Below are positions 1 through 64,000 of a DNA stretch of 64,000 nucleotides, in pieces. Position 1 is the first letter of the stretch. Each line of letters starts with the position of its first letter. The DNA is from Arthrobacter gallicola. GTDB lineage: Bacteria > Actinomycetota > Actinomycetes > Actinomycetales > Micrococcaceae. A program made the translations under genes and the position numbers. The notes below the pieces were generated by a model. That model did not search any database and was not told where the DNA came from. It saw only the letters and a program-made list of their open reading frames with translations. The stretch covers positions 540,185 through 604,184 of the forward strand of contig NZ_JACSQD010000001.1 of NCBI RefSeq assembly GCF_014836775.1. The letters are read 5' to 3'.

Positions 1-1
1 G

Positions 2-535
2 GAAGGCCTGGGCGCAGCATATATCGCTGGATTCCGCTGGGGCCTGGAGAACGGGTATGACATTCTCGTGGAAATGGATGCGGACGGTTCGCATAAGCCG
101 GAGCAGCTGCCGCTGCTGCTCGAAGCATCCAAGGCGGGAGCGGATCTGGTCATCGGTTCCCGGTGGGTCCCGGGCGGTTCGGTGGTCAACTGGCCCCTCC
201 ACCGCAAACTTCTCTCCCGCGCCGGCAGCACCTATTCCAGACTGATGCTGGGAATCCGCACCCGTGACATTACTGCCGGCTACCGTGCCTTCCGCCGGAG
301 CACGCTGGAACGGCTGGACCTGTCAGCTGTCGAATCCGTTGGCTACGGCTTCCAGGTCGATATGACTTTCCGGGTCGCCCGCATGGGCATGACCATTCAG
401 GAAGTCCCCATCACCTTCGTTGAACGGGAGCTAGGCGCTTCCAAGATGAGCGGCAACATCGTCTTCGAAGCGATCGCCAATGTCACCAAGTGGGGCCTCT
501 CCGCCCGGTGGCAGAAACTGACCGGCCGCGGGTAA
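2..535 (+). CDS. Polyprenol monophosphomannose synthase, 5'-truncated by window edge
   Basis: GT-A family 2 glycosyltransferase of the dolichyl/polyprenyl-phosphate mannose synthase type, which moves mannose from GDP-mannose to polyprenyl phosphate at the inner membrane face for lipoglycan and mannoprotein synthesis. The reading frame is open from base 2, so the N-terminus lies outside the window. Visible are the EMDADGSH metal-binding segment, the [14 protein letters not shown] stretch, the [10 protein letters not shown] segment and a C-terminal block with [10 protein letters not shown], all typical of the family. No C-terminal membrane domain is fused, so this is the soluble catalytic form. 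A strong terminator follows directly. Confidence 0.93.
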
Positions 536-542
536 CCCGCAT

Positions 543-588
543 AACAAAAGAACCGGCTGCCAAAAGATTGGCAGCCGGTTCTTTTGTT
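543..588 (+). terminator. Rho-independent terminator after the mannose synthase gene
   Basis: A 19-bp perfect inverted repeat (543-561 and 570-588) has an 8-nt loop, with A-rich and T-rich flanks on both sides. It lies 7 nt after the stop codon and between convergent genes, so it could also serve rbpA from the other strand. Confidence 0.9.
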
Positions 589-679
589 GTTTTAGTTCAG
601 TTCAGGGCGTCCGCGCCGGAACCGCTCACCAGTCCTGCAGCACAACCAGGGCGGCAGGGCACCAGCGCGCGGTTTCGCG

Positions 680-1027
680 CTAGGAGGCGGTACGCTCGCC
701 CCGGCGCTCCCGCAGCTTGTCCAGGCGGTCCTGAAGAATCACTTCGAGTTCTTCGATGCTGCGGCGTTCCAGGAGCATGTCCCAGTGGGTGCGGACAGGC
801 TTGTCATTGCTTGTGTCAGGCTTTTCGCCGTCCACCAGCAGCGCTTCCTTGCCGGTCTTGGACACCCAGACCGGGGGCACCTCTGCCTCCGCAGCAAAGG
901 TCACAAACACGCGTTCGCCGTCTTCACAGCGGTACTCAACACGCTGGCGGGGAGCCGGCTCCACACCGGATTCCGTCTCCATGCTCTGCGCACCCAGACG
1001 CATACCCCGCAGGCTACGATCGCTCAT
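680..1027 (-). CDS. rbpA: RNA polymerase-binding protein RbpA
   Basis: Actinobacterial transcription activator that binds RNA polymerase and the principal sigma factor and stabilises the open complex. The 115-residue length, the N-terminal MSDRSLRGMRLG segment, the central beta domain (RVEYRCEDGERVFVTFAAEAEVPPVW region) and the C-terminal sigma-interacting helices (HWDMLLERRSIEELE region) match the family. The ATG follows a GGGAGA Shine-Dalgarno. It is monocistronic, and a possible TATAAT promoter lies about 170 nt upstream. Confidence 0.97.
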   Translation of the reverse strand: MSDRSLRGMRLGAQSMETESGVEPAPRQRVEYRCEDGERVFVTFAAEAEVPPVWVSKTGKEALLVDGEKPDTSNDKPVRTHWDMLLERRSIEELEVILQDRLDKLRERRGERTAS

Positions 1028-1205
1028 TTTTTCTCCCTAAATCAGTTTCGAAGGACCGGTGAAGGTCCATCCATAGTGCCCGCTGCGCGTCAGCACAGCT
1101 GCTAAAGTCTCTTGCCGCACAATCAGGCCCGTCAGGTACAACGCCTTCGCCGCAGATCCTGTTCCCGGCACAGCGGATCAACCGCCCGTTCCCGGCAAAC
1201 AGTCA

Positions 1206-1211
1206 ATTATA
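1206..1211 (-). promoter_or_regulatory. Candidate TATAAT -10 element upstream of rbpA
   Basis: A perfect TATAAT is read on the minus strand about 180 nt upstream of rbpA. The -35 region is not a good TTGACA match. If used, it gives a leader of roughly 170 nt with no other gene in it. A 10-nt direct repeat, GTTCCCGGCA (1161-1170 and 1188-1197), lies just downstream of the predicted transcription start. Confidence 0.4.
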
Positions 1212-1291
1212 CCGGGAGCGGACGCGGTCGGTGACCGCCGCACCCTGCCCGGCTGCGCCCGGTTATCACCGGACCCGTTGCCGGGCTGCGC

Positions 1292-2302
1292 TTACGGGGC
1301 AGCCGTACCGCTTCCGCCCTGCTCTCCGGAGACCGGAGAGACGGTTCCGGCCGTGGGGACAGCAGTCTGCGTGCCTTGCACCGGACCGGAAGCGGGGCGT
1401 TCTTCACTGCCCCTGGCATCGGGCAGGAAGTCGCCAAGAGCCGAGCCCACGCCGCGCAGCGCCTCACCGAGCTCGCTCGGAATGATCCACACCTTGTTGG
1501 ATGTGCCTTCCGCGAGCTTCGGGAGTGTCTGGAGGTACTGGTAAGCGAGGAGCTTCTGGTCCGGGTTGCCCTTGTGAATGGCTTCGAAGACTTTCTGGAT
1601 CGCCTGGGATTCACCGTCAGCACGCAGGATTGCTGCCTTGGCATCGCCTTCGGCGGCCAGGATGGCGGCCTGCCGGCGGCCTTCTGCCGTGAGGATCTGA
1701 GATTGCTTGGTTCCTTCGGCCGTCAGGATGGTGGCGCGGCGTTCACGCTCGGCCCGCATCTGCTTCTCCATCGAATCCTGGATGGACAGGGGCGGCTCGA
1801 TTGCTTTCAGCTCCACCCGCGAGACCCGGATGCCCCATCGGCCCGTTGCCTCGTCCAGGACACCGCGGAGCTGGCCGTTGATCCGGTCACGCGAGGTGAG
1901 GGCCTCTTCGAGGTTCAACCCGCCGACGACGTTGCGCAGCGTGGTTGTGGTGAGCTGTTCAACGGCGTGGATGTAATTGGCGATCTCATAGGTCGCCGCC
2001 CGGGCGTCCGTCACTTGGAAGTAGACCACCGTATCGATGGACACCACCAGGCTGTCCTCCGTAATTACCTGCTGCGGCGGGAAGGACACCACCTGCTCGC
2101 GCAGGTCCAGCAGGGGAAGCAGCCGGTCCACAAAGGGAATGAGGATATTCAGGCCCGGATTCAGGGTGCGCAGGTACTTTCCGAGGCGTTCGACGACTCC
2201 CGCCCTCGCCTGCGGAATGATCCGGATGGACTTAACCAGTACCACCAGGACAAAGATGACCAGGACGGCCAGGACAATCAGCAGAACGATCGTGTTGTTC
2301 AT
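1292..2302 (-). CDS. SPFH/Band 7 (stomatin-like) membrane protein
   Basis: Prohibitin/stomatin-family scaffold expected to oligomerise at membrane microdomains. An N-terminal transmembrane helix (about residues 4-25 from the chosen start) is followed by the Band 7 domain (GLNILIPFVDRL and QVITEDSLVVSIDTVVYFQV blocks) and an alanine/glutamate-rich coiled coil with repeated ILTAEG/ILAAEG units. The C-terminal tail is Ser/Thr/Pro-rich and disordered. The start at 2302 is chosen because GGGGGAAC lies just before the ATG; an 18-residue upstream extension lacks such a site. It sits downstream of an NfeD-like gene, the usual partner of this family in membrane quality control. Confidence 0.92.
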   Translation of the reverse strand: MNNTIVLLIVLAVLVIFVLVVLVKSIRIIPQARAGVVERLGKYLRTLNPGLNILIPFVDRLLPLLDLREQVVSFPPQQVITEDSLVVSIDTVVYFQVTDARAATYEIANYIHAVEQLTTTTLRNVVGGLNLEEALTSRDRINGQLRGVLDEATGRWGIRVSRVELKAIEPPLSIQDSMEKQMRAERERRATILTAEGTKQSQILTAEGRRQAAILAAEGDAKAAILRADGESQAIQKVFEAIHKGNPDQKLLAYQYLQTLPKLAEGTSNKVWIIPSELGEALRGVGSALGDFLPDARGSEERPASGPVQGTQTAVPTAGTVSPVSGEQGGSGTAAP

Positions 2303-2414
2303 GTTCCCCCTTGCATTGCGGCGGAATCCTCGCGGCCCCGCCTGATAGGTGCCCATCGGTCGAAACCGTCGGGCTGCGTCCGGCAGGCAGCACCTTTCGG
2401 ACAGATTAGGTTTG

Positions 2415-2933
2415 TCAGCGGCCGGTCAACCCGTCGTCCTGGCCGAAGGGGCCGGCAGGTTCGGTTCCGCCGGCGGGACGAATGGGTTCCACAACGGCCG
2501 TGGCTCCGTCGATCCTGGTCACCGCGACCTGTTCGCCCGCGGGCAGCAGCGAGCCGTCCCCTGACCGTGCCGTCCAGGTGTCCCCGCCGATCTTGACGGT
2601 TCCGCTGCGGGAGCCAACCGGTTCCAAAGTCACCGCGGCCTCACCGATGAGACGCTCGATGTTGGACCGCTGGTCCCGCGTACCCATGTTCAGGTGTTTC
2701 AGCGCCACGGGCCGGACAAGGACAATCATCAGCAGCGAAACAACCGAGAAAACGACCACCTGAAGAAACAGCGGAGCCGAGAGAATCGCCGCGAGCATGG
2801 CCGCCAGTGCGCCTACGGACAACATGGCGAAGAAAAGGTCCAGGGTGAGGGTCTCTATGGCAGCGAGGCCGAGGAAGAGAACCAGCCAGACCACCCAGCC
2901 GTAAGTCACGAGCCATTCGTACACTTCTTGCAT
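2415..2933 (-). CDS. NfeD-like membrane protein
   Basis: Short NfeD-family protein: two to three N-terminal transmembrane helices (VVWLVLFLGLAAIETLTLD and following hydrophobic stretches) and a C-terminal OB-fold domain (LIGEAAVTLEPVGSRSGTVKIGG region, ending in a DGATAVVEP strand). These proteins pair with SPFH proteins, and the SPFH gene lies 112 nt downstream on the same strand. The ATG at 2933 is preceded by GGAGGG at good spacing, so it is preferred over a GTG seven codons upstream. The C-terminal tail is Gly/Pro-rich. Confidence 0.9.
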   Translation of the reverse strand: MQEVYEWLVTYGWVVWLVLFLGLAAIETLTLDLFFAMLSVGALAAMLAAILSAPLFLQVVVFSVVSLLMIVLVRPVALKHLNMGTRDQRSNIERLIGEAAVTLEPVGSRSGTVKIGGDTWTARSGDGSLLPAGEQVAVTRIDGATAVVEPIRPAGGTEPAGPFGQDDGLTGR

Positions 2934-3071
2934 GATGCTTCCCTCCGGCTCCACCCAGTCCCACGCCGGGAGTTGTTTGCCGGCCGGCAGCGGGCGGAGG
3001 AGTCTATGCAGGCTTTTGGCTTATTCTGCCTGATCTTCAGCCCTTTACCTAGGTAGACCTTTAACGGCGCG

Positions 3072-3959
3072 TCAGTCTCCGGTACCGGTGTCCTGCTGCA
3101 CGGACTTCGCATCGCGCGGCTCCAAAGCCCGGAACCGCTGCAGGGCGAACGCCGCACTAACCCGCAGGGGGAAGGAAACAGACTCCAGCGCCGCTTCCAG
3201 AACCGCCGGATCGAGGTGGTGGGCGGAGGGGCCCATCAGCGCTGCGTTACGCACGTCGGCCCGGGACAGGATCATGGTGTATTCCAGAGACTGGCTGTCC
3301 TCCAAGGCGAAGCCGTCACCGAGTGAACCGGCAACCCTGTCCGCCTTTTCCGGACCAATACCGAGCAGCCCGCCCAGCGACCGCAGTTCACGCAGGTGCG
3401 CAGGCAGGGGAGTGACGACGACGAGAATCCCGCCAGGGCGCAGCACCCGGCGGAACTCGGCGGGGTTCCGGGGAGCAAACACGTTCAGCAGGGCGTCTGC
3501 CGTGCCGTCGGCCAGCGGAAGACGGCGCCAGACATCCCATACCAGCGCGTATCCCTGGGGCAGAGCCTTAGCCGCCCGGCGGAGGGCGAACTTCGAAATA
3601 TCCAGGGCCACCGTGGCGGACGCATCCACCGTCCGCGCTGCTTCAGCGAGGTAGTAGCCGGTGCCGGCTCCGGCATCAACAAGCACCGGGCTGGCTCCAG
3701 CTCCCGTCACCATGGCAGCTACCGCCTCGGCCAGCCGGCGGTAGTGGCCGGCAGCCAAAAAGTCTGCCCGCGCCTGCACCATCGCGGCGCTGTCTGCCTG
3801 GAATTTGGTCCCTGCACCGGTCAGCAGGTTGAAGTACCCCTGGCGCGCCGCATCAAACTGGTGCCCCGAGCTGCAGACCAGCTGCTTCCGGTCCTGACGA
3901 GGTACCAGCGCCTCCTGACAAACTGGGCAGGTCAGCAGGACTTTGTGTGCGGAGGGCAT
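3072..3959 (-). CDS. RlmA-type 23S rRNA (guanine-N1) methyltransferase
   Basis: SAM-dependent methyltransferase of the RlmA family, which methylates a guanine in helix 35 of 23S rRNA (G745 or G748 type). The N-terminal zinc finger is present (CPVC near residue 11, then CSSGHQFD), followed by the RQGYFNLL motif typical of RlmA and a Rossmann SAM site (VLVDAGAGTGYYL). Gram-positive members of the RlmA(II)/TlrB branch can influence macrolide binding; substrate and any resistance role here are inferred. The gene looks leaderless: TAGGAT sits 6 nt before the ATG. It diverges from the S9 peptidase gene, also apparently leaderless. Confidence 0.85.
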   Translation of the reverse strand: MPSAHKVLLTCPVCQEALVPRQDRKQLVCSSGHQFDAARQGYFNLLTGAGTKFQADSAAMVQARADFLAAGHYRRLAEAVAAMVTGAGASPVLVDAGAGTGYYLAEAARTVDASATVALDISKFALRRAAKALPQGYALVWDVWRRLPLADGTADALLNVFAPRNPAEFRRVLRPGGILVVVTPLPAHLRELRSLGGLLGIGPEKADRVAGSLGDGFALEDSQSLEYTMILSRADVRNAALMGPSAHHLDPAVLEAALESVSFPLRVSAAFALQRFRALEPRDAKSVQQDTGTGD

Positions 3960-4046
3960 ATCCCAATCCTAGGCCGCAGAGTCCTTGCCGCAGTGCCGGT
4001 GCGCCCGCTGAAGGCGCAGCATCTGCGGCTTGCTAAGCTCGGAACC

Positions 4047-6128
4047 GTGAAACCTAGTGATCTGGATCTCCTGAACTCTGTCTCCGAACCGGCCCTCCAC
4101 CCTGACGGAAGCCGCGCCGTCGTCGCCGTCCAGCGGCCCGACTTCACCGCCGATGCCTACGTGGGGCAGCTGTGGACCATAGGCCTGGAAGGCGGGGAGC
4201 CGCAGCGGATCACCCGAGGTTTTCATGACTCCGCCCCGCGCTTTTCGCCCGACGGAACAATCCTTGCCTTTCTGCGGTCCGGACCGGGGGAGCGTCCGCA
4301 GCTTTTTGCCATGCCCGCAGGGGGAGGGGAACCGGTGCAGCTGACCGACCGGCGGCTGGGCGTTTCCTGGTTCCGTTTCTCACCTGACTCCACCCGGATT
4401 GTCTTCTCCTCCCGTGACCCGGAGCACGGCCGTTACGGCACCGTCGAGGGGGTTTCCCCCGGTGCGGAGGACCCCCGGCTCATCACAACCCTTAACTATC
4501 GGATGAACGGGGCTGGATACTCGCGGGACAAACGTATCCAGGCGTTTGTGCTCACCCTGCCGGACCTCGCCGGGGAACCCTTCATCAAACCGGCCGGCCG
4601 CGCAGCGGCAGACGGGCAGACTGCCGGAGCAAGCAGCGCCACCGGCCTTCCCGAGTCACTGCAGCTCACCGACTACGATGCCGATGTCCTGCAACCGGTT
4701 TTCTCGGCCGACGGCACCCACGTCCTGTTCACCGCAGCCCTGCATCCGGAGGCCGATACTGATCTGGTCACCGACGTCTACGCGGTCCGGGCCGGCGGGG
4801 GAGGCCAGCCGGAACGCCTGAGCAACCTCGGTTCGGGTGGACGGCTGTCCGTGTGCGATCCGGTGCAGAGCCTGGATGGAAAGTGGCTGTTCTACCTGGC
4901 CCAGGACCTGACCGACAACGGCCTGGACTTCGTAGCCCGCAACACCGCCCTCTATGCCGCTCCGGTCCTGGACCCGGCATCCCCGGTCCGGCTGAGTGAT
5001 CCGGCAGTCATGGACCTGGCCGGCGGCGGAATCGTCCCGGTTGGCGCGGATGCCGCGCTGGTGTTCAATCTGCGCCAGGGCAGCAGTGAACTGCTGCGGG
5101 TGCAGGCCCAGGGTGCCGTCAGCACACTGCTCTCAGGCCCGCGGGTAGTAACCGGGGCCGCCGCAGCAGAGTCGGGTGCCGCCGTCGTGACCTTCACGGA
5201 CCCGGACACGGCCGGTGACGTGGCCGTACTCGATCCCGGGGCGCCCGGGGACCTTCGGGTCCTGAGCGATTTTTCCGCCGCACTGCGCGCCGGAACCACC
5301 GTGCGGCCGCTGCGGGAGGAAACCCACCGGTCAGCGGACGGCTATCCGGTGCACGGCTGGGTGGTGCTTCCGGAAGGTGCCGGCCCGCATCCGGTGCTGC
5401 TGAACATCCATGGGGGTCCGTTCTCCCAGTACAGCTGGGGACTCTTTGACGAGGCGCAGGTATATGCGGCCGCCGGATATGCCGTGGTGATGTGCAATCC
5501 ACGCGGCTCCTCCGGCTACGGCCAGGAACACGGCCGCGCCATCAAGGAGGCCATGGGAACCCTGGACCTGCAGGATGTGCTGGGCTTCCTGGAGGGTGTG
5601 CTCGCGTCGCATCCGGAGCTCGATGCCGGGCGCCTGGGTGTGATGGGCGGTTCCTATGGCGGCTACCTGACTGCCTGGACGATTGCCCAGGACCACCGGT
5701 TTGCCGCTGCGATCGTGGAGCGCGGGTTCCTGGACCCGCTTTCCTTCATCGGCTCCGCGGACATCGGCTGGTTCTTCTCCGCGGCCTACACCGGAACAGA
5801 TCCGGACCACGTGCTGGCGCAGAGTCCGTTCGCGCAGGTGGAGAAGGTCCGGACCCCGGCGTTGGTCATCCATTCCGAAGAGGACCTGCGGTGCCCGGTG
5901 GAGCAGGCGCAGCGGTATTACACGGCTTTGAAGCTCCGGAATATTCCCACTGAACTTTTGCTGTTTCCGGGGGAGAACCACGAGCTTTCCCGGACCGGGA
6001 CGCCCTGGCACCGCCGTCAGCGGTTCGAGCACATTCTGGCGTGGTGGGCGCGCTGGCTGCCCACCGCCGCGAACACCCCGGCAGAGTCCACGGCAGACGA
6101 CGGCGAACCGGTCACGGCCGGCGTCTAG
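4047..6128 (+). CDS. S9 family (prolyl oligopeptidase-type) peptidase
   Basis: Serine peptidase of the acylaminoacyl-peptidase/prolyl-oligopeptidase class that cleaves short peptides. From the chosen GTG (693 aa) the N-terminal half is a TolB-like beta-propeller (repeated SPDGT and FSADGTHVLF blades) and the C-terminal third is the alpha/beta-hydrolase domain. The catalytic triad is visible: Ser536 in GGSYGG, Asp613 in SEEDLRC and His645 in GENHEL. The frame stays open far upstream over the divergent rlmA gene, but that part is antisense shadow. GTG at 4047 is chosen because TAAGCT lies exactly 7 nt before it, giving a leaderless start. No signal peptide, so probably cytoplasmic. Confidence 0.93.
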   Translation: MKPSDLDLLNSVSEPALHPDGSRAVVAVQRPDFTADAYVGQLWTIGLEGGEPQRITRGFHDSAPRFSPDGTILAFLRSGPGERPQLFAMPAGGGEPVQLTDRRLGVSWFRFSPDSTRIVFSSRDPEHGRYGTVEGVSPGAEDPRLITTLNYRMNGAGYSRDKRIQAFVLTLPDLAGEPFIKPAGRAAADGQTAGASSATGLPESLQLTDYDADVLQPVFSADGTHVLFTAALHPEADTDLVTDVYAVRAGGGGQPERLSNLGSGGRLSVCDPVQSLDGKWLFYLAQDLTDNGLDFVARNTALYAAPVLDPASPVRLSDPAVMDLAGGGIVPVGADAALVFNLRQGSSELLRVQAQGAVSTLLSGPRVVTGAAAAESGAAVVTFTDPDTAGDVAVLDPGAPGDLRVLSDFSAALRAGTTVRPLREETHRSADGYPVHGWVVLPEGAGPHPVLLNIHGGPFSQYSWGLFDEAQVYAAAGYAVVMCNPRGSSGYGQEHGRAIKEAMGTLDLQDVLGFLEGVLASHPELDAGRLGVMGGSYGGYLTAWTIAQDHRFAAAIVERGFLDPLSFIGSADIGWFFSAAYTGTDPDHVLAQSPFAQVEKVRTPALVIHSEEDLRCPVEQAQRYYTALKLRNIPTELLLFPGENHELSRTGTPWHRRQRFEHILAWWARWLPTAANTPAESTADDGEPVTAGV

Positions 6129-6211
6129 CTGTACCCTGGGGCCGCGTCCGTTTTCGGAATCGTGTTTACTGACCTGAGTCCCGGGGGTGCCGCGGTCCGG
6201 CGGGTGCGGGG

Positions 6212-6853
6212 TTAGAAGCCCAGCACGCGCCGGGCCTCGTCGATTCCCGGCGCCGCCCAGCGCGGGTACTCCGCGTTGGAGCACAGTGACCGGGTGAGGA
6301 CCTTGTCCACGTAGACAATTCCGTTCAGGTGGTCGGTCTCGTGCTGGACAATCCTGGCTGGCCAGCCGTGAAACTCGCGCCGGCGGGTGATGCCGGCTTC
6401 GTCGTCGTAGTCCAATGCGACGGAGCGGTGGCGGACCACTACCCCCTGGTACCCCTCAAAGGAGAGGCAGCCCTCGTAGAAGGCGGCCATGCGGTCATCC
6501 AGAGGCTCGTACCGGGGATTCAGAATGGTGAAAAACGGCAGGGGAGACCGCTCCCGTTCCTCCGCCACCGCGGGGTCGGCAACAAAGCCGTCTTCCAGCA
6601 CGGCAAGCCTCAGCGGGATACCGATCTGCGGCGCGGCCAGGCCCACCCCGGGGGCGGCGTGCATCACCCGCCGCATCAGTTCCACCAGCGCAGCCAGCTC
6701 ATCATCCTCCAGCTGCCCTTCGAAGGGAACGGCCGGCCGGCGCAGCGCAGGATGCCCCAGCTGGACGATAGGAACTTCTTCATGCTCCAGCATCGGCAGG
6801 ACAAGGCTGCGGATGGCGGCGGCGGTTTCAGCTGGGCCGGGTTCAAATGTCAC
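6212..6853 (-). CDS. def: Peptide deformylase
   Basis: Metallohydrolase that removes the N-formyl group from new polypeptides. All three family motifs are intact: GVGLAAPQIG at about 69-78, EGCLS at 127-131 (metal-binding Cys) and QHETDH at 170-175 (metal-binding His residues and catalytic Glu). At 213 aa it has a short N-terminal extension compared with the smallest bacterial enzymes. The start is a GTG with TAGGAT 6 nt upstream and no Shine-Dalgarno, so probably leaderless. It is convergent with the S9 peptidase gene. Confidence 0.96.
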   Translation of the reverse strand: MTFEPGPAETAAAIRSLVLPMLEHEEVPIVQLGHPALRRPAVPFEGQLEDDELAALVELMRRVMHAAPGVGLAAPQIGIPLRLAVLEDGFVADPAVAEERERSPLPFFTILNPRYEPLDDRMAAFYEGCLSFEGYQGVVVRHRSVALDYDDEAGITRRREFHGWPARIVQHETDHLNGIVYVDKVLTRSLCSNAEYPRWAAPGIDEARRVLGF

Positions 6854-6939
6854 GGATCCATCCTAAGGGCCCCCGCCCGACGGCGCTGAACGTGCTTCGA
6901 GGCCGTGTGCCCGGGGCGGCTGAACCTCACCGTCACAAG

Positions 6940-6978
6940 AAACCAGGCCCGGAGCATTTTCTGCTCCGGGCCTGGTTT
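6940..6978 (-). terminator. Terminator downstream of the DUF4193 gene
   Basis: A near-perfect hairpin pairs 6940-6956 with 6962-6978 around a 5-nt loop. It lies 28 nt after the DUF4193 stop codon, separating that gene from def downstream. Confidence 0.8.
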
Positions 6979-7005
6979 GCTGCACTGTGTGCTGGGGGAG
7001 TACCG

Positions 7006-7308
7006 CTAGCCTTCGCAGTCCACGCAGTACTTGTCGCCGTTCTTCTCCCGGGCCACCTGCGAACGGTGGCGGACGAGGAAGCAGGACATGCAGGTGAATT
7101 CGTCTGCCTGGGCCGGAACGACCTTGATCAGCAGTTCTTCACCGGACAGGTCAGCGCCCGGCAGGTCGAAGCCATCGATGGCGTCAGACTCTTCGACATC
7201 GATAACCGCCGTCATCGCTCCGCCGCGCTGCTGGGCTTTCAGTCCCTCCAGCGAGTCGGTGGGCTGGTCTTCTTCCTTGACGCGCGGGGCATCGTAATCG
7301 GTAGCCAT
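7006..7308 (-). CDS. DUF4193 domain-containing protein
   Basis: A 100-residue acidic protein found across actinobacteria with no established function. The C-terminal half carries two Cys pairs (CMSC and CVDC) that look like a zinc ribbon, with an Arg/His-rich FLVRHRSQVAREK segment between them. The N-terminus is acidic and probably disordered. The ATG at 7308 follows an AGGAGA motif at loose spacing. It is a single-gene unit with its own promoter-like TATGAT and terminator. Confidence 0.9.
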   Translation of the reverse strand: MATDYDAPRVKEEDQPTDSLEGLKAQQRGGAMTAVIDVEESDAIDGFDLPGADLSGEELLIKVVPAQADEFTCMSCFLVRHRSQVAREKNGDKYCVDCEG

Positions 7309-7351
7309 TTGTAGTGCTTATCTCCTGAATTTGTGGGGGGTTCGAGCGTAG

Positions 7352-7357
7352 ATCATA
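7352..7357 (-). promoter_or_regulatory. Candidate -10 element for the DUF4193 gene
   Basis: TATGAT on the minus strand lies about 45 nt upstream of the DUF4193 start codon, with a weak TTGGTG about 19 nt further upstream as a possible -35. Confidence 0.4.
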
Positions 7358-7935
7358 TAGGTGAAGCTGCCGATCACACCAAACGGCGGCTCATTGGTGG
7401 CCATATTGGTCCGAATAAGGCCTGACCGGTCACACCTGCGGCAGGCCGGGCACCCAGGCAGGGCGCCGGGGATGGATGATCCGGAAGCTGGTGATGGGGT
7501 TTTTCAGTGGGCACCACCTCTCTTCCTGCAGGTCAACGCCGATATAACACGCCGAGGTGCTGGAATGTTCCCAGGGGGACGGCAGGCATTATGTAAGGCT
7601 GCAAATCGGTCCCGGCTGTTGGTGGGGGACGTTATGTCAACTGAATTTCACAGCCGTTCCCGCCGTGGGCGAGAGCAAAAACACGTAAGGTCCTCACGCA
7701 GATTCCACTGCCTGGAAACGGTGTGCGGACAGCGCTGGGCTGTTGGGAGCGGCGTGAGAGCCGCGGTGCGTTCGCCGAAGGGTGCCGAGCGGCGAATTCC
7801 GCGCCGCCGCAGGTTGGTACAAACAACCGGCGGGGGTGGCCTGAACCACTTTCCGGCACCTTGTCTTGCACGCCGATAATCCACATTATGTCAACTTGTA
7901 ATCTGCGTATTGCATCAGATGAATCAATTGTCCCC
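7358..7935. other. Non-coding stretch on the left side of the recombinase remnant
   Basis: About 580 bases with no convincing gene. Frames across it give low-complexity Arg/Pro-rich translations with no family resemblance. It contains GACCGGTC (7423-7430), two copies of TTATGTCAACT (7632-7642 and 7886-7896) and a small inverted repeat, ATAAT-CCAC-ATTAT (7876-7889), next to the integrase remnant. No tRNA gene that could act as an integration site was found. Confidence 0.6.
7632..7896 (+). repeat. Direct repeat TTATGTCAACT flanking a 243-bp non-coding segment
   Basis: The 11-mer TTATGTCAACT occurs at 7632-7642 and 7886-7896. The right copy overlaps the inverted repeat ATAAT-CCAC-ATTAT at 7876-7889, about 50 bp before the integrase tail. 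Arms around a short spacer resemble tyrosine-recombinase core sites, so this could be a remnant recombination site. That role is inference. Confidence 0.45.
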
Positions 7936-8204
7936 TGCTGCGCCGGCTCCGGCGCTACCTCAACGAGCTGGGCCTGCCGCTGGATGGCCTGGACCTGCAC
8001 TCGCTCCGGCGCTCCTACGCAACGCACCGGCTGGAGGACTGATGGGATCCTAGATTCGTGCAACATCAGATGGGCCACGAACACGCCTCAACCACCGGGA
8101 TCTACCAGTTCGTCAGCGACGACTTCCGCAACACCACGCTCAAGGCGGCGCTGGACCGCACCATGGATGAAGTCCTGGGCGTGCAGATGCGGGGGCAGTG
8201 GTGA
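7936..8204 (+). pseudogene. Tyrosine recombinase/integrase, C-terminal fragment with in-frame TGA
   Basis: Only the last 90 or so residues of a phage-type integrase remain. The box-II histidine/arginine motif is present as LHSLRRSYATHRL, followed after the lesion by the QMGHEHASTTGIYQFVS block holding the second histidine and the catalytic tyrosine. TGA at 8040-8042 interrupts the frame where relatives would most likely have a glycine codon (GGA to TGA); the same frame resumes and ends at 8202-8204. No N-terminal core-binding domain can be found upstream. Not expected to be active. Confidence 0.8.
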
Positions 8205-8535
8205 GGCGCGAAGTCGAATACAAGTGGTGGCTTTCCGAGCTCATGGCAGCACGGGGATTGCACAACACCACCGACCTCATCCCCTCCTGGCCGAGCGGGG
8301 CATCACCTTGTCCCGGCCACAGGTCTACCGGCTCGTCAACCAGAAAGCCGAACGCGTCGCACTGCAGGTTATCGCCGCGATCTGCGACATCTTCTCCTGC
8401 GGACCCGAGGACCTCATCACCGTCACAGCCGCCGACGTCCGCGCCCGCAGAACCGGCACCAGCGCCCCCAACGTCGTTGACCTGAACCGCACCGTCAGAC
8501 CCCGACGGGCACGCATCATCGACGATGACCGCTGA
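8201..8535 (+). pseudogene. Small Cro/CI-like HTH protein, frameshifted
   Basis: Starts with GTG overlapping the integrase stop. The first frame reads VRREVEYKWWLSELMAARGL and then changes frame around the CCCC run at 8281-8284. The rest, in the next frame, gives LLAERGITLSRPQVYRLVNQ, a DNA-recognition helix-turn-helix, then LQVIAAICDIFSCGPEDLI, typical of small XRE/Cro regulators. One missing C restores the whole ORF of about 110 codons. It probably regulated or accompanied the recombinases. Confidence 0.75.
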
Positions 8536-10150
8536 CAAACCCGAAGGCCTCAGCCCCCGCAGCACCAGCCGCGGCCGGCCCCGCACACGGGGATCGCGAC
8601 GTGTGCACGCTGCGGCCGAAACGTCGGCCGGACCCGGGCCACCTGGCCCGAAGGCCGAATCTGCGGCCCCTGCTTCACCACCGCCACCCGCACCTACGGG
8701 ATCTGCCCCGGCTGCGGCCAGCACCGGCTACTGCCCGGCCCGCCCGAAACCATCGAAGGGCCCCGCTGCGCACCCTGCTCAGGCATCCTCCACGACTTCC
8801 ACTGCAGCCGCTGCAATACGGAAGGCGAGTTCTACCGGCGCGGCATCTGCGCCCGCTGCGCCCTCCGAGATGACCTCAACGAACTACTGCTCACACACCC
8901 TGCCGAACCAGAGACTGCCGGCAAAATCGTCGATGTCCTCTGCAAGGCAGACCGGCCCGAAAGCATCATCACCTGGAAGCGCTCCCCCGAAGTCCAGACC
9001 CTCCTGACATCTCTGTCATGCGGGCAAACTCCCTTGACACACGAAGGCTTCGACGCCGCGGCTGAGTCGGCGGAACGACCAGCCAATCACCTGCCTGCCC
9101 TGTTCATCCATCACGGGCTCCTCCCCTACCAAGACCCGCACCTGGCCCGGTTCGAGACTTGGATTGACAACAAGCTCCGCGACCTGCCCGAGGAGGTCGC
9201 CAAACCCCTCAGCCAGTTCGCCACCTGGCATCACCTCCGCCGCATCCGGTCCCTGACAACACCGGAAAAGAGCGCCCAAGCCCCGGTGCACTCCGCCAAA
9301 CAAGAGATCACCGAAACCATCAAGTTCCTGGACTGGCTCTGGGAAGCCCACCAGCGGACGGCCGCGAGCTGCACCCAGCAAGACATCGAAACCTGGCTCG
9401 CCACCGGCCCCACAACCAGAAAAGCCATCCGCACCTTCATCGTCTTCATCAACAACACCGGCACAAATCACCGGGTGGAGATGGGTCACTACACCGCCAA
9501 AACACGTCCAACCATCACACAGGACCAACGCGTGGCATGGCTGAGGGAACTGCTGACCGGCACCAGTGAATCCCTGCCCTACAGAGTCGCCGGCATCCTG
9601 CTGCTTCTCTACGCCCAACCGCTCGTGCGGGTAGCCAAACTCCGGACCGATGCCGTCGAAATCAGCCGAACCAACGAAAAGGTGAGGATCAGCTTCGGCG
9701 CCCATCCGGTGCCCGTTCCCGAGCCTTTCGCAGATCTACTTCAAGAGCACCTCGCGAGCCGTCCGAATCTCAGAACCGGGGCGGGCACTCAAAGCCGGTG
9801 GCTCTTCCCGGGGAACCCGCGCCGGTCAGTCACTACACCCAAACACCATCATGGACAGGCTCCGTAACCTGGGCATCGACCTGCGCGGGGCACGAATCAC
9901 TGCCTTGGACGAACACCTGTTAGTCTCACCGCCGCCACTGGTCGCCGACGCACTCGGATACAGCCACCAAATCGCATTCCTCCACGCCGACAACGCAGGC
10001 GACGCATGGGCCCGCTACGTCAACCGGCGGACAACCCGTAAACAAATTGGTTCTCCGGTCGGATTAGGCGCGGCTGTTCGAGTAAATCCGGACAGACGAG
10101 GCCGCGGTTGCTCAGTGGGCGTCAGGTCCAGCTTTTCCGCTTTCCGATGA
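8525..10150 (+). pseudogene. Zinc-ribbon, recombinase-like protein with two frameshifts
   Basis: An ATG at 8525 overlaps the HTH gene end. After an apparent 1-base loss near 8587 the frame encodes four closely spaced CxxC knuckles (CARC, CGPC, CPGC, CAPC) and two more (CSRC, CARC), then about 350 residues with the helical layout of a tyrosine recombinase. The key residues look replaced: AQPLVRVAKL where the first Arg motif is expected, and ARITALDEHL where HxLRR is expected. A second shift near 9820 separates the last part. Proteins of this kind occur beside integrase and XRE genes in other actinobacteria, where they may bind DNA without cutting. The exact C-terminus is uncertain. Confidence 0.65.
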
Positions 10151-10301
10151 AGTAGCCGAAAATCATCACGACAACGCCACTAATCACGATGACATATGCC
10201 CAGACGTTGTTCGGTTCAGACTGAAAAGCCAGCATCGTGCCCACGAGGGCGTTCACTGCCCCCACGCAGAGTAGGGCTATTCCAATCCCTCGAGGCGTCA
10301 T
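10122..10301 (-). CDS. Small two-helix membrane protein (59 aa)
   Basis: A short ORF on the minus strand, starting with ATG at 10301. It predicts a 59-residue protein with two hydrophobic helices (GIGIALLCVGAVNALVGTML and VWAYVIVISGVVVMIFGYF) and a basic C-terminus (GKRKSWT), so a small inner-membrane protein with both ends probably inside. Support for a real gene: TAGGAT sits exactly 6 nt before the ATG, the same leaderless arrangement as many neighbours, and the composition is membrane-like with no stop. No family recognised. It is convergent with the recombinase remnant. Confidence 0.55.
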   Translation of the reverse strand: MTPRGIGIALLCVGAVNALVGTMLAFQSEPNNVWAYVIVISGVVVMIFGYFIGKRKSWT

Positions 10302-10563
10302 GCGGCCATCCTAGAGTCATCTCGTTGGGAACCGCTAGAAATTCCTGTCCGCTCACCCTTTTGGTTTCACTTGTCGCGTCTGGAGTCGGAGTCCGGCACA
10401 GGAATACGCATGACTTTCATCCGCAGGGGTGCCAGTAACACTCTGGAAGCCTCCCCTGGGTGGCTGCGGGGGGCTCGACCTAGCAGTGTCCGCCGCTCTC
10501 GTTGCATTCTGAGGCGTGATCTGCCTCCCCTGGAAAGGTCCCGTCAGAAGCTTGCGCAGAAAC
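10302..10563. other. Intergenic region between the small membrane protein and the SatD promoter
   Basis: About 260 bases. Apart from the -10 of the small membrane protein (TAGGAT on the minus strand, 10308-10313) no gene, terminator or repeat stands out. A frame continuous with satD crosses it, but it lacks gene-like codon use and a start with a ribosome site. Confidence 0.5.
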
Positions 10564-10598
10564 GCTTATACTCCTGCCTAAATAAGCTATATGCTTAT
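10564..10598 (+). promoter_or_regulatory. Promoter with three ATAAGC/GCTTAT half-sites upstream of the SatD-like gene
   Basis: GCTTAT (10564-10569), ATAAGC (10582-10587) and GCTTAT (10593-10598) lie within 35 bp of AT-rich sequence in an otherwise GC-rich region. The last two form the perfect inverted repeat ATAAGC-TATAT-GCTTAT. The first overlaps a good -10 hexamer, TATACT (10567-10572), so a bound repressor would cover the promoter and start site. The downstream protein has its own C-terminal HTH, making autoregulation plausible. Confidence 0.55.
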
Positions 10599-10601
10599 GA
10601 G

Positions 10602-11249
10602 ATGCCGAATTCTGTGATTGCACTCATCGTCGACATCGTGAAGTCGCGCGAACTCAGCGACCGGGTCGGCGCGCAGCGTTCCATCCGCGAGGCGTTCGCG
10701 CAGGCACATGGCACCCGCCCGATGCACCGCCCGCTCTGGCCCACCGTCGGAGACGAATTCCAGGCCGTGTTCCACACCCTGGGTGATGCTCTGCTGACAA
10801 CCTCGCTGGTGCGCCTCCTGCTTCCGGAGGGTGTGGACTGCAGGTTTGGCCTGGGACGAGGAATCACGGCCGACGTCGATGAACTGGCTCCTGGTGCCAT
10901 TCAGGATGGGACAGCGTGGTGGAATGCCCGGGAAGCCATTGAGGAAACGCATCATCGCGAACATGGCACGGACCCCTACCTGCGGTCCTGGTTCGTTTCG
11001 GATGAAGCTAAAGCCGCTGGTGAGGCATCGCTGGTCAACGGTTTTCTGCTGCTCCGGGACGCGTCAATCAGTGCCATGAGTCCGCGCGCCCGCCGTTTGA
11101 CTGCCGGTGTCCTGCTCGGTGTGTCCCAAACGGAACTTGCGCGGCGGGAGAAGATTACCCAGTCGGCTGTTTCGCAGAGTCTGCGGCGCTCGGGTGGATC
11201 GGCGCTTCTGGCGGCGCATCAGGAACTGGAAAAGGGCATGCTGCGGTGA
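10602..11249 (+). CDS. SatD family protein with C-terminal helix-turn-helix
   Basis: 215-residue SatD-like protein. The N-terminal part has IALIVDIVKSRELSDR (Asp11) and PTVGDEFQAVF (GDEF at 50-53); the spacing and the acidic residues recall the metal-binding palm of GGDEF and class III nucleotidyl cyclases, but no activity has been shown for this family. RFGLGRG and the Trp-containing DGTAWWNAREAIE follow. Residues about 174-198 (VSQTELARREKITQSAVSQSLRR) form a DNA-binding HTH. The ATG at 10602 is chosen because upstream frames overlap the promoter. The stop overlaps the next gene (GTGA), so the two are translationally coupled. Confidence 0.85.
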   Translation: MPNSVIALIVDIVKSRELSDRVGAQRSIREAFAQAHGTRPMHRPLWPTVGDEFQAVFHTLGDALLTTSLVRLLLPEGVDCRFGLGRGITADVDELAPGAIQDGTAWWNAREAIEETHHREHGTDPYLRSWFVSDEAKAAGEASLVNGFLLLRDASISAMSPRARRLTAGVLLGVSQTELARREKITQSAVSQSLRRSGGSALLAAHQELEKGMLR

Positions 11250-12103
11250 TCGGTTCAACCCTTTTGCTGATGGTCGGCCTGGTGGATCTCGCTGGCGGGC
11301 TGCGCCTTGGCCGCACCTTGCCCGGCAGGCTGCTGCTCCTCGCTGCCGTGTCGGTGCTGGTCATTACCGGGCTTGGCATCCCCTTCCTTGCCGCAGCGGC
11401 CTGTGGAGCCCTTGCCTTTGGCTGGACACTCAGCATGCCTGCACCAAAACCGATGGAAGCAGGCCGGATGGACAGCTCCTCCCCCGCTGTCCCCCGGCTC
11501 TGGCCGGTCATCGTGCTGTTTGTCCTGGTTTTCGGAATCACCGTCTTTGACCGGACGGCCCAGTCGGCATCCGGTTTCCTCCTGGATGCCTACTCCCTCA
11601 CGGCCCTGGAATCTGCGTCGTCCGTCTCTGTGGAAACCATCGTCGCCGCTGCTGCTGTTGCCGTCTTCCTCACCAGAAGCGCAAACATCGTCGCCCTTGC
11701 CGCACTGGGCCGCGCCCATCAGGAAGACACCCACCCTGGGAACAGCGGGAGGGGCGAAGAAAGTCCCGCGGCAACACAACAGCCCAACGTCTGGGAGTTC
11801 TTTATCCGCAGCAGGCAGGTGGCCAGCGTCCGTGCCGGGGAAAAACCTGCCCGTGGTCCAGCCCTCAAGGGCGGCCGCCTCATCGGTCCGATTGAGCGAC
11901 TGCTCATTGTCGTCCTGGCTTTTGCCGGGGCACCACAGATCATTGCCGCACTTGCAGCTGCGAAGGGCGTTGTCCGGTTCCCGGAAATTGCAGAAGACCG
12001 CGGAACAGGCTCAAAGGCCGAGGAATTCCTTGTGGGCAGTCTGGCAAGCTGGACGCTGTCGGCTCTCGCTGTGCTCTACCTGGCTCTCGTTCACAACGGC
12101 TAA
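11246..12103 (+). CDS. Polytopic membrane protein with DUF3307-like C-terminus, partner of SatD
   Basis: 285 residues, GTG start overlapping the SatD stop. The hydrophobic profile suggests about six to seven transmembrane helices: near 1-19, 29-60, 86-101 and 130-155, then after a polar linker at 160-205 a final membrane part at 215-283. The C-terminal block with LIGPIER (212-218), AAAKGVVRFPEI (238-249) and AEEFLVGSLASW (258-269) resembles the end of DUF3307 proteins, which I know as frequent neighbours of SatD genes. The N-terminal two thirds is not recognisable. Function unknown; pairing with SatD suggests a joint membrane-linked role. Confidence 0.8.
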   Translation: MIGSTLLLMVGLVDLAGGLRLGRTLPGRLLLLAAVSVLVITGLGIPFLAAAACGALAFGWTLSMPAPKPMEAGRMDSSSPAVPRLWPVIVLFVLVFGITVFDRTAQSASGFLLDAYSLTALESASSVSVETIVAAAAVAVFLTRSANIVALAALGRAHQEDTHPGNSGRGEESPAATQQPNVWEFFIRSRQVASVRAGEKPARGPALKGGRLIGPIERLLIVVLAFAGAPQIIAALAAAKGVVRFPEIAEDRGTGSKAEEFLVGSLASWTLSALAVLYLALVHNG

Positions 12104-12116
12104 TAGTCGGCCTGGT

Positions 12117-12133
12117 ATTAGCTCTGAGCTAAT
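12117..12133. promoter_or_regulatory. Perfect palindrome ATTAGCTC-T-GAGCTAAT
   Basis: An 8-bp perfect inverted repeat with a 1-nt centre, 13 bp after the SatD operon stop and about 200 bp before the SDR gene. No T-tract follows, so it resembles a dimer binding site rather than a terminator. The other 200 bases of this gap show nothing else convincing. Confidence 0.35.
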
Positions 12134-12339
12134 GGTGCAACGAGCCAGTCCACCCACGTGGCCCTGCACCCACTGAGTGGGTTCAGGGGACTCCTGGAGT
12201 CATCGGCCCCACCCGCATCCCCGCCGTCGCGGACCTGCCGCTGCCTGCTTCCGGGTAGCACCAAATCATGGACGCACGCACCACTGCAACAGCCGCACAC
12301 CCCCGTATACCACGGCCGGAGCGGGAGTAGGCTCGAAGT

Positions 12340-13128
12340 ATGACAACACGTACTTATATCGTCACAGGGTCCGCCTCCGGCATCGGGGCAGCCGTCGCTG
12401 ACCTGCTCAGGGAACGCGGACAGAAAGTCATTGGCGTGGACCTGCGCAACGCAGACGTTGAGGCAGACCTCAGCACTCCCGAAGGGCGCCAGATCGCCGC
12501 AGACCGTGCGGTGGAAGCCGCGGGCGGCTCGGTTGACGCCGTCATTGCCTGCGCCGGCATCTCCGCACCCATCCCCCTGACCGTGTCCGTGAACTTCTTT
12601 GGCGTCACCGAGTTCCTGGACCGGCTCGCCCCCGTGCTGGCCCGCAGCGAGGCGCCGCGCGCCGTCGTCGTCAGTTCCATGGCTTCCCTCCAGCCGAACT
12701 CCCCCGAACTCGTGGATGCCATGCTCGCCGGTGACGAAGCCATGGCGCGGCAGATCGGCCAGAAGCTGGCCGACCAGGGTCCCCAGATCGGCTACCTGAA
12801 CTACCCTTCCAGCAAGCGGGCGCTCAGCCGCTGGGTGCGCCGCGCATCGATCAGTGAGCTTTACGCCGGCAACGGCATTCCGCTTAACGCCGTTGCGCCG
12901 GGTACCGTCCTGACCGCGATGACCCGCGAGCTGCTCGCGACTCCGGAGGGCGTGAAGATGGTGGATGAAAACGTCCCCATGCCGTTGAACGGGCACTCCG
13001 AGCCCGTTGTGATTGCCCGCCTGCTCGCCTGGCTGGCCAGCGAGGAGAACTCGCACCTCGCCGGACAGACGATCTACTGCGACGGCGGCGCCGACGCCTC
13101 CCTGCGCGGCGACGACATCTGGTCCTAG
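12340..13128 (+). CDS. Short-chain dehydrogenase/reductase (hydroxysteroid dehydrogenase-like)
   Basis: Classical SDR of 262 aa. It has the cofactor motif TGSASGIG at about 9-16, NADP/NAD-discriminating VDLR after beta-2, ACAGIS, the catalytic Ser in VVSSMAS and the catalytic YPSSK, ending with the DGGADASL segment. The insertion before the catalytic tyrosine (PELVDAMLAGDEAMARQIG region) is typical of 3-alpha-hydroxysteroid dehydrogenase/carbonyl reductase relatives, so an alcohol/ketone substrate is likely but unknown. TAGGCT lies 6 nt before the ATG, indicating a leaderless transcript. A strong hairpin follows. Confidence 0.93.
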   Translation: MTTRTYIVTGSASGIGAAVADLLRERGQKVIGVDLRNADVEADLSTPEGRQIAADRAVEAAGGSVDAVIACAGISAPIPLTVSVNFFGVTEFLDRLAPVLARSEAPRAVVVSSMASLQPNSPELVDAMLAGDEAMARQIGQKLADQGPQIGYLNYPSSKRALSRWVRRASISELYAGNGIPLNAVAPGTVLTAMTRELLATPEGVKMVDENVPMPLNGHSEPVVIARLLAWLASEENSHLAGQTIYCDGGADASLRGDDIWS

Positions 13129-13132
13129 ATAC

Positions 13133-13180
13133 AACGCTGCGGCGGCCGCATCTCCACGGGAGTGCGGCCGCCGCAGCGTT
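13133..13180. terminator. Bidirectional terminator between SDR and esterase genes
   Basis: An 18-bp perfect inverted repeat (13133-13150 and 13163-13180) with a 12-nt loop lies between convergent genes, 5 nt after the SDR stop codon. Confidence 0.85.
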
Positions 13181-13240
13181 TAAGAACTGTCCGGGACCGG
13201 TACTGTGTCCCGTCGGCAGACGCGGGGCGACTCCGCTGGC

Positions 13241-14296
13241 CTACGCCGCGGCCTCCAGCTCGGAGCGTACCGGGACTGACTGCCCTCCGGTGACGGTATC
13301 CAGGAACCGCAGGGTGTCCGCCAGCACCATGCGGGAATCCTTAATCTCCAGCTTGAACTGATACTCGTGTCCCAGGGCCGGCTTGTGGTCCTTCGGCCAG
13401 AACCGGCGGACAACCTGGACGCCGAGTTCCTCCAGTCTGTCTGCCAGCGGCTTGGACTGCTGCTCGGTCAGGTAGTCGGCGTTGCCGCCGGAGATAAACG
13501 TCGGCGGAAAATCGGGATTCACGTGGTCCAGGATGGACATGTGTTCCGCGGCAGGGGTCCGCGCCCAGTCTTTCTTGCCGGTATACGCCCACAGCGCGGT
13601 CCGGAATCCCCAACCCACGACGCCCTTCAGCCGCGCCATCGCTTTGAGATCGTAGACTCCGCAGAACAGCAGTGTTCCGCGCAGGTGTTGCCGCGCGGCG
13701 GCCGGAACGACGCCGGTACGCCGGGCATACTCCGGGTCAGTGATCATCAGCGCCAGCTGTGCCGCCAGCTGCGCTCCCGCCGAGTCGCCGGCCAGCACTA
13801 TCCGGTCGGGATCTATGCCGTATTCCGTCGCATGTTCGCGCAGGTAGGCCAGCGCACTGTTCAGCTCGGTGACGGCCTGGGGATAGTTCGCCTCCGGGGA
13901 TATGGAGTAACCGGCGCCCACCACCGCGTACCCATGCGCGGCAAGGATCTGCAGATAGGGGGCCACGTTCTCCTTGGAGCCTGAAATCCAGGCGCCGCCA
14001 TGCACCCAGACAACAACGGGAAGCGGACCGCCGCCGGCATTCTCCGGCAGGAAAACATCAAGCGAGGGACGTTTGGACCTGCCGAGATAGGGCAGACCGC
14101 GATGGGCCCTCACTCCCCCGGTCCGAACGTGCCTGCGCAGTGTGTTCAGCCGCACTTTACCCCCGCTGGAAAACACACCGCGGATGAAAAAAGCCGACGG
14201 TCGTGGGTCTTTGTGGATAACAGTTGCGGCCAGCGTCCCGGCTGCTGCTGCAGCACCGGCCATAAACCCCGCTGCCGCGAAAGGCAGGTTCCTCAT
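13241..14296 (-). CDS. Alpha/beta-hydrolase esterase (hormone-sensitive lipase/BD-FAE-like)
   Basis: 351-residue esterase/lipase. An N-terminal hydrophobic helix (FAAAGFMAGAAAAAGTLAATV) may anchor or export it. The hydrolase domain has the oxyanion-hole VWVHGGAWISG, the nucleophile elbow LAGDSAGAQLA, and late acid/base regions near GGNADYL and DHKPALGHEYQF. The ATG at 14296 is chosen because TACCCT lies exactly 6 nt upstream (leaderless); a GTG ten codons earlier lies within this promoter. Substrate unknown. Confidence 0.88.
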   Translation of the reverse strand: MRNLPFAAAGFMAGAAAAAGTLAATVIHKDPRPSAFFIRGVFSSGGKVRLNTLRRHVRTGGVRAHRGLPYLGRSKRPSLDVFLPENAGGGPLPVVVWVHGGAWISGSKENVAPYLQILAAHGYAVVGAGYSISPEANYPQAVTELNSALAYLREHATEYGIDPDRIVLAGDSAGAQLAAQLALMITDPEYARRTGVVPAAARQHLRGTLLFCGVYDLKAMARLKGVVGWGFRTALWAYTGKKDWARTPAAEHMSILDHVNPDFPPTFISGGNADYLTEQQSKPLADRLEELGVQVVRRFWPKDHKPALGHEYQFKLEIKDSRMVLADTLRFLDTVTGGQSVPVRSELEAAA

Positions 14297-14629
14297 ATTT
14301 TCAGGGTAGGACGCGTCGGAAATCACCTTGCGGGCACTCCGGCGGCCCCATGCGGGCGGCAGCGCCCCAGCGTGCGCGAATTCACCCCTTGCTGTGCTGT
14401 GCCTGACGCCCGGGGAGGGCGGGAGCCCGGTCCCGTCCGGCTAAATTGCACAGGATGCGTACTAATTCACCCCGAATGCATACTAATGAGTGCCTCCCCT
14501 CATCTCGAACCCGACGACTGGGCATATTGAGCTATTCCTGCGCAGAAATTTCGGCTACTCAGCCATTACCGCTGTAAGGATGACGGCTGAAGAGACGGTG
14601 AGGACTAGAGATGCCTGGAAGGAGGCACC
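14297..14629. other. Divergent intergenic region with a phased direct repeat
   Basis: 333 bases between the esterase and the glycosyltransferase. It holds the esterase -10 at its left end, the near-identical 12-mers ATGCGTACTAAT and ATGCATACTAAT at 14455 and 14476, and the glycosyltransferase ribosome site GAAGGAGG at its right end. No short gene was recognised. Confidence 0.6.
14455..14487 (+). promoter_or_regulatory. Direct repeat ATGCRTACTAAT spaced 21 bp upstream of the glycosyltransferase operon
   Basis: The two 12-mers at 14455-14466 and 14476-14487 differ at one base. Their start-to-start distance of 21 bp is two helical turns, so a regulator could bind both copies on one DNA face. 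They lie about 150 bp upstream of the glycosyltransferase start. Confidence 0.4.
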
Positions 14630-16048
14630 ATGATTACAGACCGGGAAATACTCCACGCAGACTATCTCAAGGTAGTTCAGCGAAAAGTTGTGGAAAAATC
14701 AGCCTCGCGGGCAACAATTGCCTGCGTAATTCCGGCCTATAACGAAGAGGACACCATAGTCGACGTCCTCAACGCACTGTTGAAGCAAACCCGGCTGCCG
14801 GACGTCATACACGTAGTTATCAACAACACCGATGACGAGACGTTTTACCTTGCCAGAGAGTTCGCGGGGCCTCATGAACATACCTATCAGGACCTGACGT
14901 ACCAGACCGAAGTCTTTGTCCATGACATTGGGGTGAACACTGACAAGAAGGTCGGCGCACTCAACTACGGGTTCAGCCAGGTCTGCAATGACTTCGATTA
15001 TTTCCTTGGCGTAGACGGCGACACGATCCTGGACAAACACGCCGTCGCACACCTCGAGGAGGAAATTCTCAGTGATCCGCGGGTCGGGGGCGTTTCCGCA
15101 ATTTATACCGTCGGTGAGCCCAAAAAGGGCTTGATCGCGAAGTTTCTTGCTGCCGGCCAAAGGGCACAGTTCGCCGCCTTCAATATGGACAATCTCCTCC
15201 GCGGCCGCAACATGGCGGTTCTCGGCGGCCAATGTTCCATTCTTTCAATGGAAGCCCTGAAGACAGTTATGGTGGACAACCGCCAGGCAACACCGTGGGT
15301 CAAGGACTCGGAGGTTGAAGACTCTCTGCTGTCTCTGCAGATCAAGAGCATCGGCTACGCCACGAAGATCTCGGCACGTGCCCGCGCCTCGGTAGGCGGC
15401 ATGGGCACCCTCCGCGCCTTGGACGGGCAGCAGGTGAAGTGGAACTACGGGGCAATCGACCTGATGTGGCCGGGCCAGCGGAGCAACACCCCCGGACAGC
15501 CGCTGCACCCGAACCTCCGGCTGCGGTGGAGCGAAAACGTCTCGATGCTCTTCAACATCGTCACCCGAATGGGTTTCATACTGCTGCTCGCCGCCTCGCT
15601 CAGCATCGGTGCCTACGTGTTCTACCCGTTCTGGCTCATCCCGCCTCTGGTCGCTGTGATCCTCAACCTGCGCATCGCCCTTTCGATACAGAACAGGAGT
15701 GCACGGGACATTGCCTTCGCGCTCTTTGCCCTGCCCGCGGAGATCTATCTCTGGCTGCGGATCGGGCATTTTGTCCGCGCCTGGACAAAGTTCTTCTCCC
15801 GCCAGCAAACGGATAACTGGGCTGCCCAGGCCCGGGCCGAACGCGGGGCCGGCTACGGGTTCCTGATGCCCGCCCTGGTGGCACTCGTGATCGCGGCCGG
15901 ACTCACCTTCGCCTGGCTCAACCTTCCCAGCAACCTGCAGTCCGCCGTGCTGGCCATCGGCTGGCCGATCCTCTACATCACCACGCTGGTCCAGACCACT
16001 TTTATGCTGCGCAAGGCACTGCGCAGGCACCATGGGTTCAAGGTATGA
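14630..16048 (+). CDS. Processive-type membrane glycosyltransferase, family 2
   Basis: 472 aa GT2 enzyme resembling cellulose/hyaluronan-synthase-like transferases. Cytoplasmic catalytic motifs are in order: CVIPAYNEE near 32-40, VDGDT (128-132, the DxD motif), SEVED (227-231, ED motif) and QQVKW (267-271, the QxxRW-type motif with Lys for Arg). Three to five transmembrane helices follow (about 283-345 and 405-455), through which a polymer could be extruded. The ATG follows GAAGGAGGCACC. It overlaps the lipoprotein gene downstream (ATGA), so both likely serve an exopolysaccharide or cell-surface glycan. Sugar donor unknown; no PilZ domain seen. Confidence 0.9.
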   Translation: MITDREILHADYLKVVQRKVVEKSASRATIACVIPAYNEEDTIVDVLNALLKQTRLPDVIHVVINNTDDETFYLAREFAGPHEHTYQDLTYQTEVFVHDIGVNTDKKVGALNYGFSQVCNDFDYFLGVDGDTILDKHAVAHLEEEILSDPRVGGVSAIYTVGEPKKGLIAKFLAAGQRAQFAAFNMDNLLRGRNMAVLGGQCSILSMEALKTVMVDNRQATPWVKDSEVEDSLLSLQIKSIGYATKISARARASVGGMGTLRALDGQQVKWNYGAIDLMWPGQRSNTPGQPLHPNLRLRWSENVSMLFNIVTRMGFILLLAASLSIGAYVFYPFWLIPPLVAVILNLRIALSIQNRSARDIAFALFALPAEIYLWLRIGHFVRAWTKFFSRQQTDNWAAQARAERGAGYGFLMPALVALVIAAGLTFAWLNLPSNLQSAVLAIGWPILYITTLVQTTFMLRKALRRHHGFKV

Positions 16049-16662
16049 CCGTGAGCAAGCGCCCGCCGTCCGGCGCGCACCGGGTCGCCGTATCTGCGGC
16101 CGCGCTGGCACTGATGCTGGGCCTCCAGGCGTGTTCGTTCCCCGGAATCCCCGGCAGCAGCGGCGCCCCGCAAAGCACCGAAGAGACCCAGGCCCCGGCG
16201 GCTCCCGCGCCCGAGCCTGTCAACGAGCTGGCAGAGGGTTCCACCAGCCACCGTCTCGGAGCGGCCTCGCACACCCTCATCCTGGACTACTGGACCAACG
16301 AGAACCCGGCCGACTGGACGCCGGAGTCTTCACCAATCATCAGTGTCAGCCTGAAGGTCGACGGCAACTCAGCGCCAGGCGCCATCCGGGTCACACGGTT
16401 CAACACCCGGATCGACGCGCTGGGAGTAGAACTTACCAACGACCAGGGCAGCTTCGCCCTGGAGCCGCCGTACGCCTACACTTCCGGCTTTGCGCTGCCC
16501 TCCAACCCCGGAGAGGAAAGCACCACGGTCCTTTTCACCATCGACCTGCTGACCGAAACGGCACCCGGAAGCGGTGTCTTCACCCGGCAGACCGTCCTGG
16601 ACACACTCACCATCGGCTACCCGGGCACGGCGCCCGACGGCGGCGGGGAGCCCGCAGCCTAA
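16045..16662 (+). CDS. Putative lipoprotein co-transcribed with the GT2 glycosyltransferase
   Basis: 205 aa. A signal peptide with lipobox LQAC predicts lipidation at Cys30, followed by a Pro/Ala-rich linker (33-60) and a compact C-terminal domain with an alternating beta pattern (HTLILDYWTNENPADW, SPIISVSLKVDG and VLFTIDLLTET regions). No named family recognised. The start codon overlaps the glycosyltransferase stop (ATGA), so a shared role in glycan export or attachment is the simplest inference. Confidence 0.82.
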   Translation: MTVSKRPPSGAHRVAVSAAALALMLGLQACSFPGIPGSSGAPQSTEETQAPAAPAPEPVNELAEGSTSHRLGAASHTLILDYWTNENPADWTPESSPIISVSLKVDGNSAPGAIRVTRFNTRIDALGVELTNDQGSFALEPPYAYTSGFALPSNPGEESTTVLFTIDLLTETAPGSGVFTRQTVLDTLTIGYPGTAPDGGGEPAA

Positions 16663-16768
16663 GCCCACCTCCCTGACCACGTTCGGTCTTTGCGGCGCAC
16701 AGCTTCTGTCTCACCGGCCGGATGGCTACTGTGGGTCTTCTCCGGCCAAGTAACCAAAGGAGTTCGCT

Positions 16769-17116
16769 GTGGAATCCATCCCAGGAATCGACCCTCATGT
16801 TCCTCCTTCCGGCACCGGCTGCGCCGAGTGCCTGGACCAGGACGGCTGGTGGTTCCACCTGCGCCGGTGTGCTGAGTGCGGGCACGTTGGCTGCTGCGAC
16901 TCCAGCCCCTCACAGCACGCTTCTGCTCATGAACGCTCAACCGGACATCCGGTGGTCCACAGTTTTGAACCGGGCGAGAACTGGTTCTACAGCTATCCGG
17001 AGCAGGCTATGTTTACGGGTCCGGAGCTGGCTCCACCGCAGGCCCACCCTGACAGCCAGCCGGCGCCCGGCCCGGCCGGCCGGGTACCGGCTAACTGGAT
17101 GAGCCTCCTGCACTAG
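16769..17116 (+). CDS. UBP-type zinc finger domain protein
   Basis: 115 aa. The first 80 residues form a UBP/ZnF-type finger: CAEC near 18-21, the HLRRCAECGHVGCCD block, HASAHERSTGHPVVHSF with zinc-ligand histidines, and the aromatic ENWFYSY segment. In eukaryotes this fold binds ubiquitin C-termini; in actinobacteria such small stand-alone fingers are common and their role is unknown. The C-terminus is Pro-rich and disordered. The GTG start is preceded by AAAGGAG. Confidence 0.9.
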   Translation: MESIPGIDPHVPPSGTGCAECLDQDGWWFHLRRCAECGHVGCCDSSPSQHASAHERSTGHPVVHSFEPGENWFYSYPEQAMFTGPELAPPQAHPDSQPAPGPAGRVPANWMSLLH

Positions 17117-17155
17117 CTCTCCTAGCCGGGTCCAGCATTGGCGGCGGCTGCCCGG

Positions 17156-17187
17156 CGTCTTTACTGCCCGCCGTCTTTACTGCCGGG
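17156..17187. repeat. Short tandem duplication at the flippase stop codon
   Basis: CGTCTTTACTGCC occurs at 17156-17168 and again at 17172-17184 (16-bp unit). The second copy contains the stop codon of the minus-strand flippase-like gene and the first copy lies just beyond it. Confidence 0.6.
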
Positions 17188-18211
17188 CCGGCCGGCGCAG
17201 CGGGCCGAGACGCAGCCAGAGCCAGGCCAGCCCTCCCACCGGAATCGGGAGCCAGAAGTTGACGATCCGCCAGGACAGCACACCCAGCACAGCCGCCGTG
17301 TCCGGGGCGCCGAAACCCACCAGCGTGGGCACCAGCACCCCTTCAACCAGTCCAAGACCGCCGGGTGTCAGCGGTACCAGCGCCACCAGATTCCCCAGGG
17401 AATAGGCAATCAGCAGCTCGCCGGGTGCCAGCACATGACCGAAGGCAGCGACAAAGGTCCATAGACAGGCAGCGTCGAATATCCAGTAGGACACTGCCAG
17501 CGTCAGGGCTCGGATCAGCCGTCCCGGATCCCGCCGGAACATCGCGGTTTCCGCCGCCATGGTCCGGACAAAATTCTCCGCCGAGTCCGGCTTGACCACC
17601 TTGATCCAGCCGGCAAGCCGGCGCGCCGCCCGCACTACTGATGCGAGGTGGCGGTCAAGGATGGACAGGACCAGCCCGCTCACTCCCAAAAGCAGCAGGA
17701 CCACGACGCCGGCCGTGACGAAATACCGGTTGACCCGCACCTCTCCCAACGCCGTGAGCAACCCCACCGCAAAGAGTGCCGCGAGGACCAGATTCGCCCC
17801 AACAACCTGCACCATCGCCGCGCTCAGGGCGTCCTGGGACCGGACCCCGGCCCGTGTCAGGAGGCTGTACCGCACGGCCGCCGAGGTGGTTCCCCCGCCG
17901 GGCACCACGTGGTTGACCGCGAGGTCACTCAGGTCTATCCGCAGCAGGGTGAAATACCGGGGACGCCGCGATCCGGGAAGCACCACCGCCGTCAGAGCGC
18001 TGTAGGCGCACAAGGAGAGAATTTCCAGGCAGAGGGCGCCCCCCAGTATTACCGGTGACAGTCCCGCCAGGGCCCGCAGCACGTTGTCGGACCCCACCAG
18101 CTGCGGCAGGACAACGTACTCAATGATGACCAGCAGCACCACCGCCGCCGCGATCCAGCGCACCGTCCGGGAACGGCGGAGCCGGTGCCAGACGTCCCGG
18201 GCGCTTCTCAT
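17177..18211 (-). CDS. Lysylphosphatidylglycerol synthase TM-like/flippase-like membrane protein
   Basis: 344 aa polytopic membrane protein of the UPF0104/LPG-synthase transmembrane family, thought to move or accommodate lipids across the membrane. About eight helices are visible, with family-typical segments DLAVNHVVPGGGTTSAAVRYSLL, SYWIFDAACLWTFVAAF and LTPGGLGLVEGVLVPTL. It lacks the soluble MprF aminoacyl-transfer domain. The start at 18211 is tentative: GGAGGA lies directly against the ATG, too close for normal use. The opposite-strand permease remnant begins only about 55 bp away, so this 5' end may sit on a deletion scar. Confidence 0.85.
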   Translation of the reverse strand: MRSARDVWHRLRRSRTVRWIAAAVVLLVIIEYVVLPQLVGSDNVLRALAGLSPVILGGALCLEILSLCAYSALTAVVLPGSRRPRYFTLLRIDLSDLAVNHVVPGGGTTSAAVRYSLLTRAGVRSQDALSAAMVQVVGANLVLAALFAVGLLTALGEVRVNRYFVTAGVVVLLLLGVSGLVLSILDRHLASVVRAARRLAGWIKVVKPDSAENFVRTMAAETAMFRRDPGRLIRALTLAVSYWIFDAACLWTFVAAFGHVLAPGELLIAYSLGNLVALVPLTPGGLGLVEGVLVPTLVGFGAPDTAAVLGVLSWRIVNFWLPIPVGGLAWLWLRLGPLRRPARQ

Positions 18212-18266
18212 TCCTCCAGCACAGCAGAGCCGGTCCCGGTGGGCTAGGGACCTGTGGCCGTTCCGG

Positions 18267-19310
18267 GTGTCCTCCGGCCTCGTCAACGACGGGGTCTCTG
18301 GACTGAAAAACATGCCAGCCACGGCCTTCGCGTTTAATGAAGGCACCAAAACGGACAATGCGTTCTCCCGGAGCATCGTTGACGTGACCCAGGCCGGGGC
18401 CTGGGAACGCCAGCCCGGTGTCCAGGAAGTCACCATGATGGGTTCCGCCATGACCAACGGAGTGACGGATGACGGCACCCAGGTGGACCTGTCCCTCTTC
18501 GGCGTCGACACCGGCTCCTTCCTTGCCCCCGAGACCGGCCAGGGACGGGGTATCGGGGCCGCGAATGAAATCGTCGTCTCTCCGACCGCCGAAGCCGAAG
18601 GCATCACCATCGGCTCAGTGATCACCCTGGAGCGCACCGACGTCGAACTCACAGTTGTTGGCTACACCAAAGAGCAGGCAACCTTCGGCCATGTCACCGT
18701 TGCCTACCTTCCGCTCGGAACCTGGCAGCTGATCGCCAGCGGGCAGGCCGGACCCGGCGCGCCCACCGACGCGGCCATCGCTGCCCTGGACTTCGACACC
18801 GCCAGCACCATCGCCATTAAGGCCGAAGCCGGGGCAAACCTCGACTTCGCGGCGGGTGACGCGGCCGCCGGCACCATCACCTCCACGCTGAAGGACTCCT
18901 TTGACGCCTCCCCCGGCTATACGGCAGAAACGCTGACACTGGAGATGATCCAGATCTTCCTCTACGCCATCTGCGCCCTGGTGGTCGGAGCGTTCTTCAC
19001 CGTCTGGACGATCCAGCGGAAGCATGAACTGGCGGTACTGCGCGCTATCGGCGCCTCCACCGGCTACCTGCTTCGGGATGGCCTCGTCCAAGCAGTTGTG
19101 ATCCTGATTGCCGCCACGGCTGTGGGGCTGAGCGCAGGACTCGCCATGGGCGCCGGACTGTCCGGAAGTGCCATGCCGTTTGCCCTCGACGCCGGACCCA
19201 TTGCGGCTGCAACCTCCCTGACCATCCTGATGGGGGTCCTTGGTGCTGCCATAGCCATCATCCGTATTTCCAGGGTTGATCCCCTGGCTGCCCTGGGAGG
19301 ACAGCGATGA
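18267..19310 (+). pseudogene. FtsX/MacB-type ABC transporter permease lacking its N-terminus
   Basis: The reading frame holds the periplasmic core (ITIGSVITLERTDVELTVVGY region) and the three C-terminal FtsX helices (IQIFLYAICALVVGAFFTVW, LVQAVVILIAATAVGLSAGLAMG and a last one near the end), with the RKHELAVLRAIGAS coupling loop. Homologous sequence starts abruptly at VSSGLVNDGVSGLKNMPATAF, just after where the first transmembrane helix should be; no N-terminal helix or strong start precedes it. A GTG at 18267 could still start translation, but an exporter permease without its first helix is unlikely to work. The ATPase gene downstream is intact and overlaps its stop (ATGA). Confidence 0.65.
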
Positions 19311-20008
19311 GCACACAGACCAGCAAGACTGCCGGATCGGTCCGCACCCGCGGGCTGCTGATCGAAAACGCGTGCCTGGCACTTGGGGACGGGGCCGGCA
19401 CCGTCCAGGCCCTGGACAACGTCAGCCTCAGCATCCAGCCAGGGGAACTCGTCGCCGTCGTCGGGCCATCCGGTGCCGGAAAGTCCTCCCTTCTGGCGGT
19501 GGCCGGGGCGCTGACAAACCCCGGCTCCGGACGGGTCAGCGTCAACGGAGCCAACCTGGGCACCCTGAGCAAAGCCGCAAAAGCACGGTTCCGGCTGGAG
19601 AACATTGGCTTTGTCTTCCAGTCAGGCAACCTCATCCCGGCACTGAACGCCGCCGAGCAGCTCGAGCTGGTGCACCGGATGGCCGGAATGGGCGGCAGGT
19701 TCGATCCCCTGCCCCTGCTCGAGGCCGTCGGAATGGGACACAAGCTCAAGAGCCGTCCCGGCCAGCTCTCCGGTGGTGAGCGGCAGCGCGTCGGCATCGC
19801 CAGGGCACTGGTGACCAAACCCACGCTGCTGCTGGTCGACGAGCCGACGGCGGCCCTGGACCGCCAGCGCAGCCAGGACGTGGTGGAACTGCTCGCCAGG
19901 GAAACCCATGGGCATGGCGTTGCTACAGTTATGGTTACCCACGATCACGATGTCCTCCATCACTGCGACAGGGTTGTTGCGATGGTGGACGGCCGGCTGG
20001 CCTGCTAG
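19307..20008 (+). CDS. ABC transporter ATP-binding protein (MacB/LolD type)
   Basis: 233 aa ATPase that would power the adjacent FtsX-type permease. Walker A GPSGAGKSS, Q-loop FVFQSGNLIP, signature LSGGERQRVGIARA, Walker B LLLVDEPTAALD and switch His in VTHDHD are all intact. The start overlaps the permease stop. With the permease truncated, this ATPase may be orphaned unless it serves another permease. A TetR regulator follows 24 nt downstream. Confidence 0.93.
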   Translation: MSTQTSKTAGSVRTRGLLIENACLALGDGAGTVQALDNVSLSIQPGELVAVVGPSGAGKSSLLAVAGALTNPGSGRVSVNGANLGTLSKAAKARFRLENIGFVFQSGNLIPALNAAEQLELVHRMAGMGGRFDPLPLLEAVGMGHKLKSRPGQLSGGERQRVGIARALVTKPTLLLVDEPTAALDRQRSQDVVELLARETHGHGVATVMVTHDHDVLHHCDRVVAMVDGRLAC

Positions 20009-20032
20009 AGAATGCAAGAACAGGAGGGCCCG

Positions 20033-20650
20033 TTGCCCCGCATCACTGCCCCGACGGTTGCCGAGCACCGGGCGGCACAGCAAAGGGCACTCCTGGACGC
20101 CGCCAGGACCCTCCTCGCCAAAACGGGTGAGGCCCCCAGCATGGCTGAAGTGGCCGCGCTGGCGGGCCTCGCCCGCCCCAGCGCGTACCAGTACTACAAA
20201 TCCCGCACCGACCTGCTGAACGCGCTGGTCCAGGACGTCTTTCCCCGCTGGGCGCAGCGGGTGGAGGACGCCATGGCTGCGGAGAAGCAGCCGGCTGACA
20301 GGATCCTCGCCTACGTGCTGACCAACATCGCTTTGGTTGCTGAGGGCGAGCATGCAGTCGGAAACGCGCTCGCCGCCGTCGCGCCGAGCGAGGAACTCGA
20401 TGCCCAGAGCAGCCGTATGCACCAGCAGCTGCTGGATCCCCTGGTCAGCACGCTGGAGGAAATGGGTGCCGCAGATGCCGGCATTACCGCTTCCCTGATT
20501 AATTCCATGGTCCATTCCGGCACCCGCCTGCTCGAGGCCGGCATCCCGCACGAACAGGTGCGCGAACGCGTTTACGATCTGCTGGGCCCCTACGTCCGGG
20601 CCCACGGCGGACATCCCCAGCTCCAAGAAGTAGAGGACAAAGCTCCGTGA
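20033..20650 (+). CDS. TetR family transcriptional regulator
   Basis: N-terminal HTH (ALLDAARTLLAKTGEAPSMAEVA then LARPSAYQYYKSRTDLLNALV) and an alpha-helical ligand domain. The TTG at 20033 is preferred because CAGGAGG lies 5 nt before it and relatives begin MPRI; an ATG seven codons earlier has no ribosome site. It sits directly after the ABC ATPase gene, so it most likely controlled this transporter operon. It overlaps the DUF3054 gene (GTGA). Confidence 0.88.
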   Translation: MPRITAPTVAEHRAAQQRALLDAARTLLAKTGEAPSMAEVAALAGLARPSAYQYYKSRTDLLNALVQDVFPRWAQRVEDAMAAEKQPADRILAYVLTNIALVAEGEHAVGNALAAVAPSEELDAQSSRMHQQLLDPLVSTLEEMGAADAGITASLINSMVHSGTRLLEAGIPHEQVRERVYDLLGPYVRAHGGHPQLQEVEDKAP

Positions 20651-21054
20651 CTAGCCGGCTCTCCCGTTTCTGGCCCGCCTTCCTGGCCACCGACGTCGTA
20701 CTGATCATCACCTTTGCAGCCCTCGGCAGGGACACGCATGCCCATGGGCTGGACCCGGCCGGTGTGCTGCTCACGGCCTCCCCGTTCATCGCCGCCTGCC
20801 TCGGCGGCTGGCTGGTGCTCCGCGTCCGGCGCCGTCCGGCCGCACTGTGGCCCACGGGAGTCAGCCTCTGGCTCATCACCGCGGGCGCCGGGCTGGTGAT
20901 CCGCGTTCTGGCCGGCGGAGGGATCGCCCTGAGCTTCGCTCTCGTCACCTTCGGTGTCCTGGCAGCATTCCTCCTGCTGCCGCGGGCAGTGTGCTCCGCT
21001 CTCGCTGGCGGGCGCGCCCGCCGGGATTCCACTAGGCTAGGGAACAGGGCCTGA
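20647..21054 (+). CDS. DUF3054 membrane protein
   Basis: 135 aa with four predicted transmembrane helices (FLATDVVLIITFAAL, VLLTASPFIAACLGGWLVL, TGVSLWLITAGAGLVIRVL, FALVTFGVLAAFLLL). The GRDTHAHG segment after helix 1 and the LWPTGV block are typical of DUF3054 proteins, which occur in actinobacteria and archaea with no known function. GTG start overlapping the TetR stop; last gene coupled to the ABC/TetR operon. Confidence 0.85.
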   Translation: MTSRLSRFWPAFLATDVVLIITFAALGRDTHAHGLDPAGVLLTASPFIAACLGGWLVLRVRRRPAALWPTGVSLWLITAGAGLVIRVLAGGGIALSFALVTFGVLAAFLLLPRAVCSALAGGRARRDSTRLGNRA

Positions 21055-21090
21055 GACTCCGCGCCCTGCAGGACCTTCGAAAGGCAATCC

Positions 21091-21372
21091 GTGATCACCG
21101 CTTTCGTACTCATTCAGACCGACTCCGCCCGGATCCCCGAATGTGCCGAGGAAATCTCCGAAATTGAGGGCATCAGCGAGGTCTACTCGGTAACGGGTGA
21201 GTGGGACCTGATCGCCGTTGCCCGTGTCCGCCGCCACGAGGACCTGGCCGACACAATCGCCAACCGCCTGTCCAAGGTTCCCGGCGTGATCGGCACCACC
21301 ACTCAGATCGCCTTCCGGGCTTACTCCAAACATGACCTCGACGCCGCTTTTTCGCTGGGTTTCGACAGCTAG
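21091..21372 (+). CDS. Stand-alone Lrp/AsnC ligand-binding (RAM) domain protein
   Basis: 93 aa, only the C-terminal regulatory domain of Lrp/AsnC proteins and no HTH. The beta-alpha-beta layout is clear (ITAFVLIQTDS, EIEGISEVYSVTGEWDLIAVARV, IANRLSKVPGVIGTTTQIAF). Such stand-alone domains form oligomers that bind amino acids and may modulate full-length partners. GTG start with GAAAGG 6 nt upstream. Two hairpins follow. Confidence 0.92.
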   Translation: MITAFVLIQTDSARIPECAEEISEIEGISEVYSVTGEWDLIAVARVRRHEDLADTIANRLSKVPGVIGTTTQIAFRAYSKHDLDAAFSLGFDS

Positions 21373-21415
21373 TTAGGCGCTCAAAACAGATAGTTCGCGG
21401 CCCTAACACCGCTGG

Positions 21416-21448
21416 CGCTGCAACGTTTGAATAACGAACGTTGCAGCG
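21416..21448. terminator. Hairpin without T-tract after the Lrp-domain gene
   Basis: A 12-bp perfect stem (21416-21427 with 21437-21448) and a 9-nt loop, no run of T. Directly upstream of a true terminator between convergent genes. Confidence 0.5.
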
Positions 21449-21468
21449 GTCCACGGAAAAGGGCGCAA

Positions 21469-21502
21469 AAAAAGAGGCAGGCCGCGAGGCCTGCCTCTTT
21501 TT
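21469..21502. terminator. Bidirectional intrinsic terminator between the Lrp-domain gene and trpD
   Basis: A 15-bp stem pairs 21469-21483 with 21488-21502 around a GCGA loop; the stem is A-rich at its left end and T-rich at its right end, so it works in both directions. Confidence 0.88.
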
Positions 21503-21510
21503 CCTGCATC

Positions 21511-21576
21511 GTGCCGGAACTGTGTTGCGCCGGAACTGTGCCGTGCTGGTAACTGAGTCGTGCTGGTAACTGAGTC
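21511..21576. repeat. Two adjacent short tandem duplications next to the trpD 3' end
   Basis: GTGCTGGTAACTGAGTC is repeated exactly at 21543-21559 and 21560-21576. Immediately to its left a 16-bp unit containing GCCGGAACTGTG is duplicated imperfectly (21511-21526 and 21527-21542). Both lie between the terminator and the trpD stop codon. Confidence 0.75.
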
Positions 21577-21583
21577 CGCAGGA

Positions 21584-22630
21584 TTACTGCGTGACCTCAA
21601 CCCACTTGTCCAGGGCTGCCCGCGCCCGACCGCTGTCCACAGACTCCTCAGCCCGCCGCAGGGCTGCACTGAGCCGGTCAGGCAGCGATCCCTCCGCGGT
21701 GGAATCGAGGGCAACCAGTGCAGCCGCTGCATTCAGGAGTACCGCGTCCCGCACCGGACCCTTGTCCCCGGCCAGGACGTTGAGGACGACGGCGGCATTG
21801 GCCGCGGCGTTGCCCCCGCGCAGATCGTCCAGCGTGGCCCGGCTGATCCCGAGATCCAGTGGATCCACCACGGAGCGCTCTACGGTGCCCTCACGCACCT
21901 CCCAGACTGTGGAGGGACCCGTCGTCGTCAGTTCATCCAGCCCGTCACCACCGCGGAACACCAGTGCCCGGACGCCCCTGGCCGCAAGCACGCCGGCGAT
22001 AAGCGGCGCGAGGCGCTCGTCCGCGACGCCGATGGCAGAGGCTGACGGACGCGAGGGATTGGTCAGCGGACCCATGAAGTTAAAGGCAGTGGGCACACCC
22101 ATGTCACGCCGGGCAACGGCAGCGAAGCGCATGGACGGATGGAACACCTGGGCAAAGCAGAACGTGATTCCGGCCTCCACGGCCGCCTGGGCGACGCGCT
22201 CCACCGGAAGGTCCAGGCGGACCCCGAGCGCCTCGATAACGTCGGCCGAACCCGATGACGACGACGCCGCCCGGTTTCCGTGCTTGACCACCTTGGCCCC
22301 GGCACCCGCACACACGAGTGCCGCCATCGACGAAATATTAACGGTGTTGTGGCGGTCGCCGCCGGTCCCGACGATGTCCAGCGTTTCACCGGGAATGGAG
22401 ATGGGACGGGCGTTCTCGAGCATGGCCTCAACCAGGCCGGTGAGTTCTTCGACACTTTCACCCTTGGCCCGCAGGGATACCAGGAACCCGGCGATCTGCG
22501 CGTCTGTGGCTTCGCCCGCCATGATCGTATTCATGGCCCACCAGGTCTGTTCGGTACTCAGGTCCTCTCCCGCGATGAGCGCGTTGATCAGCGTCGGCCA
22601 GGTGTGCTTGGAACTCGGAAACGTACTCAC
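21584..22630 (-). CDS. trpD: Anthranilate phosphoribosyltransferase
   Basis: Second step of tryptophan synthesis: transfers phosphoribose from PRPP to anthranilate. 348 aa, full length. Visible are the PRPP-binding glycine loop [14 protein letters not shown], the [21 protein letters not shown] segment and the catalytic-site [11 protein letters not shown] region, all family hallmarks. No other trp gene is nearby, the common isolated arrangement in actinobacteria. The GTG start has TAACCT 7 nt upstream (leaderless). It diverges from ctaE. Confidence 0.96.
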
Positions 22631-22789
22631 ACAACCTAGGTTATCTACGAATTGTAGAAAATGCTGATTTGTTTCCAGAGCGTCAGTTCCGCGCCGTTAT
22701 TGGGAAGCGGGCCGTTTGGGAACGAATCAGACGCGCCGTTCGTGCCGTTCTGTTGGTGAAGTGGGCAGTTTTGCGGCCATAATGTCTAT

Positions 22790-23428
22790 GTGACAACAGC
22801 GACCCATGCCCCCAGTACCCCGGCTCACCCCACGCTGAACCGCCCCAATATGGTCTCCGTAGGGACCGTGGTGTGGCTCTCGAGCGAGCTCATGTTCTTT
22901 GCTGCGCTGTTTGCGATGTACTTCACTCTCCGCTCCACCTCGGGCGAGATGTGGGAGATCGAAACAGCCAAGCTGAACGTGCCCTTCGCCTTCGTGAACA
23001 CGGTGATCCTTGTTTCCAGTTCCTTTAGCTGCCAGTTCGGCGTCTTCGCCGCCGAACGGCTCCAGCCGCGCCGTACCGGCGGCTTCTTCCAGATCGCACG
23101 TTGGGGAATGGTCGAGTGGTTCTTCCTGACCTTCATCCTCGGCGCGATCTTCGTATCCGTTCAGGCGTACGAATACGCTGAGCTTGTTTCCCACGGGATC
23201 TCGCTCTCCTCGAACGCGTACGGATCCTCCTTCTACATCACCACCGGCTTCCACGGCCTGCACGTGGCCGGCGGCCTGATCGCATTCCTGTTCATCATCG
23301 GACGCGCCTATGCTGCCAAGCGGTTCGGCCACTTCGAGGCGACCTCGGCGATCGTGACGTCCTACTACTGGCACTTCGTTGACGTTGTCTGGATCGCCCT
23401 CTTCGTCATCATCTACTTCCTCAAGTAG
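22790..23428 (+). CDS. ctaE: Cytochrome c oxidase subunit III (aa3 type)
   Basis: Heme-copper oxidase subunit III, 212 aa, five predicted helices as in actinobacterial aa3 oxidases. Helix motifs [56 protein letters not shown] and [19 protein letters not shown] are canonical. It heads the ctaE-qcrCAB cluster, which builds the bcc-aa3 supercomplex. The GTG has no Shine-Dalgarno; CATAAT sits 6 nt before it, pointing to a leaderless start. Confidence 0.97.
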
Positions 23429-23507
23429 CCCGCCAGCTGGGCATCACCACACCAAGAATCAAAGTGGCACGAGCAACCAAAAGACCACACAAGTTAGGAA
23501 CCACTAA

Positions 23508-24293
23508 GTGAAGGCACTATCGCAAAGGCGACGTCACCCCTTGGCAGCAGTAGTACTGCTGCTGCTGGGCCTCATCGTTACCGGTGGCATTTATGCAGCC
23601 GCCAGCGGGGCGAACGAGGCACAGGCCGCCACTACCTACACTGCCGATGATGTGCAGCAGGGCGAGAAGCTTTTCATTGCCAACTGCGCAACCTGCCACG
23701 GCATGGAGTCGACCGGCACCGAAAACGGACCCTCCCTGGTGGGCGTCGGTGCGGCATCCGTCGACTTCCAGGTCGGCACCGGCCGTATGCCGATGGCAAT
23801 GCAGGGCCCCCAGGCCCAGCAGAAGCCCGCGCAGTTCAACGAAGAACAGACCGAGCAGCTGGCTGCATATGTAGCCTCTCTCGGTGCAGGCCCCTCTGTT
23901 CCGGAAGAGCAGTACCTCGAGACCACCGGCGACGCAGCCGCCGGCGGCGAGCTGTTCCGTGTCAACTGCGCCATGTGCCACAACGCAGCAGGCGCCGGCG
24001 GCGCCCTGACCCGTGGCAAGTTCGCTCCTGCCCTGGAAGGCGTCAGCGAAGAGCACATCTACGAGGCCATGGTCACCGGCCCGCAGAACATGCCCGTCTT
24101 CTCCGATGCCAATATCTCCCCCGAGGAGAAGCAGGACATCATCACGTTCCTGAAGACCGTCGAAGCCAACGGCTCCCCTGGTGGCGCCGAACTCGGTTCA
24201 CTCGGTCCGGTTTCCGAAGGCCTGTTCATCTGGACGGCCGGGCTGGGCCTGATCATTGCTTTCACCATCTGGTTGACCTCCCGGTCTTCCTAA
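23508..24293 (+). CDS. qcrC: Di-haem cytochrome c subunit of the bcc complex
   Basis: 261 aa membrane-anchored cytochrome cc. A signal-anchor helix (11-32), two haem c motifs CATCH (60-64) and CAMCH (154-158), and a C-terminal transmembrane helix near 238-257. In actinobacteria this di-haem subunit replaces soluble cytochrome c and passes electrons directly to the CuA centre of the aa3 oxidase. Full length. GTG start. It lies between ctaE and qcrA in one operon. Confidence 0.97.
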   Translation: MKALSQRRRHPLAAVVLLLLGLIVTGGIYAAASGANEAQAATTYTADDVQQGEKLFIANCATCHGMESTGTENGPSLVGVGAASVDFQVGTGRMPMAMQGPQAQQKPAQFNEEQTEQLAAYVASLGAGPSVPEEQYLETTGDAAAGGELFRVNCAMCHNAAGAGGALTRGKFAPALEGVSEEHIYEAMVTGPQNMPVFSDANISPEEKQDIITFLKTVEANGSPGGAELGSLGPVSEGLFIWTAGLGLIIAFTIWLTSRSS

Positions 24294-24378
24294 CCATCGC
24301 CGCGCTCACCCCACGGGGTGACATCACAGTTACACATAGGTCTACTAATGCAGTTTCAAGAGAAGGATGAGGGGGATC

Positions 24379-25404
24379 ATGGGCGACCATAGTCACGGCA
24401 GTCCGAACACCTCGGGCACCGTTGCTACGGCTGGCCAGGGCGTAGAAGGGGAATTCCAGAATCCTGGACTTCCCCCGCACCGTCCTCGCCTGGCCGACAC
24501 GGATCCCCGGGCAGAGAAGCGCGCCGAAAAGCAGGTGGCGATTCTCTTCGCCATCTCGGTCATCGGAACGCTGCTCTTTTTCTACGCGTATTTCTTTATC
24601 CGCCTGGACGAGACCATCGGTACCCTGCGGGTGCAGAACCTCTTCCTGGGCCTTGGCACCGCTTTTGCGATGCTTGGCATCGGCGTCGGTATCGTGCACT
24701 GGGCAAAGACCCTTATGCCGGACCACGAAGTCATCGAGGAACGCCACGAAGTCCGTCCGGAGGAAGACCGCGTAGTCGCCGAGAAGATGATCGGCGACAT
24801 CATCGAGGAGACGGGCATCAAGCGCCGTCCGCTCATCCGCAACACCCTTCTGGGTGCTGTGGCGCTGGCACCGCTTCCGGCCATCGCCATGTTCCGCGAC
24901 CTGGGTCCGCTTCCGGGTAACGCCCTGCGCCACACCATGTGGGACAACGGCGTCCGCCTCACCCGCGACCCGAGCGGAACCCCGATCAAGGCATCGGACG
25001 TCACCCTCGGTTCCGCGTTCCACGTGATTCCGGAAGGTCTGAACGACTCCGAGCACAAGCTCGAGGAGAAGGCCAAGGCCGTTGTTCTGCTGATGCGCCT
25101 GGACCCTTCCGAGCTGCACCCCTCCCCCGGGCGTGAGGACTGGTCGGTAGACGGCATCGTCGCCTACTCCAAGATCTGCACCCACGTTGGCTGCCCGGTA
25201 GCTCTCTACGAGCAGCACACGCACCACCTGCTTTGCCCGTGCCACCAGTCCACCTTCGACCTGACGCAGGAATGCGCGGTCATCTTCGGACCGGCCGTCC
25301 GGCCGCTGCCTCAGCTGCCGATCGCTGTCGATGATGAGGGCTACCTCATCGCGACCAGCGACTTCACCGAACCCGTTGGACCGAGCTACTGGGAGCGTGG
25401 CTGA
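24379..25404 (+). CDS. qcrA: Rieske iron-sulfur subunit of the bcc complex
   Basis: 341 aa. Three transmembrane helices (about 52-73, 87-107 and 154-172, the actinobacterial three-helix form) and a periplasmic Rieske domain with CTHVGC (ligands Cys267 and His269) and CPCHQS (Cys286 and His289). Start at 24379 is chosen because GAGGGGG precedes this ATG; an ATG four codons earlier lies on that site. Two nucleotides separate its stop from qcrB. Confidence 0.96.
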   Translation: MGDHSHGSPNTSGTVATAGQGVEGEFQNPGLPPHRPRLADTDPRAEKRAEKQVAILFAISVIGTLLFFYAYFFIRLDETIGTLRVQNLFLGLGTAFAMLGIGVGIVHWAKTLMPDHEVIEERHEVRPEEDRVVAEKMIGDIIEETGIKRRPLIRNTLLGAVALAPLPAIAMFRDLGPLPGNALRHTMWDNGVRLTRDPSGTPIKASDVTLGSAFHVIPEGLNDSEHKLEEKAKAVVLLMRLDPSELHPSPGREDWSVDGIVAYSKICTHVGCPVALYEQHTHHLLCPCHQSTFDLTQECAVIFGPAVRPLPQLPIAVDDEGYLIATSDFTEPVGPSYWERG

Positions 25405-25406
25405 TT

Positions 25407-27101
25407 ATGACTGCTACCTCTGCAACCAGCACGTACGAGCCGAAGACAAAGCTCGGACGTATCACCAACTTCGTGGATTCGCGTGTCAGCGGTTCCATGA
25501 TGGTCAAGGAATTCGGCCGCAAGGTCTTTCCTGACCACTGGTCCTTTATGTTTGGCGAAGTAGCGCTCTACAGCTTCGTCATCCTGCTGCTGTCCGGAAC
25601 GTTCCTGACGTTCTTCTTCGATCCGTCAATGGCGGAAACCCACTATGACGGCAGCTACGTGCCGCTCAAGGGTGTGGAGATGTCCGTTGCCTACGCCTCG
25701 TCGCTGGATATCTCCTTCGACATCCGCGGCGGGCTCTTCATGCGGCAGGTCCACCACTGGTCGGCCCTGCTGTTCGTGGCCTCGGTCTCCGTCCACATGC
25801 TGCGCGTCTTCTTCACGGGAGCGTTCCGCAAGCCCCGTGAACTCAACTGGGTTGTCGGCGGCGTCCTGCTGATCCTGGCCCTGGCTGCCGGTTTCACCGG
25901 ATACTCCCTGCCGGATGACCTGCTGTCCGGTAACGGTCTGCGCATTATTGACGGCGTTATCAAGGCAGTCCCGGTCGTTGGTACCTACATCAGCTTCTTC
26001 CTCTTCGGCGGAGAGTTCCCGGGCACAGCCGTTATTGGCCGCCTGTATGTGCTGCACATCCTCCTGGTGCCTGCGCTCATCCTGCTGATGATCGCCATTC
26101 ACCTGTTCATGGTCGTCATCCACAAGCACACCCAGTGGCGCGGCCCGGGACGAACCAACAACAACGTTGTCGGCTTCCCGGTTGGACCGGTCTACGCAGC
26201 CAAGGCCGGTGGGTTCTTCTTCATCGTCTTCGGCATCATCGCGTTTATCTCCGCAGTCTTCACGATCAACCCGATCTGGAACTACGGTCCGTATGACCCC
26301 TCCCCCGTTTCGGCAGGCACCCAGCCTGACTGGTACATCGGCTGGGTTGACGGCGCACTCCGCCTGATGCCGGGCTGGCTGTTCGGCTTCCCGTTTGAGT
26401 GGAACATTCCGTTCCCCTGGGGCGTCAACACGCTGTCCCTGAACGTCCTGCTCCCGGCACTGGTTCCCGCCGGCATCGTCTTCACGCTGCTCTTCACCTG
26501 GCCGTGGATCGAAGCCTGGGTGACCAAGGACAAGCGGATCCACAACCTGCTTGACCGTCCGCGCAACGCACCGACCCGCACCGCCATCGGCGTGGCCGGC
26601 GTCATCTTCTACTGCGTTATGTGGGCTGCCGCCAGCTCCGACCTCGTTGCAACCCACTTCCACGTGTCGCTGAACGATGTCACCTACTGGCTGCGCTTCC
26701 TGTTCTTCTTCGGCCCGATCATCGGCTTCATCGTGACCCGCCGCATCGCCCTGGCGCTGCAGCGCAAGGATCGTGAAGTTGTGCTCCACGGTGTGGAAAG
26801 CGGACGCGTTGTCCGGCTCCCGCACGGCGAGTACATCGAGGTTCATGAGCCGCTGGATGAGTACAAGCGCTACAAGCTGGTTGCTTTCGACTCTCCCCAG
26901 GTGCTGCCGGCCCAGCCGGATACCCGGGGCAAGATCAGCCGCTCGGAGAAGCGCCGCGGCGCCCTCTCCCGGATCTTCTTCGAAGACCGTGTTGCTCCGG
27001 TAACGCCGGCGGAACTCGAAGCCGCACATCATCATGAAGCGCCTGCCGCAGTTGAGGCAAGCGAAGAGGACAAGGCTTCCGCTTCGATCGAGAAGCACTA
27101 G
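25407..27101 (+). CDS. qcrB: Cytochrome b subunit of the bcc complex
   Basis: 564 aa, the menaquinol-oxidising core. The four haem-ligand histidines lie in QVHHWSALLFVASVSVHMLRVF (helix II) and LLMIAIHLFMVVIHKHTQW (helix IV). The Qo-loop PDW motif appears as QPDWYIGW. The long C-terminal cytoplasmic tail (about 430-564, charged, ending in an Ala/Glu-rich stretch) is typical of actinobacterial QcrB. Last gene of the operon, with a strong terminator. Confidence 0.97.
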   Translation: MTATSATSTYEPKTKLGRITNFVDSRVSGSMMVKEFGRKVFPDHWSFMFGEVALYSFVILLLSGTFLTFFFDPSMAETHYDGSYVPLKGVEMSVAYASSLDISFDIRGGLFMRQVHHWSALLFVASVSVHMLRVFFTGAFRKPRELNWVVGGVLLILALAAGFTGYSLPDDLLSGNGLRIIDGVIKAVPVVGTYISFFLFGGEFPGTAVIGRLYVLHILLVPALILLMIAIHLFMVVIHKHTQWRGPGRTNNNVVGFPVGPVYAAKAGGFFFIVFGIIAFISAVFTINPIWNYGPYDPSPVSAGTQPDWYIGWVDGALRLMPGWLFGFPFEWNIPFPWGVNTLSLNVLLPALVPAGIVFTLLFTWPWIEAWVTKDKRIHNLLDRPRNAPTRTAIGVAGVIFYCVMWAAASSDLVATHFHVSLNDVTYWLRFLFFFGPIIGFIVTRRIALALQRKDREVVLHGVESGRVVRLPHGEYIEVHEPLDEYKRYKLVAFDSPQVLPAQPDTRGKISRSEKRRGALSRIFFEDRVAPVTPAELEAAHHHEAPAAVEASEEDKASASIEKH

Positions 27102-27111
27102 CCCTTCCGCG

Positions 27112-27152
27112 AAAAAAGCTCCCGGCCAGCATTGCTGGCCGGGAGCTTTTTT
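27112..27152 (+). terminator. Intrinsic terminator after qcrB
   Basis: A 19-bp perfect stem (27112-27130 and 27134-27152) with a 3-nt loop, six A on the left and six T on the right. It could also terminate the convergent minus-strand gene. Confidence 0.93.
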
Positions 27153-27188
27153 GTGTGCCGGGGAACTCCGGCTGTTTGGATCCGTCCC

Positions 27189-27746
27189 TTACAGTTCGAA
27201 CGGTTCCCGTGACGGCAGCGGATACTTACGCACCGGGTGTTCAAGGTCGGCGTACGGGGCAGCTCCGATGCTCAACTTTGTGAAGTCGAGGCGGGATTCC
27301 CGAATGACCACCTGAATACCCCTGACCGCCAGCTTGACGTCCGGCACCAGGCACAGGATGTTCAGCTTGTACGGGGCGAAAGCGGTTTCCTCGACGGAGC
27401 CCAGACCCCGCCAGGAGAAATAGGTGCCGATGGCCGTGGCAGCCTTGTGCTCAAGATAACGGTCCCTCTCGGTGCCCTCACGGGACTTCAGCCTGTACTG
27501 GGCAATCACCCAGTGCTGTTCCTCCTCGGGGATCTCTGCGTACCCCTCCGCGGCGGCAGCCTGGCGGAAGGCAGCAATCGCCGCGGCTGCGGACTCGTCG
27601 TCGAGGCCTTCGCGGACGGCCACGCTCCCCTCGTTGCCGACCCGGCCCTTCGTGGTCATCAGCGAACCGTCCTCGGGTTCATAGACCACTTCTTTGAACA
27701 GCATTCCGCGGGGCGGGTCCTGCTTGTACATTCTCAGGATCTCCAT
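27189..27746 (-). CDS. Hypothetical protein downstream of a GntR regulator
   Basis: 185 aa, no confidently recognised family. The N-terminal half (MLFKEVVYEPEDGSLMTTKG, RVGNEGSVAV, then a helical AAAAIAAFRQAAAAEGYAEI and QHWVIAQYRL) loosely recalls a WGR-like module (strand-turn-GRVG-strand-helix). The C-terminal half (YKLNILCLVPDVKLAVRGIQVVIRE) is beta-rich. No signal or membrane segment. The ATG at 27746 is preceded by GGAGGGA. It follows the GntR gene by 22 nt on the same strand, so probably one operon. Confidence 0.8.
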   Translation of the reverse strand: MEILRMYKQDPPRGMLFKEVVYEPEDGSLMTTKGRVGNEGSVAVREGLDDESAAAAIAAFRQAAAAEGYAEIPEEEQHWVIAQYRLKSREGTERDRYLEHKAATAIGTYFSWRGLGSVEETAFAPYKLNILCLVPDVKLAVRGIQVVIRESRLDFTKLSIGAAPYADLEHPVRKYPLPSREPFEL

Positions 27747-27768
27747 TCGGCGATCCCTCCATTCTTTG

Positions 27769-28566
27769 TCAGGTCGCCTGGTGGCGTCCGGGGTGATAGG
27801 TGCGTGGTGTCCGGATACCCGGGCGCTGCAACGGCACCCAGAGCTTGTACCGGTCAGCTCGGTAGTAGGAAACGGAATAGTCCACCATGGAACGTGACAC
27901 ATACGCATGGCGCTGAATTTTCAGCAGCGGAGCGCCCAGCTCCACATTCAGCAGACGGGCGATGGAGGCTGAGGCGGCTGTTGCTTCAATGGTGTCTTCG
28001 CCCCATTCAATGACCATCCCGTACCGCTCGCTGAGGACCCGGTAGAGGGAGGTGGGCGGCTCTTCGTCGAGCATGCCCGGCACCTGCCACGCGGGGATAA
28101 AGTTTTCGTCCACACTCATTGGCTCGCCGTCAGCGAGCAGCTGGCGGCGGAAGCGGACCACGGGCTGCCCCGGGTCGATCTGCAGCTCCCGGGCCACCAG
28201 GTGGGACGCTGGGACCTGTTCAAAGGTCAGCACGCGGGCGTCCGGGACCATACCGCGGCGGTGCATTTCCTCGCTGTAGGAGGTGAGCTTGATCTGCAGG
28301 TCCAGCTTGGGCCGTGCCACGAACGTCCCTACGCCCACCACACGCTCCAGCACCTCGTCTGCAACCAGTGCGTCGATGGCCTGCCGGATAGTCATCCGTG
28401 CCACGTTGAAGTGTGCCGCTAGCTCCCGTTCGGACGGCAGGGCCGCTCCGGCCGGTGCGTGCTGCTCAACGAACCTGCGGAGGATATTCTCCAGCTGCCG
28501 GTGCTTTGGCACGCGTGACGCGGCGTCAATGGACTCGGGAAAGTCCCGCAGGGCCCGTGCAATCAC
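27769..28566 (-). CDS. GntR/HutC family transcriptional regulator
   Basis: 265 aa from the chosen GTG. N-terminal winged HTH (PSERELAAHFNVARMTIRQAIDALVADEVLERVVGVGTFV) and C-terminal UTRA ligand domain (YSEEMHRRGMVPDARVL, LTRE-like LVARELQIDPGQPVVRFRRQ, and FIPAWQVPGML). HutC-type regulators usually sense a sugar phosphate or small metabolite. The upstream frame is open for 31 more codons, but that stretch is Pro-rich and unlike the family. TATATC lies about 17 nt upstream as a possible -10. Its target is not obvious; it lies between the two halves of the respiratory supercomplex genes. Confidence 0.88.
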   Translation of the reverse strand: MIARALRDFPESIDAASRVPKHRQLENILRRFVEQHAPAGAALPSERELAAHFNVARMTIRQAIDALVADEVLERVVGVGTFVARPKLDLQIKLTSYSEEMHRRGMVPDARVLTFEQVPASHLVARELQIDPGQPVVRFRRQLLADGEPMSVDENFIPAWQVPGMLDEEPPTSLYRVLSERYGMVIEWGEDTIEATAASASIARLLNVELGAPLLKIQRHAYVSRSMVDYSVSYYRADRYKLWVPLQRPGIRTPRTYHPGRHQAT

Positions 28567-28747
28567 GGAGAAACCGGGGCAGGGATATACACGGCGTGCA
28601 TTCGGACGGGGACCCCCTGTAGAGGATGGTGCGGGACTCTCTTTAGGATACCGGCACATTACCGGCCGGGCAGGCCGCAGGTCTTCCTGCAGGACGCAGG
28701 CAGGGGGCAGGACAAGTCCCCTGGAGAGAGCGGCCCCGGGAACAGCA

Positions 28748-28785
28748 AAAGGGAGGATCCGCAGCGGACTGCGGATCCTCCCTTT
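28748..28785 (-). terminator. Intrinsic terminator downstream of ctaF
   Basis: A 17-bp perfect stem (28748-28764 and 28769-28785) with a CGGA loop and a T-rich end on the minus strand, 29 nt after the ctaF stop codon. Confidence 0.88.
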
Positions 28786-28813
28786 CAGGCCGGCCAGTTA
28801 GCCGGCTGTCACT

Positions 28814-29215
28814 CTAGTGTGCGTGGTTCCCGCGGCTGTACTCGAATACCCAGCCGATGAGGGCTACGACAGCGAGGCCTGCACTGATGTAGAAGACCCA
28901 CCAGCCGACTGCCAGGCCGAGGAATCCGCCGGCACAGGCGGTAGCCAGAACCAGGGGCCACCAGCTCCACGGGCTGAAGAAGCCCTGCTCGCCGGAGCCT
29001 TCATGGATTTCGGCATCCAGCCGGTCTTCCGGCCGCATGCCGACCCGGCGTGCGGTGAAGGCCAGGTAGTAGCCCACCATCAGGGACATGCCTGCCGTCA
29101 GGAAGAGGGCAAGGAAGCCAACCGGTTCCATCCATTCCACGAGGTAGCCATAGACAATGCCCACCACCAGGAAGAACGGAGCCATCAGGAGGAAGAGCTT
29201 GGACTCGATTTTCAC
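28814..29215 (-). CDS. ctaF: Cytochrome c oxidase subunit IV (actinobacterial)
   Basis: 133 aa small oxidase subunit with four predicted helices (two N-terminal, two C-terminal after the [12 protein letters not shown] segment that is highly characteristic of actinobacterial CtaF). Part of the bcc-aa3 supercomplex. The GTG start overlaps the ctaD stop (GTGA), so translation is coupled. Last gene of the ctaC-ctaD-ctaF operon. Confidence 0.95.
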
Positions 29216-30939
29216 TTGGCAGCCTCCTGGCGGTCAGCGGAACCGTATACCTTGCCCGGTGCGGTCTCGTTTGTCACGATCTGCTGAAGTTCCGGGTGGT
29301 GCAGGTCCAGGGCCGGACGTTCCGAGCGGATGCGCGGCAGTGACGTGAAGTTGTGACGCGGCGGCGGGCAGGACGTAGCCCACTCGAGGGAGGCACCGAA
29401 GCCCCAGGGGTCATCAACTTCAACCTTCTTGCCGTGGCGCCAGGTGATGTAAACGTTCCAGAAGAACGGGATCAGCGAGGCACCTAGGACGAAGGAGGCG
29501 ATGGTGGAGAACTGGTTCATACCGGTGAAGTTGTCTTCCACCAGGTAATCCGCGTAGCGGCGCGGCATGCCGATGACACCCAGCCAGTGCTGGATCATGA
29601 ACGTACCGTGGAAGCCCAGGAACAGCAGCCAGAAGTGGATCTTGCCGAGGCGTTCGTTGAGCATCTTGCCCGTCCACTTCGGCCACCAGAAGTAGAAGCC
29701 GGCGAACATCGCGAAGACAACGGTTCCGAAGACCACGTAGTGGAAGTGGGCAACCACGAAGTACGTGTCGGAGACGTGGAAGTCCAGCGGCGGCGAGGAC
29801 AGGATGATGCCCGTCAGTCCACCGAACAGGAAGGTGATCAGGAAGCCGATGCTCCAGAGCATCGGAGTCTCGAAGGTGATGGACCCCCGCCACATGGTGC
29901 CGATCCAGTTGAAGAACTTCACACCTGTCGGCACTGCGATCAGCATCGTCATAAAGGCGAAGAACGGAAGCAGGACGCCGCCGGTGACGTACATGTGGTG
30001 TGCCCATACGGTCACGGAAAGGGCTGCAATGGCGATTGTTGCGTAAACCAGGCCCTTGTAGCCGAAGATCGGCTTGCGGCTGAAGACCGGGAAGATCTCA
30101 GACACGATGCCGAAGAACGGCAGAGCGATGATGTACACCTCGGGGTGGCCGAAGAACCAGAACAGGTGCTGCCAGAGGATGGCACCGCCGTTCTCCGGGT
30201 CAAAGATGTGAGCACCGAAGCGGCGGTCAGCACCAAGGGCGAACAGTGCAGCAGCCAGCGGCGGGAAGGCCATCAGGATCAGGATGCCGGTAACCAGGGT
30301 GTTCCAGGTGAAGATCGGCATCCGCCACATGGTCATGCCCGGGGCACGCATGCAGATGATCGTGGTGATGAAGTTGACGCCGCCAAGGATGGTGCCAAAG
30401 CCCGAGAGCGCGAGGCCGAAGACCCAGAGGTCCCCGCCAACGCCGGGTGAGAACGTTGTGTTCGACAGCGGTGCGTAAGCAAACCAGCCGAAGGACGCTG
30501 CACCCTGGGGGGTGATGAAGCCGGAGACCGCAACAATGCTGCCAAAGAGGAAGAACCAGAAAGCAAGTGCGTTCAGCCGCGGGAAAGCGACGTCGGGTGC
30601 ACCGATCTGAAGCGGCATGATGACGTTCGCGAACCCGGCGAAAAGCGGGGTGGCGAACATAAGCAGCATAACCGTGCCGTGCATGGTGAACAGCTGGTTG
30701 TACTGCTCCTTGGTCTGCAGAATCTGCATACCGGGTTCAAACAGCTCCGCGCGGATGACCAGGGCCATCACGCCGGCGAGGCAGAAGAAAATGAATGAGG
30801 TGATCAGGTACATGTACCCGATCGTTTTGTGGTCAGTGGAGGTGATCCAGTTGACGACGATGCGTCCCTTGGAGACCGGCACAACGCGCGGGGCGACCTG
30901 CGTGCGTGATTCCTCCGAAGTGTATTCCAGGGTAGTCAT
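29212..30939 (-). CDS. ctaD: Cytochrome c oxidase subunit I (aa3 type)
   Basis: 575 aa catalytic subunit with haem a, haem a3 and CuB. Canonical segments: [15 protein letters not shown] (helix II haem a ligand), [14 protein letters not shown] (CuB His with cross-linked Tyr), [11 protein letters not shown] (two CuB histidines) and [16 protein letters not shown] (haem a3 and haem a ligands). Length and twelve-helix profile fit the family. The start codon is an ATG preceded by a purine-rich AGGAGG stretch. It reduces oxygen to water with electrons from QcrC via CtaC. Confidence 0.98.
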
Positions 30940-30957
30940 TGCTTTCCTCCTACCTCC

Positions 30958-31803
30958 TTACTTCGTCGGATTCAGGTTGGTGTTGCGGTCGTACTCCGCA
31001 CCCAGCTGGCCATCATTGAGGGTGGCCAGGTAGGCCTCGTACTCAGCCTCGGAAACAACCTTCACATTGAAGAGCATCTCGGAGTGGTACTCGCCGCAGA
31101 GCTCAGCGCACTTTCCTTCGAAAGTGCCTTCCTGCTGCGGGGTAAGAGTGATGTAGTTGGTGCGGCCCGGGATCATGTCCTTCTTCTGCAGGAACGCGGG
31201 GACCCAGAAGGAGTGGATTACGTCGCGGGCGTTGAGCTGCAGTTCAACGGACTTGTTCACGGGGAGGTAAAGGATCGGCATCTCAGCTTCGTCCTTTTCC
31301 TGGCCGTCGAGGTTGACCTGGACTCCGCTGTAGTACTTGTCTTCGTTGACATAGTTGAAGTCCCAAGACCACTGCTTGCCGCGGACATCGACGACGACGT
31401 CAGGGTTGTCATCGCGTGCCTCAAGAGCCCGGATGTCCTGGTCGGTGAAGAAGAACAGCACCAGAACCATAAACAGCGGGATAGCCGTGTAGAAGATTTC
31501 CAGCGGCAGGTTGTAGCTCAGCTGGCGGGGGTAGCCCGTCTCATTCTTGCGGCGCCGGTAAGCGATGATGCACCAAAGGATCAGACCCCAGGTGAGGATA
31601 CCAACGACCAGAGCGGCAATCCATGAATTGACCCAGAGGTCCATGATGCGGCCGGTGTGGTTGGTCGTGTCGTGTTCCGTGGGCAACCAGCCCTTTTGGA
31701 CATCCGACGAACAACCCGATAAAAACAACGCGCCGGCCGACGTTACGGCTGAGATCTTTAAGATCCTGGCGCGTCGGCTGCTGGTTCGGTCCTGCGAACT
31801 CAC
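30958..31803 (-). CDS. ctaC: Cytochrome c oxidase subunit II (CuA), lipoprotein
   Basis: 281 aa. The signal peptide ends in LFLSGC (lipidated Cys31), two transmembrane helices follow (about 58-80 and 103-120) and then a cupredoxin domain. The CuA ligands are complete: His197 (DVIHSFW), Cys232 and Cys236 (KCAELCGEYHSEM), His240 and Met243. KQWSWDFNY is the aromatic electron-entry patch. GTG start. First gene of the operon, 18 nt before ctaD. Confidence 0.97.
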   Translation of the reverse strand: MSSQDRTSSRRARILKISAVTSAGALFLSGCSSDVQKGWLPTEHDTTNHTGRIMDLWVNSWIAALVVGILTWGLILWCIIAYRRRKNETGYPRQLSYNLPLEIFYTAIPLFMVLVLFFFTDQDIRALEARDDNPDVVVDVRGKQWSWDFNYVNEDKYYSGVQVNLDGQEKDEAEMPILYLPVNKSVELQLNARDVIHSFWVPAFLQKKDMIPGRTNYITLTPQQEGTFEGKCAELCGEYHSEMLFNVKVVSEAEYEAYLATLNDGQLGAEYDRNTNLNPTK

Positions 31804-31986
31804 AGACGGCCCTTCCTCTTGTTACGTGCAAGTGCGGCACAGCGGACATAAAAAAACCCCCAGCTGCGCACGATCAGTTTTACTACTACGTGTAGAGCTT
31901 ACCCCGGCCGCGGTGCTGTCCAGTGACAGACCGCACCGCGTGCCGGGCAGAATACCCTCTATTACGGTCCGGGAACCGTGCTGGGC

Positions 31987-32379
31987 CTAGTGGAAGGAGT
32001 CTCCACAGGCACAGGAACCACCGGCGTTGGGGTTGTCGATGGTGAAGCCCTGCTTGGAGATGGTGTCCTCGAAATCAATGGAGGCCCCGGACAGGTACGG
32101 CACGCTCATCTTGTCGACGATCACTTCAACTCCGTCGAAATCGCGTACTGCATCCCCGTCCAGAACCCGCTCATCGAAGTAGAGCTGGTAGATCAGGCCC
32201 GAGCAGCCGCCAGGCTGCACAGCCACCCGGAGGCGGAGGTCCGTGCGGCCCTCCTGCTCCAGAAGGGAGCGGACTTTGCCGGCTGCCACCTCGGACAGCG
32301 CTACGTCATGGATCGGCAGTTCTGCTTCCGCTTCCGTCCCGCTCAGGCCGGCGGCATTCTCACTCGTGGAAGTACTCAT
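31987..32379 (-). CDS. erpA: A-type iron-sulfur cluster carrier (ErpA/IscA family)
   Basis: 130 aa. The HesB/IscA fold is complete, with the three cluster-ligating cysteines Cys59 (QPGGCSG), Cys123 and Cys125 (GGSCACGDSF). A 22-residue N-terminal extension precedes the conserved domain. It inserts Fe-S clusters into apo-proteins; its place directly upstream of the oxidase operon is common in actinobacteria. ATG with GGAAAGAGAGAAGC upstream. Confidence 0.93.
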   Translation of the reverse strand: MSTSTSENAAGLSGTEAEAELPIHDVALSEVAAGKVRSLLEQEGRTDLRLRVAVQPGGCSGLIYQLYFDERVLDGDAVRDFDGVEVIVDKMSVPYLSGASIDFEDTISKQGFTIDNPNAGGSCACGDSFH

Positions 32380-32521
32380 TGCTTCTCTCTTTCCGTCCGG
32401 GCACCCGGTCGCCGGTTACGTTCGAAGGCCGGCGAGGAATCTCACCGACGTTCGTGAAACTGCGGGACCGGGAGCCAGTTCACTCCATGGTACGTCTGTG
32501 CACCCCCGGTCCCGTAACCGC

Positions 32522-33928
32522 CTAGGGGGTTTCCTGTATTCCCAGCCGGGCCAAGAGCAGCGCTTCAGCCAGGATCGCGTTCTCGAAGTCGGCGAGGTTC
32601 AGCGATTCGTTCGCTGAGTGCGCGCGGGAGTCGGGATCTTCGACGCCGGTGATCAGGATCTGCGCTGCCGGGAAGACCTCGACAAGATCAGCGATGAACG
32701 GGATGGAACCTCCCACTCCCATTTCCACCGGTGTTGTGCCCCAGGCCGTTTCCAGCGCCCAAAGCGCAGTCTGCGCTGCCGGAGCGGAGGTGTCGGTGGC
32801 GAAGGCGTTGCCGCTCTCCCCCAGCGTGAAAACTACCTCAGCGCCAAACGGCCGGTGGGCCTCGAGGTGCCGCGCCATGGCCTGCATCGCCGCCGCCGGA
32901 TCCTGTCCCGGGGCCAGCCTGACACTGAATTTTGCCCTCGCTGCGGGCTGGATGGTGTTGGAGGCCATCGCCACGGACGGTACATCGATGCCGATGATGG
33001 AAAGCGCCGGCTTGGTCCACAGACGGGAGGCAATGGTCCCGCTTCCCGCCAGCCGGACCGAGTCCAGGACCGACGAGTCATTCCGGAAATCCTGCTCCGG
33101 GTAATCCACCCCGGCGTCGTCAAAACCGGTGAGCCCCTCGATCGCGAGATTTCCCTCCTCATCGTGGAAGGTGCTGATCAGCCGGGCCAGCAGGGTCGGC
33201 GCGTCCAGCACCGGTCCGCCGAACATACCCGAGTGCACGGCATGGTCCAGGACACGCACTTCGAATGTGCCATCCACAAGTCCGCGCAGGCTGGTGGTCA
33301 GGGCCGGGGTCCCGACTTTCCAGTTCCCGGAGTCCGCGACGACGATCACGTCGGCCTGCAGCAGGTCACGGTGGGTTTCGAGGAAATTCCGGAACGTGGG
33401 CGAGCCGGCTTCCTCTTCTCCTTCGATGAAGAAGGTGATGCCCACACCCGGATCCTCCCCCAGAACCTCGTCGAGGGCGCGGAGGGCGCCTACGTGCACC
33501 AGGATGCCGGCTTTGTCGTCCGCCGCACCGCGCCCATACAGCCGGCCGTTGCGTTCCGTTGCGGTGAAGGGCTCCGTCTCCCACAGCTCCAGGTCACCGG
33601 GCGGCTGAACATCATGGTGCGCGTAGAGCAGCACCGTGGGTTTGCCCGCCTTTGCGCGGCGCCGGGCGACGACGGCGGGACCGCCGGGCTTGCCGTCCGC
33701 CTCACCCCGCAGGATCTGCACCTCATCCAGGCCGGCGCCGCGCAGCAGGGCCGCGACGGCTTCAGCGGAATGGTCAAGGTGAGCCGGGTCGAAGGAATCC
33801 CAGGCGATGCCGGGGATGGCCACAAGGCTGGTCAGGTCTTCCACAGTGCGGGAAAAGGCTGCCGCCACGCTGGCGCGCAGCGCTGCTTCGTCCGGCAGGG
33901 TGCTGGAGGATTGGGAAGTAGATGTCAT
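32522..33928 (-). CDS. M20 family dipeptidase
   Basis: 468 aa zinc peptidase of the M20/M28 clan (carnosinase-like dipeptidases). Metal ligands are visible in order: YAHHDVQPPG (His and catalytic Asp), GRGAADDKAG (bridging Asp), FFIEGEEEAGSP (catalytic Glu and ligand Glu), VVADSGNW, and the late His in DSRAHSANESL. A dimerisation domain is inserted after DHAVHSGMFGG. Cytoplasmic. The ATG at 33928 has TAGGGT 6 nt upstream (leaderless). It diverges from the DUF3043 gene. Confidence 0.94.
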   Translation of the reverse strand: MTSTSQSSSTLPDEAALRASVAAAFSRTVEDLTSLVAIPGIAWDSFDPAHLDHSAEAVAALLRGAGLDEVQILRGEADGKPGGPAVVARRRAKAGKPTVLLYAHHDVQPPGDLELWETEPFTATERNGRLYGRGAADDKAGILVHVGALRALDEVLGEDPGVGITFFIEGEEEAGSPTFRNFLETHRDLLQADVIVVADSGNWKVGTPALTTSLRGLVDGTFEVRVLDHAVHSGMFGGPVLDAPTLLARLISTFHDEEGNLAIEGLTGFDDAGVDYPEQDFRNDSSVLDSVRLAGSGTIASRLWTKPALSIIGIDVPSVAMASNTIQPAARAKFSVRLAPGQDPAAAMQAMARHLEAHRPFGAEVVFTLGESGNAFATDTSAPAAQTALWALETAWGTTPVEMGVGGSIPFIADLVEVFPAAQILITGVEDPDSRAHSANESLNLADFENAILAEALLLARLGIQETP

Positions 33929-34062
33929 AAAAAGACCCTACAACCGCGCTCACCGCTCCCGTATGTCCGAGCTGGTCAGCGGCGCGCAGCTTGCGGGCCA
34001 GGTCCGGTGCGGCCCGGTGTGAGCGCACGCGCATCCCGGGCGGTTCAGGGTATCCTTGATGA

Positions 34063-34671
34063 GTGTTCGGACGAAAGAAAGAAGCGCCCACCGCGCAGGA
34101 AACTGTGGACCTGGCAGCCTCGGCCCAAGTGGAAGAGGCGCGGAGAGCTGCTTCCCCGTCGGCTGGCAAGGGAGCTCCCACACCGCGCCGCAAGGACCAG
34201 GTGGCTGCACGGCAGCGCCCGCTGGTGCCCAATGACCGCAAGGCTGCGCGTGATGCCAACCGTGCCGCCATGCGCGAAGAACGCCTCAAAACCCGCGCGG
34301 CGCTGGACACCGGCGACGAACGCTATCTTCCGCTGCGCGATAAGGGGCCGAACCGCAGGTTCGTCCGCGACGTAGTGGACGCCCGCTGGAACGTGGGCGA
34401 GTTCGTGATGATCGCGGCCGCCGTCTTCGTTGTCGCTAGCTTTATCCAGAACCTCGCAATTCAGAGCTTCATCCTGATGGCTTTCTGGGTCCTGATCCTT
34501 CTTGTCATCGCTGACAGCATTCGGATCCGGTTTGTGCTGCGGCGCCGGCTCACGGAGAAATTCGGCTCACCGAATCAGGGCGACGTCTGGTACGGAGTCT
34601 CCCGGGCACTGCAGCTGCGCCGGTTCCGTCTGCCGAAGCCCCAGGTACGCCGCGGCGACAAGGTCTCCTGA
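34063..34671 (+). CDS. DUF3043 membrane protein
   Basis: 202 aa. A long, charged, probably disordered N-terminal half (acidic and basic patches, QRPLVPNDRKAARDANRAAM region), then two transmembrane helices (FVMIAAAVFVVASFIQNLAI and FILMAFWVLILLVIADSIRI) and a basic C-terminus (LQLRRFRLPKPQVRRGD). This is the standard DUF3043 layout found across actinobacteria; function unknown. The GTG start has TATCCT 6 nt before it, so leaderless. A strong terminator follows. Confidence 0.92.
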   Translation: MFGRKKEAPTAQETVDLAASAQVEEARRAASPSAGKGAPTPRRKDQVAARQRPLVPNDRKAARDANRAAMREERLKTRAALDTGDERYLPLRDKGPNRRFVRDVVDARWNVGEFVMIAAAVFVVASFIQNLAIQSFILMAFWVLILLVIADSIRIRFVLRRRLTEKFGSPNQGDVWYGVSRALQLRRFRLPKPQVRRGDKVS

Positions 34672-34716
34672 CTTTCATCCCGCCCGACAGCCGGGCACAA
34701 CTGCAAAAGACTCAAA

Positions 34717-34757
34717 ACACAAGGGGAGGGACCGGGTTACGGTCCCTCCCCTTGTGT
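34717..34757. terminator. Bidirectional terminator between DUF3043 and pyrD genes
   Basis: An 18-bp perfect inverted repeat (34717-34734 with 34740-34757) and a 5-nt loop between convergent genes. The stem ends are A/C- and T/G-rich rather than a pure T-tract. Confidence 0.8.
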
Positions 34758-34786
34758 CTGCCTGCTGCCAGCCCGGCGGTGGCCGC

Positions 34787-35863
34787 CTAGCTGGTCCTGC
34801 GCCGCAGCCTGCGCAGCTGCCGGTTGATCCTGGCTGCCCAGAACGGCCCTTCATAAAGGAACGCCGTGTATCCCTGCACCAGGTTCGCGCCAGCCTCAAG
34901 GCGCTGCTGGACGTCGCTGCCGGTTTCAACGCCGCCGACGGAAATGATGACCGGCCCATCCCCCAGGGCGGTACGCAGACGCCGGAGCACCTGCAGAGAC
35001 CGTTCCTTCAGGGGCGCGCCGCTCAGCCCGCCAACGCCGGCCGCGATGACCGTTTCCGGATTGGTGACCAGCCCGTCACGCCGCACCGTGGTGTTGGTGG
35101 CCACCACACCGTCAAGTTTCAGATCCAAGGCGAGGCGGGCGACGTCGTCGATGTCCTCATCGGTGAGGTCCGGGGCAATCTTGACCAGCAGCGGGACGTG
35201 GCGTCCGGCAGCTTCATCAGCAGTCCGGCCCACGCTGGTCAGCAGGGGCCGCAGCGAATCGATGTTCTGCAGCTGGCGGAGACCCGGTGTGTTGGGTGAG
35301 CTGACGTTCACCACCAGGTAGTCAGCATCCGCGGCGAGCAGCCGGGTACTTGCCAGATAGTCTTCAACCGCATCGGCAAGATCCACCTTCTTGGTCTTGC
35401 CAATGTTCACCCCAACGATGGGACGGCTGCGGCCCCAGCGGCGGTGCAGGCCGTCCAGTGCCTTTTTAATCCGTGGGGCGACGGCGGCGGCACCGTCATT
35501 GTTAAAGCCCATCCGGTTGATCACCGCACGGTCTTCGACCAAACGGAACAACCGCGGCTTGGCGTTTCCCGGCTGGGCCTGTGCCGTGACCGTGCCGATT
35601 TCCACGTGCCCGAACCCGAGGTTGCTCAGCGCCACGATGGCTGCACCCTCCTTGTCGAACCCGGCGGCGACTCCAAAGGGCGAAGGGAAGGTCAGGCCAA
35701 GGGCTTGCGTGGCCAGTTCCGGGGCGGGCCGCATGAGGGCACGCATCACCGGTGCCGCGGGTGTGCAGGCAACTGCACGGATCATTTGATAGCCGAATTT
35801 GTGGGCTTTTTCTGGGTCCATGCCGGAGAAGACAATCCGGAAGAACGTGGGGTAGACGCGCAT
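34787..35863 (-). CDS. pyrD: Dihydroorotate dehydrogenase, class 2 (quinone-dependent)
   Basis: Fourth step of pyrimidine synthesis, passing electrons to menaquinone at the membrane. 358 aa from the chosen ATG (MRVYPTFF). The N-terminal membrane-binding helices are followed by the barrel: FGVAAGFDKEGAAI, FGHVEIGTVTAQAQPGN, NRMGFNNDG, VVNVSSPNTPGLR with the class-2 catalytic Ser (SSPNT), GVVATNTTV and IISVGGVETGSD. The upstream extension (20 codons) lacks family resemblance. Confidence 0.96.
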   Translation of the reverse strand: MRVYPTFFRIVFSGMDPEKAHKFGYQMIRAVACTPAAPVMRALMRPAPELATQALGLTFPSPFGVAAGFDKEGAAIVALSNLGFGHVEIGTVTAQAQPGNAKPRLFRLVEDRAVINRMGFNNDGAAAVAPRIKKALDGLHRRWGRSRPIVGVNIGKTKKVDLADAVEDYLASTRLLAADADYLVVNVSSPNTPGLRQLQNIDSLRPLLTSVGRTADEAAGRHVPLLVKIAPDLTDEDIDDVARLALDLKLDGVVATNTTVRRDGLVTNPETVIAAGVGGLSGAPLKERSLQVLRRLRTALGDGPVIISVGGVETGSDVQQRLEAGANLVQGYTAFLYEGPFWAARINRQLRRLRRRTS

Positions 35864-35955
35864 GGTTTTAATGCTTCCATTCCGTGTCTCCGGCACCAAA
35901 TCCGTGGCGGCCTTTCCGGGCAATACCGTGCTGCGGGGTGCAGTAACCTCGGTGT

Positions 35956-36999
35956 ATGGGGCAAAACTGGCAACCTGACCGGCTTGGCGACGGCTACCGG
36001 TATCTCACGCTCGAGCTCGGCGAAGACGACGAAGGACCCGTAGCGGCCACGCTGGTTTCCTACACTGCTGCCCCTCCTCCCCCGCCGTCGTTGCTGGGCC
36101 GGCTGCGGGCCGCGCTCTCCCGGGCGTCCGCCCCGGTTCAGCCGGTGCCCGTCCACGCAGTCATCTACATCCATGGCTGGACGGACTATTTTTTCCAGAC
36201 CGAATTGGCTGCTTTCTGGACTGAGCGCGGCGTGGCGTTCTATGCACTTGACCTGCGTAAATACGGGCGAAGCCTGCGTCCGGGCCAATCGGAGGGGTTT
36301 ATTACGGACCTGGCTGATTACGACGCCGATATCGAGGCCGCACTCGCAGCAGCGGCGGCGGATGTCCGCAGCAGCCGCGGAGAAGACACACCGGTGCGGA
36401 TTTCCCTGATGGCCCATTCCACCGGAGGACTGGTGGCTTCGCTGTGGGCCCACCGGAACCCGGGCAGGATCGAGGCGCTGATCCTGAACAGTCCGTGGCT
36501 GGAACTGCGCGGCTCCTCTCTGGCCCGGAACGCTGCTGCTGGAATCCTGGAGCCGCTGGCCAGGACGCGCCCGAAGACCAGACTCAAGATTCCGGAGTTG
36601 GACTTCTACTGGCGGAGCGTCAGTGCCGAGGCTGACGGCGAGTGGGAGCTGCACCCGGAGTGGAAACCGCGGGGCAGCTGGCCGATACGTGCCGGCTGGG
36701 TCACTGCCGTGCTGGCGGGCCATGCCCAGGTGGCCCGCGGCCTCGACATCACGGCCCCGATCCTGCTGATGGCCTCCGCCAGGTCAACCATCGGCGCCAC
36801 CTGGAACGAATCGATGATGACATCGGACAGCGTCCTGGACGTGAACCTGATGGTGCAGCGCGGCCTGCTGCTGGGACCCTGTGTCACCGTGCTGCGTTTT
36901 GACGGTGCGCTGCATGACATCCTGCTGTCTGCCAAGCCTGTCCGCCGTCGGGTTTATGCCCAGCTGGACCGGTGGTGCTCAGCGTATCTGCTGCGCTGA
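35956..36999 (+). CDS. Alpha/beta hydrolase (serine aminopeptidase S33-like)
   Basis: 347 aa. Oxyanion region YIHGWTDYFF, then YALDLRKYGRS, nucleophile elbow MAHSTGG (Ser), acid region near MASARSTIG and the base His in LHDILLS. This resembles monoacylglycerol lipase/lysophospholipase-type hydrolases. No signal peptide. A proline run (APPPPPS) lies near residue 40. The ATG at 35956 is fixed by TAACCT 6 nt upstream (leaderless). It diverges from pyrD with only 92 bp between starts. Substrate unknown. Confidence 0.88.
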   Translation: MGQNWQPDRLGDGYRYLTLELGEDDEGPVAATLVSYTAAPPPPPSLLGRLRAALSRASAPVQPVPVHAVIYIHGWTDYFFQTELAAFWTERGVAFYALDLRKYGRSLRPGQSEGFITDLADYDADIEAALAAAAADVRSSRGEDTPVRISLMAHSTGGLVASLWAHRNPGRIEALILNSPWLELRGSSLARNAAAGILEPLARTRPKTRLKIPELDFYWRSVSAEADGEWELHPEWKPRGSWPIRAGWVTAVLAGHAQVARGLDITAPILLMASARSTIGATWNESMMTSDSVLDVNLMVQRGLLLGPCVTVLRFDGALHDILLSAKPVRRRVYAQLDRWCSAYLLR

Positions 37000-37008
37000 G
37001 CAGCCCGG

Positions 37009-37809
37009 CTACGCTCCGGCCGCGGCCTGATCCACCGCTCCCCCGTACCGGCGGTCCCGGCGGGCATAAATTTCGACTGCTTCCCACAGTGTCCGGCGGT
37101 CAACATCCGGCCAGAGAGTATCCATAAACACCATCTCGGCGTAAGCGGACTGCCAGAGCATGAAGTTGGAAAGCCGCTGCTCTCCGGACGTCCGGAGGAA
37201 CAGGTCCACATCGGGCAGGTCCGGCTCATCGAGATAGCGCTGGATCGTCTTCTCAGAAATGCTGCCGGGCCGCAGCTTCCCGCTCTTGACGTCCGCGGCT
37301 ATGGCGCTCACAGCGTCCGTGATTTCCGCCCGGCCACCATAGTTGACGCACATGTTCAGCGTGCAGGTGGTGTTGTTCCTGGTTTGCTCCTCGGCGATCT
37401 CCAGTTCACGCACCACGCTCTGCCACAACCGGGGCCGGCGCCCGGACCAGCGGATCCGCACACCCCACTCATCGAGCTGGTCCCGCTGACGCCGGAGCAC
37501 ATCACGGCTGAAACCCATGAGGAAGCGGACCTCCTCCGGGGAACGCTTCCAGTTTTCCGTGGAGAAAGCGTAGACGGAAACGTGCCGGATACCCATTTCC
37601 ACGGCTCCGGCCATCACATCCAGAAGCGCTGGTTCACCGGCGCGGTGTCCTTCGGTGCGCGGGAGTCCGCGCTGGTTGGCCCAGCGCCCGTTTCCGTCCA
37701 TCACAATGGCCACATGTGCCGGCACAAGTTCCTTGGGCACCGGCGGCGGCACCGCTCCGCTGGGATGCGGCCAGGGCGCGCTGACCGGAGTGGTTCGGGA
37801 GGAAAACAA
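37009..37809 (-). CDS. uppS: Isoprenyl transferase (undecaprenyl/decaprenyl diphosphate synthase)
   Basis: Cis-prenyltransferase that makes the polyprenyl carrier for cell-wall synthesis. The family hallmarks are present: [15 protein letters not shown] with the catalytic Asp, [24 protein letters not shown] and the C-terminal [15 protein letters not shown] and MDTLWPDVD blocks. The start is uncertain: TTG at 37809 (2 nt after the recO stop, GGAG 10 nt upstream) gives 266 aa; a GTG could also serve. The open frame continues far upstream but overlaps recO as a shadow. Same strand and tightly spaced after recO, so co-transcribed. Confidence 0.92.
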
Positions 37810-37811
37810 AG

Positions 37812-38564
37812 CTATACACGCTCCACATGTTGAAGGGATCTGACTACTCGTTCCAGGTGCCACTGCAGGTAGCTGGCCACGAGGCCCGCTGATTCCCGCC
37901 GCGGCTGCGGCCCTGACGCACCCACAGCCTCCCAGTCGCCGCTGAGCAGCGCGGCGAGCAGCAGCATCGTTTCCGCTGACGGCGACGCCGAACCCGGCGG
38001 ACGGCAGGCGGGACACACTGCCCCGCCCAGCGGCGCCGAAAACGCGCTGTGCGGTCCGGGGGCATTGCAGCGGGCACAGTCCGTGAAAGTGGGTGCCCAG
38101 CCTGCCGTGGCCAGCGCACGCAGAAGATAGGAATCCAGGATCAGCTCAGGCGCGTGGGCCGCCCGGCTGAGCGCGGCCAGCGCGCCGATCACCAGGTGGT
38201 AATGCGCATTCGCTGATTCACCGTCGACGTCCGTCAGACGCTCCGCGGTTTCCGCAATGGCGGCCGCCGCAGTGTAGCTGGCGTAGTCAGCGGCAATTCC
38301 CGCCCCGTAGGCACCTTTGGTCTGTACCTGGGTCACGATGTCGAGGGACCTTCCGTGGCTGAGCTGCAGATCCACAACCATAAAGGGCTCCAGCCGGGCA
38401 CCGAATTTGCTCGAGGTGCGGCGCACCCCCTTGGCCACGGCCCGCACCTGGCCGTGGTTGCGGGTCAGCAGGATCACGATCCGGTCCGCTTCGCCGAGTT
38501 TATGGGTGCGCAGGACAACACCCTCATCGCGGTAGGTCCGCGACTGGAAAGACTTAGTGGCCAC
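37812..38564 (-). CDS. recO: DNA repair protein RecO
   Basis: Mediator that loads RecA on SSB-coated DNA with RecR. 250 aa. An N-terminal OB fold ([28 protein letters not shown] and [19 protein letters not shown]), an alpha-helical middle and a zinc-binding C-terminus (CARC near 163-166 and CPAC later). GTG start; GAAAAT 6 nt upstream may be a weak leaderless -10. Directly followed by uppS. Confidence 0.95.
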
Positions 38565-38636
38565 AGTTCCATTTTCCCACGGACGGCAGCGCCCGGCCGC
38601 CGAAGCAGCCGGGCGCGCCTTCTTCGAGCGTGGCCG

Positions 38637-40543
<1,907 letters not shown>

Positions 40544-40572
40544 GCACGCAGGTTATGCGCTGCCGGAAAGCG

Positions 40573-42090
40573 TTAGTAACCGAAGGCCGACTGGCACGTA
40601 ACCTGCGCCGCGGTCTGCCCCGTCAGGCCGCCCAGGTCACCCGAATCCTTCATGGTGTTGCCGGTCGTGAAGTCGGCGCCCACCTGTACGACGACGCCGC
40701 TGACGGATGCGCTGGCGCTCACCTGGGAGGAGGGAATGTTCAGTGCTTCAGCAACCTGCTGCGCCATGGCGTCGTAGCCGGGAGTGAAGAAGACCTGCGT
40801 TCCCGGCGTGGTCGACTGGGACAGTCCCCCCGCGATGGCCTGAGTGAAGCCCTCGCTCAGGAGGTAGCGGGCGAGTTCGGCGTCCCGGCCGCTGGCCTCT
40901 GAACTGATGCCGTCCAGGAAGGTCACGGGAATCGCGGCAGGGTCCACGGCCGGCTCAGTGGCCTCGGGTGCCGGCGTCTCAGTGTCCTCGGCGGACGGTG
41001 TTTCCGGTTCGGGCTCACCCGTAACGGGACGGTCCGAGATCAGCGCTTCGAAAAGCGGCTCGGCTGCTGCCTCGTCAAGGACCAGCCGGTTGGGGTCCAG
41101 CTCATAAGCGGTCACCGGGACCGTCACAAACGCCACGCTGCCCAGGTCCACATCCTTGAGCCGGCCAGCCAGCGCAATCAGGGTGGGGATGTCGGTAAGG
41201 CCCTCATCGACGGTGAGGTTTTTGGTGACAGTCTCGGCAATCGAGTACAGCCGGGGCAGGTTTTTCAGCGTGCCTTCGCCCTGGACCTTGCGGAACATGG
41301 AAGCGAGGAAACTCTGCTGGGCAGCGATCCGGCCGCCGTCGCCGCCGTCACCGAATCCGTGGCGGGTGCGCAGGAAGGCCAGCGCCTGGTCTCCCTGGAT
41401 GCTGGAGACGCCGGCGGGAATGTTCAGTCCCGAGAGCGGGTCGTCGATCGGCTGGTTGACGCAGACTTCCACGCCGCCGAGGGTGTTGGACAGCTCTTCC
41501 ACCGCGTTGAAGTCAGCCATCATAAAGTGGTCGATGTTTAGGCCGGTCAGTTCGTTGATGGCTGCCACCGTGCAGCCGGGACCGCCGTTGCCCAGCGCTC
41601 CGTTGAGCTGCCCGAGGTCCATGGCCTGGTACTGCATTCCGGACTCGGGGTCGGTGCAGGCCGGCAGAGGGACCAGGAGGTCGCGCGGGAAGCTGACGAC
41701 CGTGACGTGGGACCTGTCAGCGGCCATGTTGACCAGCATCATCACGTCGGAATTATTGGAATCCTGGCCGTCCCGGTTATCCGTCCCGAGCACCAGGATC
41801 TGCATGGAATCCTTGTTGCTGTCTGCTGGAAACTCTTCCTGGTCCTGACCGATGTTCAGCGGCTTGGTATCAAAATTACTCTGCAGGCGCATCAGCTGCA
41901 CGCCGGCGAAGACCAGCCCGGACACCAGCGTCAGCGAGAGCAAAAGCGCCATCGCCGCAAGAACCGGGTGCCCTCCCCTGGCCGCACCGTTGCCAAGGTG
42001 GCGGCTGCCGGGAGCAGCAGTGCCGCGGCGGCCTGCCCGTGTGGCTGACCCGGAGGGACCAGGACCTGTTGCGGCACGGCGTGATGGCAT
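40573..42090 (-). CDS. LytR-CpsA-Psr (LCP) family protein with LytR_C domain
   Basis: 505 aa. A basic, disordered cytoplasmic N-terminus, one transmembrane helix (about 43-65), the extracellular LCP domain (LVLGTDNRDGQDSNNSDVMMLVN, VVSFPRDLLVPLP, then ALAFLRTRHGFGDGGDGGR with the catalytic Arg residues) and, after a Pro/Glu/Thr-rich linker, a C-terminal LytR_C domain (ARYLLSEGFTQAIAG region). LCP enzymes attach teichoic acids or arabinogalactan-like glycans from a lipid carrier to peptidoglycan. ATG start. Confidence 0.94.
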   Translation of the reverse strand: MPSRRAATGPGPSGSATRAGRRGTAAPGSRHLGNGAARGGHPVLAAMALLLSLTLVSGLVFAGVQLMRLQSNFDTKPLNIGQDQEEFPADSNKDSMQILVLGTDNRDGQDSNNSDVMMLVNMAADRSHVTVVSFPRDLLVPLPACTDPESGMQYQAMDLGQLNGALGNGGPGCTVAAINELTGLNIDHFMMADFNAVEELSNTLGGVEVCVNQPIDDPLSGLNIPAGVSSIQGDQALAFLRTRHGFGDGGDGGRIAAQQSFLASMFRKVQGEGTLKNLPRLYSIAETVTKNLTVDEGLTDIPTLIALAGRLKDVDLGSVAFVTVPVTAYELDPNRLVLDEAAAEPLFEALISDRPVTGEPEPETPSAEDTETPAPEATEPAVDPAAIPVTFLDGISSEASGRDAELARYLLSEGFTQAIAGGLSQSTTPGTQVFFTPGYDAMAQQVAEALNIPSSQVSASASVSGVVVQVGADFTTGNTMKDSGDLGGLTGQTAAQVTCQSAFGY

Positions 42091-42201
42091 GGCCGGTCCT
42101 TCCCATGAGTCAGTGAAAATCGAGCAGGCGAAAATGGATGTACAAAGTGTACGGGTTGCTCCTGTGAAGAAGCTTGGGGTGCGCTGGCGGCAGCCCGGCT
42201 C

Positions 42202-43131
42202 CTAGAAGCCCAGCTTTACCAGCTGCTTGGGGTCACGCTGCCAGTCCTTGGCGATTTTGACATGCAGGTCCAGGTAAACCCGGGTGCCCAGCAGTGCCTC
42301 AATGCCGCGGCGGGCATTGGTTCCCACTTCGCGCAGGCGCGCTCCGCCCCGGCCAATAATAATCGCTTTCTGGGAAGACCGTTCAACGTAGAGGTTCACC
42401 CGCACGTCGAGCAGCGGATTCTCCTCGCTGCGGCCTTCACGGGGCACGATCTCATCGACCACTACCGCCAGGGAGTGCGGAAGCTCGTCCCGCACACCTT
42501 CCAGCGCGGCTTCCCGGACGAGTTCGGCAACCATCACGGCTTCCGGCTCGTCAGTCAGCTCACCGTCCGGGTACAGCGGCGGCGAAGCCGGCATGTGGGA
42601 GGCCAGGACATCGGCAACCGTGTCCACCTGGAAACCGTCTGCCGCGGAGACCGGAACGACGTCGGCCCACCCGGTTTCGCCCAGGACTTCCGTACCCAGC
42701 GCGGTGACGGACATCAGCTGCTTGGCCAGGGCGGCGCGGTCCACCAGGTCAGTCTTGGTGACCAGTGCGATCACCGGCTTGCGCTTGAGCGCCGCGAGCT
42801 GGTTCGCGATGTAGCGGTCGCCCGGGCCAACTGCTTCGTTGGCAGGAAGGCAGAATCCGATCGCATCAACTTCGGCGAGGGTGTCGGCGACGAGGTCGTT
42901 GAGCCGCTGGCCGAGCAGGGTACGCGGACGGTGCAGTCCCGGGGTGTCCACCAGGATCAGCTGGGAATCCTCGCGGTGGACGATTCCACGGATGGTATGC
43001 CGGGTGGTCTGCGGTTTGGCTGAGGTGATGGCCACCTTCTGGCCCACCAGGGCGTTGGTCAGGGTGGACTTTCCGGCGTTGGGCCGGCCCACCAGGGATA
43101 CAAATCCGGCGCGGAACGTGGGCTCAGTCAT
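42202..43131 (-). CDS. era: GTPase Era
   Basis: 309 aa GTPase for 16S rRNA maturation and 30S assembly. G1 GRPNAGKST, G2 TTRHTIRG, G3 VDTPGLH, G4 TKTD and a C-terminal KH domain with IIGRGGARLREVG. The ATG at 43131 is inside the end of the upstream CNNM gene (8-nt overlap), so translation is coupled. Last gene of phoH-ybeY-CNNM-era. Confidence 0.97.
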   Translation of the reverse strand: MTEPTFRAGFVSLVGRPNAGKSTLTNALVGQKVAITSAKPQTTRHTIRGIVHREDSQLILVDTPGLHRPRTLLGQRLNDLVADTLAEVDAIGFCLPANEAVGPGDRYIANQLAALKRKPVIALVTKTDLVDRAALAKQLMSVTALGTEVLGETGWADVVPVSAADGFQVDTVADVLASHMPASPPLYPDGELTDEPEAVMVAELVREAALEGVRDELPHSLAVVVDEIVPREGRSEENPLLDVRVNLYVERSSQKAIIIGRGGARLREVGTNARRGIEALLGTRVYLDLHVKIAKDWQRDPKQLVKLGF

Positions 43132-44458
43132 TTCGGGGTACCAATTCTGTTGATTTCGTACGGCGGCGCTGTTCGGCGTCGTCCTGTGTGTCGGTCTCAT
43201 CATCCGGTGCCTGCTTCCAGGCGAGCACGTGTGAAACCCGGTTGCGGCGGCCTTCGAGTCTTTCGGCGTGGAGGACGATCCCCTCGACCACCACCTCGCT
43301 GCCGACGATCGGCACGCGGCCCAGGGCTTTGGCCAGCAGGCCGCCGACCGTGTCCACTTCGTCGTCTTCGAGGGTGATGTCGAAAAGCTCACCCAGATCA
43401 TCGATGCCGGCTTTGGAGCTGACCCGGTAACGGCCCGCACCCAGGTCTTCAATCTCGGGCCGTTCGGAGTCGTATTCGTCGACAATTTCGCCGACGATTT
43501 CCTCGATGAGGTCCTCCAGGGTCACCAGCCCGGCGGTGCCGCCGTACTCATCGATCACGATGGCCAGATGCGTTGACTCACGCTGCAATTCCTGCAGCAG
43601 CTCATCAACGGCCTTGGATTCGGGCACGTAGCGGACCGGACGGCAGAGGCCGTCCACCGTCTGCGTGACTGCTCCGCCTGCCCGGCCGTGCAGCTGCGCG
43701 GCGACGTCCTTGAGGTAGAGGATGCCGCGGATCTGGTCGGCGCTGTCCCGGATGACCGGCACGCGGGAATATCCGGAGCGCAGGAACAGTGACATCGCCT
43801 GGCCCAGGGTGGATCCTGATTCCAGGCAGACCATATCGGTGCGCGGAACCATCACGGAGCGCACCTTGGTGTCCCCCAGTTCGAACACTGAGTGGATCAG
43901 CTCTGCTTCGGTGTTTTCGATCATGTCCGCTTCGGAGGCCCGGTCCAGCAGTTCCCGGAATTCCTCCTCGGTAAAGAACGCGGCGTCCGCGCCGTGGCTC
44001 CCGGGAGCGACGGCGGAACCGATCCTCACCAGCCAGCCCGGGATGGGCCCCAGGACGGTGCGCAGAACGCTGACCAGTCCGGCAGTGAGGACAACGACGC
44101 CGGTGACGTGTTTGCGGCCAATCTGCCGGGGCGAGACACCAACCAGGACAAAGCCCACGGCGGCCATCGTCACGGTGGCCAGCAGTCCGGCCAGCCAAAG
44201 GTTTTGGACCAGCAGCTGGAAGGCCATGGCCACGGATACCGCCATGGCCATCTCGAACCAGACCCGCCAGAACCGCAGGGCGTGCATGTGTGCCACCGGG
44301 TGCTGCAGGATGCGTTTCAGCGGCTTTCCTGACCGCCCGGAGAGCAGCCCCTCGGCCTCGTGGCGGGGCAGATAACCGTAGGCGGCCTCGGCGGCAGTGA
44401 GCAGTCCGGCCAGGACCATAAAGGCCAAGGCCATGACTACCAGAATGCCTATGCTCAA
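43124..44458 (-). CDS. CNNM/CorC-family membrane protein with CBS pair (hemolysin C-like)
   Basis: 444 aa. An N-terminal DUF21/CNNM transmembrane domain (three to four helices up to about residue 150), a CBS-domain pair ([18 protein letters not shown] and [26 protein letters not shown]) and a C-terminal CorC_HlyC domain ([18 protein letters not shown] and [15 protein letters not shown]). The family is linked to Mg2+ or Co2+ efflux/homeostasis. The TTG start overlaps the ybeY stop (TTGA). Confidence 0.93.
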
Positions 44459-44928
44459 CTGCGCGTCTCCTTCGGGGCGTCCTTGCCCAGGAAGTCGGAG
44501 AGCAGGTGCCGCTGGAGACCGAACATTTCGGCTTCCTCCTCCGGTTCGGCGTGGTCATAGCCAAGCAGGTGGAGGACTCCGTGCGTGGTCAGCAGGAGCA
44601 GTTCATCTTCCATGCTGTGCCCGGCGGTTTCCGCCTGACGTGCCGCCACCTGAGGGCAGAGGACAATGTCGCCCAGGACACCGGCCGGTGTTGGCCGGCC
44701 CGGCGACCCGGGACGCAGTTCATCCATGGGGAAGGACAGCACATCTGTCGGACCGGGAAGGTCCATCCATTCGATGTGCAGCTTCTCGATCGCGTCTTCG
44801 TCCACCAGGACGATCGACAGCTCGGCTTCGGGGTGGACGTACAGTGCATCCAGCAGGAAGCGGCCCAGCCGGGCCAGCGCTTCCTCATCCGCCGGCAGGG
44901 CAGATTCGTTGTTTACTTCAATACTCAT
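44455..44928 (-). CDS. ybeY: rRNA maturation endoribonuclease YbeY
   Basis: 157 aa metal-dependent RNase for 16S rRNA 3'-end processing and ribosome quality control. The zinc motif [11 protein letters not shown] (H-x3-H-x5-H) and the conserved DVLSFPMDE strand are intact. It overlaps phoH upstream (ATGA) and the CNNM gene downstream, a conserved actinobacterial order. Confidence 0.97.
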
Positions 44929-45959
44929 CTTTTGTTCTCCTGGCCGGCGCGCGGTGCGGTGCGGGTACGGCGCTGCTCATCCCATTCCCCGTAGGCGGTC
45001 ACAATGTCACTGACCAGCCGGTGCCTGACGACGTCGGTTGCGGTCAGTTCGGAGAACTGCACGTCGTCGATGCCGTCGAGGATTTCGTGGACGATGCGCA
45101 GCCCGGACACGGTGCTCCCGGGCAGGTCAACCTGCGTGACGTCGCCGGTGACCACCATTTTTGAGCCGAAGCCCAGGCGGGTCAGGAACATTTTCATTTG
45201 TTCCGGCGTCGTGTTCTGGGCCTCGTCCAGGATGATGAAGGCGTCATTGAGTGTGCGTCCGCGCATATATGCCAGCGGTGCCACCTCGATGGTGCCGGCG
45301 GCCATCAGCCTCGGGATGGACTCCGGATCCATCATGTCGTGCAGGGCGTCGTAGAGCGGACGCAGGTACGGATCGATCTTGTCGTTGAGGGTCCCGGGCA
45401 GGAACCCGAGCCGCTCCCCCGCCTCGACGGCAGGCCGGGTCAGGATGATCCGGTTGACTTCCTTCTGCTGCAGCGCCTGCACGGCTTTCGCCATGGCCAG
45501 GTAGGTCTTGCCGGTGCCGGCGGGACCGATTCCAAAAACCACGGTGTTCTTATCGATGGCGTCGACGTAGTTCTTCTGGTTCAGGGTCTTGGGCCGGATG
45601 GTGCGTCCCCTGGTGGACAGAATGTTCTGCGTCAGTACGTCGGCAGGACGCTCAGCGCTTTGGTCCCGCAGCATCGTAATGAGCTGTTCCAGGATCTGCG
45701 GGGTGACCCGGGTCTGGTGGCGTGCCAGCACGCGCACCTCGTTGACAAGCCGGACTGTCCGGTCAACCGCCTGCGCAGGACCCGTGACGGAAAGTTCGTT
45801 TCCGCGGACGTGGAGATTCACCTCGGGAAAGGAAGCCTCGATGATTTTAAGTGCTTCATCATTGGCACCCAGTGACTGGACCATTTGCTCCGTTGAATCG
45901 AAGACAATTTTCTGCTGGTCTTCGCGGATAGTGCCGATTCCTGCTGAAGATTCGGTCAT
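44925..45959 (-). CDS. phoH: PhoH family ATPase
   Basis: 344 aa from the chosen ATG. N-terminal KH-like region, then Walker [29 protein letters not shown], and Walker [18 protein letters not shown] with a [10 protein letters not shown] motif. PhoH-like proteins are RNA-associated ATPases/helicases linked to YbeY in ribosome metabolism. The ATG at 45959 (MTESS) is preferred over a start eight codons earlier because GAGGGG lies 8 nt before it. First gene of the operon. Confidence 0.93.
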
Positions 45960-46381
45960 ATGTACGGCCCCTCGGCCTCTCATCGCCCCTTTTAAGGAAG
46001 TTGGGTTGCAGTCCCGGTGCGGGGAAGGGCCTGACCGCCCTTACACACACCCTGGTTAATGTTACTTGATCGCCTGGCCGCTGCGCCTCCGGCACAGCTG
46101 CCCGGCACTGCGTTCGGCGCACGCAGCATGAACTCCGTGACCACTGTTACACCCATTGTCTCGGCTTGGCATCGGCTGGGTCTCAATCGGGTTTCAGTCC
46201 CGTCCCAGAACAGTTAAGCCCCCGGTTTCGGCCCAGACCATATGCCAAGCTGGATTGCGTGCTGCCGGTTCCCGCCCTGGCAGACTCCCCCCACGCAGCC
46301 ACCTTTTCCGGGCCGCTGCAAGAACAAGGAAGGCAGGGACCGTTCATCTCACCGCACCGTAATTTCGGCCCCGGCCGCCGC
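45960..46381. other. Divergent intergenic region phoH / GerMN gene
   Basis: About 420 bases with promoters expected for both directions. TAACAT is read on the minus strand near 46055 and TAATTT on the plus strand about 16 nt before the GerMN start. Frames across it are Pro/Arg-rich with no family match. No hairpin or repeat of note. Confidence 0.5.
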
Positions 46382-47269
46382 ATGCGCCTGATCCTGCTGG
46401 CAGCAGCCGCTCCCCTGATACTGGGCAGCTGCGGCGTAGTTGCCGAGATGCCCACCACCAGCATGCCGAATTCCTTCAGTGGCAGCGCCAGTTCCGAGGG
46501 ACGCCCCATGGCTGTTTCCGCTCCGGCGGAAGCCACAGCATCCAAGGTGGTGATGCCGGTGTACTGGCTTGGGCTCAACGACGCGGACGTGCAGCTGTAC
46601 CGCGAATTCCTGCCCTCAGACAATCTGGGAGACCCGATCGGCGAAGCCGTCAGGGCCATGACCAGTGAAACCCCGCGGGATGGGGACTATTTCACCCCCT
46701 GGCACCCGGCGTCGAACGTTACCGCTTCGATCTCCAGCAAGAACGTCATTACGGTGGACATTACGTCCGACGCATTCAAAGCGTCCCTGGACGCCGGCAT
46801 GGCGCACCGCGCCGTCCAGCAGCTGGTCTACACGGCCACCGCTGCCGCCGCCAATGCGGGGCTGACTACGGCCGGGGTGAGTTCAACCGTTGTGGTGCTG
46901 GTGGACGGCAAGGCCGGCTACCAGGCGTTCGGGCATGAGAGCCTGGAACAGCCGCTGGTGCGTGATGCTTCCCTGCCTGCACCTATCTGGATTATCACCC
47001 CGCAGGAGGGCGAGGCTGCCGAGGAGTCGCTGACTGTCTCCGGCTCTGCCGTTGTCCGCGATGAGCAGCTTGCCTGGAGCGTGGAGCCGATCACCAACGG
47101 ACGCCCGGAAACCACCCCGGTTGCCTCGGGTACCATCCGCCTTGACGCCTCCGCGGGCGAGACAGCGTTGTTTGATGTGCCGGTCAAGCTGGAGCCCGGC
47201 GAATACAATCTGCGGGTCTTCCACGGTGAGGGCGCAAACGAGGATTCGAAGCGGATTACCGTTTACTGA
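46382..47269 (+). CDS. GerMN/Gmad2 domain lipoprotein
   Basis: 295 aa. Signal peptide with lipobox ILGSC (lipid-modified Cys17), a Ser-rich linker, a GerMN domain (VVMPVYWLG, VQLYREFLPSD, then TVDITSDAF, AVQQLVYTAT and VVVLVDGK) and a C-terminal Ig-like Gmad2 domain (PIWIITPQEGE, SLTVSGSAVV, EYNLRVFHGEG). These lie on the outer face of the membrane; in spore formers GerM acts with peptidoglycan and transport channels, but the role in actinobacteria is unknown. ATG at 46382 is chosen because the signal peptide starts there. Confidence 0.87.
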   Translation: MRLILLAAAAPLILGSCGVVAEMPTTSMPNSFSGSASSEGRPMAVSAPAEATASKVVMPVYWLGLNDADVQLYREFLPSDNLGDPIGEAVRAMTSETPRDGDYFTPWHPASNVTASISSKNVITVDITSDAFKASLDAGMAHRAVQQLVYTATAAAANAGLTTAGVSSTVVVLVDGKAGYQAFGHESLEQPLVRDASLPAPIWIITPQEGEAAEESLTVSGSAVVRDEQLAWSVEPITNGRPETTPVASGTIRLDASAGETALFDVPVKLEPGEYNLRVFHGEGANEDSKRITVY

Positions 47270-47286
47270 CCGGCTTACTGACCGGC
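47263..47286. repeat. 12-bp tandem duplication containing the GerMN stop codon
   Basis: TTACTGACCGGC is present twice in tandem (47263-47274 and 47275-47286). The unit length is a multiple of three, so the second TGA is in frame with the first. Confidence 0.75.
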
Positions 47287-47302
47287 GCAGTCCGGCACAG
47301 GA

Positions 47303-48124
47303 TCAGGACCAGCGGCCCAGCAGGTGATTGAGCAGAACCAGGGCCGCCGGCCCGGCGCTTGAGGACCGCAGCACGTGCGGCCCAAGGCGGACCGCTGTGG
47401 CACCGGCCGCACGCAGCGCGTCGAGCTCGGCCGGGCTGATGCCGCCTTCAGGGCCAACAATCACAGCGATGGAAATCCGCTGTTCGCTGTCCCCGGAACT
47501 GTCTCTGTAACTGTCTCCGGAGCCGTTTTCGGAACTCCCGGCCTGCTCCCGGCGGACGGCGTCAACCGCCTGCGCAAACGGTGCGTCGGCTTCTTCGTGA
47601 AGGACGAGCACCAGGTCCACCCGGGCCAGTACCGCGGGCAGGGATTTGCTGTCGGCGACGTCCAGGACTTTCGGCAGCCGGGACCGCCGTGACTGTTTTG
47701 CCGCGGAGGTCACCACGGCCTGCCACTTCGCCCGGCCCTTAGCTGCCTTCTCTGCACGCCAGCGGACAATGCTCCGCTCGGACTGCCAGGGAATCACGGT
47801 ATCCACACCGAGCTCGGTGGCGGCTTCGATTGCCTGCTCGTCCCGGTCGCCCTTGGCCAGCGCCTGGACCAGGATCAGCTCCTGTCCAGTCTCCGGTTCC
47901 GTTTCAATGTCCCGGACATCGACCTCAAGCAGGCCCGGGTCCGCGGAACGGACTGTCCCGCGGATCCGGAGGCCGGCGCCGTCGACAATATCAACGTCCT
48001 CCCCCGGGGCCAGGCGCTTGACCGATACCGCATGCCTGGCCTCCGGTCCGGTCAGCGAAAAAACGCCGCCCGGGACGGCCGCTGCGACCTGTTCCGGATC
48101 ACCGAAAAAGATCGGGTTTGTCAT
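47303..48124 (-). CDS. rsmE: 16S rRNA (uracil-N3) methyltransferase RsmE
   Basis: 273 aa SPOUT methyltransferase that modifies U1498 of 16S rRNA. An N-terminal PUA-like domain (FSLTGPEARHAVSVKRLAPGEDVDIVDG), then the trefoil-knot domain with IEAATELGVDTVIPWQSERSIVRW, AVIVGPEGGIS and VRLGPHVLRSSSAGPAALV. An insertion of about 25 residues rich in Ser, Gly and Asp (SSENGSGDSYRDSSGDSEQR) lies before the GPEGG strand and is not part of the usual fold. Downstream of dnaJ on the same strand. Confidence 0.95.
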   Translation of the reverse strand: MTNPIFFGDPEQVAAAVPGGVFSLTGPEARHAVSVKRLAPGEDVDIVDGAGLRIRGTVRSADPGLLEVDVRDIETEPETGQELILVQALAKGDRDEQAIEAATELGVDTVIPWQSERSIVRWRAEKAAKGRAKWQAVVTSAAKQSRRSRLPKVLDVADSKSLPAVLARVDLVLVLHEEADAPFAQAVDAVRREQAGSSENGSGDSYRDSSGDSEQRISIAVIVGPEGGISPAELDALRAAGATAVRLGPHVLRSSSAGPAALVLLNHLLGRWS

Positions 48125-48162
48125 GGTTTGTCACCGTTTGTTCGTTCGCGGGTTGCCGCCGC

Positions 48163-48186
48163 GGGTTAGTGGGTGGGTTAGTGGTT
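48163..48186. repeat. 12-bp tandem duplication at the dnaJ stop codon
   Basis: GGGTTAGTGG occurs at 48163-48172 and 48175-48184 (12-bp unit, one mismatch). Both copies contain TTA, that is TAA on the minus strand: the dnaJ stop and a second in-frame stop. Confidence 0.65.
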
Positions 48187-49311
48187 GCCCAGCCGGTCAC
48201 GGAGCTTGGCGAAAACACCGGTGCTGCTGCCGCTGCCGACCCGCCCTTCGGCGAATTCTTCACCGCGCAGACCTGCGAGCTGACGCAGCAGCTCCTCCTG
48301 CTCAGCGTCGAGCTTCTGCGGTGTTTCGACCTGGATGTGCACCAGCAGGTCCCCCCGGCCGTACCCGCGCAGATGGGTGACGCCCAGGCCCTTGAGCGTG
48401 GTGATCTCCCCGGACTGGGTGCCGGGCTTGATGCTGATCTCCCGGGCGCCGTCGAACGTGTCCATGGTGATGACGGTGCCCAGAGCGGCAGCCGTCATCG
48501 GGACCGTCAGCGTGGCGTGCAGATCGTCCCCGTCGCGGACGAACACGGGATCGGCGTTGACGCGGATCTCCACGTACAAATCGCCCTGGGGGCCGCCGGC
48601 CGTGCCGGCCTCGCCCTGGCCGCTGAGCTGGATGCGGGTACCCGTAGCCACTCCGGCGGGAACCTTGATGGTCAGTGTCCGGCGGCTGCGGATCCGGCCT
48701 TCGCCGCCGCATTCGTGGCAGGGATCGGGGATGACGGTGCCGAAGCCCTGGCAGGAGCCGCAGGGAGCGGTGGTCATAACCTGGCCGAGGATGGAACGCA
48801 CGGCCCGCTGGACCTGGCCGCTGCCGTGGCAGATGTCGCAGGTGCGCGGGGAGGTGCCGGGCTGGCAGCAGGATCCCTCGCAGGTGGGGCAGACGACGGC
48901 GGTTTCGACGTCGATCTTCTTGTTGGTGCCGAAGACGGCATCCTTGAGGTCGATCCGCACGTTGATGAGCGCGTCCTGACCGCGCCGGGTCCGTGACGCG
49001 GGTCCCCGGCCGCCCCCGGCGCCGCCGAAGAACGTATCGAAGATGTCCTGGAATCCGAAGCCCTGGCCGCTGAACCCGCCACCGAAACCGTTGTCGGTGC
49101 CGTTCTCGTTGCCGGTGGTGTCGTAGACGCGCCGCTTCTGCGGATCGGACAGGACTTCGTAGGCGTGCGTCACGGCCTTGAACTCATCGGCCGCACCGGG
49201 CGCGGTGTTGACGTCGGGATGCAGCTTGCGGGCAAGCTTGCGGTAAGCCTTCTTGATTTCCTCGCCGGTGGCATCCCGGCTCACGCCGAGTACCTGGTAG
49301 TGATCACTCAC
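48178..49311 (-). CDS. dnaJ: Chaperone DnaJ (type I, DnaJ2-like)
   Basis: 377 aa Hsp40 co-chaperone. J domain with the HPD motif ([14 protein letters not shown]), a Gly/Phe region with [12 protein letters not shown], and a zinc-finger domain with four Cys clusters ([32 protein letters not shown]). The first cluster ends in Cys rather than the usual Gly. C-terminal substrate-binding domains and dimerisation end follow. It lies after hrcA, the conserved actinobacterial hrcA-dnaJ2 order; a separate dnaK-grpE-dnaJ1 operon is expected elsewhere. Confidence 0.97.
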
Positions 49312-49413
49312 TCGTGCACATCGCTTCCTGTATTGCGTGCCCCGCCTCGGGGGTAACTTGTCTTACCGGCAGTGCCGCGGCAGCTGCCACTTCTATATCT
49401 GGTCTTGAGATGC

Positions 49414-50427
49414 TCAGCTGTTCAGGACCCGGGAAAGATAGCGGGCGACGGCGCGGACCGCAGCCATGGTGTTGGGATAGTCCATACGGGTGGGACCGAG
49501 GACTCCTACCATAGCGGACGCGTCCCGGCCATACCCAGTGGCAACCACGGATGCTTCTGAAAGTGAGCCGTAGGTATTTTCCGATCCAATGCGGACCGAG
49601 ACGCCCTTGGCATCCTGTTCCATCTCCGAGAGCAGCCGCAGCATCACAACCTGCTCTTCGAGTGCTTCGAGGATGGGCCCGATGGTCAGCGGGAAGTCGC
49701 CGGTTGACCGGGCAAGGTTCGCGGTACCCGCCATCACCATCCGGTCTTCCCGGTTGATGCCCGCCAGCTGCTCCAGGCAGCGGCCAAGCGCTCCGGCGAT
49801 CCCGCGCAGCTGGACGGGCACGGTAGCCAGGGCATCCGTCAGGTGGCTCGTAATCCGCGTGAGCGTGGTTCCGGCCAGCGCCTGGAGGAAATGCTGACGC
49901 AGTTCATGCAGCGACGGTTCGCTGATGGCGGCGGGGATGGTGGTCACCCGCTGCTCCACGCGGCCGGTGGTGGAAATCAGGACCACGAGCACCTGGGACG
50001 GGGCCAGCAGCACAAACTCGATGTGCCGCACCTTGGCATTGCCCAGATGCGGATACTGGACCACGGCCACCTGGTTGGTGAGCTGGGCCAGCAGCCGCAC
50101 GGTGCGGTCAAGCACGTCGTCGATGTCGTCTGCACCCTCGAGCAGGGTTTGAATCGCCCGGCGCTCGGCTGCGGACAGCGGCTTCAGGTCCGAAAGCTGG
50201 TCCACGAAGAGCCGGTACCCCTTGTCCGTGGGGATCCGGCCCGCCGAGGTATGCGGGGCAACGATCAGTCCTTCTTCTTCCAGGACCGCCATGTCGTTGC
50301 GGATGGTCGCTGAGGAGACGCCCAGCTGATGCCGCTCCACCAGGGCCTTTGAGCCAACGGGTTCACGGGAGTGGACATAGTCTTCAACGATGGCCCGGAG
50401 CACCTCGAGCCGGCGTGGTTCACTCAT
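49414..50427 (-). CDS. hrcA: Heat-inducible transcription repressor HrcA
   Basis: 337 aa repressor that binds CIRCE operators and is kept active by GroEL. N-terminal winged helix ([48 protein letters not shown]), [17 protein letters not shown], a GAF-like dimerisation core and a C-terminal SVVATGYG...VLGPTRMDY block. A CIRCE element lies about 105 bp upstream, so it is autoregulated. Confidence 0.97.
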
Positions 50428-50531
50428 TGGTTTCCCTCCCTCGTTGTCTCTGGCAGCTTCCTGCGGGCGTGGTCGTTAGTCACTGACGTTACTCAGTGCC
50501 CCTAAGAGCAGTTGGCGCCTGTTATCACGCT

Positions 50532-50558
50532 TTAGCACTCAGTGTCCTTAAGTGCTAA
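50532..50558. promoter_or_regulatory. CIRCE operator (HrcA binding site)
   Basis: TTAGCACTC-N9-AAGTGCTAA; the consensus is TTAGCACTC-N9-GAGTGCTAA, so only one base differs. It sits between hrcA on the minus strand and the DUF3097 gene on the plus strand. A plus-strand -10 candidate, TACGAT (50565-50570), starts 6 bp after it, so HrcA bound here would also cover the -35 region of the DUF3097 promoter. Confidence 0.88.
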
Positions 50559-50651
50559 GTCTAATACGATCGGCTTGCGTTGTTAGCATTGAACTCCGCG
50601 TGCCCGCAGCAGCGCCTGCGCTGCGCATCATGAAGGAATGAGGAAGATTCC

Positions 50652-51494
50652 GTGTCGAATTACCAGTGGGGGCCGCAGGATATTACGGCTCCCACGCGCA
50701 AGGCGCTGCGGCAGGTCGGCGCCGAAAAGGGCCTGGTGCTCGAAGACGTGCAGACCGGCTGGGTGGGTGCCGTGATCCGTACGGAGAAGTCCGGCGGGCT
50801 GCATCTCATGGTCCTGGAGGACGGCCGCGGCCGGACGCGTTCCTTTGAACTGGGCTTCGGTTTCCTGCTGGAAGGTGAACCGGTGGAGGTCATCCCCGCC
50901 GTCAAGGCCTCAGCTCCTGCAGTGCGGCGGACCGCCTCGGGCTCTGTCGCCGTCCCCAATCAGCGTGCCCGCACCGCAAGGGCAAGCCGGATCTGGGTGG
51001 AAGGCAAGCACGACGCCGAACTGGTGGAAAAGGTCTGGGGCGACGACCTGCGGGTCGAGGGAATCGTCGTCGAGCCCCTCCATGGGGTGGACGACCTCGC
51101 CTCAGCGATCCGGGACTTCGCCCCTGGGCCCGGACGCCGGCTGGGGATTCTGGTTGACCATCTGGTGGCCGGCTCCAAGGAGTCGAGGATCGCGGCCGAA
51201 GCGATGGCCGTGCCGGGTGCCGCCGGGAACGTCCTGATTGTGGGGCATCCCTATGTCGACGTCTGGCAGGCAATCAAGCCGCAGGTGATTGGCCGCCAGT
51301 CCTGGCCCGTTGTGCCGCGGCACGAAGACTGGAAAACCGGCATCCTCAAAGGTCTCGGCTGGCCGCACCGTGACCACACCGACGTCGCTCTGGGATGGAA
51401 GAAACTCCTCGGGTCTGTGCGTACCTATGCGGACCTGGAACCCACTCTGCTGGGGCGCGTGGAGGAAGTCATCGACTTCCTCACCCTTCCCTGA
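50652..51494 (+). CDS. DUF3097 family protein
   Basis: 280 aa protein widespread in actinobacteria, function unknown. The N-terminal part is beta-rich (GLVLEDVQTGWVGAVIRTEKSGGLHLMVLED). The C-terminal part has a Toprim-like pattern: IWVEGKHDAELVEKVWGDDLR, VVEPLHGVDDL and LGILVDHLVAGSKESRIA, with acidic residues where Toprim domains bind metal. The Toprim likeness is my inference. The GTG start is preceded by GAGGAA. It diverges from hrcA across a CIRCE operator. Confidence 0.9.
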   Translation: MSNYQWGPQDITAPTRKALRQVGAEKGLVLEDVQTGWVGAVIRTEKSGGLHLMVLEDGRGRTRSFELGFGFLLEGEPVEVIPAVKASAPAVRRTASGSVAVPNQRARTARASRIWVEGKHDAELVEKVWGDDLRVEGIVVEPLHGVDDLASAIRDFAPGPGRRLGILVDHLVAGSKESRIAAEAMAVPGAAGNVLIVGHPYVDVWQAIKPQVIGRQSWPVVPRHEDWKTGILKGLGWPHRDHTDVALGWKKLLGSVRTYADLEPTLLGRVEEVIDFLTLP

Positions 51495-51649
51495 ACGCCG
51501 TCCGCCGCCGGACCCAGACCGCACCGGCCCGGTTCCGCCACGCGGTCCGCCGGTTCCAGTCCACGCGTCCGGACCCAGTACCCTAGATGGAACAACAGGT
51601 ACCCGTGGGTGCAGACCCAGCGTCATCTGAGAGTTTAAGGAATGCAACC

Positions 51650-52078
51650 GTGTCCAACACACGCCAGAACCATCCGCCGCAGCCGGAGGACCATGGTTCA
51701 CCCGCGCGCCCGGACTATCAGGGTGCCCCCGCCAATGCCCTGCCGCTGACCGCCTCCGAGGACCGGCAGTGGGCCACCATGGCCCACTTCGGCGGCATCC
51801 TGGGCTTTGTACCGTCCCTGATCATCTACCTGGTGTTCAAGGACCGCGGGCCGTTCACCGCCCAGGAATCGAAGGAGGCGCTGAATTTCACGCTGCCTCC
51901 GACCCTGCTGGCCCTGCTGGCCTGGCTGCTTTCCTTCATCCCGGTGATCGGCGGTTTCTTCGCCATCATCAATGCACTGCTCTGGATCACCGTCGCCGTG
52001 GCGTCAGTGATTGCCGGGATCGAATGCAACCGCGGCCGTCCGTACCGCTACCGGTTCAACCTGCGCCGGATCCGCTGA
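51650..52078 (+). CDS. DUF4870 small membrane protein
   Basis: 142 aa from the chosen GTG. A polar, Pro/Gln-rich N-terminus, then the DUF4870 block: WATMAHFGGILGFVPSLIIYLVFKD, TAQESKEALNFTLPPTLLALLAWLLSF and a last helix IINALLWITVAVASVIAGIECNRG. Three to four helices; function unknown (Tic20-like fold). The GTG at 51650 is preferred because AAGGA lies 7 nt upstream; an ATG 21 codons earlier sits inside the promoter (TACCCT at about 51578). A terminator follows. Confidence 0.88.
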   Translation: MSNTRQNHPPQPEDHGSPARPDYQGAPANALPLTASEDRQWATMAHFGGILGFVPSLIIYLVFKDRGPFTAQESKEALNFTLPPTLLALLAWLLSFIPVIGGFFAIINALLWITVAVASVIAGIECNRGRPYRYRFNLRRIR

Positions 52079-52095
52079 TTCAGCTCATATAACGA

Positions 52096-52128
52096 GTGAA
52101 GCCCGCCGTCGTGGACGGCGGGCTTCAC
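52096..52128. terminator. Hairpin between DUF4870 gene and hemW
   Basis: A 15-bp perfect stem (52096-52110 and 52114-52128) with a GTG loop lies between convergent genes, with a short T-rich tail on the right. Confidence 0.78.
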
Positions 52129-52174
52129 CTGTTTAAGTGCGGACAAGAGCGGGTTTCGGGTTTATCTTCCGGGG

Positions 52175-53404
52175 TTAGGGCAGCAGCCGCCGCACCACGG
52201 CGTCGGCCAGGAGCCTGCCCTGCAGGGTGAGGACCACGGTGCCCGCGAAGGCAGCCTGCGGCTCCACCAGTCCATCGGCGATCAGGCCGGCGATGGCCAG
52301 GCGGCCCTCAGGGCGCAGCGCTTCCCGCGGCAGGCCTTCGGCGAGCCGGGTGCGGAGCATGACGTCCTCAAGGTAGCGCGTGTCCGCGTCCAAGGTTTCG
52401 CGGCCGACGGCGGGTGACTCACCGGCAGCGATCCGCCCGGCGTACGCCGTGGGATGCTTGGCGTTCCACCAGCGGATACCGCCGACGTGGGAGTGCGCGC
52501 CCGGGCCGATGCCCCACCAGTCATCGCTGCGCCAGTAGGCCATGTTGTGCCGGCATTCGTCGGCGGGTGTGCGTGCCCAGTTGCTGACTTCGTACCAGCT
52601 GAGGCCGGCCGCCGTGAAGAGTTCCTCGGCCAGCAGGTACTTGTCCGCGTGGTCGTCGTCATCGATCGGTGGCACTTCCCCGCGGCGGATGCGTGCCGCC
52701 AGCTTAGTGCCGTCTTCGATGATCAGCGCGTAGGCGGAGATATGGTCGGGTTCATAACTGAGCGCTTCCTCGACCGAGTACTTCCAGTCCGCCAGGGACT
52801 CCCCCGGCGTGCCGTAGATCAGGTCCACGCTCACTTTCAGGCCGGCGTCTCGCGCCCATTTCACGGCCTGTGGGACGCGGGAGGGCGTGTGTGTGCGGTC
52901 CAGAACGGCCAGCACGTGCGGAACGGCCGACTGCATGCCGAAGGACACCCGGGTGAACCCGGCGTCAGCGAGCAGCTGCAGGGACTCCGGGGTCACGGAA
53001 TCGGGGTTGGCTTCGGTGGTTACCTCGGCGCCCGGGGCAAGTCCCCACTGTTCGACGGCGGTGCCCAGGATCGCGGCGAGGTCCTCCGCAGGCAGCAGGG
53101 TGGGTGTTCCGCCGCCGAAGAACACCGTCTCGATGGGACGGCGCGGCACGCCGGAGGCGTCCAGTGCGCCGGCAGCGAACCGCACTTCCTGCTGCGCCGT
53201 GGCCGCGTACTCCACCTGCGAGGCACCGCCGCCCAGCTCGGTGGCGGTGTAGGTGTTGAAATCGCAATAGCCGCAGCGTACGGCGCAGAACGGAATGTGG
53301 ACGTAGAGCCCGAATTTCCGTTCTGCTGCCGCGGCGGCTGCGTCGGCCGGAAGGATTCCGTCCCTGGGGGCGGGATCCCCGAGCGGAAGCGCGCTGGGTG
53401 TCAC
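52175..53404 (-). CDS. hemW: Radical SAM haem chaperone HemW
   Basis: 409 aa. The radical-SAM motif is CAVRCGYC within [17 protein letters not shown], followed by [14 protein letters not shown] and [21 protein letters not shown], characteristic of HemW rather than HemN. The C-terminal HemN_C domain contains [21 protein letters not shown] and [12 protein letters not shown]. It inserts haem into respiratory proteins. The GTG start overlaps the lepA stop (GTGA), as in many actinobacteria. Confidence 0.95.
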
Positions 53405-55254
53405 TTCTTGGCTTTGTCCTTGGACTCGTCGGATGACAGGGCGGCCACAAAGGCCTCCTGCGGTACTTCCACGCGGCCAACCATCTTCATGCGCTTCTTG
53501 CCTTCCTTCTGCTTTTCCAGCAGCTTGCGCTTACGGCTGATGTCGCCGCCGTAGCACTTGGCAAGCACGTCCTTGCGGATGGCGCGGATGGATTCGCGGG
53601 CGATGATGCGGGATCCGATGGCGGCCTGGATGGGCACCTCGAACTGCTGCCTCGGGATCAGTTCCCGCAGCTTTCCGGTCATCATGACGCCGTAGGCGTA
53701 TGCCTTGTCCTTGTGGGTAATGGAGCTGAAAGCATCCACCTGTTCGCCTTGAAGCAGGATGTCCACCTTGACCAGGTCGGCCACCTGCTCGCCGTCGGCC
53801 TTCCAGTCCAGCGAGGCGTAGCCGCGGGTCTTGGACTTGAGCACATCGAAGAAGTCGAAGACGATCTCGGCCAGCGGCAGGCGGTACCGGATTTCCACCC
53901 GGTCCTCGGAGAGATAGTCCATGCCGCCAAGAACGCCGCGGCGGGTCTGGCACAGCTCCATGATGGCTCCGACGAATTCGCTCGGGGCCAGGATGGTGGC
54001 GGCGACCATCGGCTCGCGGACTTCGGCGATCTTCCCGGTGGGGTATTCGCTGGGGTTGGTCACCGTAACAACCTTTTTGTCCTCCAGCGTCACCTCGTAT
54101 TCCACGTTGGGAGCAGTGGAGATCAGGTCCAGGTTGTACTCGCGCTCGAGCCGTTCGCGGGTGATCTCAAGGTGCAGCAGGCCCAGGAAGCCAACCCGGA
54201 AACCGAAGCCCAGCGCCGCGGAGGTCTCGGGTTCGTACACGAGCGCGGCATCGTTGAGCATCAGCTTCTCCAGCGCATCGCGCAGCACCGGGTAGTCAGC
54301 ACCGTCGATGGGATACAGCCCGGAGAAAACCATCGGTTTGGCGTCGGCGTATCCGGGCAGCGACTCGGCAGCCGGTTTGGCCAGGTTGGTGACAGTGTCA
54401 CCAACCTTGGAGAGCCGGACGTCCTTCACACCGGTGATGAGGTATCCCACCTCACCGACTCCCAGTCCCTTGGAAGGTGTGGGTTCGGGCGAACTGACAC
54501 CGATTTCCAGCAGTTCGTGGCTGGCACGGGTAGACATCATCTGAATGCGTTCACGCGGCGAGAGCTTGCCGTCCACCACACGGACGTAGGTGACGACACC
54601 GCGGTAGGTGTCGTAGACAGAGTCAAAGATCATGGCACGGGCCGGAGCGTCGGGATCACCCACCGGTGCGGGAATGTCCCGGACAATCTTGTCCAGCAGA
54701 TCCTCGACGCCAACACCGGTTTTCCCGGAGACCTTCAGAACGTCTGCCGGGTCACCGCCGATCAGGTTCGCCAGTTCCTCGGCATACTTCTCCGGCTGCG
54801 CTGCCGGGAGGTCGATCTTGTTGAGCACGGGGATGATGGTGAGGTCGTTCTCCATCGCCAGGTACAGGTTCGCCAGCGTCTGGGCCTCGATGCCCTGCGC
54901 GGCGTCAACCAGCAGCACTGCGCCTTCGCAGGCCGCCAGTGACCGGGAAACCTCGTAGGTGAAGTCCACGTGACCCGGGGTGTCGATCATGTTCAGGGCG
55001 TAGGACGCGCCGTCGAGCTCCCACGGCATCCGCACTGCCTGGGACTTGATGGTGATTCCGCGCTCACGCTCGATGTCCATCCGGTCCAGATACTGGGCCT
55101 TCATGTTCCGGTGCTCAACGACGCCGGTGGACTGGAGCATGCGGTCGGCCAGGGTGGACTTGCCGTGGTCGATGTGGGCGATGATGCAGAAGTTTCTGAT
55201 GATCGCCGGATCCGTCGCGGCAGGCACCGGTGAAAAGCGGGCCATAGGTGACAC
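53401..55254 (-). CDS. lepA: Translation elongation factor 4 (LepA)
   Basis: 617 aa ribosome-associated GTPase. G1 [14 protein letters not shown]2 region with [12 protein letters not shown]3 DTPGHVDF, G4 NKIDLP, then domains II, III and V and the LepA-specific C-terminal domain ([30 protein letters not shown] region, [25 protein letters not shown]). The GTG at 55254 has AAGGA about 9 nt upstream; an ATG three codons later is a possible alternative. Confidence 0.97.
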
Positions 55255-55460
55255 TGTGGCGGTTCCTTTGCTGTTTGCGTCTTGTCCGTTTCCGGGCCGT
55301 CTGCCGGCACTCTCGTGCTGACTGTTCGGGCGGGCCTGGACCTCCGCGCAGGGTTGGTAAAGCGGATGGGTTTTCTAAATTAACAGTCTCCCACGTTTCC
55401 GCCGCCGGACCCGAACTCCGGCGCCCCGGGCCGGCGCCGGGCTGCCCGTAGGATGCAGGT

Positions 55461-56018
55461 ATGGCGTTTTCTTCCCGGAACCTGATCGCACTGGCCCGGA
55501 CCGCACTGCGCGCAGCACGGTCGCTCTCCCAGGGACCGGCCCAGCCGCCCCGTCCTGCCCGCACCCGTTCCCGGGCCACTCCCCCGGCTGCACGGCCGGG
55601 ATCCGGAGCGTCCGGGGGAAGCCGGAACTACGCCGGTGACTACCGGGGCACGGTTGTTCCGGTCTACGCTCCGCAGCCCGACGGCGCCCCCGACCCGGGT
55701 GAAGTGGTGTGAGCCTGGGTGCCGTATGAGGACGATCCGACCCAGGGGAAGGACCGTCCGGTCCTCTTGATTGGCCGTTCCGGAGGAAACCTGCTGGGCC
55801 TGATGCTCACTTCCCGGGACCGTAACAATGCGTTCGACGCCGATCCCGACTATCTGGATATCGGCACGGGTGCCTGGGACAGCCAGGGGCGGCCCAGCGA
55901 AGTGAAACTGGACCGGATCCTGCAGCTTGACCCGGCGGCGGTGCGGCGGGAGGGCGCCGTCATCAGCCGGACGCTTTTTGAGAAAGTTGCCGCACGGCTC
56001 GCCGTCCGTTCCGGATAG
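55461..56018 (+). pseudogene. PemK/MazF-like toxin-family gene interrupted by in-frame TGA
   Basis: A single frame of 185 codons with one internal stop at 55710-55712. Before it: an Arg/Ala/Pro-rich N-terminus and YRGTVVPVYAPQPDGAPDPGEVV. After it: AWVPYEDDPTQGKDRPVLLIGRSGG, GLMLTSRDRN, the DIGTGAWDSQGRPSEVKLDRIL block and RREGAVISRTLFEKVA, the PemK/MazF-like fold. Related actinobacterial proteins read VVW-WVPYE across this point, so TGG to TGA is the simplest change. TAGGAT 6 nt before the ATG marks a leaderless start. No antitoxin gene is adjacent, so this branch may not be a true toxin. A downstream ATG-less restart is possible but the fold would be split. Confidence 0.8.
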
Positions 56019-56219
56019 AGACTTCCGGCCGCGGCTCTTCCGCGCCCCGCCGGATCACGCATCCGGGCCAAAGTTCTGCTAACATTTATTGCTGTGTGTC
56101 CGCGCAGGTCGACGGGCACTTCAGGCCGGGCGCCATTACGGTATCCCCACGCCGCTCAGTCAATGTCTGGTCTGAAATTCCCTCACCGACCAAGTCCGCA
56201 ATACAAAGAGAGTTTATAA

Positions 56220-56480
56220 GTGGCCAATATTAAGTCCCAGAAGAAGCGCATCCTCACCAACGAGAAGGCGCGCCAGCGCAACAACTCGGTGAAGTCCGAG
56301 CTGAAGACGCTTATCCGCAACGTGGATACCGCTGTCACCTCAGCTGACAAGGATGCCGCTCAGGCAGCTCTGCAGGCTGCGACCCGCAAGCTGGACAAGG
56401 CTGTCAGCAAGGGCGTTATCCACAAGAACAACGCTGCCAACCGCAAGTCGGCCATCTCCAAGAAGGTCAACGCACTCTAG
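56220..56480 (+). CDS. rpsT: 30S ribosomal protein S20
   Basis: 86 aa basic protein ([20 protein letters not shown] start and the [18 protein letters not shown] end are diagnostic) that binds 16S rRNA early in assembly. GTG start with a weak AGAGAG ribosome site. TAACAT at 56080-56085 is a candidate -10, giving a leader of about 130 nt. A strong terminator makes it monocistronic. Confidence 0.98.
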
Positions 56481-56502
56481 GCGTTGCGGCTTTAGTCTTA
56501 CC

Positions 56503-56541
56503 CGGCATGGCCGGTCCTTCGGGACCGGCCATGCCGTTTTT
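56503..56541 (+). terminator. Intrinsic terminator after rpsT with UUCG tetraloop
   Basis: A 15-bp perfect stem (56503-56517 with 56522-56536) closed by a C(TTCG)G tetraloop and followed by TTTTT, 22 nt after the rpsT stop. Confidence 0.95.
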
Positions 56542-56624
56542 AACCCTCGTCCCGCATCTGCGGCCGGTCCGCGGGCTTCCGCAGCGTCCTTCGCGCAGCG
56601 CGGCCGGGATGTTTTACTGGCACC

Positions 56625-57896
56625 ATGCGCAGAGTACTGATCCTTGGTGGCAACGCCTGGCTGGGTCGTGAACTCGCACAGCGGTTCATGGAACGCGGTG
56701 ATGCCGTGACCTGCCTGGCGCGCGGCGACTCGGGCCCGCCGCCCGCGGGAGCGTCCTTCATCGAAAGCGACCGGTTGCTGCCCGGGGCCTATTCCGCCGT
56801 TGCGGGCCGGTCCTGGGACGAAGTCATTGAACTGGGCTATGAAGCCACTCTGGTCTCCGGAGCTTTGGCGGCTCTTGGGGCGGCTGCAGAGCATTGGACG
56901 CTCATCTCGTCCGTCTCTGTGTACGCCGGGAATTCAACACCAGGGGCGGATGAATCTGCAGCCCTGGTCGAGCCGGTGGGTGCGGAGGATTACGCAGGGG
57001 CCAAAGCTGCTGCCGAACGCATGAGCTCCGATTCCTTGGGGGATCGCCTGCTGATTGTCCGGCCGGGACTGCTGGCCGGCCCGGGAGACGTGAGCGACAG
57101 GTTCGGCTACTGGCCGGCACGTTTTGCCCTGGCCGGGAACGGACCGGTTCTGGTTCCGGAACAGGACGGGCGCTATGTACAGGTCCTGGAGGCCGCGGAT
57201 CTGGCGTCCTGGCTGGCAGCTGCGTCAGTCGAGGGCCTGACCGGGGTGTTCAACGCCGCCGGTGACATTCATCCGCTCCGGGAAGTACTAACACTCGCCG
57301 CGGAAACCGCAGGGTTCCGCGGCGAGATGGTCAGCGCCCCGGAGAACTGGCTGCTGGAAAAGGATGTCCGCTACTGGGCTGGACCTCGATCAATGCCCCT
57401 GTGGCTTCCCGCAGTCGACGCCGGGTTTGCGCAGCGGAGCAACGCTGCCTTCCATGCTGCGGGCGGGCATGTATCGGAACTTGACCAAACTCTTGACCGG
57501 GTCCTGGCGGATGAACGGCAGCGCGGACTCGACCGGCCGCGTGCATCCGGCCTCACCCGTGCGGAGGAACTTGAGCTGCTCGGACTCCTCGCCGCTGAAC
57601 GGGCCTGTTCCCGGCCCCGGCTGTCCAGGTGCGGGCTTCCTCGCGGTGTGGCACGATGCATGCATGCCCGGTCTGACGATGGAGTCCGCGTCACTGCAAC
57701 GGCATTGTCCTGTCTGCTTGCCGAAAGCAGGGGCTGCGGCAGCAATACTCCTCGCGGCCCTTTCGCTGTCTGCTTGCACGCCCGACGGAGGGAACCCTCC
57801 CCATCCAACGGGCGCTGTGCTCTCGAAGACGTGTACGGCGCCCTCCGAGATTCTGACCTTCTCCGGCCGAGTCGAAGTGGTCGGCACCTCCTCTGA
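56625..57896 (+). CDS. NAD-dependent epimerase/dehydratase family protein with overlong C-terminus
   Basis: Atypical extended SDR: N-terminal nucleotide motif LILGGNAWLGRELA, LISSVSVYAG, EDYAGAKAAAER (YxxxK in the form YAGAK) and IVRPGLLAGPGD. Relatives end after the EELELLGLLAAE region, about residue 325. Here no stop occurs, and the frame continues for about 95 residues of Arg/Ser/Cys-rich sequence that overlaps the next gene (from 57664) in another frame. A lost stop or a frameshift near 57600 is likely; the enzyme core itself is complete. Substrate unknown. Confidence 0.8.
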   Translation: MRRVLILGGNAWLGRELAQRFMERGDAVTCLARGDSGPPPAGASFIESDRLLPGAYSAVAGRSWDEVIELGYEATLVSGALAALGAAAEHWTLISSVSVYAGNSTPGADESAALVEPVGAEDYAGAKAAAERMSSDSLGDRLLIVRPGLLAGPGDVSDRFGYWPARFALAGNGPVLVPEQDGRYVQVLEAADLASWLAAASVEGLTGVFNAAGDIHPLREVLTLAAETAGFRGEMVSAPENWLLEKDVRYWAGPRSMPLWLPAVDAGFAQRSNAAFHAAGGHVSELDQTLDRVLADERQRGLDRPRASGLTRAEELELLGLLAAERACSRPRLSRCGLPRGVARCMHARSDDGVRVTATALSCLLAESRGCGSNTPRGPFAVCLHARRREPSPSNGRCALEDVYGALRDSDLLRPSRSGRHLL

Positions 57897-58206
57897 GGGG
57901 CTTACCCTGTTCGGAGAACTGCAGGACCCGGACCCATTTTCGGCTTCTGGGGAGACGAAGAAGATTATCTGGCGGGTCACCGGTGAAGGGGATCCGGTGA
58001 TGACAGTGGCCGGGCCGTTGGCGGAGGCCGACGCCCTGGATTGGGGACCCCGGCTCCACTATGACAGCAACTATGACAGGCCCGGAGATGAGTACGGTTC
58101 CGGTGTGGTCTTCGACGCACCAGGTTGCTGGACCGTCACCTTCACGCGGACTGATGGCTCAGCCAGTGTGCAGATCCAGGTTCTTTCCGCCAAGGACGCT
58201 GGGTAG
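57664..58206 (+). CDS. Putative lipoprotein, unknown family
   Basis: 180 aa. A hydrophobic signal segment ends in a LSLSAC lipobox (Cys38) followed by a Pro/Gly linker. The mature part alternates beta strands (TFSGRVEVVGTSSEGLTLFGELQ, KIIWRVTGEGDPVMTV) and ends in CWTVTFTRTDGSASVQIQVL, an Ig-like look. No family recognised. The ATG at 57664 lies inside the overlong end of the epimerase ORF in a different frame; CACGAT 6 nt upstream is a weak leaderless -10. A second ATG five codons later is possible. Confidence 0.7.
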   Translation: MPGLTMESASLQRHCPVCLPKAGAAAAILLAALSLSACTPDGGNPPHPTGAVLSKTCTAPSEILTFSGRVEVVGTSSEGLTLFGELQDPDPFSASGETKKIIWRVTGEGDPVMTVAGPLAEADALDWGPRLHYDSNYDRPGDEYGSGVVFDAPGCWTVTFTRTDGSASVQIQVLSAKDAG

Positions 58207-58245
58207 GCCCCCGCCGGTTCGCTGCCCCAACCGGTGCTGGATTCT

Positions 58246-58905
58246 TTAGTCCCGGATGCTGATCCCGAGATGCTCTGCCAGTGTGCTGGCGAACTCAGCC
58301 AGCTGCAGGGAGCTCAGCGTGGCTCCGCGGAGCGATCCGATTCCGGAAATTCCGCTGAGAGAGGCTCCGCGCAGGTCCACGTGTTCGAGGGTGGCGCCGT
58401 CCAGCTGCAGGGAGTCGATCCGGGTGTTGGTAAAGGACGCCCGGGTGAGCTTGGCGCCGCCGAGGTCCAGCTCCCCGATGACGCAGTCGCTGAAGGACAC
58501 GTCCCTCAGCACCGCTCCCCGCAGGTTCAGGAAGTCCAGTTTGCTGCCGGTAATACTGACGGCATTCCATTCCGCGGAAAAGGCCTCAGCAGACCCGATC
58601 CGTGACGCTTCGATCGAGACATCACGCAGGACCAGGCCCGGTGCGGTGAGGACCGGAGCGTTGAGCCGCTCCACCCTGGTATCCAGCAACCGGGCATTAC
58701 GGAGGCTGGTCCCGTGGGCCTGCGTTCCGATCAGCTCACATTCGCTGAAGGAGATACCGTCCAGAAGCCGGCCGGCGAGGTCGGCATCCGCGTAGCTCTC
58801 GCCGTCGTACTGCCCGTGCGCGCGCAGGAACTCCGGATTTCCCGGGAACAGGTCCGGCAGGCAGATGCTGCTGATCCGCGGGGCAGGGAGGTCTTTCCTG
58901 GCCAT
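58246..58905 (-). CDS. Pentapeptide repeat protein
   Basis: 219 aa. From about residue 40 onward the chain shows tandem A(D/N)LXX-like units (YADADLAGRLLDGISFSECEL, TSLRNARLLDTRV, LDFLNLRGAVLRDVSFSDCV, LDLGGAKLTRASFTNTRI, LQLDGATLEHVDLRGASLSG), predicting a right-handed quadrilateral beta helix. Some relatives mimic DNA and protect gyrase, but most have no known role; nothing here assigns one. Directly upstream of it on the same strand is holA. Confidence 0.93.
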   Translation of the reverse strand: MARKDLPAPRISSICLPDLFPGNPEFLRAHGQYDGESYADADLAGRLLDGISFSECELIGTQAHGTSLRNARLLDTRVERLNAPVLTAPGLVLRDVSIEASRIGSAEAFSAEWNAVSITGSKLDFLNLRGAVLRDVSFSDCVIGELDLGGAKLTRASFTNTRIDSLQLDGATLEHVDLRGASLSGISGIGSLRGATLSSLQLAEFASTLAEHLGISIRD

Positions 58906-58943
58906 GGCTTCTGACTTCTTCTTTCGTTGTGTTCCCGTGCCGG

Positions 58944-59963
58944 TCAGCGGCCGGAAGCTGCCAGGGCGATCACGGTAACGGCCCGCTCGACGGCGTAGAC
59001 CGGGTCCCGACCGGCACCCTTGACCTGGGCGTCGGCTTCAGCGAGGACCTGCACAGCTTTGATCAGGGACTCAGAGGAGAAACGCTGGGCGTCGCGCCGG
59101 GCCTGGTCAACCTGCCAGGGAGCCATGCCCAGATCCTTGGCCAGCGAGGCGGATGATCCCCTGAGATCAGCGACCCGTGCCACAGCACGGACCTTCATGG
59201 CCAGGGCAGCGACGAGCGGAACCGGATCTACACCGGTAGCCAGAGCATGGCGCAGCATGGACAGGGCCGCGCCGGCCCGGCCTGCCAGCGCTGCATCGGC
59301 TACTTTGAACGCGGTTGCTTCCACGCGGCCGCCGTAGTACTTCTCAACAACTTCCTCAGTGATTGCCCCGCCGGCGTCGTTCATCAGCTGCTGGCAGGCA
59401 GCGGCAAGCTCGGACAGGCTGGAGCCAATGGCACTGACGAGCGCCCGCACGGCGCCGCTGTCAATCCGTCGTTTCGCGGACCGGAACTCCTGCGTCACGA
59501 AGTCGATCTTGTCGGAGTCCTTTTTGAACGGCTGGCAGTCCACCACCGGCGCCTTCGCGGCCTTCACAGCGTCCAGGAGTTTCTTTCCACGGTTACCGCC
59601 CGAATGGTGCAGGACCAGCACGGTGTCGGGTGCAGGGTCCCGGAGGTAGGCGAGGGTGTCTACGAGGAAGTCCTCGCTCATGTGGGCCAGGTTGGCGGCC
59701 TCGATAAGCTTGGCTTCACCAAAAAGGGAGGGACTGGCGATGAGTGTCAGTTCACCTGCCGTGTAGGCGGCGGCGTCGATCCGGACGACTTCGGTGTCCG
59801 GCGCTGCGCTGCGGCTCTGCCTGCGGATGCTCTCCATGGCCCGTCCCGCCAGGTATTCCTCTGGCCCGGTGAGCAGGACTACGGGCGCCGGCTCCACCTC
59901 CCGCCAGGAGATTGTTCCGGCCGCCGGCTTCGCGGAAGACTTCTTAGGTACGGCCGGATTCAC
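58944..59963 (-). CDS. holA: DNA polymerase III subunit delta
   Basis: 339 aa clamp-loader subunit that opens the sliding clamp. N-terminal AAA+-like domain (VVLLTGPEEYLAGRAMESIRRQ, SLFGEAKLIEAANLAHM), the lid region (AACQQLMNDAGGAITEEVVEKYYGG) and C-terminal domain (ALATGVDPVPLVAALAMKVRAVARV). The usual Walker A lysine is absent, as in all delta subunits. GTG start. It follows comEC in the common comEA-comEC-holA order, but an EamA gene on the other strand is inserted between. Confidence 0.95.
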   Translation of the reverse strand: MNPAVPKKSSAKPAAGTISWREVEPAPVVLLTGPEEYLAGRAMESIRRQSRSAAPDTEVVRIDAAAYTAGELTLIASPSLFGEAKLIEAANLAHMSEDFLVDTLAYLRDPAPDTVLVLHHSGGNRGKKLLDAVKAAKAPVVDCQPFKKDSDKIDFVTQEFRSAKRRIDSGAVRALVSAIGSSLSELAAACQQLMNDAGGAITEEVVEKYYGGRVEATAFKVADAALAGRAGAALSMLRHALATGVDPVPLVAALAMKVRAVARVADLRGSSASLAKDLGMAPWQVDQARRDAQRFSSESLIKAVQVLAEADAQVKGAGRDPVYAVERAVTVIALAASGR

Positions 59964-60144
59964 GGGTGCGCTGCTCCTGGGCTGGTTTGGGACGAATCAC
60001 TCCCAACATTGCCACGCGCCGCGCCTGCGGCCAACTCCCCCGGCGGTCGTTTCAGCCACACCGGGGGCCGGGGCGCGGGGCGCTGAAGAGGACCGGGCGG
60101 AACACCTGTTGGTGCTTTGCCCCGTGACCAGCGATGATTCATGC

Positions 60145-61101
60145 ATGAGATCAGCGCCGCCGTCCGCCGTCCCCAAGGAAAAGTCCGGAAGCGGGAAGCT
60201 GGTGTGGGCAGCCATCGCCGTGACCGTTGTTCTCTGGGCTTCGGCCTTCGTCGGCATCCGGGCGGCCGCCGCCGACTATTCCCCCGGCGCCCTCACCCTG
60301 GGCCGGATCGCCGTGGGAACCCTGACCCTTGCGCTCATGCTGCCCGTCACCCGGGCGCTGGGCCGCAGGCGTGCGGGCCCGCAGGCAGCGGCTGCCGCCG
60401 CGGGTTTTCCGCGCGGCCGGCTCCTTGTGCTCATCATCGTTTGGGGTGTGGCCTGGTTTGGGGTCTACAACGTTGCCTTGAATGCTGCCGAGCAGCATAT
60501 TGATGCCGGAACCGCCGCTCTGCTGGTCAATCTGGCGCCCATGATCGTTGCTGTCCTTGCTGGGTTGTTTCTTGGCGAAGGCTTTCCACGGCGGTTGATT
60601 ACCGGGATGTTTATTGCTCTCATTGGCGTACTTTTTATCGCCGTATCCACGTCCACGGGGAAGTTCGATGCCGTTGGTGTGGGCCTGGGACTGGTGGCAG
60701 CTGTTCTCTACGCAAGTGCTGCCACGCTGCAGAAAAGCCTCCTGCGGCAGGTGGATGCTCCCACCATGACCTGGATCGGCTGCCTTGCCGGAACGATCGC
60801 CTGCCTCCCGTTCGCCCCGGCGCTGCTGCAGGCACTGGGCACCGCTCCGCTCTCCTCGACCCTGGCTGTTGTGTACCTCGGTATATTTCCGACGGCGGTT
60901 GCCTTCACAACGTGGGGCTATGTTCTGTCCCGGTCCAGTGCCGGGCGGACTGCTGCCTCCACCTACGCCGTGCCTGCCGTGGTGGTACTGCTGTCCTGGC
61001 TGCTGCTGGGTGAGGTGCCGCCCGCCGCTGCCCTGTTCGGCGGGGCGCTGGCTCTGGCCGGCGTTGCGGTTGCTACGCTTCGGTGGCGGCGGATGTCCTG
61101 A
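60145..61101 (+). CDS. EamA/DMT family transporter
   Basis: 318 aa, ten predicted transmembrane helices in two EamA repeats (helices from AAIAVTVVLWASAFVGIRAA through LVAAVLYASAATLQKSLL to AAALFGGALALAGVAVATL). Conserved NVALNAAEQHIDAGTAALLVNLAP and FTTWGYVLSRSSAGRTAASTYAVPAV are typical. Exports small metabolites or amino acids; substrate unknown. It is inserted between comEC and holA on the opposite strand. The ATG at 60145 lies 6 nt after GATGAT (possible leaderless -10). Confidence 0.92.
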   Translation: MRSAPPSAVPKEKSGSGKLVWAAIAVTVVLWASAFVGIRAAAADYSPGALTLGRIAVGTLTLALMLPVTRALGRRRAGPQAAAAAAGFPRGRLLVLIIVWGVAWFGVYNVALNAAEQHIDAGTAALLVNLAPMIVAVLAGLFLGEGFPRRLITGMFIALIGVLFIAVSTSTGKFDAVGVGLGLVAAVLYASAATLQKSLLRQVDAPTMTWIGCLAGTIACLPFAPALLQALGTAPLSSTLAVVYLGIFPTAVAFTTWGYVLSRSSAGRTAASTYAVPAVVVLLSWLLLGEVPPAAALFGGALALAGVAVATLRWRRMS

Positions 61102-61206
61102 GCCCGGCTGCCCAGCCAGTCCCGTGACTGCAGAGCCCATGCTGCTGCCTGCACAGCGGCGGGAATCCCCGGGCGGTTCCGGCGGCTGTCATCTCCGGCC
61201 TCCCCC

Positions 61207-63930
61207 CTACCCGCCCCGCAGCCGTTCAACGATCAAGCGCTTGCCGTCAGTCCGCAGGGTGAAGGTGCCCAGCAGGTCGGTGCGGGCAACCTGCGCTCCG
61301 GCGGCTTCCAGGGTTTCCAGAGTGTCCCGGGACGGATGCCCATAGGTGTTTTCCGCTCCCACTGAAATGACGGCGAGTTTTGGCCGGACGGCAGCCGGCA
61401 GCTCCGCGCCGCCGTTGCGTGCCCCATGATGGGCCACTTTCAGGACGTCGATCCGGGTTTCGCGCAGCCCAGGGGTGGATTGAAGCAGGCGGACCGCAGC
61501 ATCCTCTTCGATGTCGCCCGTAAAGAGAAAGCTCAGGCCGGCGGCTTGAAGCAGCAACACAGCACTGGCATCATTCTCGTTCGCTTCCCCGTTCGTTTCC
61601 CCGTTGGTTCCAGCACCGGATTCTGTTCCGGTTCCGGTGCCGGGACCAGCCGGTGTTCCGCCGGCGGGCGGCCAAAGGACCTGCCACTGCACCTCTCCGC
61701 GTTCACCGTGCATTCCACGGGAAAGCCGCTGCGGCACCAGTCCCAGGCCCGCCGCCAGGCCATCGATCTCCCGCGGCAGGTCTGGTTCCGCAGAGGAAAA
61801 GGCCAGGCCGTGCACCTGCCGGCCATCGCCCGTTGCTTCAGCGCCGGCGTAATGATCGGCGTGGACGTGACTGATAACGAGGAGGTCCACGGTGTTGATC
61901 CGAAGGGCATCAAGACAACTGTCCAGGGCCTTGGGTTCGGGCCCGGCGTCGATGACGATGGCCGCGGCGGGTCCGGTCCTGATGACCATTGCGTCGCCTT
62001 GACCCACGTCGCAGGCGGCCGCAGCCCAGTCTCCGGCCGCAGGCGCCCGTACACCGGGGCGCCACCAAACCAACGCTGCCCCTGTCAGAAGCACGGCAGC
62101 GCCGGCAGCCAGCCACCGCCTGCTCCAGCTCCTGTTCCGGTTCCCCCTCCAGCCTCTGCCCGCGGTCCCGCTGCTTCGCCCGCTCGTGCTCCGGTTCCCC
62201 CTCCCGTTCCTGCCCGCAGTGCACGGCTCCAGCTCCTGTTCCGGTTCCGCCAAGAGTTCTTCCGCCTTTCTCGTGCCGAGCAGCAGAATGCTGACCACCA
62301 GGGCTGCACTGGCCGCTGCCATCAGTGCTGCCCCCGTAGCTCCGGGCAGCCATGGCAGCAGGGCACCGGGGGCTTCGGCAAAGAACCGGGCCACCGCCGC
62401 CACCCACCCTGCACCCGCCCCGGCAACCCACAGCGGCAGGAGGGCCAGCGCCGGGAATACAGAGGCAAGGATGACCGCCGCCATGCCCACGATGGTAATC
62501 ATGGGGACCGCCGGTGCAGCTGCAATATTGGCAGGCACCGAGTACACCGGCACGTCGGGCTGCAGCAGGATGAGGACAGGCGCGCAGGTAACCTGTGCGG
62601 CCAGCGGCACGGCCGTGAGAACCGCCAGCGGCGTGGGCAGCACCCGCTCGAGGGCAGCCGCGAACCTCGGCCCCAGGACGATAAGCCCGGCAGTGGCGCA
62701 CACCGAGAGAATAAAGGCGTAGCTGCCGCTGAGCCACGGATCAATGACCAGGAGAACCGTGATGCAGAAGCAGAGCAGCGAGGCCGGCACCTTGCCCCGT
62801 CCGGACAGCACGGCAACTGTTCCGAGTGATCCCATAACAGCAGCGCGCAGGACGCTGGGGTCAGGACGCACTACCACCACAAAAGCAGCCAGAACCGTGA
62901 GTCCGGCTGCCGCCGCCCAGAGCCTCGGCAGTCTCACCGCCCGGGCGGCCAGGAACACAAAGGCCAGCAGATAACTGCAGTTTGCTCCGGAGACGGCGGT
63001 GAGGTGCGTCAGCCCGGTGGCCTTCATCGCGGCCGCAAGGTCATCGGTTAGTGGTTCCCGGTCCCCCAGCACCATGCCGGGCAGCAGAGCCGCAGCATCG
63101 GTCCGGCCCAGGCCTTCGGACCGTTCCGCGAAGTTTCTCCGAAGATCCGTTGCCGTTCCATAGAGACCTGCCGTCGGGACAACAACCGGCGCCCGGCCGG
63201 CGCGGAGTACCGCAGCTGCCGGATCACCCGCATCGGCTGCCGAAAGCGTGCCTGCGCTGGTGAAGCTGTCACCGAGCCGGATGTCCGCGTAGGCATGGCT
63301 TCCAATCACCAGCACCGGCGTCTGGGCCGTCGACCGGGTGCCGTCCATCGTGAAACTGACCAGGCGTGCTGACACCAGATAACGCGCCTCGCCCCTAAAC
63401 CGATCCGGCGTCCCCGCCCGGGCGTCGCCTGTTGCGCGGAACTCGCCGGAGATAACCCCCTGACCGGCAAGTGCATTGTGGATCGGGCCGCTGGTGCGGT
63501 GCAGGACGGCTGCTCCGGCCGCGGCAGCGACCAGCACCACCACGGCAAGCGGCGCCAGGCACGCCGCCGCACCGCCTCGGACCGCTCCTTCCGCTCCCCC
63601 GCGCCGGGAGAAGACCGCAATGCCCAAAACCATCAGGGCGGCCGTCCCGGCACCTGCCACCGTGAAGGCGGCTGCTGCGGGTAGCCGGATTCCAACGGCG
63701 GCGGCAATCCAGGCCGCGGCCGCTACGGGGACCATCCTGAGCTCATTGAGCGGCGGCGGCGCACCTGTTGAGCCAATGAGCTTGGCTGCTGCTTCCCGGG
63801 CGCGGCCTGCGCCGGACACCGGTAGTCCGGTGCGGCCGCTCCGGGTCCGGTCCGTTTCGGTGACCGCGGGGACCACCGGTGGTGACACGGCGGCCGCTGT
63901 GTAGCGGGCCCAGCTGGTCTGCCGTTTCAC
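61207..63930 (-). CDS. comEC: ComEC/Rec2 family DNA-uptake channel
   Basis: 907 aa. An N-terminal membrane and OB-like region (DUF4131), the competence domain (LTHLTAVSGANCSYLLAFVF with the GANCS motif, RPDPSVLRAAVMGSLGTVAVL), about ten helices and a C-terminal metallo-beta-lactamase domain (CDVGQGDAMVIRTGP, VISHVHADHYAG, FLFTGDIEEDA, VAHHGARNGG) thought to degrade the non-transported strand. Two low-complexity inserts break the cytoplasmic part: an Arg/Gly/Asn/Ser stretch before the MBL domain and a Gly/Thr/Glu/Asn stretch inside it. GTG start without a strong ribosome site; 29 nt after a comEA-like gene. Confidence 0.93.
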   Translation of the reverse strand: MKRQTSWARYTAAAVSPPVVPAVTETDRTRSGRTGLPVSGAGRAREAAAKLIGSTGAPPPLNELRMVPVAAAAWIAAAVGIRLPAAAAFTVAGAGTAALMVLGIAVFSRRGGAEGAVRGGAAACLAPLAVVVLVAAAAGAAVLHRTSGPIHNALAGQGVISGEFRATGDARAGTPDRFRGEARYLVSARLVSFTMDGTRSTAQTPVLVIGSHAYADIRLGDSFTSAGTLSAADAGDPAAAVLRAGRAPVVVPTAGLYGTATDLRRNFAERSEGLGRTDAAALLPGMVLGDREPLTDDLAAAMKATGLTHLTAVSGANCSYLLAFVFLAARAVRLPRLWAAAAGLTVLAAFVVVVRPDPSVLRAAVMGSLGTVAVLSGRGKVPASLLCFCITVLLVIDPWLSGSYAFILSVCATAGLIVLGPRFAAALERVLPTPLAVLTAVPLAAQVTCAPVLILLQPDVPVYSVPANIAAAPAVPMITIVGMAAVILASVFPALALLPLWVAGAGAGWVAAVARFFAEAPGALLPWLPGATGAALMAAASAALVVSILLLGTRKAEELLAEPEQELEPCTAGRNGRGNRSTSGRSSGTAGRGWRGNRNRSWSRRWLAAGAAVLLTGAALVWWRPGVRAPAAGDWAAAACDVGQGDAMVIRTGPAAAIVIDAGPEPKALDSCLDALRINTVDLLVISHVHADHYAGAEATGDGRQVHGLAFSSAEPDLPREIDGLAAGLGLVPQRLSRGMHGERGEVQWQVLWPPAGGTPAGPGTGTGTESGAGTNGETNGEANENDASAVLLLQAAGLSFLFTGDIEEDAAVRLLQSTPGLRETRIDVLKVAHHGARNGGAELPAAVRPKLAVISVGAENTYGHPSRDTLETLEAAGAQVARTDLLGTFTLRTDGKRLIVERLRGG

Positions 63931-63959
63931 CGGGTACGCCGACGGTGCAGATACACGGG

Positions 63960-64000
63960 TTAGACCGTTACCAGAGGCAGGAGGGCTGCAAGCATGGCCT
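63960..64000 (-). CDS. Likely comEA 3' end (only last 12 codons in window)
   Basis: The minus strand upstream of comEC ends with AMLAALLPLVTV and a TAA stop, an ending typical of ComEA-like helix-hairpin-helix proteins that bind incoming DNA. Everything before it is outside the window; the call rests on this short tail and the position directly upstream of comEC. Confidence 0.55.
   Translation of the reverse strand, partial: AMLAALLPLVTV

Follow-up and report, generated by a model that had tools for sequence, protein, structure and literature searches.

The window analysed here is a 64,000-nucleotide stretch of the Arthrobacter gallicola contig NZ_JACSQD010000001.1 (assembly GCF_014836775.1, positions 540,185 to 604,184). 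It contains a satD-like gene (product P0001) followed by a gene for a polytopic membrane protein (P0002, hereafter the partner), a putative operator upstream of them and the remnant of a recombinase region. The features, in coordinates of the window, are as follows.

7897–10435, + strand: decayed XerD-type recombinase region lying outside the module (blastn junction between 7896 and 10436; matches to XerD of plasmids; broken frames)
10564–10569, + strand: operator half-site 1, GCTTAT, overlapping a putative -10-like TATACT at 10567–10572 (layout search)
10582–10587, − strand: operator half-site 2, ATAAGC in inverted orientation, separated from half-site 1 by N12 (layout search)
10593–10598, + strand: operator half-site 3, GCTTAT, separated from half-site 2 by N5 and from the start codon by 3 bases (layout search)
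10602–11249, + strand: satD-like gene, 215 aa, ATG start, class III cyclase-like palm plus C-terminal helix-turn-helix (HTH) (open reading frame, Pfam, AlphaFold2, Foldseek)
10614–10997, + strand: palm domain, residues 5–132 (AlphaFold2/DSSP; hhalign to class III cyclases)
10632–10634, + strand: codon of D11 at the end of β1, the position of the first metal Asp of class III cyclases (conserved in 122/125)
10752–10757, + strand: codons of D51 and E52 within GDEFQ, β2-β3 hairpin; D51 takes the position of the second metal Asp (D51 125/125, E52 119/125)
11082–11192, + strand: HTH, residues 161–197 (DSSP; weak HTH/sigma-4-like matches in Pfam and NCBIfam)
11246–11249, + strand: GTGA start/stop overlap of the two genes, 4 nt (reading frames; identical overlap on plasmid pZXY21)
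11246–12103, + strand: polytopic membrane partner, 285 aa, GTG start (open reading frame, homologue searches, model, hydrophobicity)
11864–12064, + strand: constant C-terminal module of the partner, residues 207–273, GGRxIGxxERxL ... AAKGxxRFPE ... AExFLxGSxxS (invariant residues)

The first protein matches the SatD family of Pfam (PF16264) over residues 6–120 with an E-value of 2.3e-13 (50.7 bits against a cut-off of 29). The SatD domain, its VDIVKSRE and GDEFQ motifs and the C-terminal HTH, all of which had been proposed in an earlier sequence-only reading of this DNA, are real; the HTH is formed by helices 161–171, 176–183 and 187–197 (DSSP on the AlphaFold2 model). Position 10564, given there as the start, is where an operator half-site begins and no start codon. 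The description of the second protein as polytopic and overlapping the first by GTGA was also borne out, as it has about six hydrophobic spans (the membrane topology is uncertain) and the 4-nt overlap is exact. The partner had no match in Pfam, NCBIfam or PADLOC; its AlphaFold2 model is only fair (pLDDT 75), and a fold search with it matched nothing in the PDB. Comparison with Arthrobacter pullicola gave dN/dS values of 0.21 for satD and 0.12 for the partner gene, and both genes are thus under purifying selection.

The recombinase remnant, of the XerD type found on arthrobacterial plasmids, lies between the backbone and the pair. In A. pullicola the pair is present at 90% DNA identity and is joined directly to the backbone, with the scar absent (blastn), which rules out the scar as the carrier of the pair; genome G058 lacks both the pair and the scar. 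The mobile-element scar noticed earlier is genuine, but it is an independent insertion and not a part of the module. The pair recurs on the conjugative plasmid pZXY21, where the two genes overlap in the same way and the operator is nearly identical. The plasmid copy and the strain differences together indicate a variable spot, a mobile pair and a scar that was inserted separately. It may be added that in A. pullicola about 7 kb of extra DNA lie between the pair and an SDR gene (L271 1138–8181, genome G497), so that the region is variable on both sides. The window satD is the third in this genome, and it alone represents its type among the eight genus members sampled; the genome has a second SatD-partner pair (L088 5299–6472), situated between rseP (M50 protease) and ispG, in an MEP pathway/envelope operon.

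The palm domain and its active-site positions

The AlphaFold2 model of SatD, built on a 27-sequence alignment, has a pLDDT of 91.2 and a pTM of 0.88. DSSP assigns palm strands to residues 5–12, 43–47, 52–57, 80–87 and 129–132 and helices to residues 21–36, 60–73 and 104–120, and the order of these elements is that of a palm, β-α-β-β-α-β, as in class III cyclases. The top Foldseek matches in the PDB were soluble guanylate cyclase, CYG12 and a photoactivated adenylyl cyclase, and GGDEF domains and the Pycsar cyclases 7r65 and 8jsz were within the best fifty. The E-values were modest (4e-4) and the TM-scores about 0.4, low values that are partly accounted for by the inclusion of the HTH in the query.

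The relationship of the palm is settled better by sequence profiles than by fold-search scores. With hhalign, the N-terminal domain of SatD matched 14 actinobacterial class III cyclases with an E-value of 4.4e-9 (Prob 96%), while the set containing the window protein matched 25 GGDEF domains with an E-value of 5e-3 (Prob 7%). A second SatD set (G404 group) gave 5.8e-8 for class III cyclases and 2.3e-5 (Prob 76%) for GGDEF domains; in the controls, comprising reversed, column-shuffled and unrelated alignments, all E-values were at least 0.099. Class III cyclase-like proteins of other genomes were also matched directly by a SatD profile search, and no GGDEF (PF00990) match was found by Pfam in the window protein. 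Judged from these profiles, class III cyclases are clearly a better match for SatD than GGDEF domains are. The palm that had been suspected from the motifs is agreed on by the predicted fold, which was to serve as a check and indeed returned a palm (pLDDT 91) with cyclase and GGDEF matches, by the profile comparison and by the conserved acidic positions.

An ancestry from GGDEF or PucR-type proteins was considered and was weaker than that from class III cyclases in the profile comparison. The PucR/CdaR-type regulators 3onq and 9f80, which combine a GGDEF-like domain (GGDEF_2) with an HTH (HTH_30), resemble SatD in having a palm-like domain followed by an HTH, and in Foldseek they match most of its chain. 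However, no profile match was obtained with the GGDEF_2-HTH_30 proteins tested (hhalign, E of at least 0.099), and SatD differs from them in its metal-site residues, its local operator of three half-sites and its membrane partner. This match would speak for the view that SatD is a plain one-component transcription factor with a degenerate, leftover palm and the membrane gene as a simple target, a form whose existence is illustrated by the partnerless clade described below; the near-invariance of D11, S15 and D51 in partner-linked members is unlike a leftover and, together with the missing profile match, makes this view very improbable. Apparent PucR-type GGDEF_2-HTH_30 regulator genes, without profile similarity to SatD, were noticed 3–5 kb from SatD in three Herbiconiux loci (L065, L066 and L083).

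Among 125 distinct SatD members, conserved positions are D51 (125), S15 (123), D11 (122), G50 (122), E52 (119), Q54 (114) and R110 (106), and the two Asp singled out in the earlier reading are thus conserved in nearly all of them. In the model and the alignments, D11 at the end of β1 and D51 in the β2-β3 hairpin occupy the predicted positions of the class III metal Asp pair. Two such catalytic Asp, D102 and D146, are present in EaPycC of Pycsar (PMC11224242). SatD shares with class III cyclases, including PycC, the fold, a DIxxS motif, the GD hairpin and both metal Asp. Class III cyclases also have a position for a base-recognition Lys and one for a transition-state Asn. When these were mapped onto SatD through profile alignments, the first (position 47; in cyclases Lys or Glu, ahead of the GD motif) was A/R/I/P and not conserved in the 125 members, and the second (position 107; the Asn of the cyclase NxxxR pattern) was W/H/I/Y, with R110 (106/125) one residue out of register. 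Because both residues are missing, SatD is no canonical cyclase; it differs further in its fused C-terminal HTH. Taken together, the members of the SatD family seem capable of binding a metal-nucleotide, although without the standard residue set of a cyclase.

The operator and the membrane partner

The putative operator GCTTAT-N12-ATAAGC-N5-GCTTAT, which is new in this analysis, spans 10564–10598 and is followed by the ATG at 10602. It is the strongest functional clue for SatD. The same layout with other letters was found upstream of other satD genes: GGTTAT in L077, GTTATA in L019, GCTTGT in L092 and CTTCAC in L110. Three perfect half-sites were present in 10 of 124 SatD upstream regions, compared with 0.0 in dinucleotide shuffles; at one mismatch or fewer the numbers were 27 and 2.35, and at two or fewer 64 and 16.6, the background being twenty sets of shuffles and the counts not being independent, as the upstream sequences are related. 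About half of the regions therefore lack the layout even at two mismatches. Inverted repeats of at least 7 bases occurred in 48 of the 124 regions as against 9.7 in shuffled ones. The letters change on both arms together, from GCTTAT to GGTTAT, GTTATA, GCTTGT or CTTCAC, and such paired changes across lineages would be hard to explain other than by a conserved operator. In three Propionibacteriaceae-type loci (L080, L082 and L084), a palindrome of the CTTCAC/GTGAAG type was seen near the SatD start.

A pattern search found the exact inner palindrome ATAAGC-N5-GCTTAT once in this genome (G000) and once in A. pullicola (G497), each time at the promoter of satD; 19 further genomes of the genus lacked it, and allowing up to one mismatch revealed no further copy in G000. 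Both genomes carry this SatD-partner pair. As the palindrome is single in the genome, SatD probably represses its own operon alone, that is, it would act as a local self-regulator. Repression rather than activation is suggested by the position of the operator, which covers the -10-like TATACT and the leader. No consensus sigma-70 promoter or terminator above chance was found at the locus, and Rfam gave no RNA element match near it. When the operator letters were compared with the recognition helix after removal of palm distance, no clear co-variation was seen (partial r 0.09; 109/2000 permutations).

A protein with the partner module is encoded downstream on the same strand in 105 of 124 distinct SatDs and on the opposite strand in 4 more (L076, L080, L082 and L084), and some of the remaining SatDs without a partner are cut off by contig ends. 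The pairing is near-obligate, and the coupling of a palm protein to a membrane protein, first noticed at this single locus, is near-universal. SatD and its partner were found, usually paired, in the genomes examined from Actinomycetota to Bacteroidota/KSB1-type. Divergent SatDs are present in 145 of 149 genomes belonging to the family of the window genome, where one older copy has a fixed chromosomal place in the order rseP-satD-partner-ispG (M50 protease and GcpE neighbours). Two unusual arrangements should be mentioned: in the Propionibacteriaceae-type loci L080, L082 and L084 the partner is apparently transcribed divergently from SatD, and in Microbacterium elymi (L076 7995–11180) SatD lies within a 1061-aa open frame, inside which the partner module is encoded by the other strand.

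The constant part of the partner family is its last ~75 residues, which include the pattern GGxxIGxxERxL, and G210, G214, E217, R218, K240, R244, E259, G264 and S268 are invariant. This C-terminal part is homologous to the C-terminus of DUF3307 proteins adjoining SatD genes. A DUF3307-like C-terminus had been proposed for the partner; the homology to SatD-linked DUF3307 proteins stands, but the shared part lies beyond the Pfam model (PF11750), which covers the N-terminal half and is not matched by the window partner up to E 1; no PF11750 match was found in ten SatD-bearing genomes. The survey of SatD neighbourhoods did reveal SatD-linked DUF3307 proteins carrying the module, eight of them in the G404 group (L204, L208, L210, L233, L237, L249, L254 and L255), whereas the module is missing from nearly all DUF3307 loci read that have no SatD, with L229 as the exception. 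Since the module tracks SatD among DUF3307 proteins, it is the module, and not DUF3307 itself, that is the partner of SatD. In genome G451, L229 encodes a DUF3307 protein with the module and no SatD in the stretch, and L200, on another contig, holds a partnerless SatD; the two are possibly a split pair.

One clade of SatDs has no partner, and all its sequences read (32 rows, with further losses in L316) have Asn at position 11, while every partner-linked SatD in this comparison has Asp; a few partnerless SatDs elsewhere retain D11. Being a single clade, it counts as one event. It nevertheless suggests that the metal site may matter together with the partner.

Proposed function and alternatives

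We favour, with moderate confidence, a two-gene membrane-stress signalling module that binds a nucleotide and represses itself. Computation backs the palm fold, the residue conservation, the operator with its single occurrence in the genome, and the pairing with the partner, whereas nucleotide binding, repression as opposed to activation, contact with the partner and the stress signal are inferred. The palm would very probably bind a metal-nucleotide at D11/D51. With three half-sites lying over its own promoter, the HTH is expected to bind them and to repress its own operon but hardly anything beyond it. The product of the second gene would be a membrane partner dedicated to SatD; its C-terminal module, which is conserved and charged, could serve as a natural surface for docking or sensing, possibly through physical contact with SatD. 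A stress reported by the partner, or by the nucleotide bound in the palm, would make SatD leave the operator, and the operon would be induced. A self-repressor that binds a nucleotide and is coupled to a membrane protein of its own is the most economical mechanism.

The main rival is that SatD is an active nucleotide synthase, a mono- or di-nucleotide cyclase of unusual specificity, and that it opens or closes the membrane partner through its product in the manner of Pycsar or Panoptes, with the HTH only setting the level of expression. A palm with both metal Asp and modelled structural matches to the Pycsar cyclases would fit this, and the two-gene layout recalls the synthase and membrane protein of Panoptes OptS/OptE (PMC12657218). 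The presence of N11 throughout the partnerless clade also looks as if chemistry were needed only with a partner. Against it, positions 47 and 107 hold neither the Lys nor the Asn, R110 is out of register, and no nucleotide-binding domain was recognised in the partner by Pfam; we consider a synthase rather unlikely.

Less probable still is a toxin-antitoxin-like unit in which the membrane protein is the toxin and SatD the antitoxin and autorepressor. The autorepressor-type operator, the 4-nt overlap, the small size of the operon, the copy on a conjugative plasmid and the patchy presence of the window-type copy in the genus are all compatible with such a unit. However, divergent copies occupy fixed chromosomal places such as rseP-satD-partner-ispG, nearly all genomes of the family have SatD-type genes, the palm of SatD is almost invariant and active-site-like, which is unusual in an antitoxin, and the partner is a large protein with conserved charged residues.

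The defence role that had been suggested for the pair is unlikely, and a dedicated anti-phage module is hardly to be expected. A palm protein next to a membrane protein does recall Panoptes and Pycsar, the window copy is situated in variable DNA beside the recombinase remnant, and a few neighbouring proteins match PADLOC models. Yet PADLOC matched neither SatD nor the partner, and when it was run on both proteins and 89 neighbours it gave no consistent picture of a defence island, the matches being scattered, with one protein per family for almost all; housekeeping neighbours dominate, and SatDs in 145 of 149 family genomes do not fit a defence module. Phage or viral carriage was likewise rejected, as no copy of the pair was found in phage records or viral contigs and the fold matches in BFVD were only to generic cyclase/GGDEF domains. 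As for the individual systems, Pycsar combines a pyrimidine cyclase with a cNMP-binding effector, PycTM or PycTIR, and here PADLOC gave no match and no nucleotide-binding domain was found in the partner. Panoptes OptSE consists of an mCpol palm protein and a downstream S-2TMβ effector; the SatD pair has a similar two-gene layout, but its palm is closest to class III cyclases among the families tested (class III cyclases, GGDEF domains and GGDEF_2-HTH_30 proteins), its partner is polytopic, neither the S-2TMβ domain (Pfam, PADLOC, fold search) nor a β-barrel nucleotide-binding domain was recognised in it, and the pair has no linkage to defence.

The preferred reading, a self-repressing nucleotide-binding module, gives a testable role to a family for which we found no mechanism papers and no biochemistry in the open-licence literature, and no solved structure. 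The window protein scores above the gathering threshold of PF16264, and palm plus HTH is seen across its members. The family is connected with the sat operon of Streptococcus mutans, work on which reportedly concerns Ffh and acid tolerance, to judge from a title cited in PMC4275253. The handles gained here are the link to class III cyclases, the catalytic-type residues, the operator and the partnerless clade without the first metal Asp. In the Micrococcaceae-type genomes read, one older copy is the immediate neighbour of rseP, which encodes an envelope protease, and this points to envelope stress. More tentatively, the pair may represent a widespread signalling system in which a palm descended from cyclases produces or detects an unrecognised nucleotide, governs a dedicated membrane protein via the constant C-terminal module and represses itself via the three-half-site operator, the operator letters keeping paralogs in one cell apart.

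Another older SatD copy is partnerless and lies beside a HAD hydrolase gene, and in L153 it is near the gene for seryl-tRNA synthetase. The partnerless N11 paralog is widespread in the family (L144 6170–6961 and L288–L317), with a HAD hydrolase neighbour in the loci examined.
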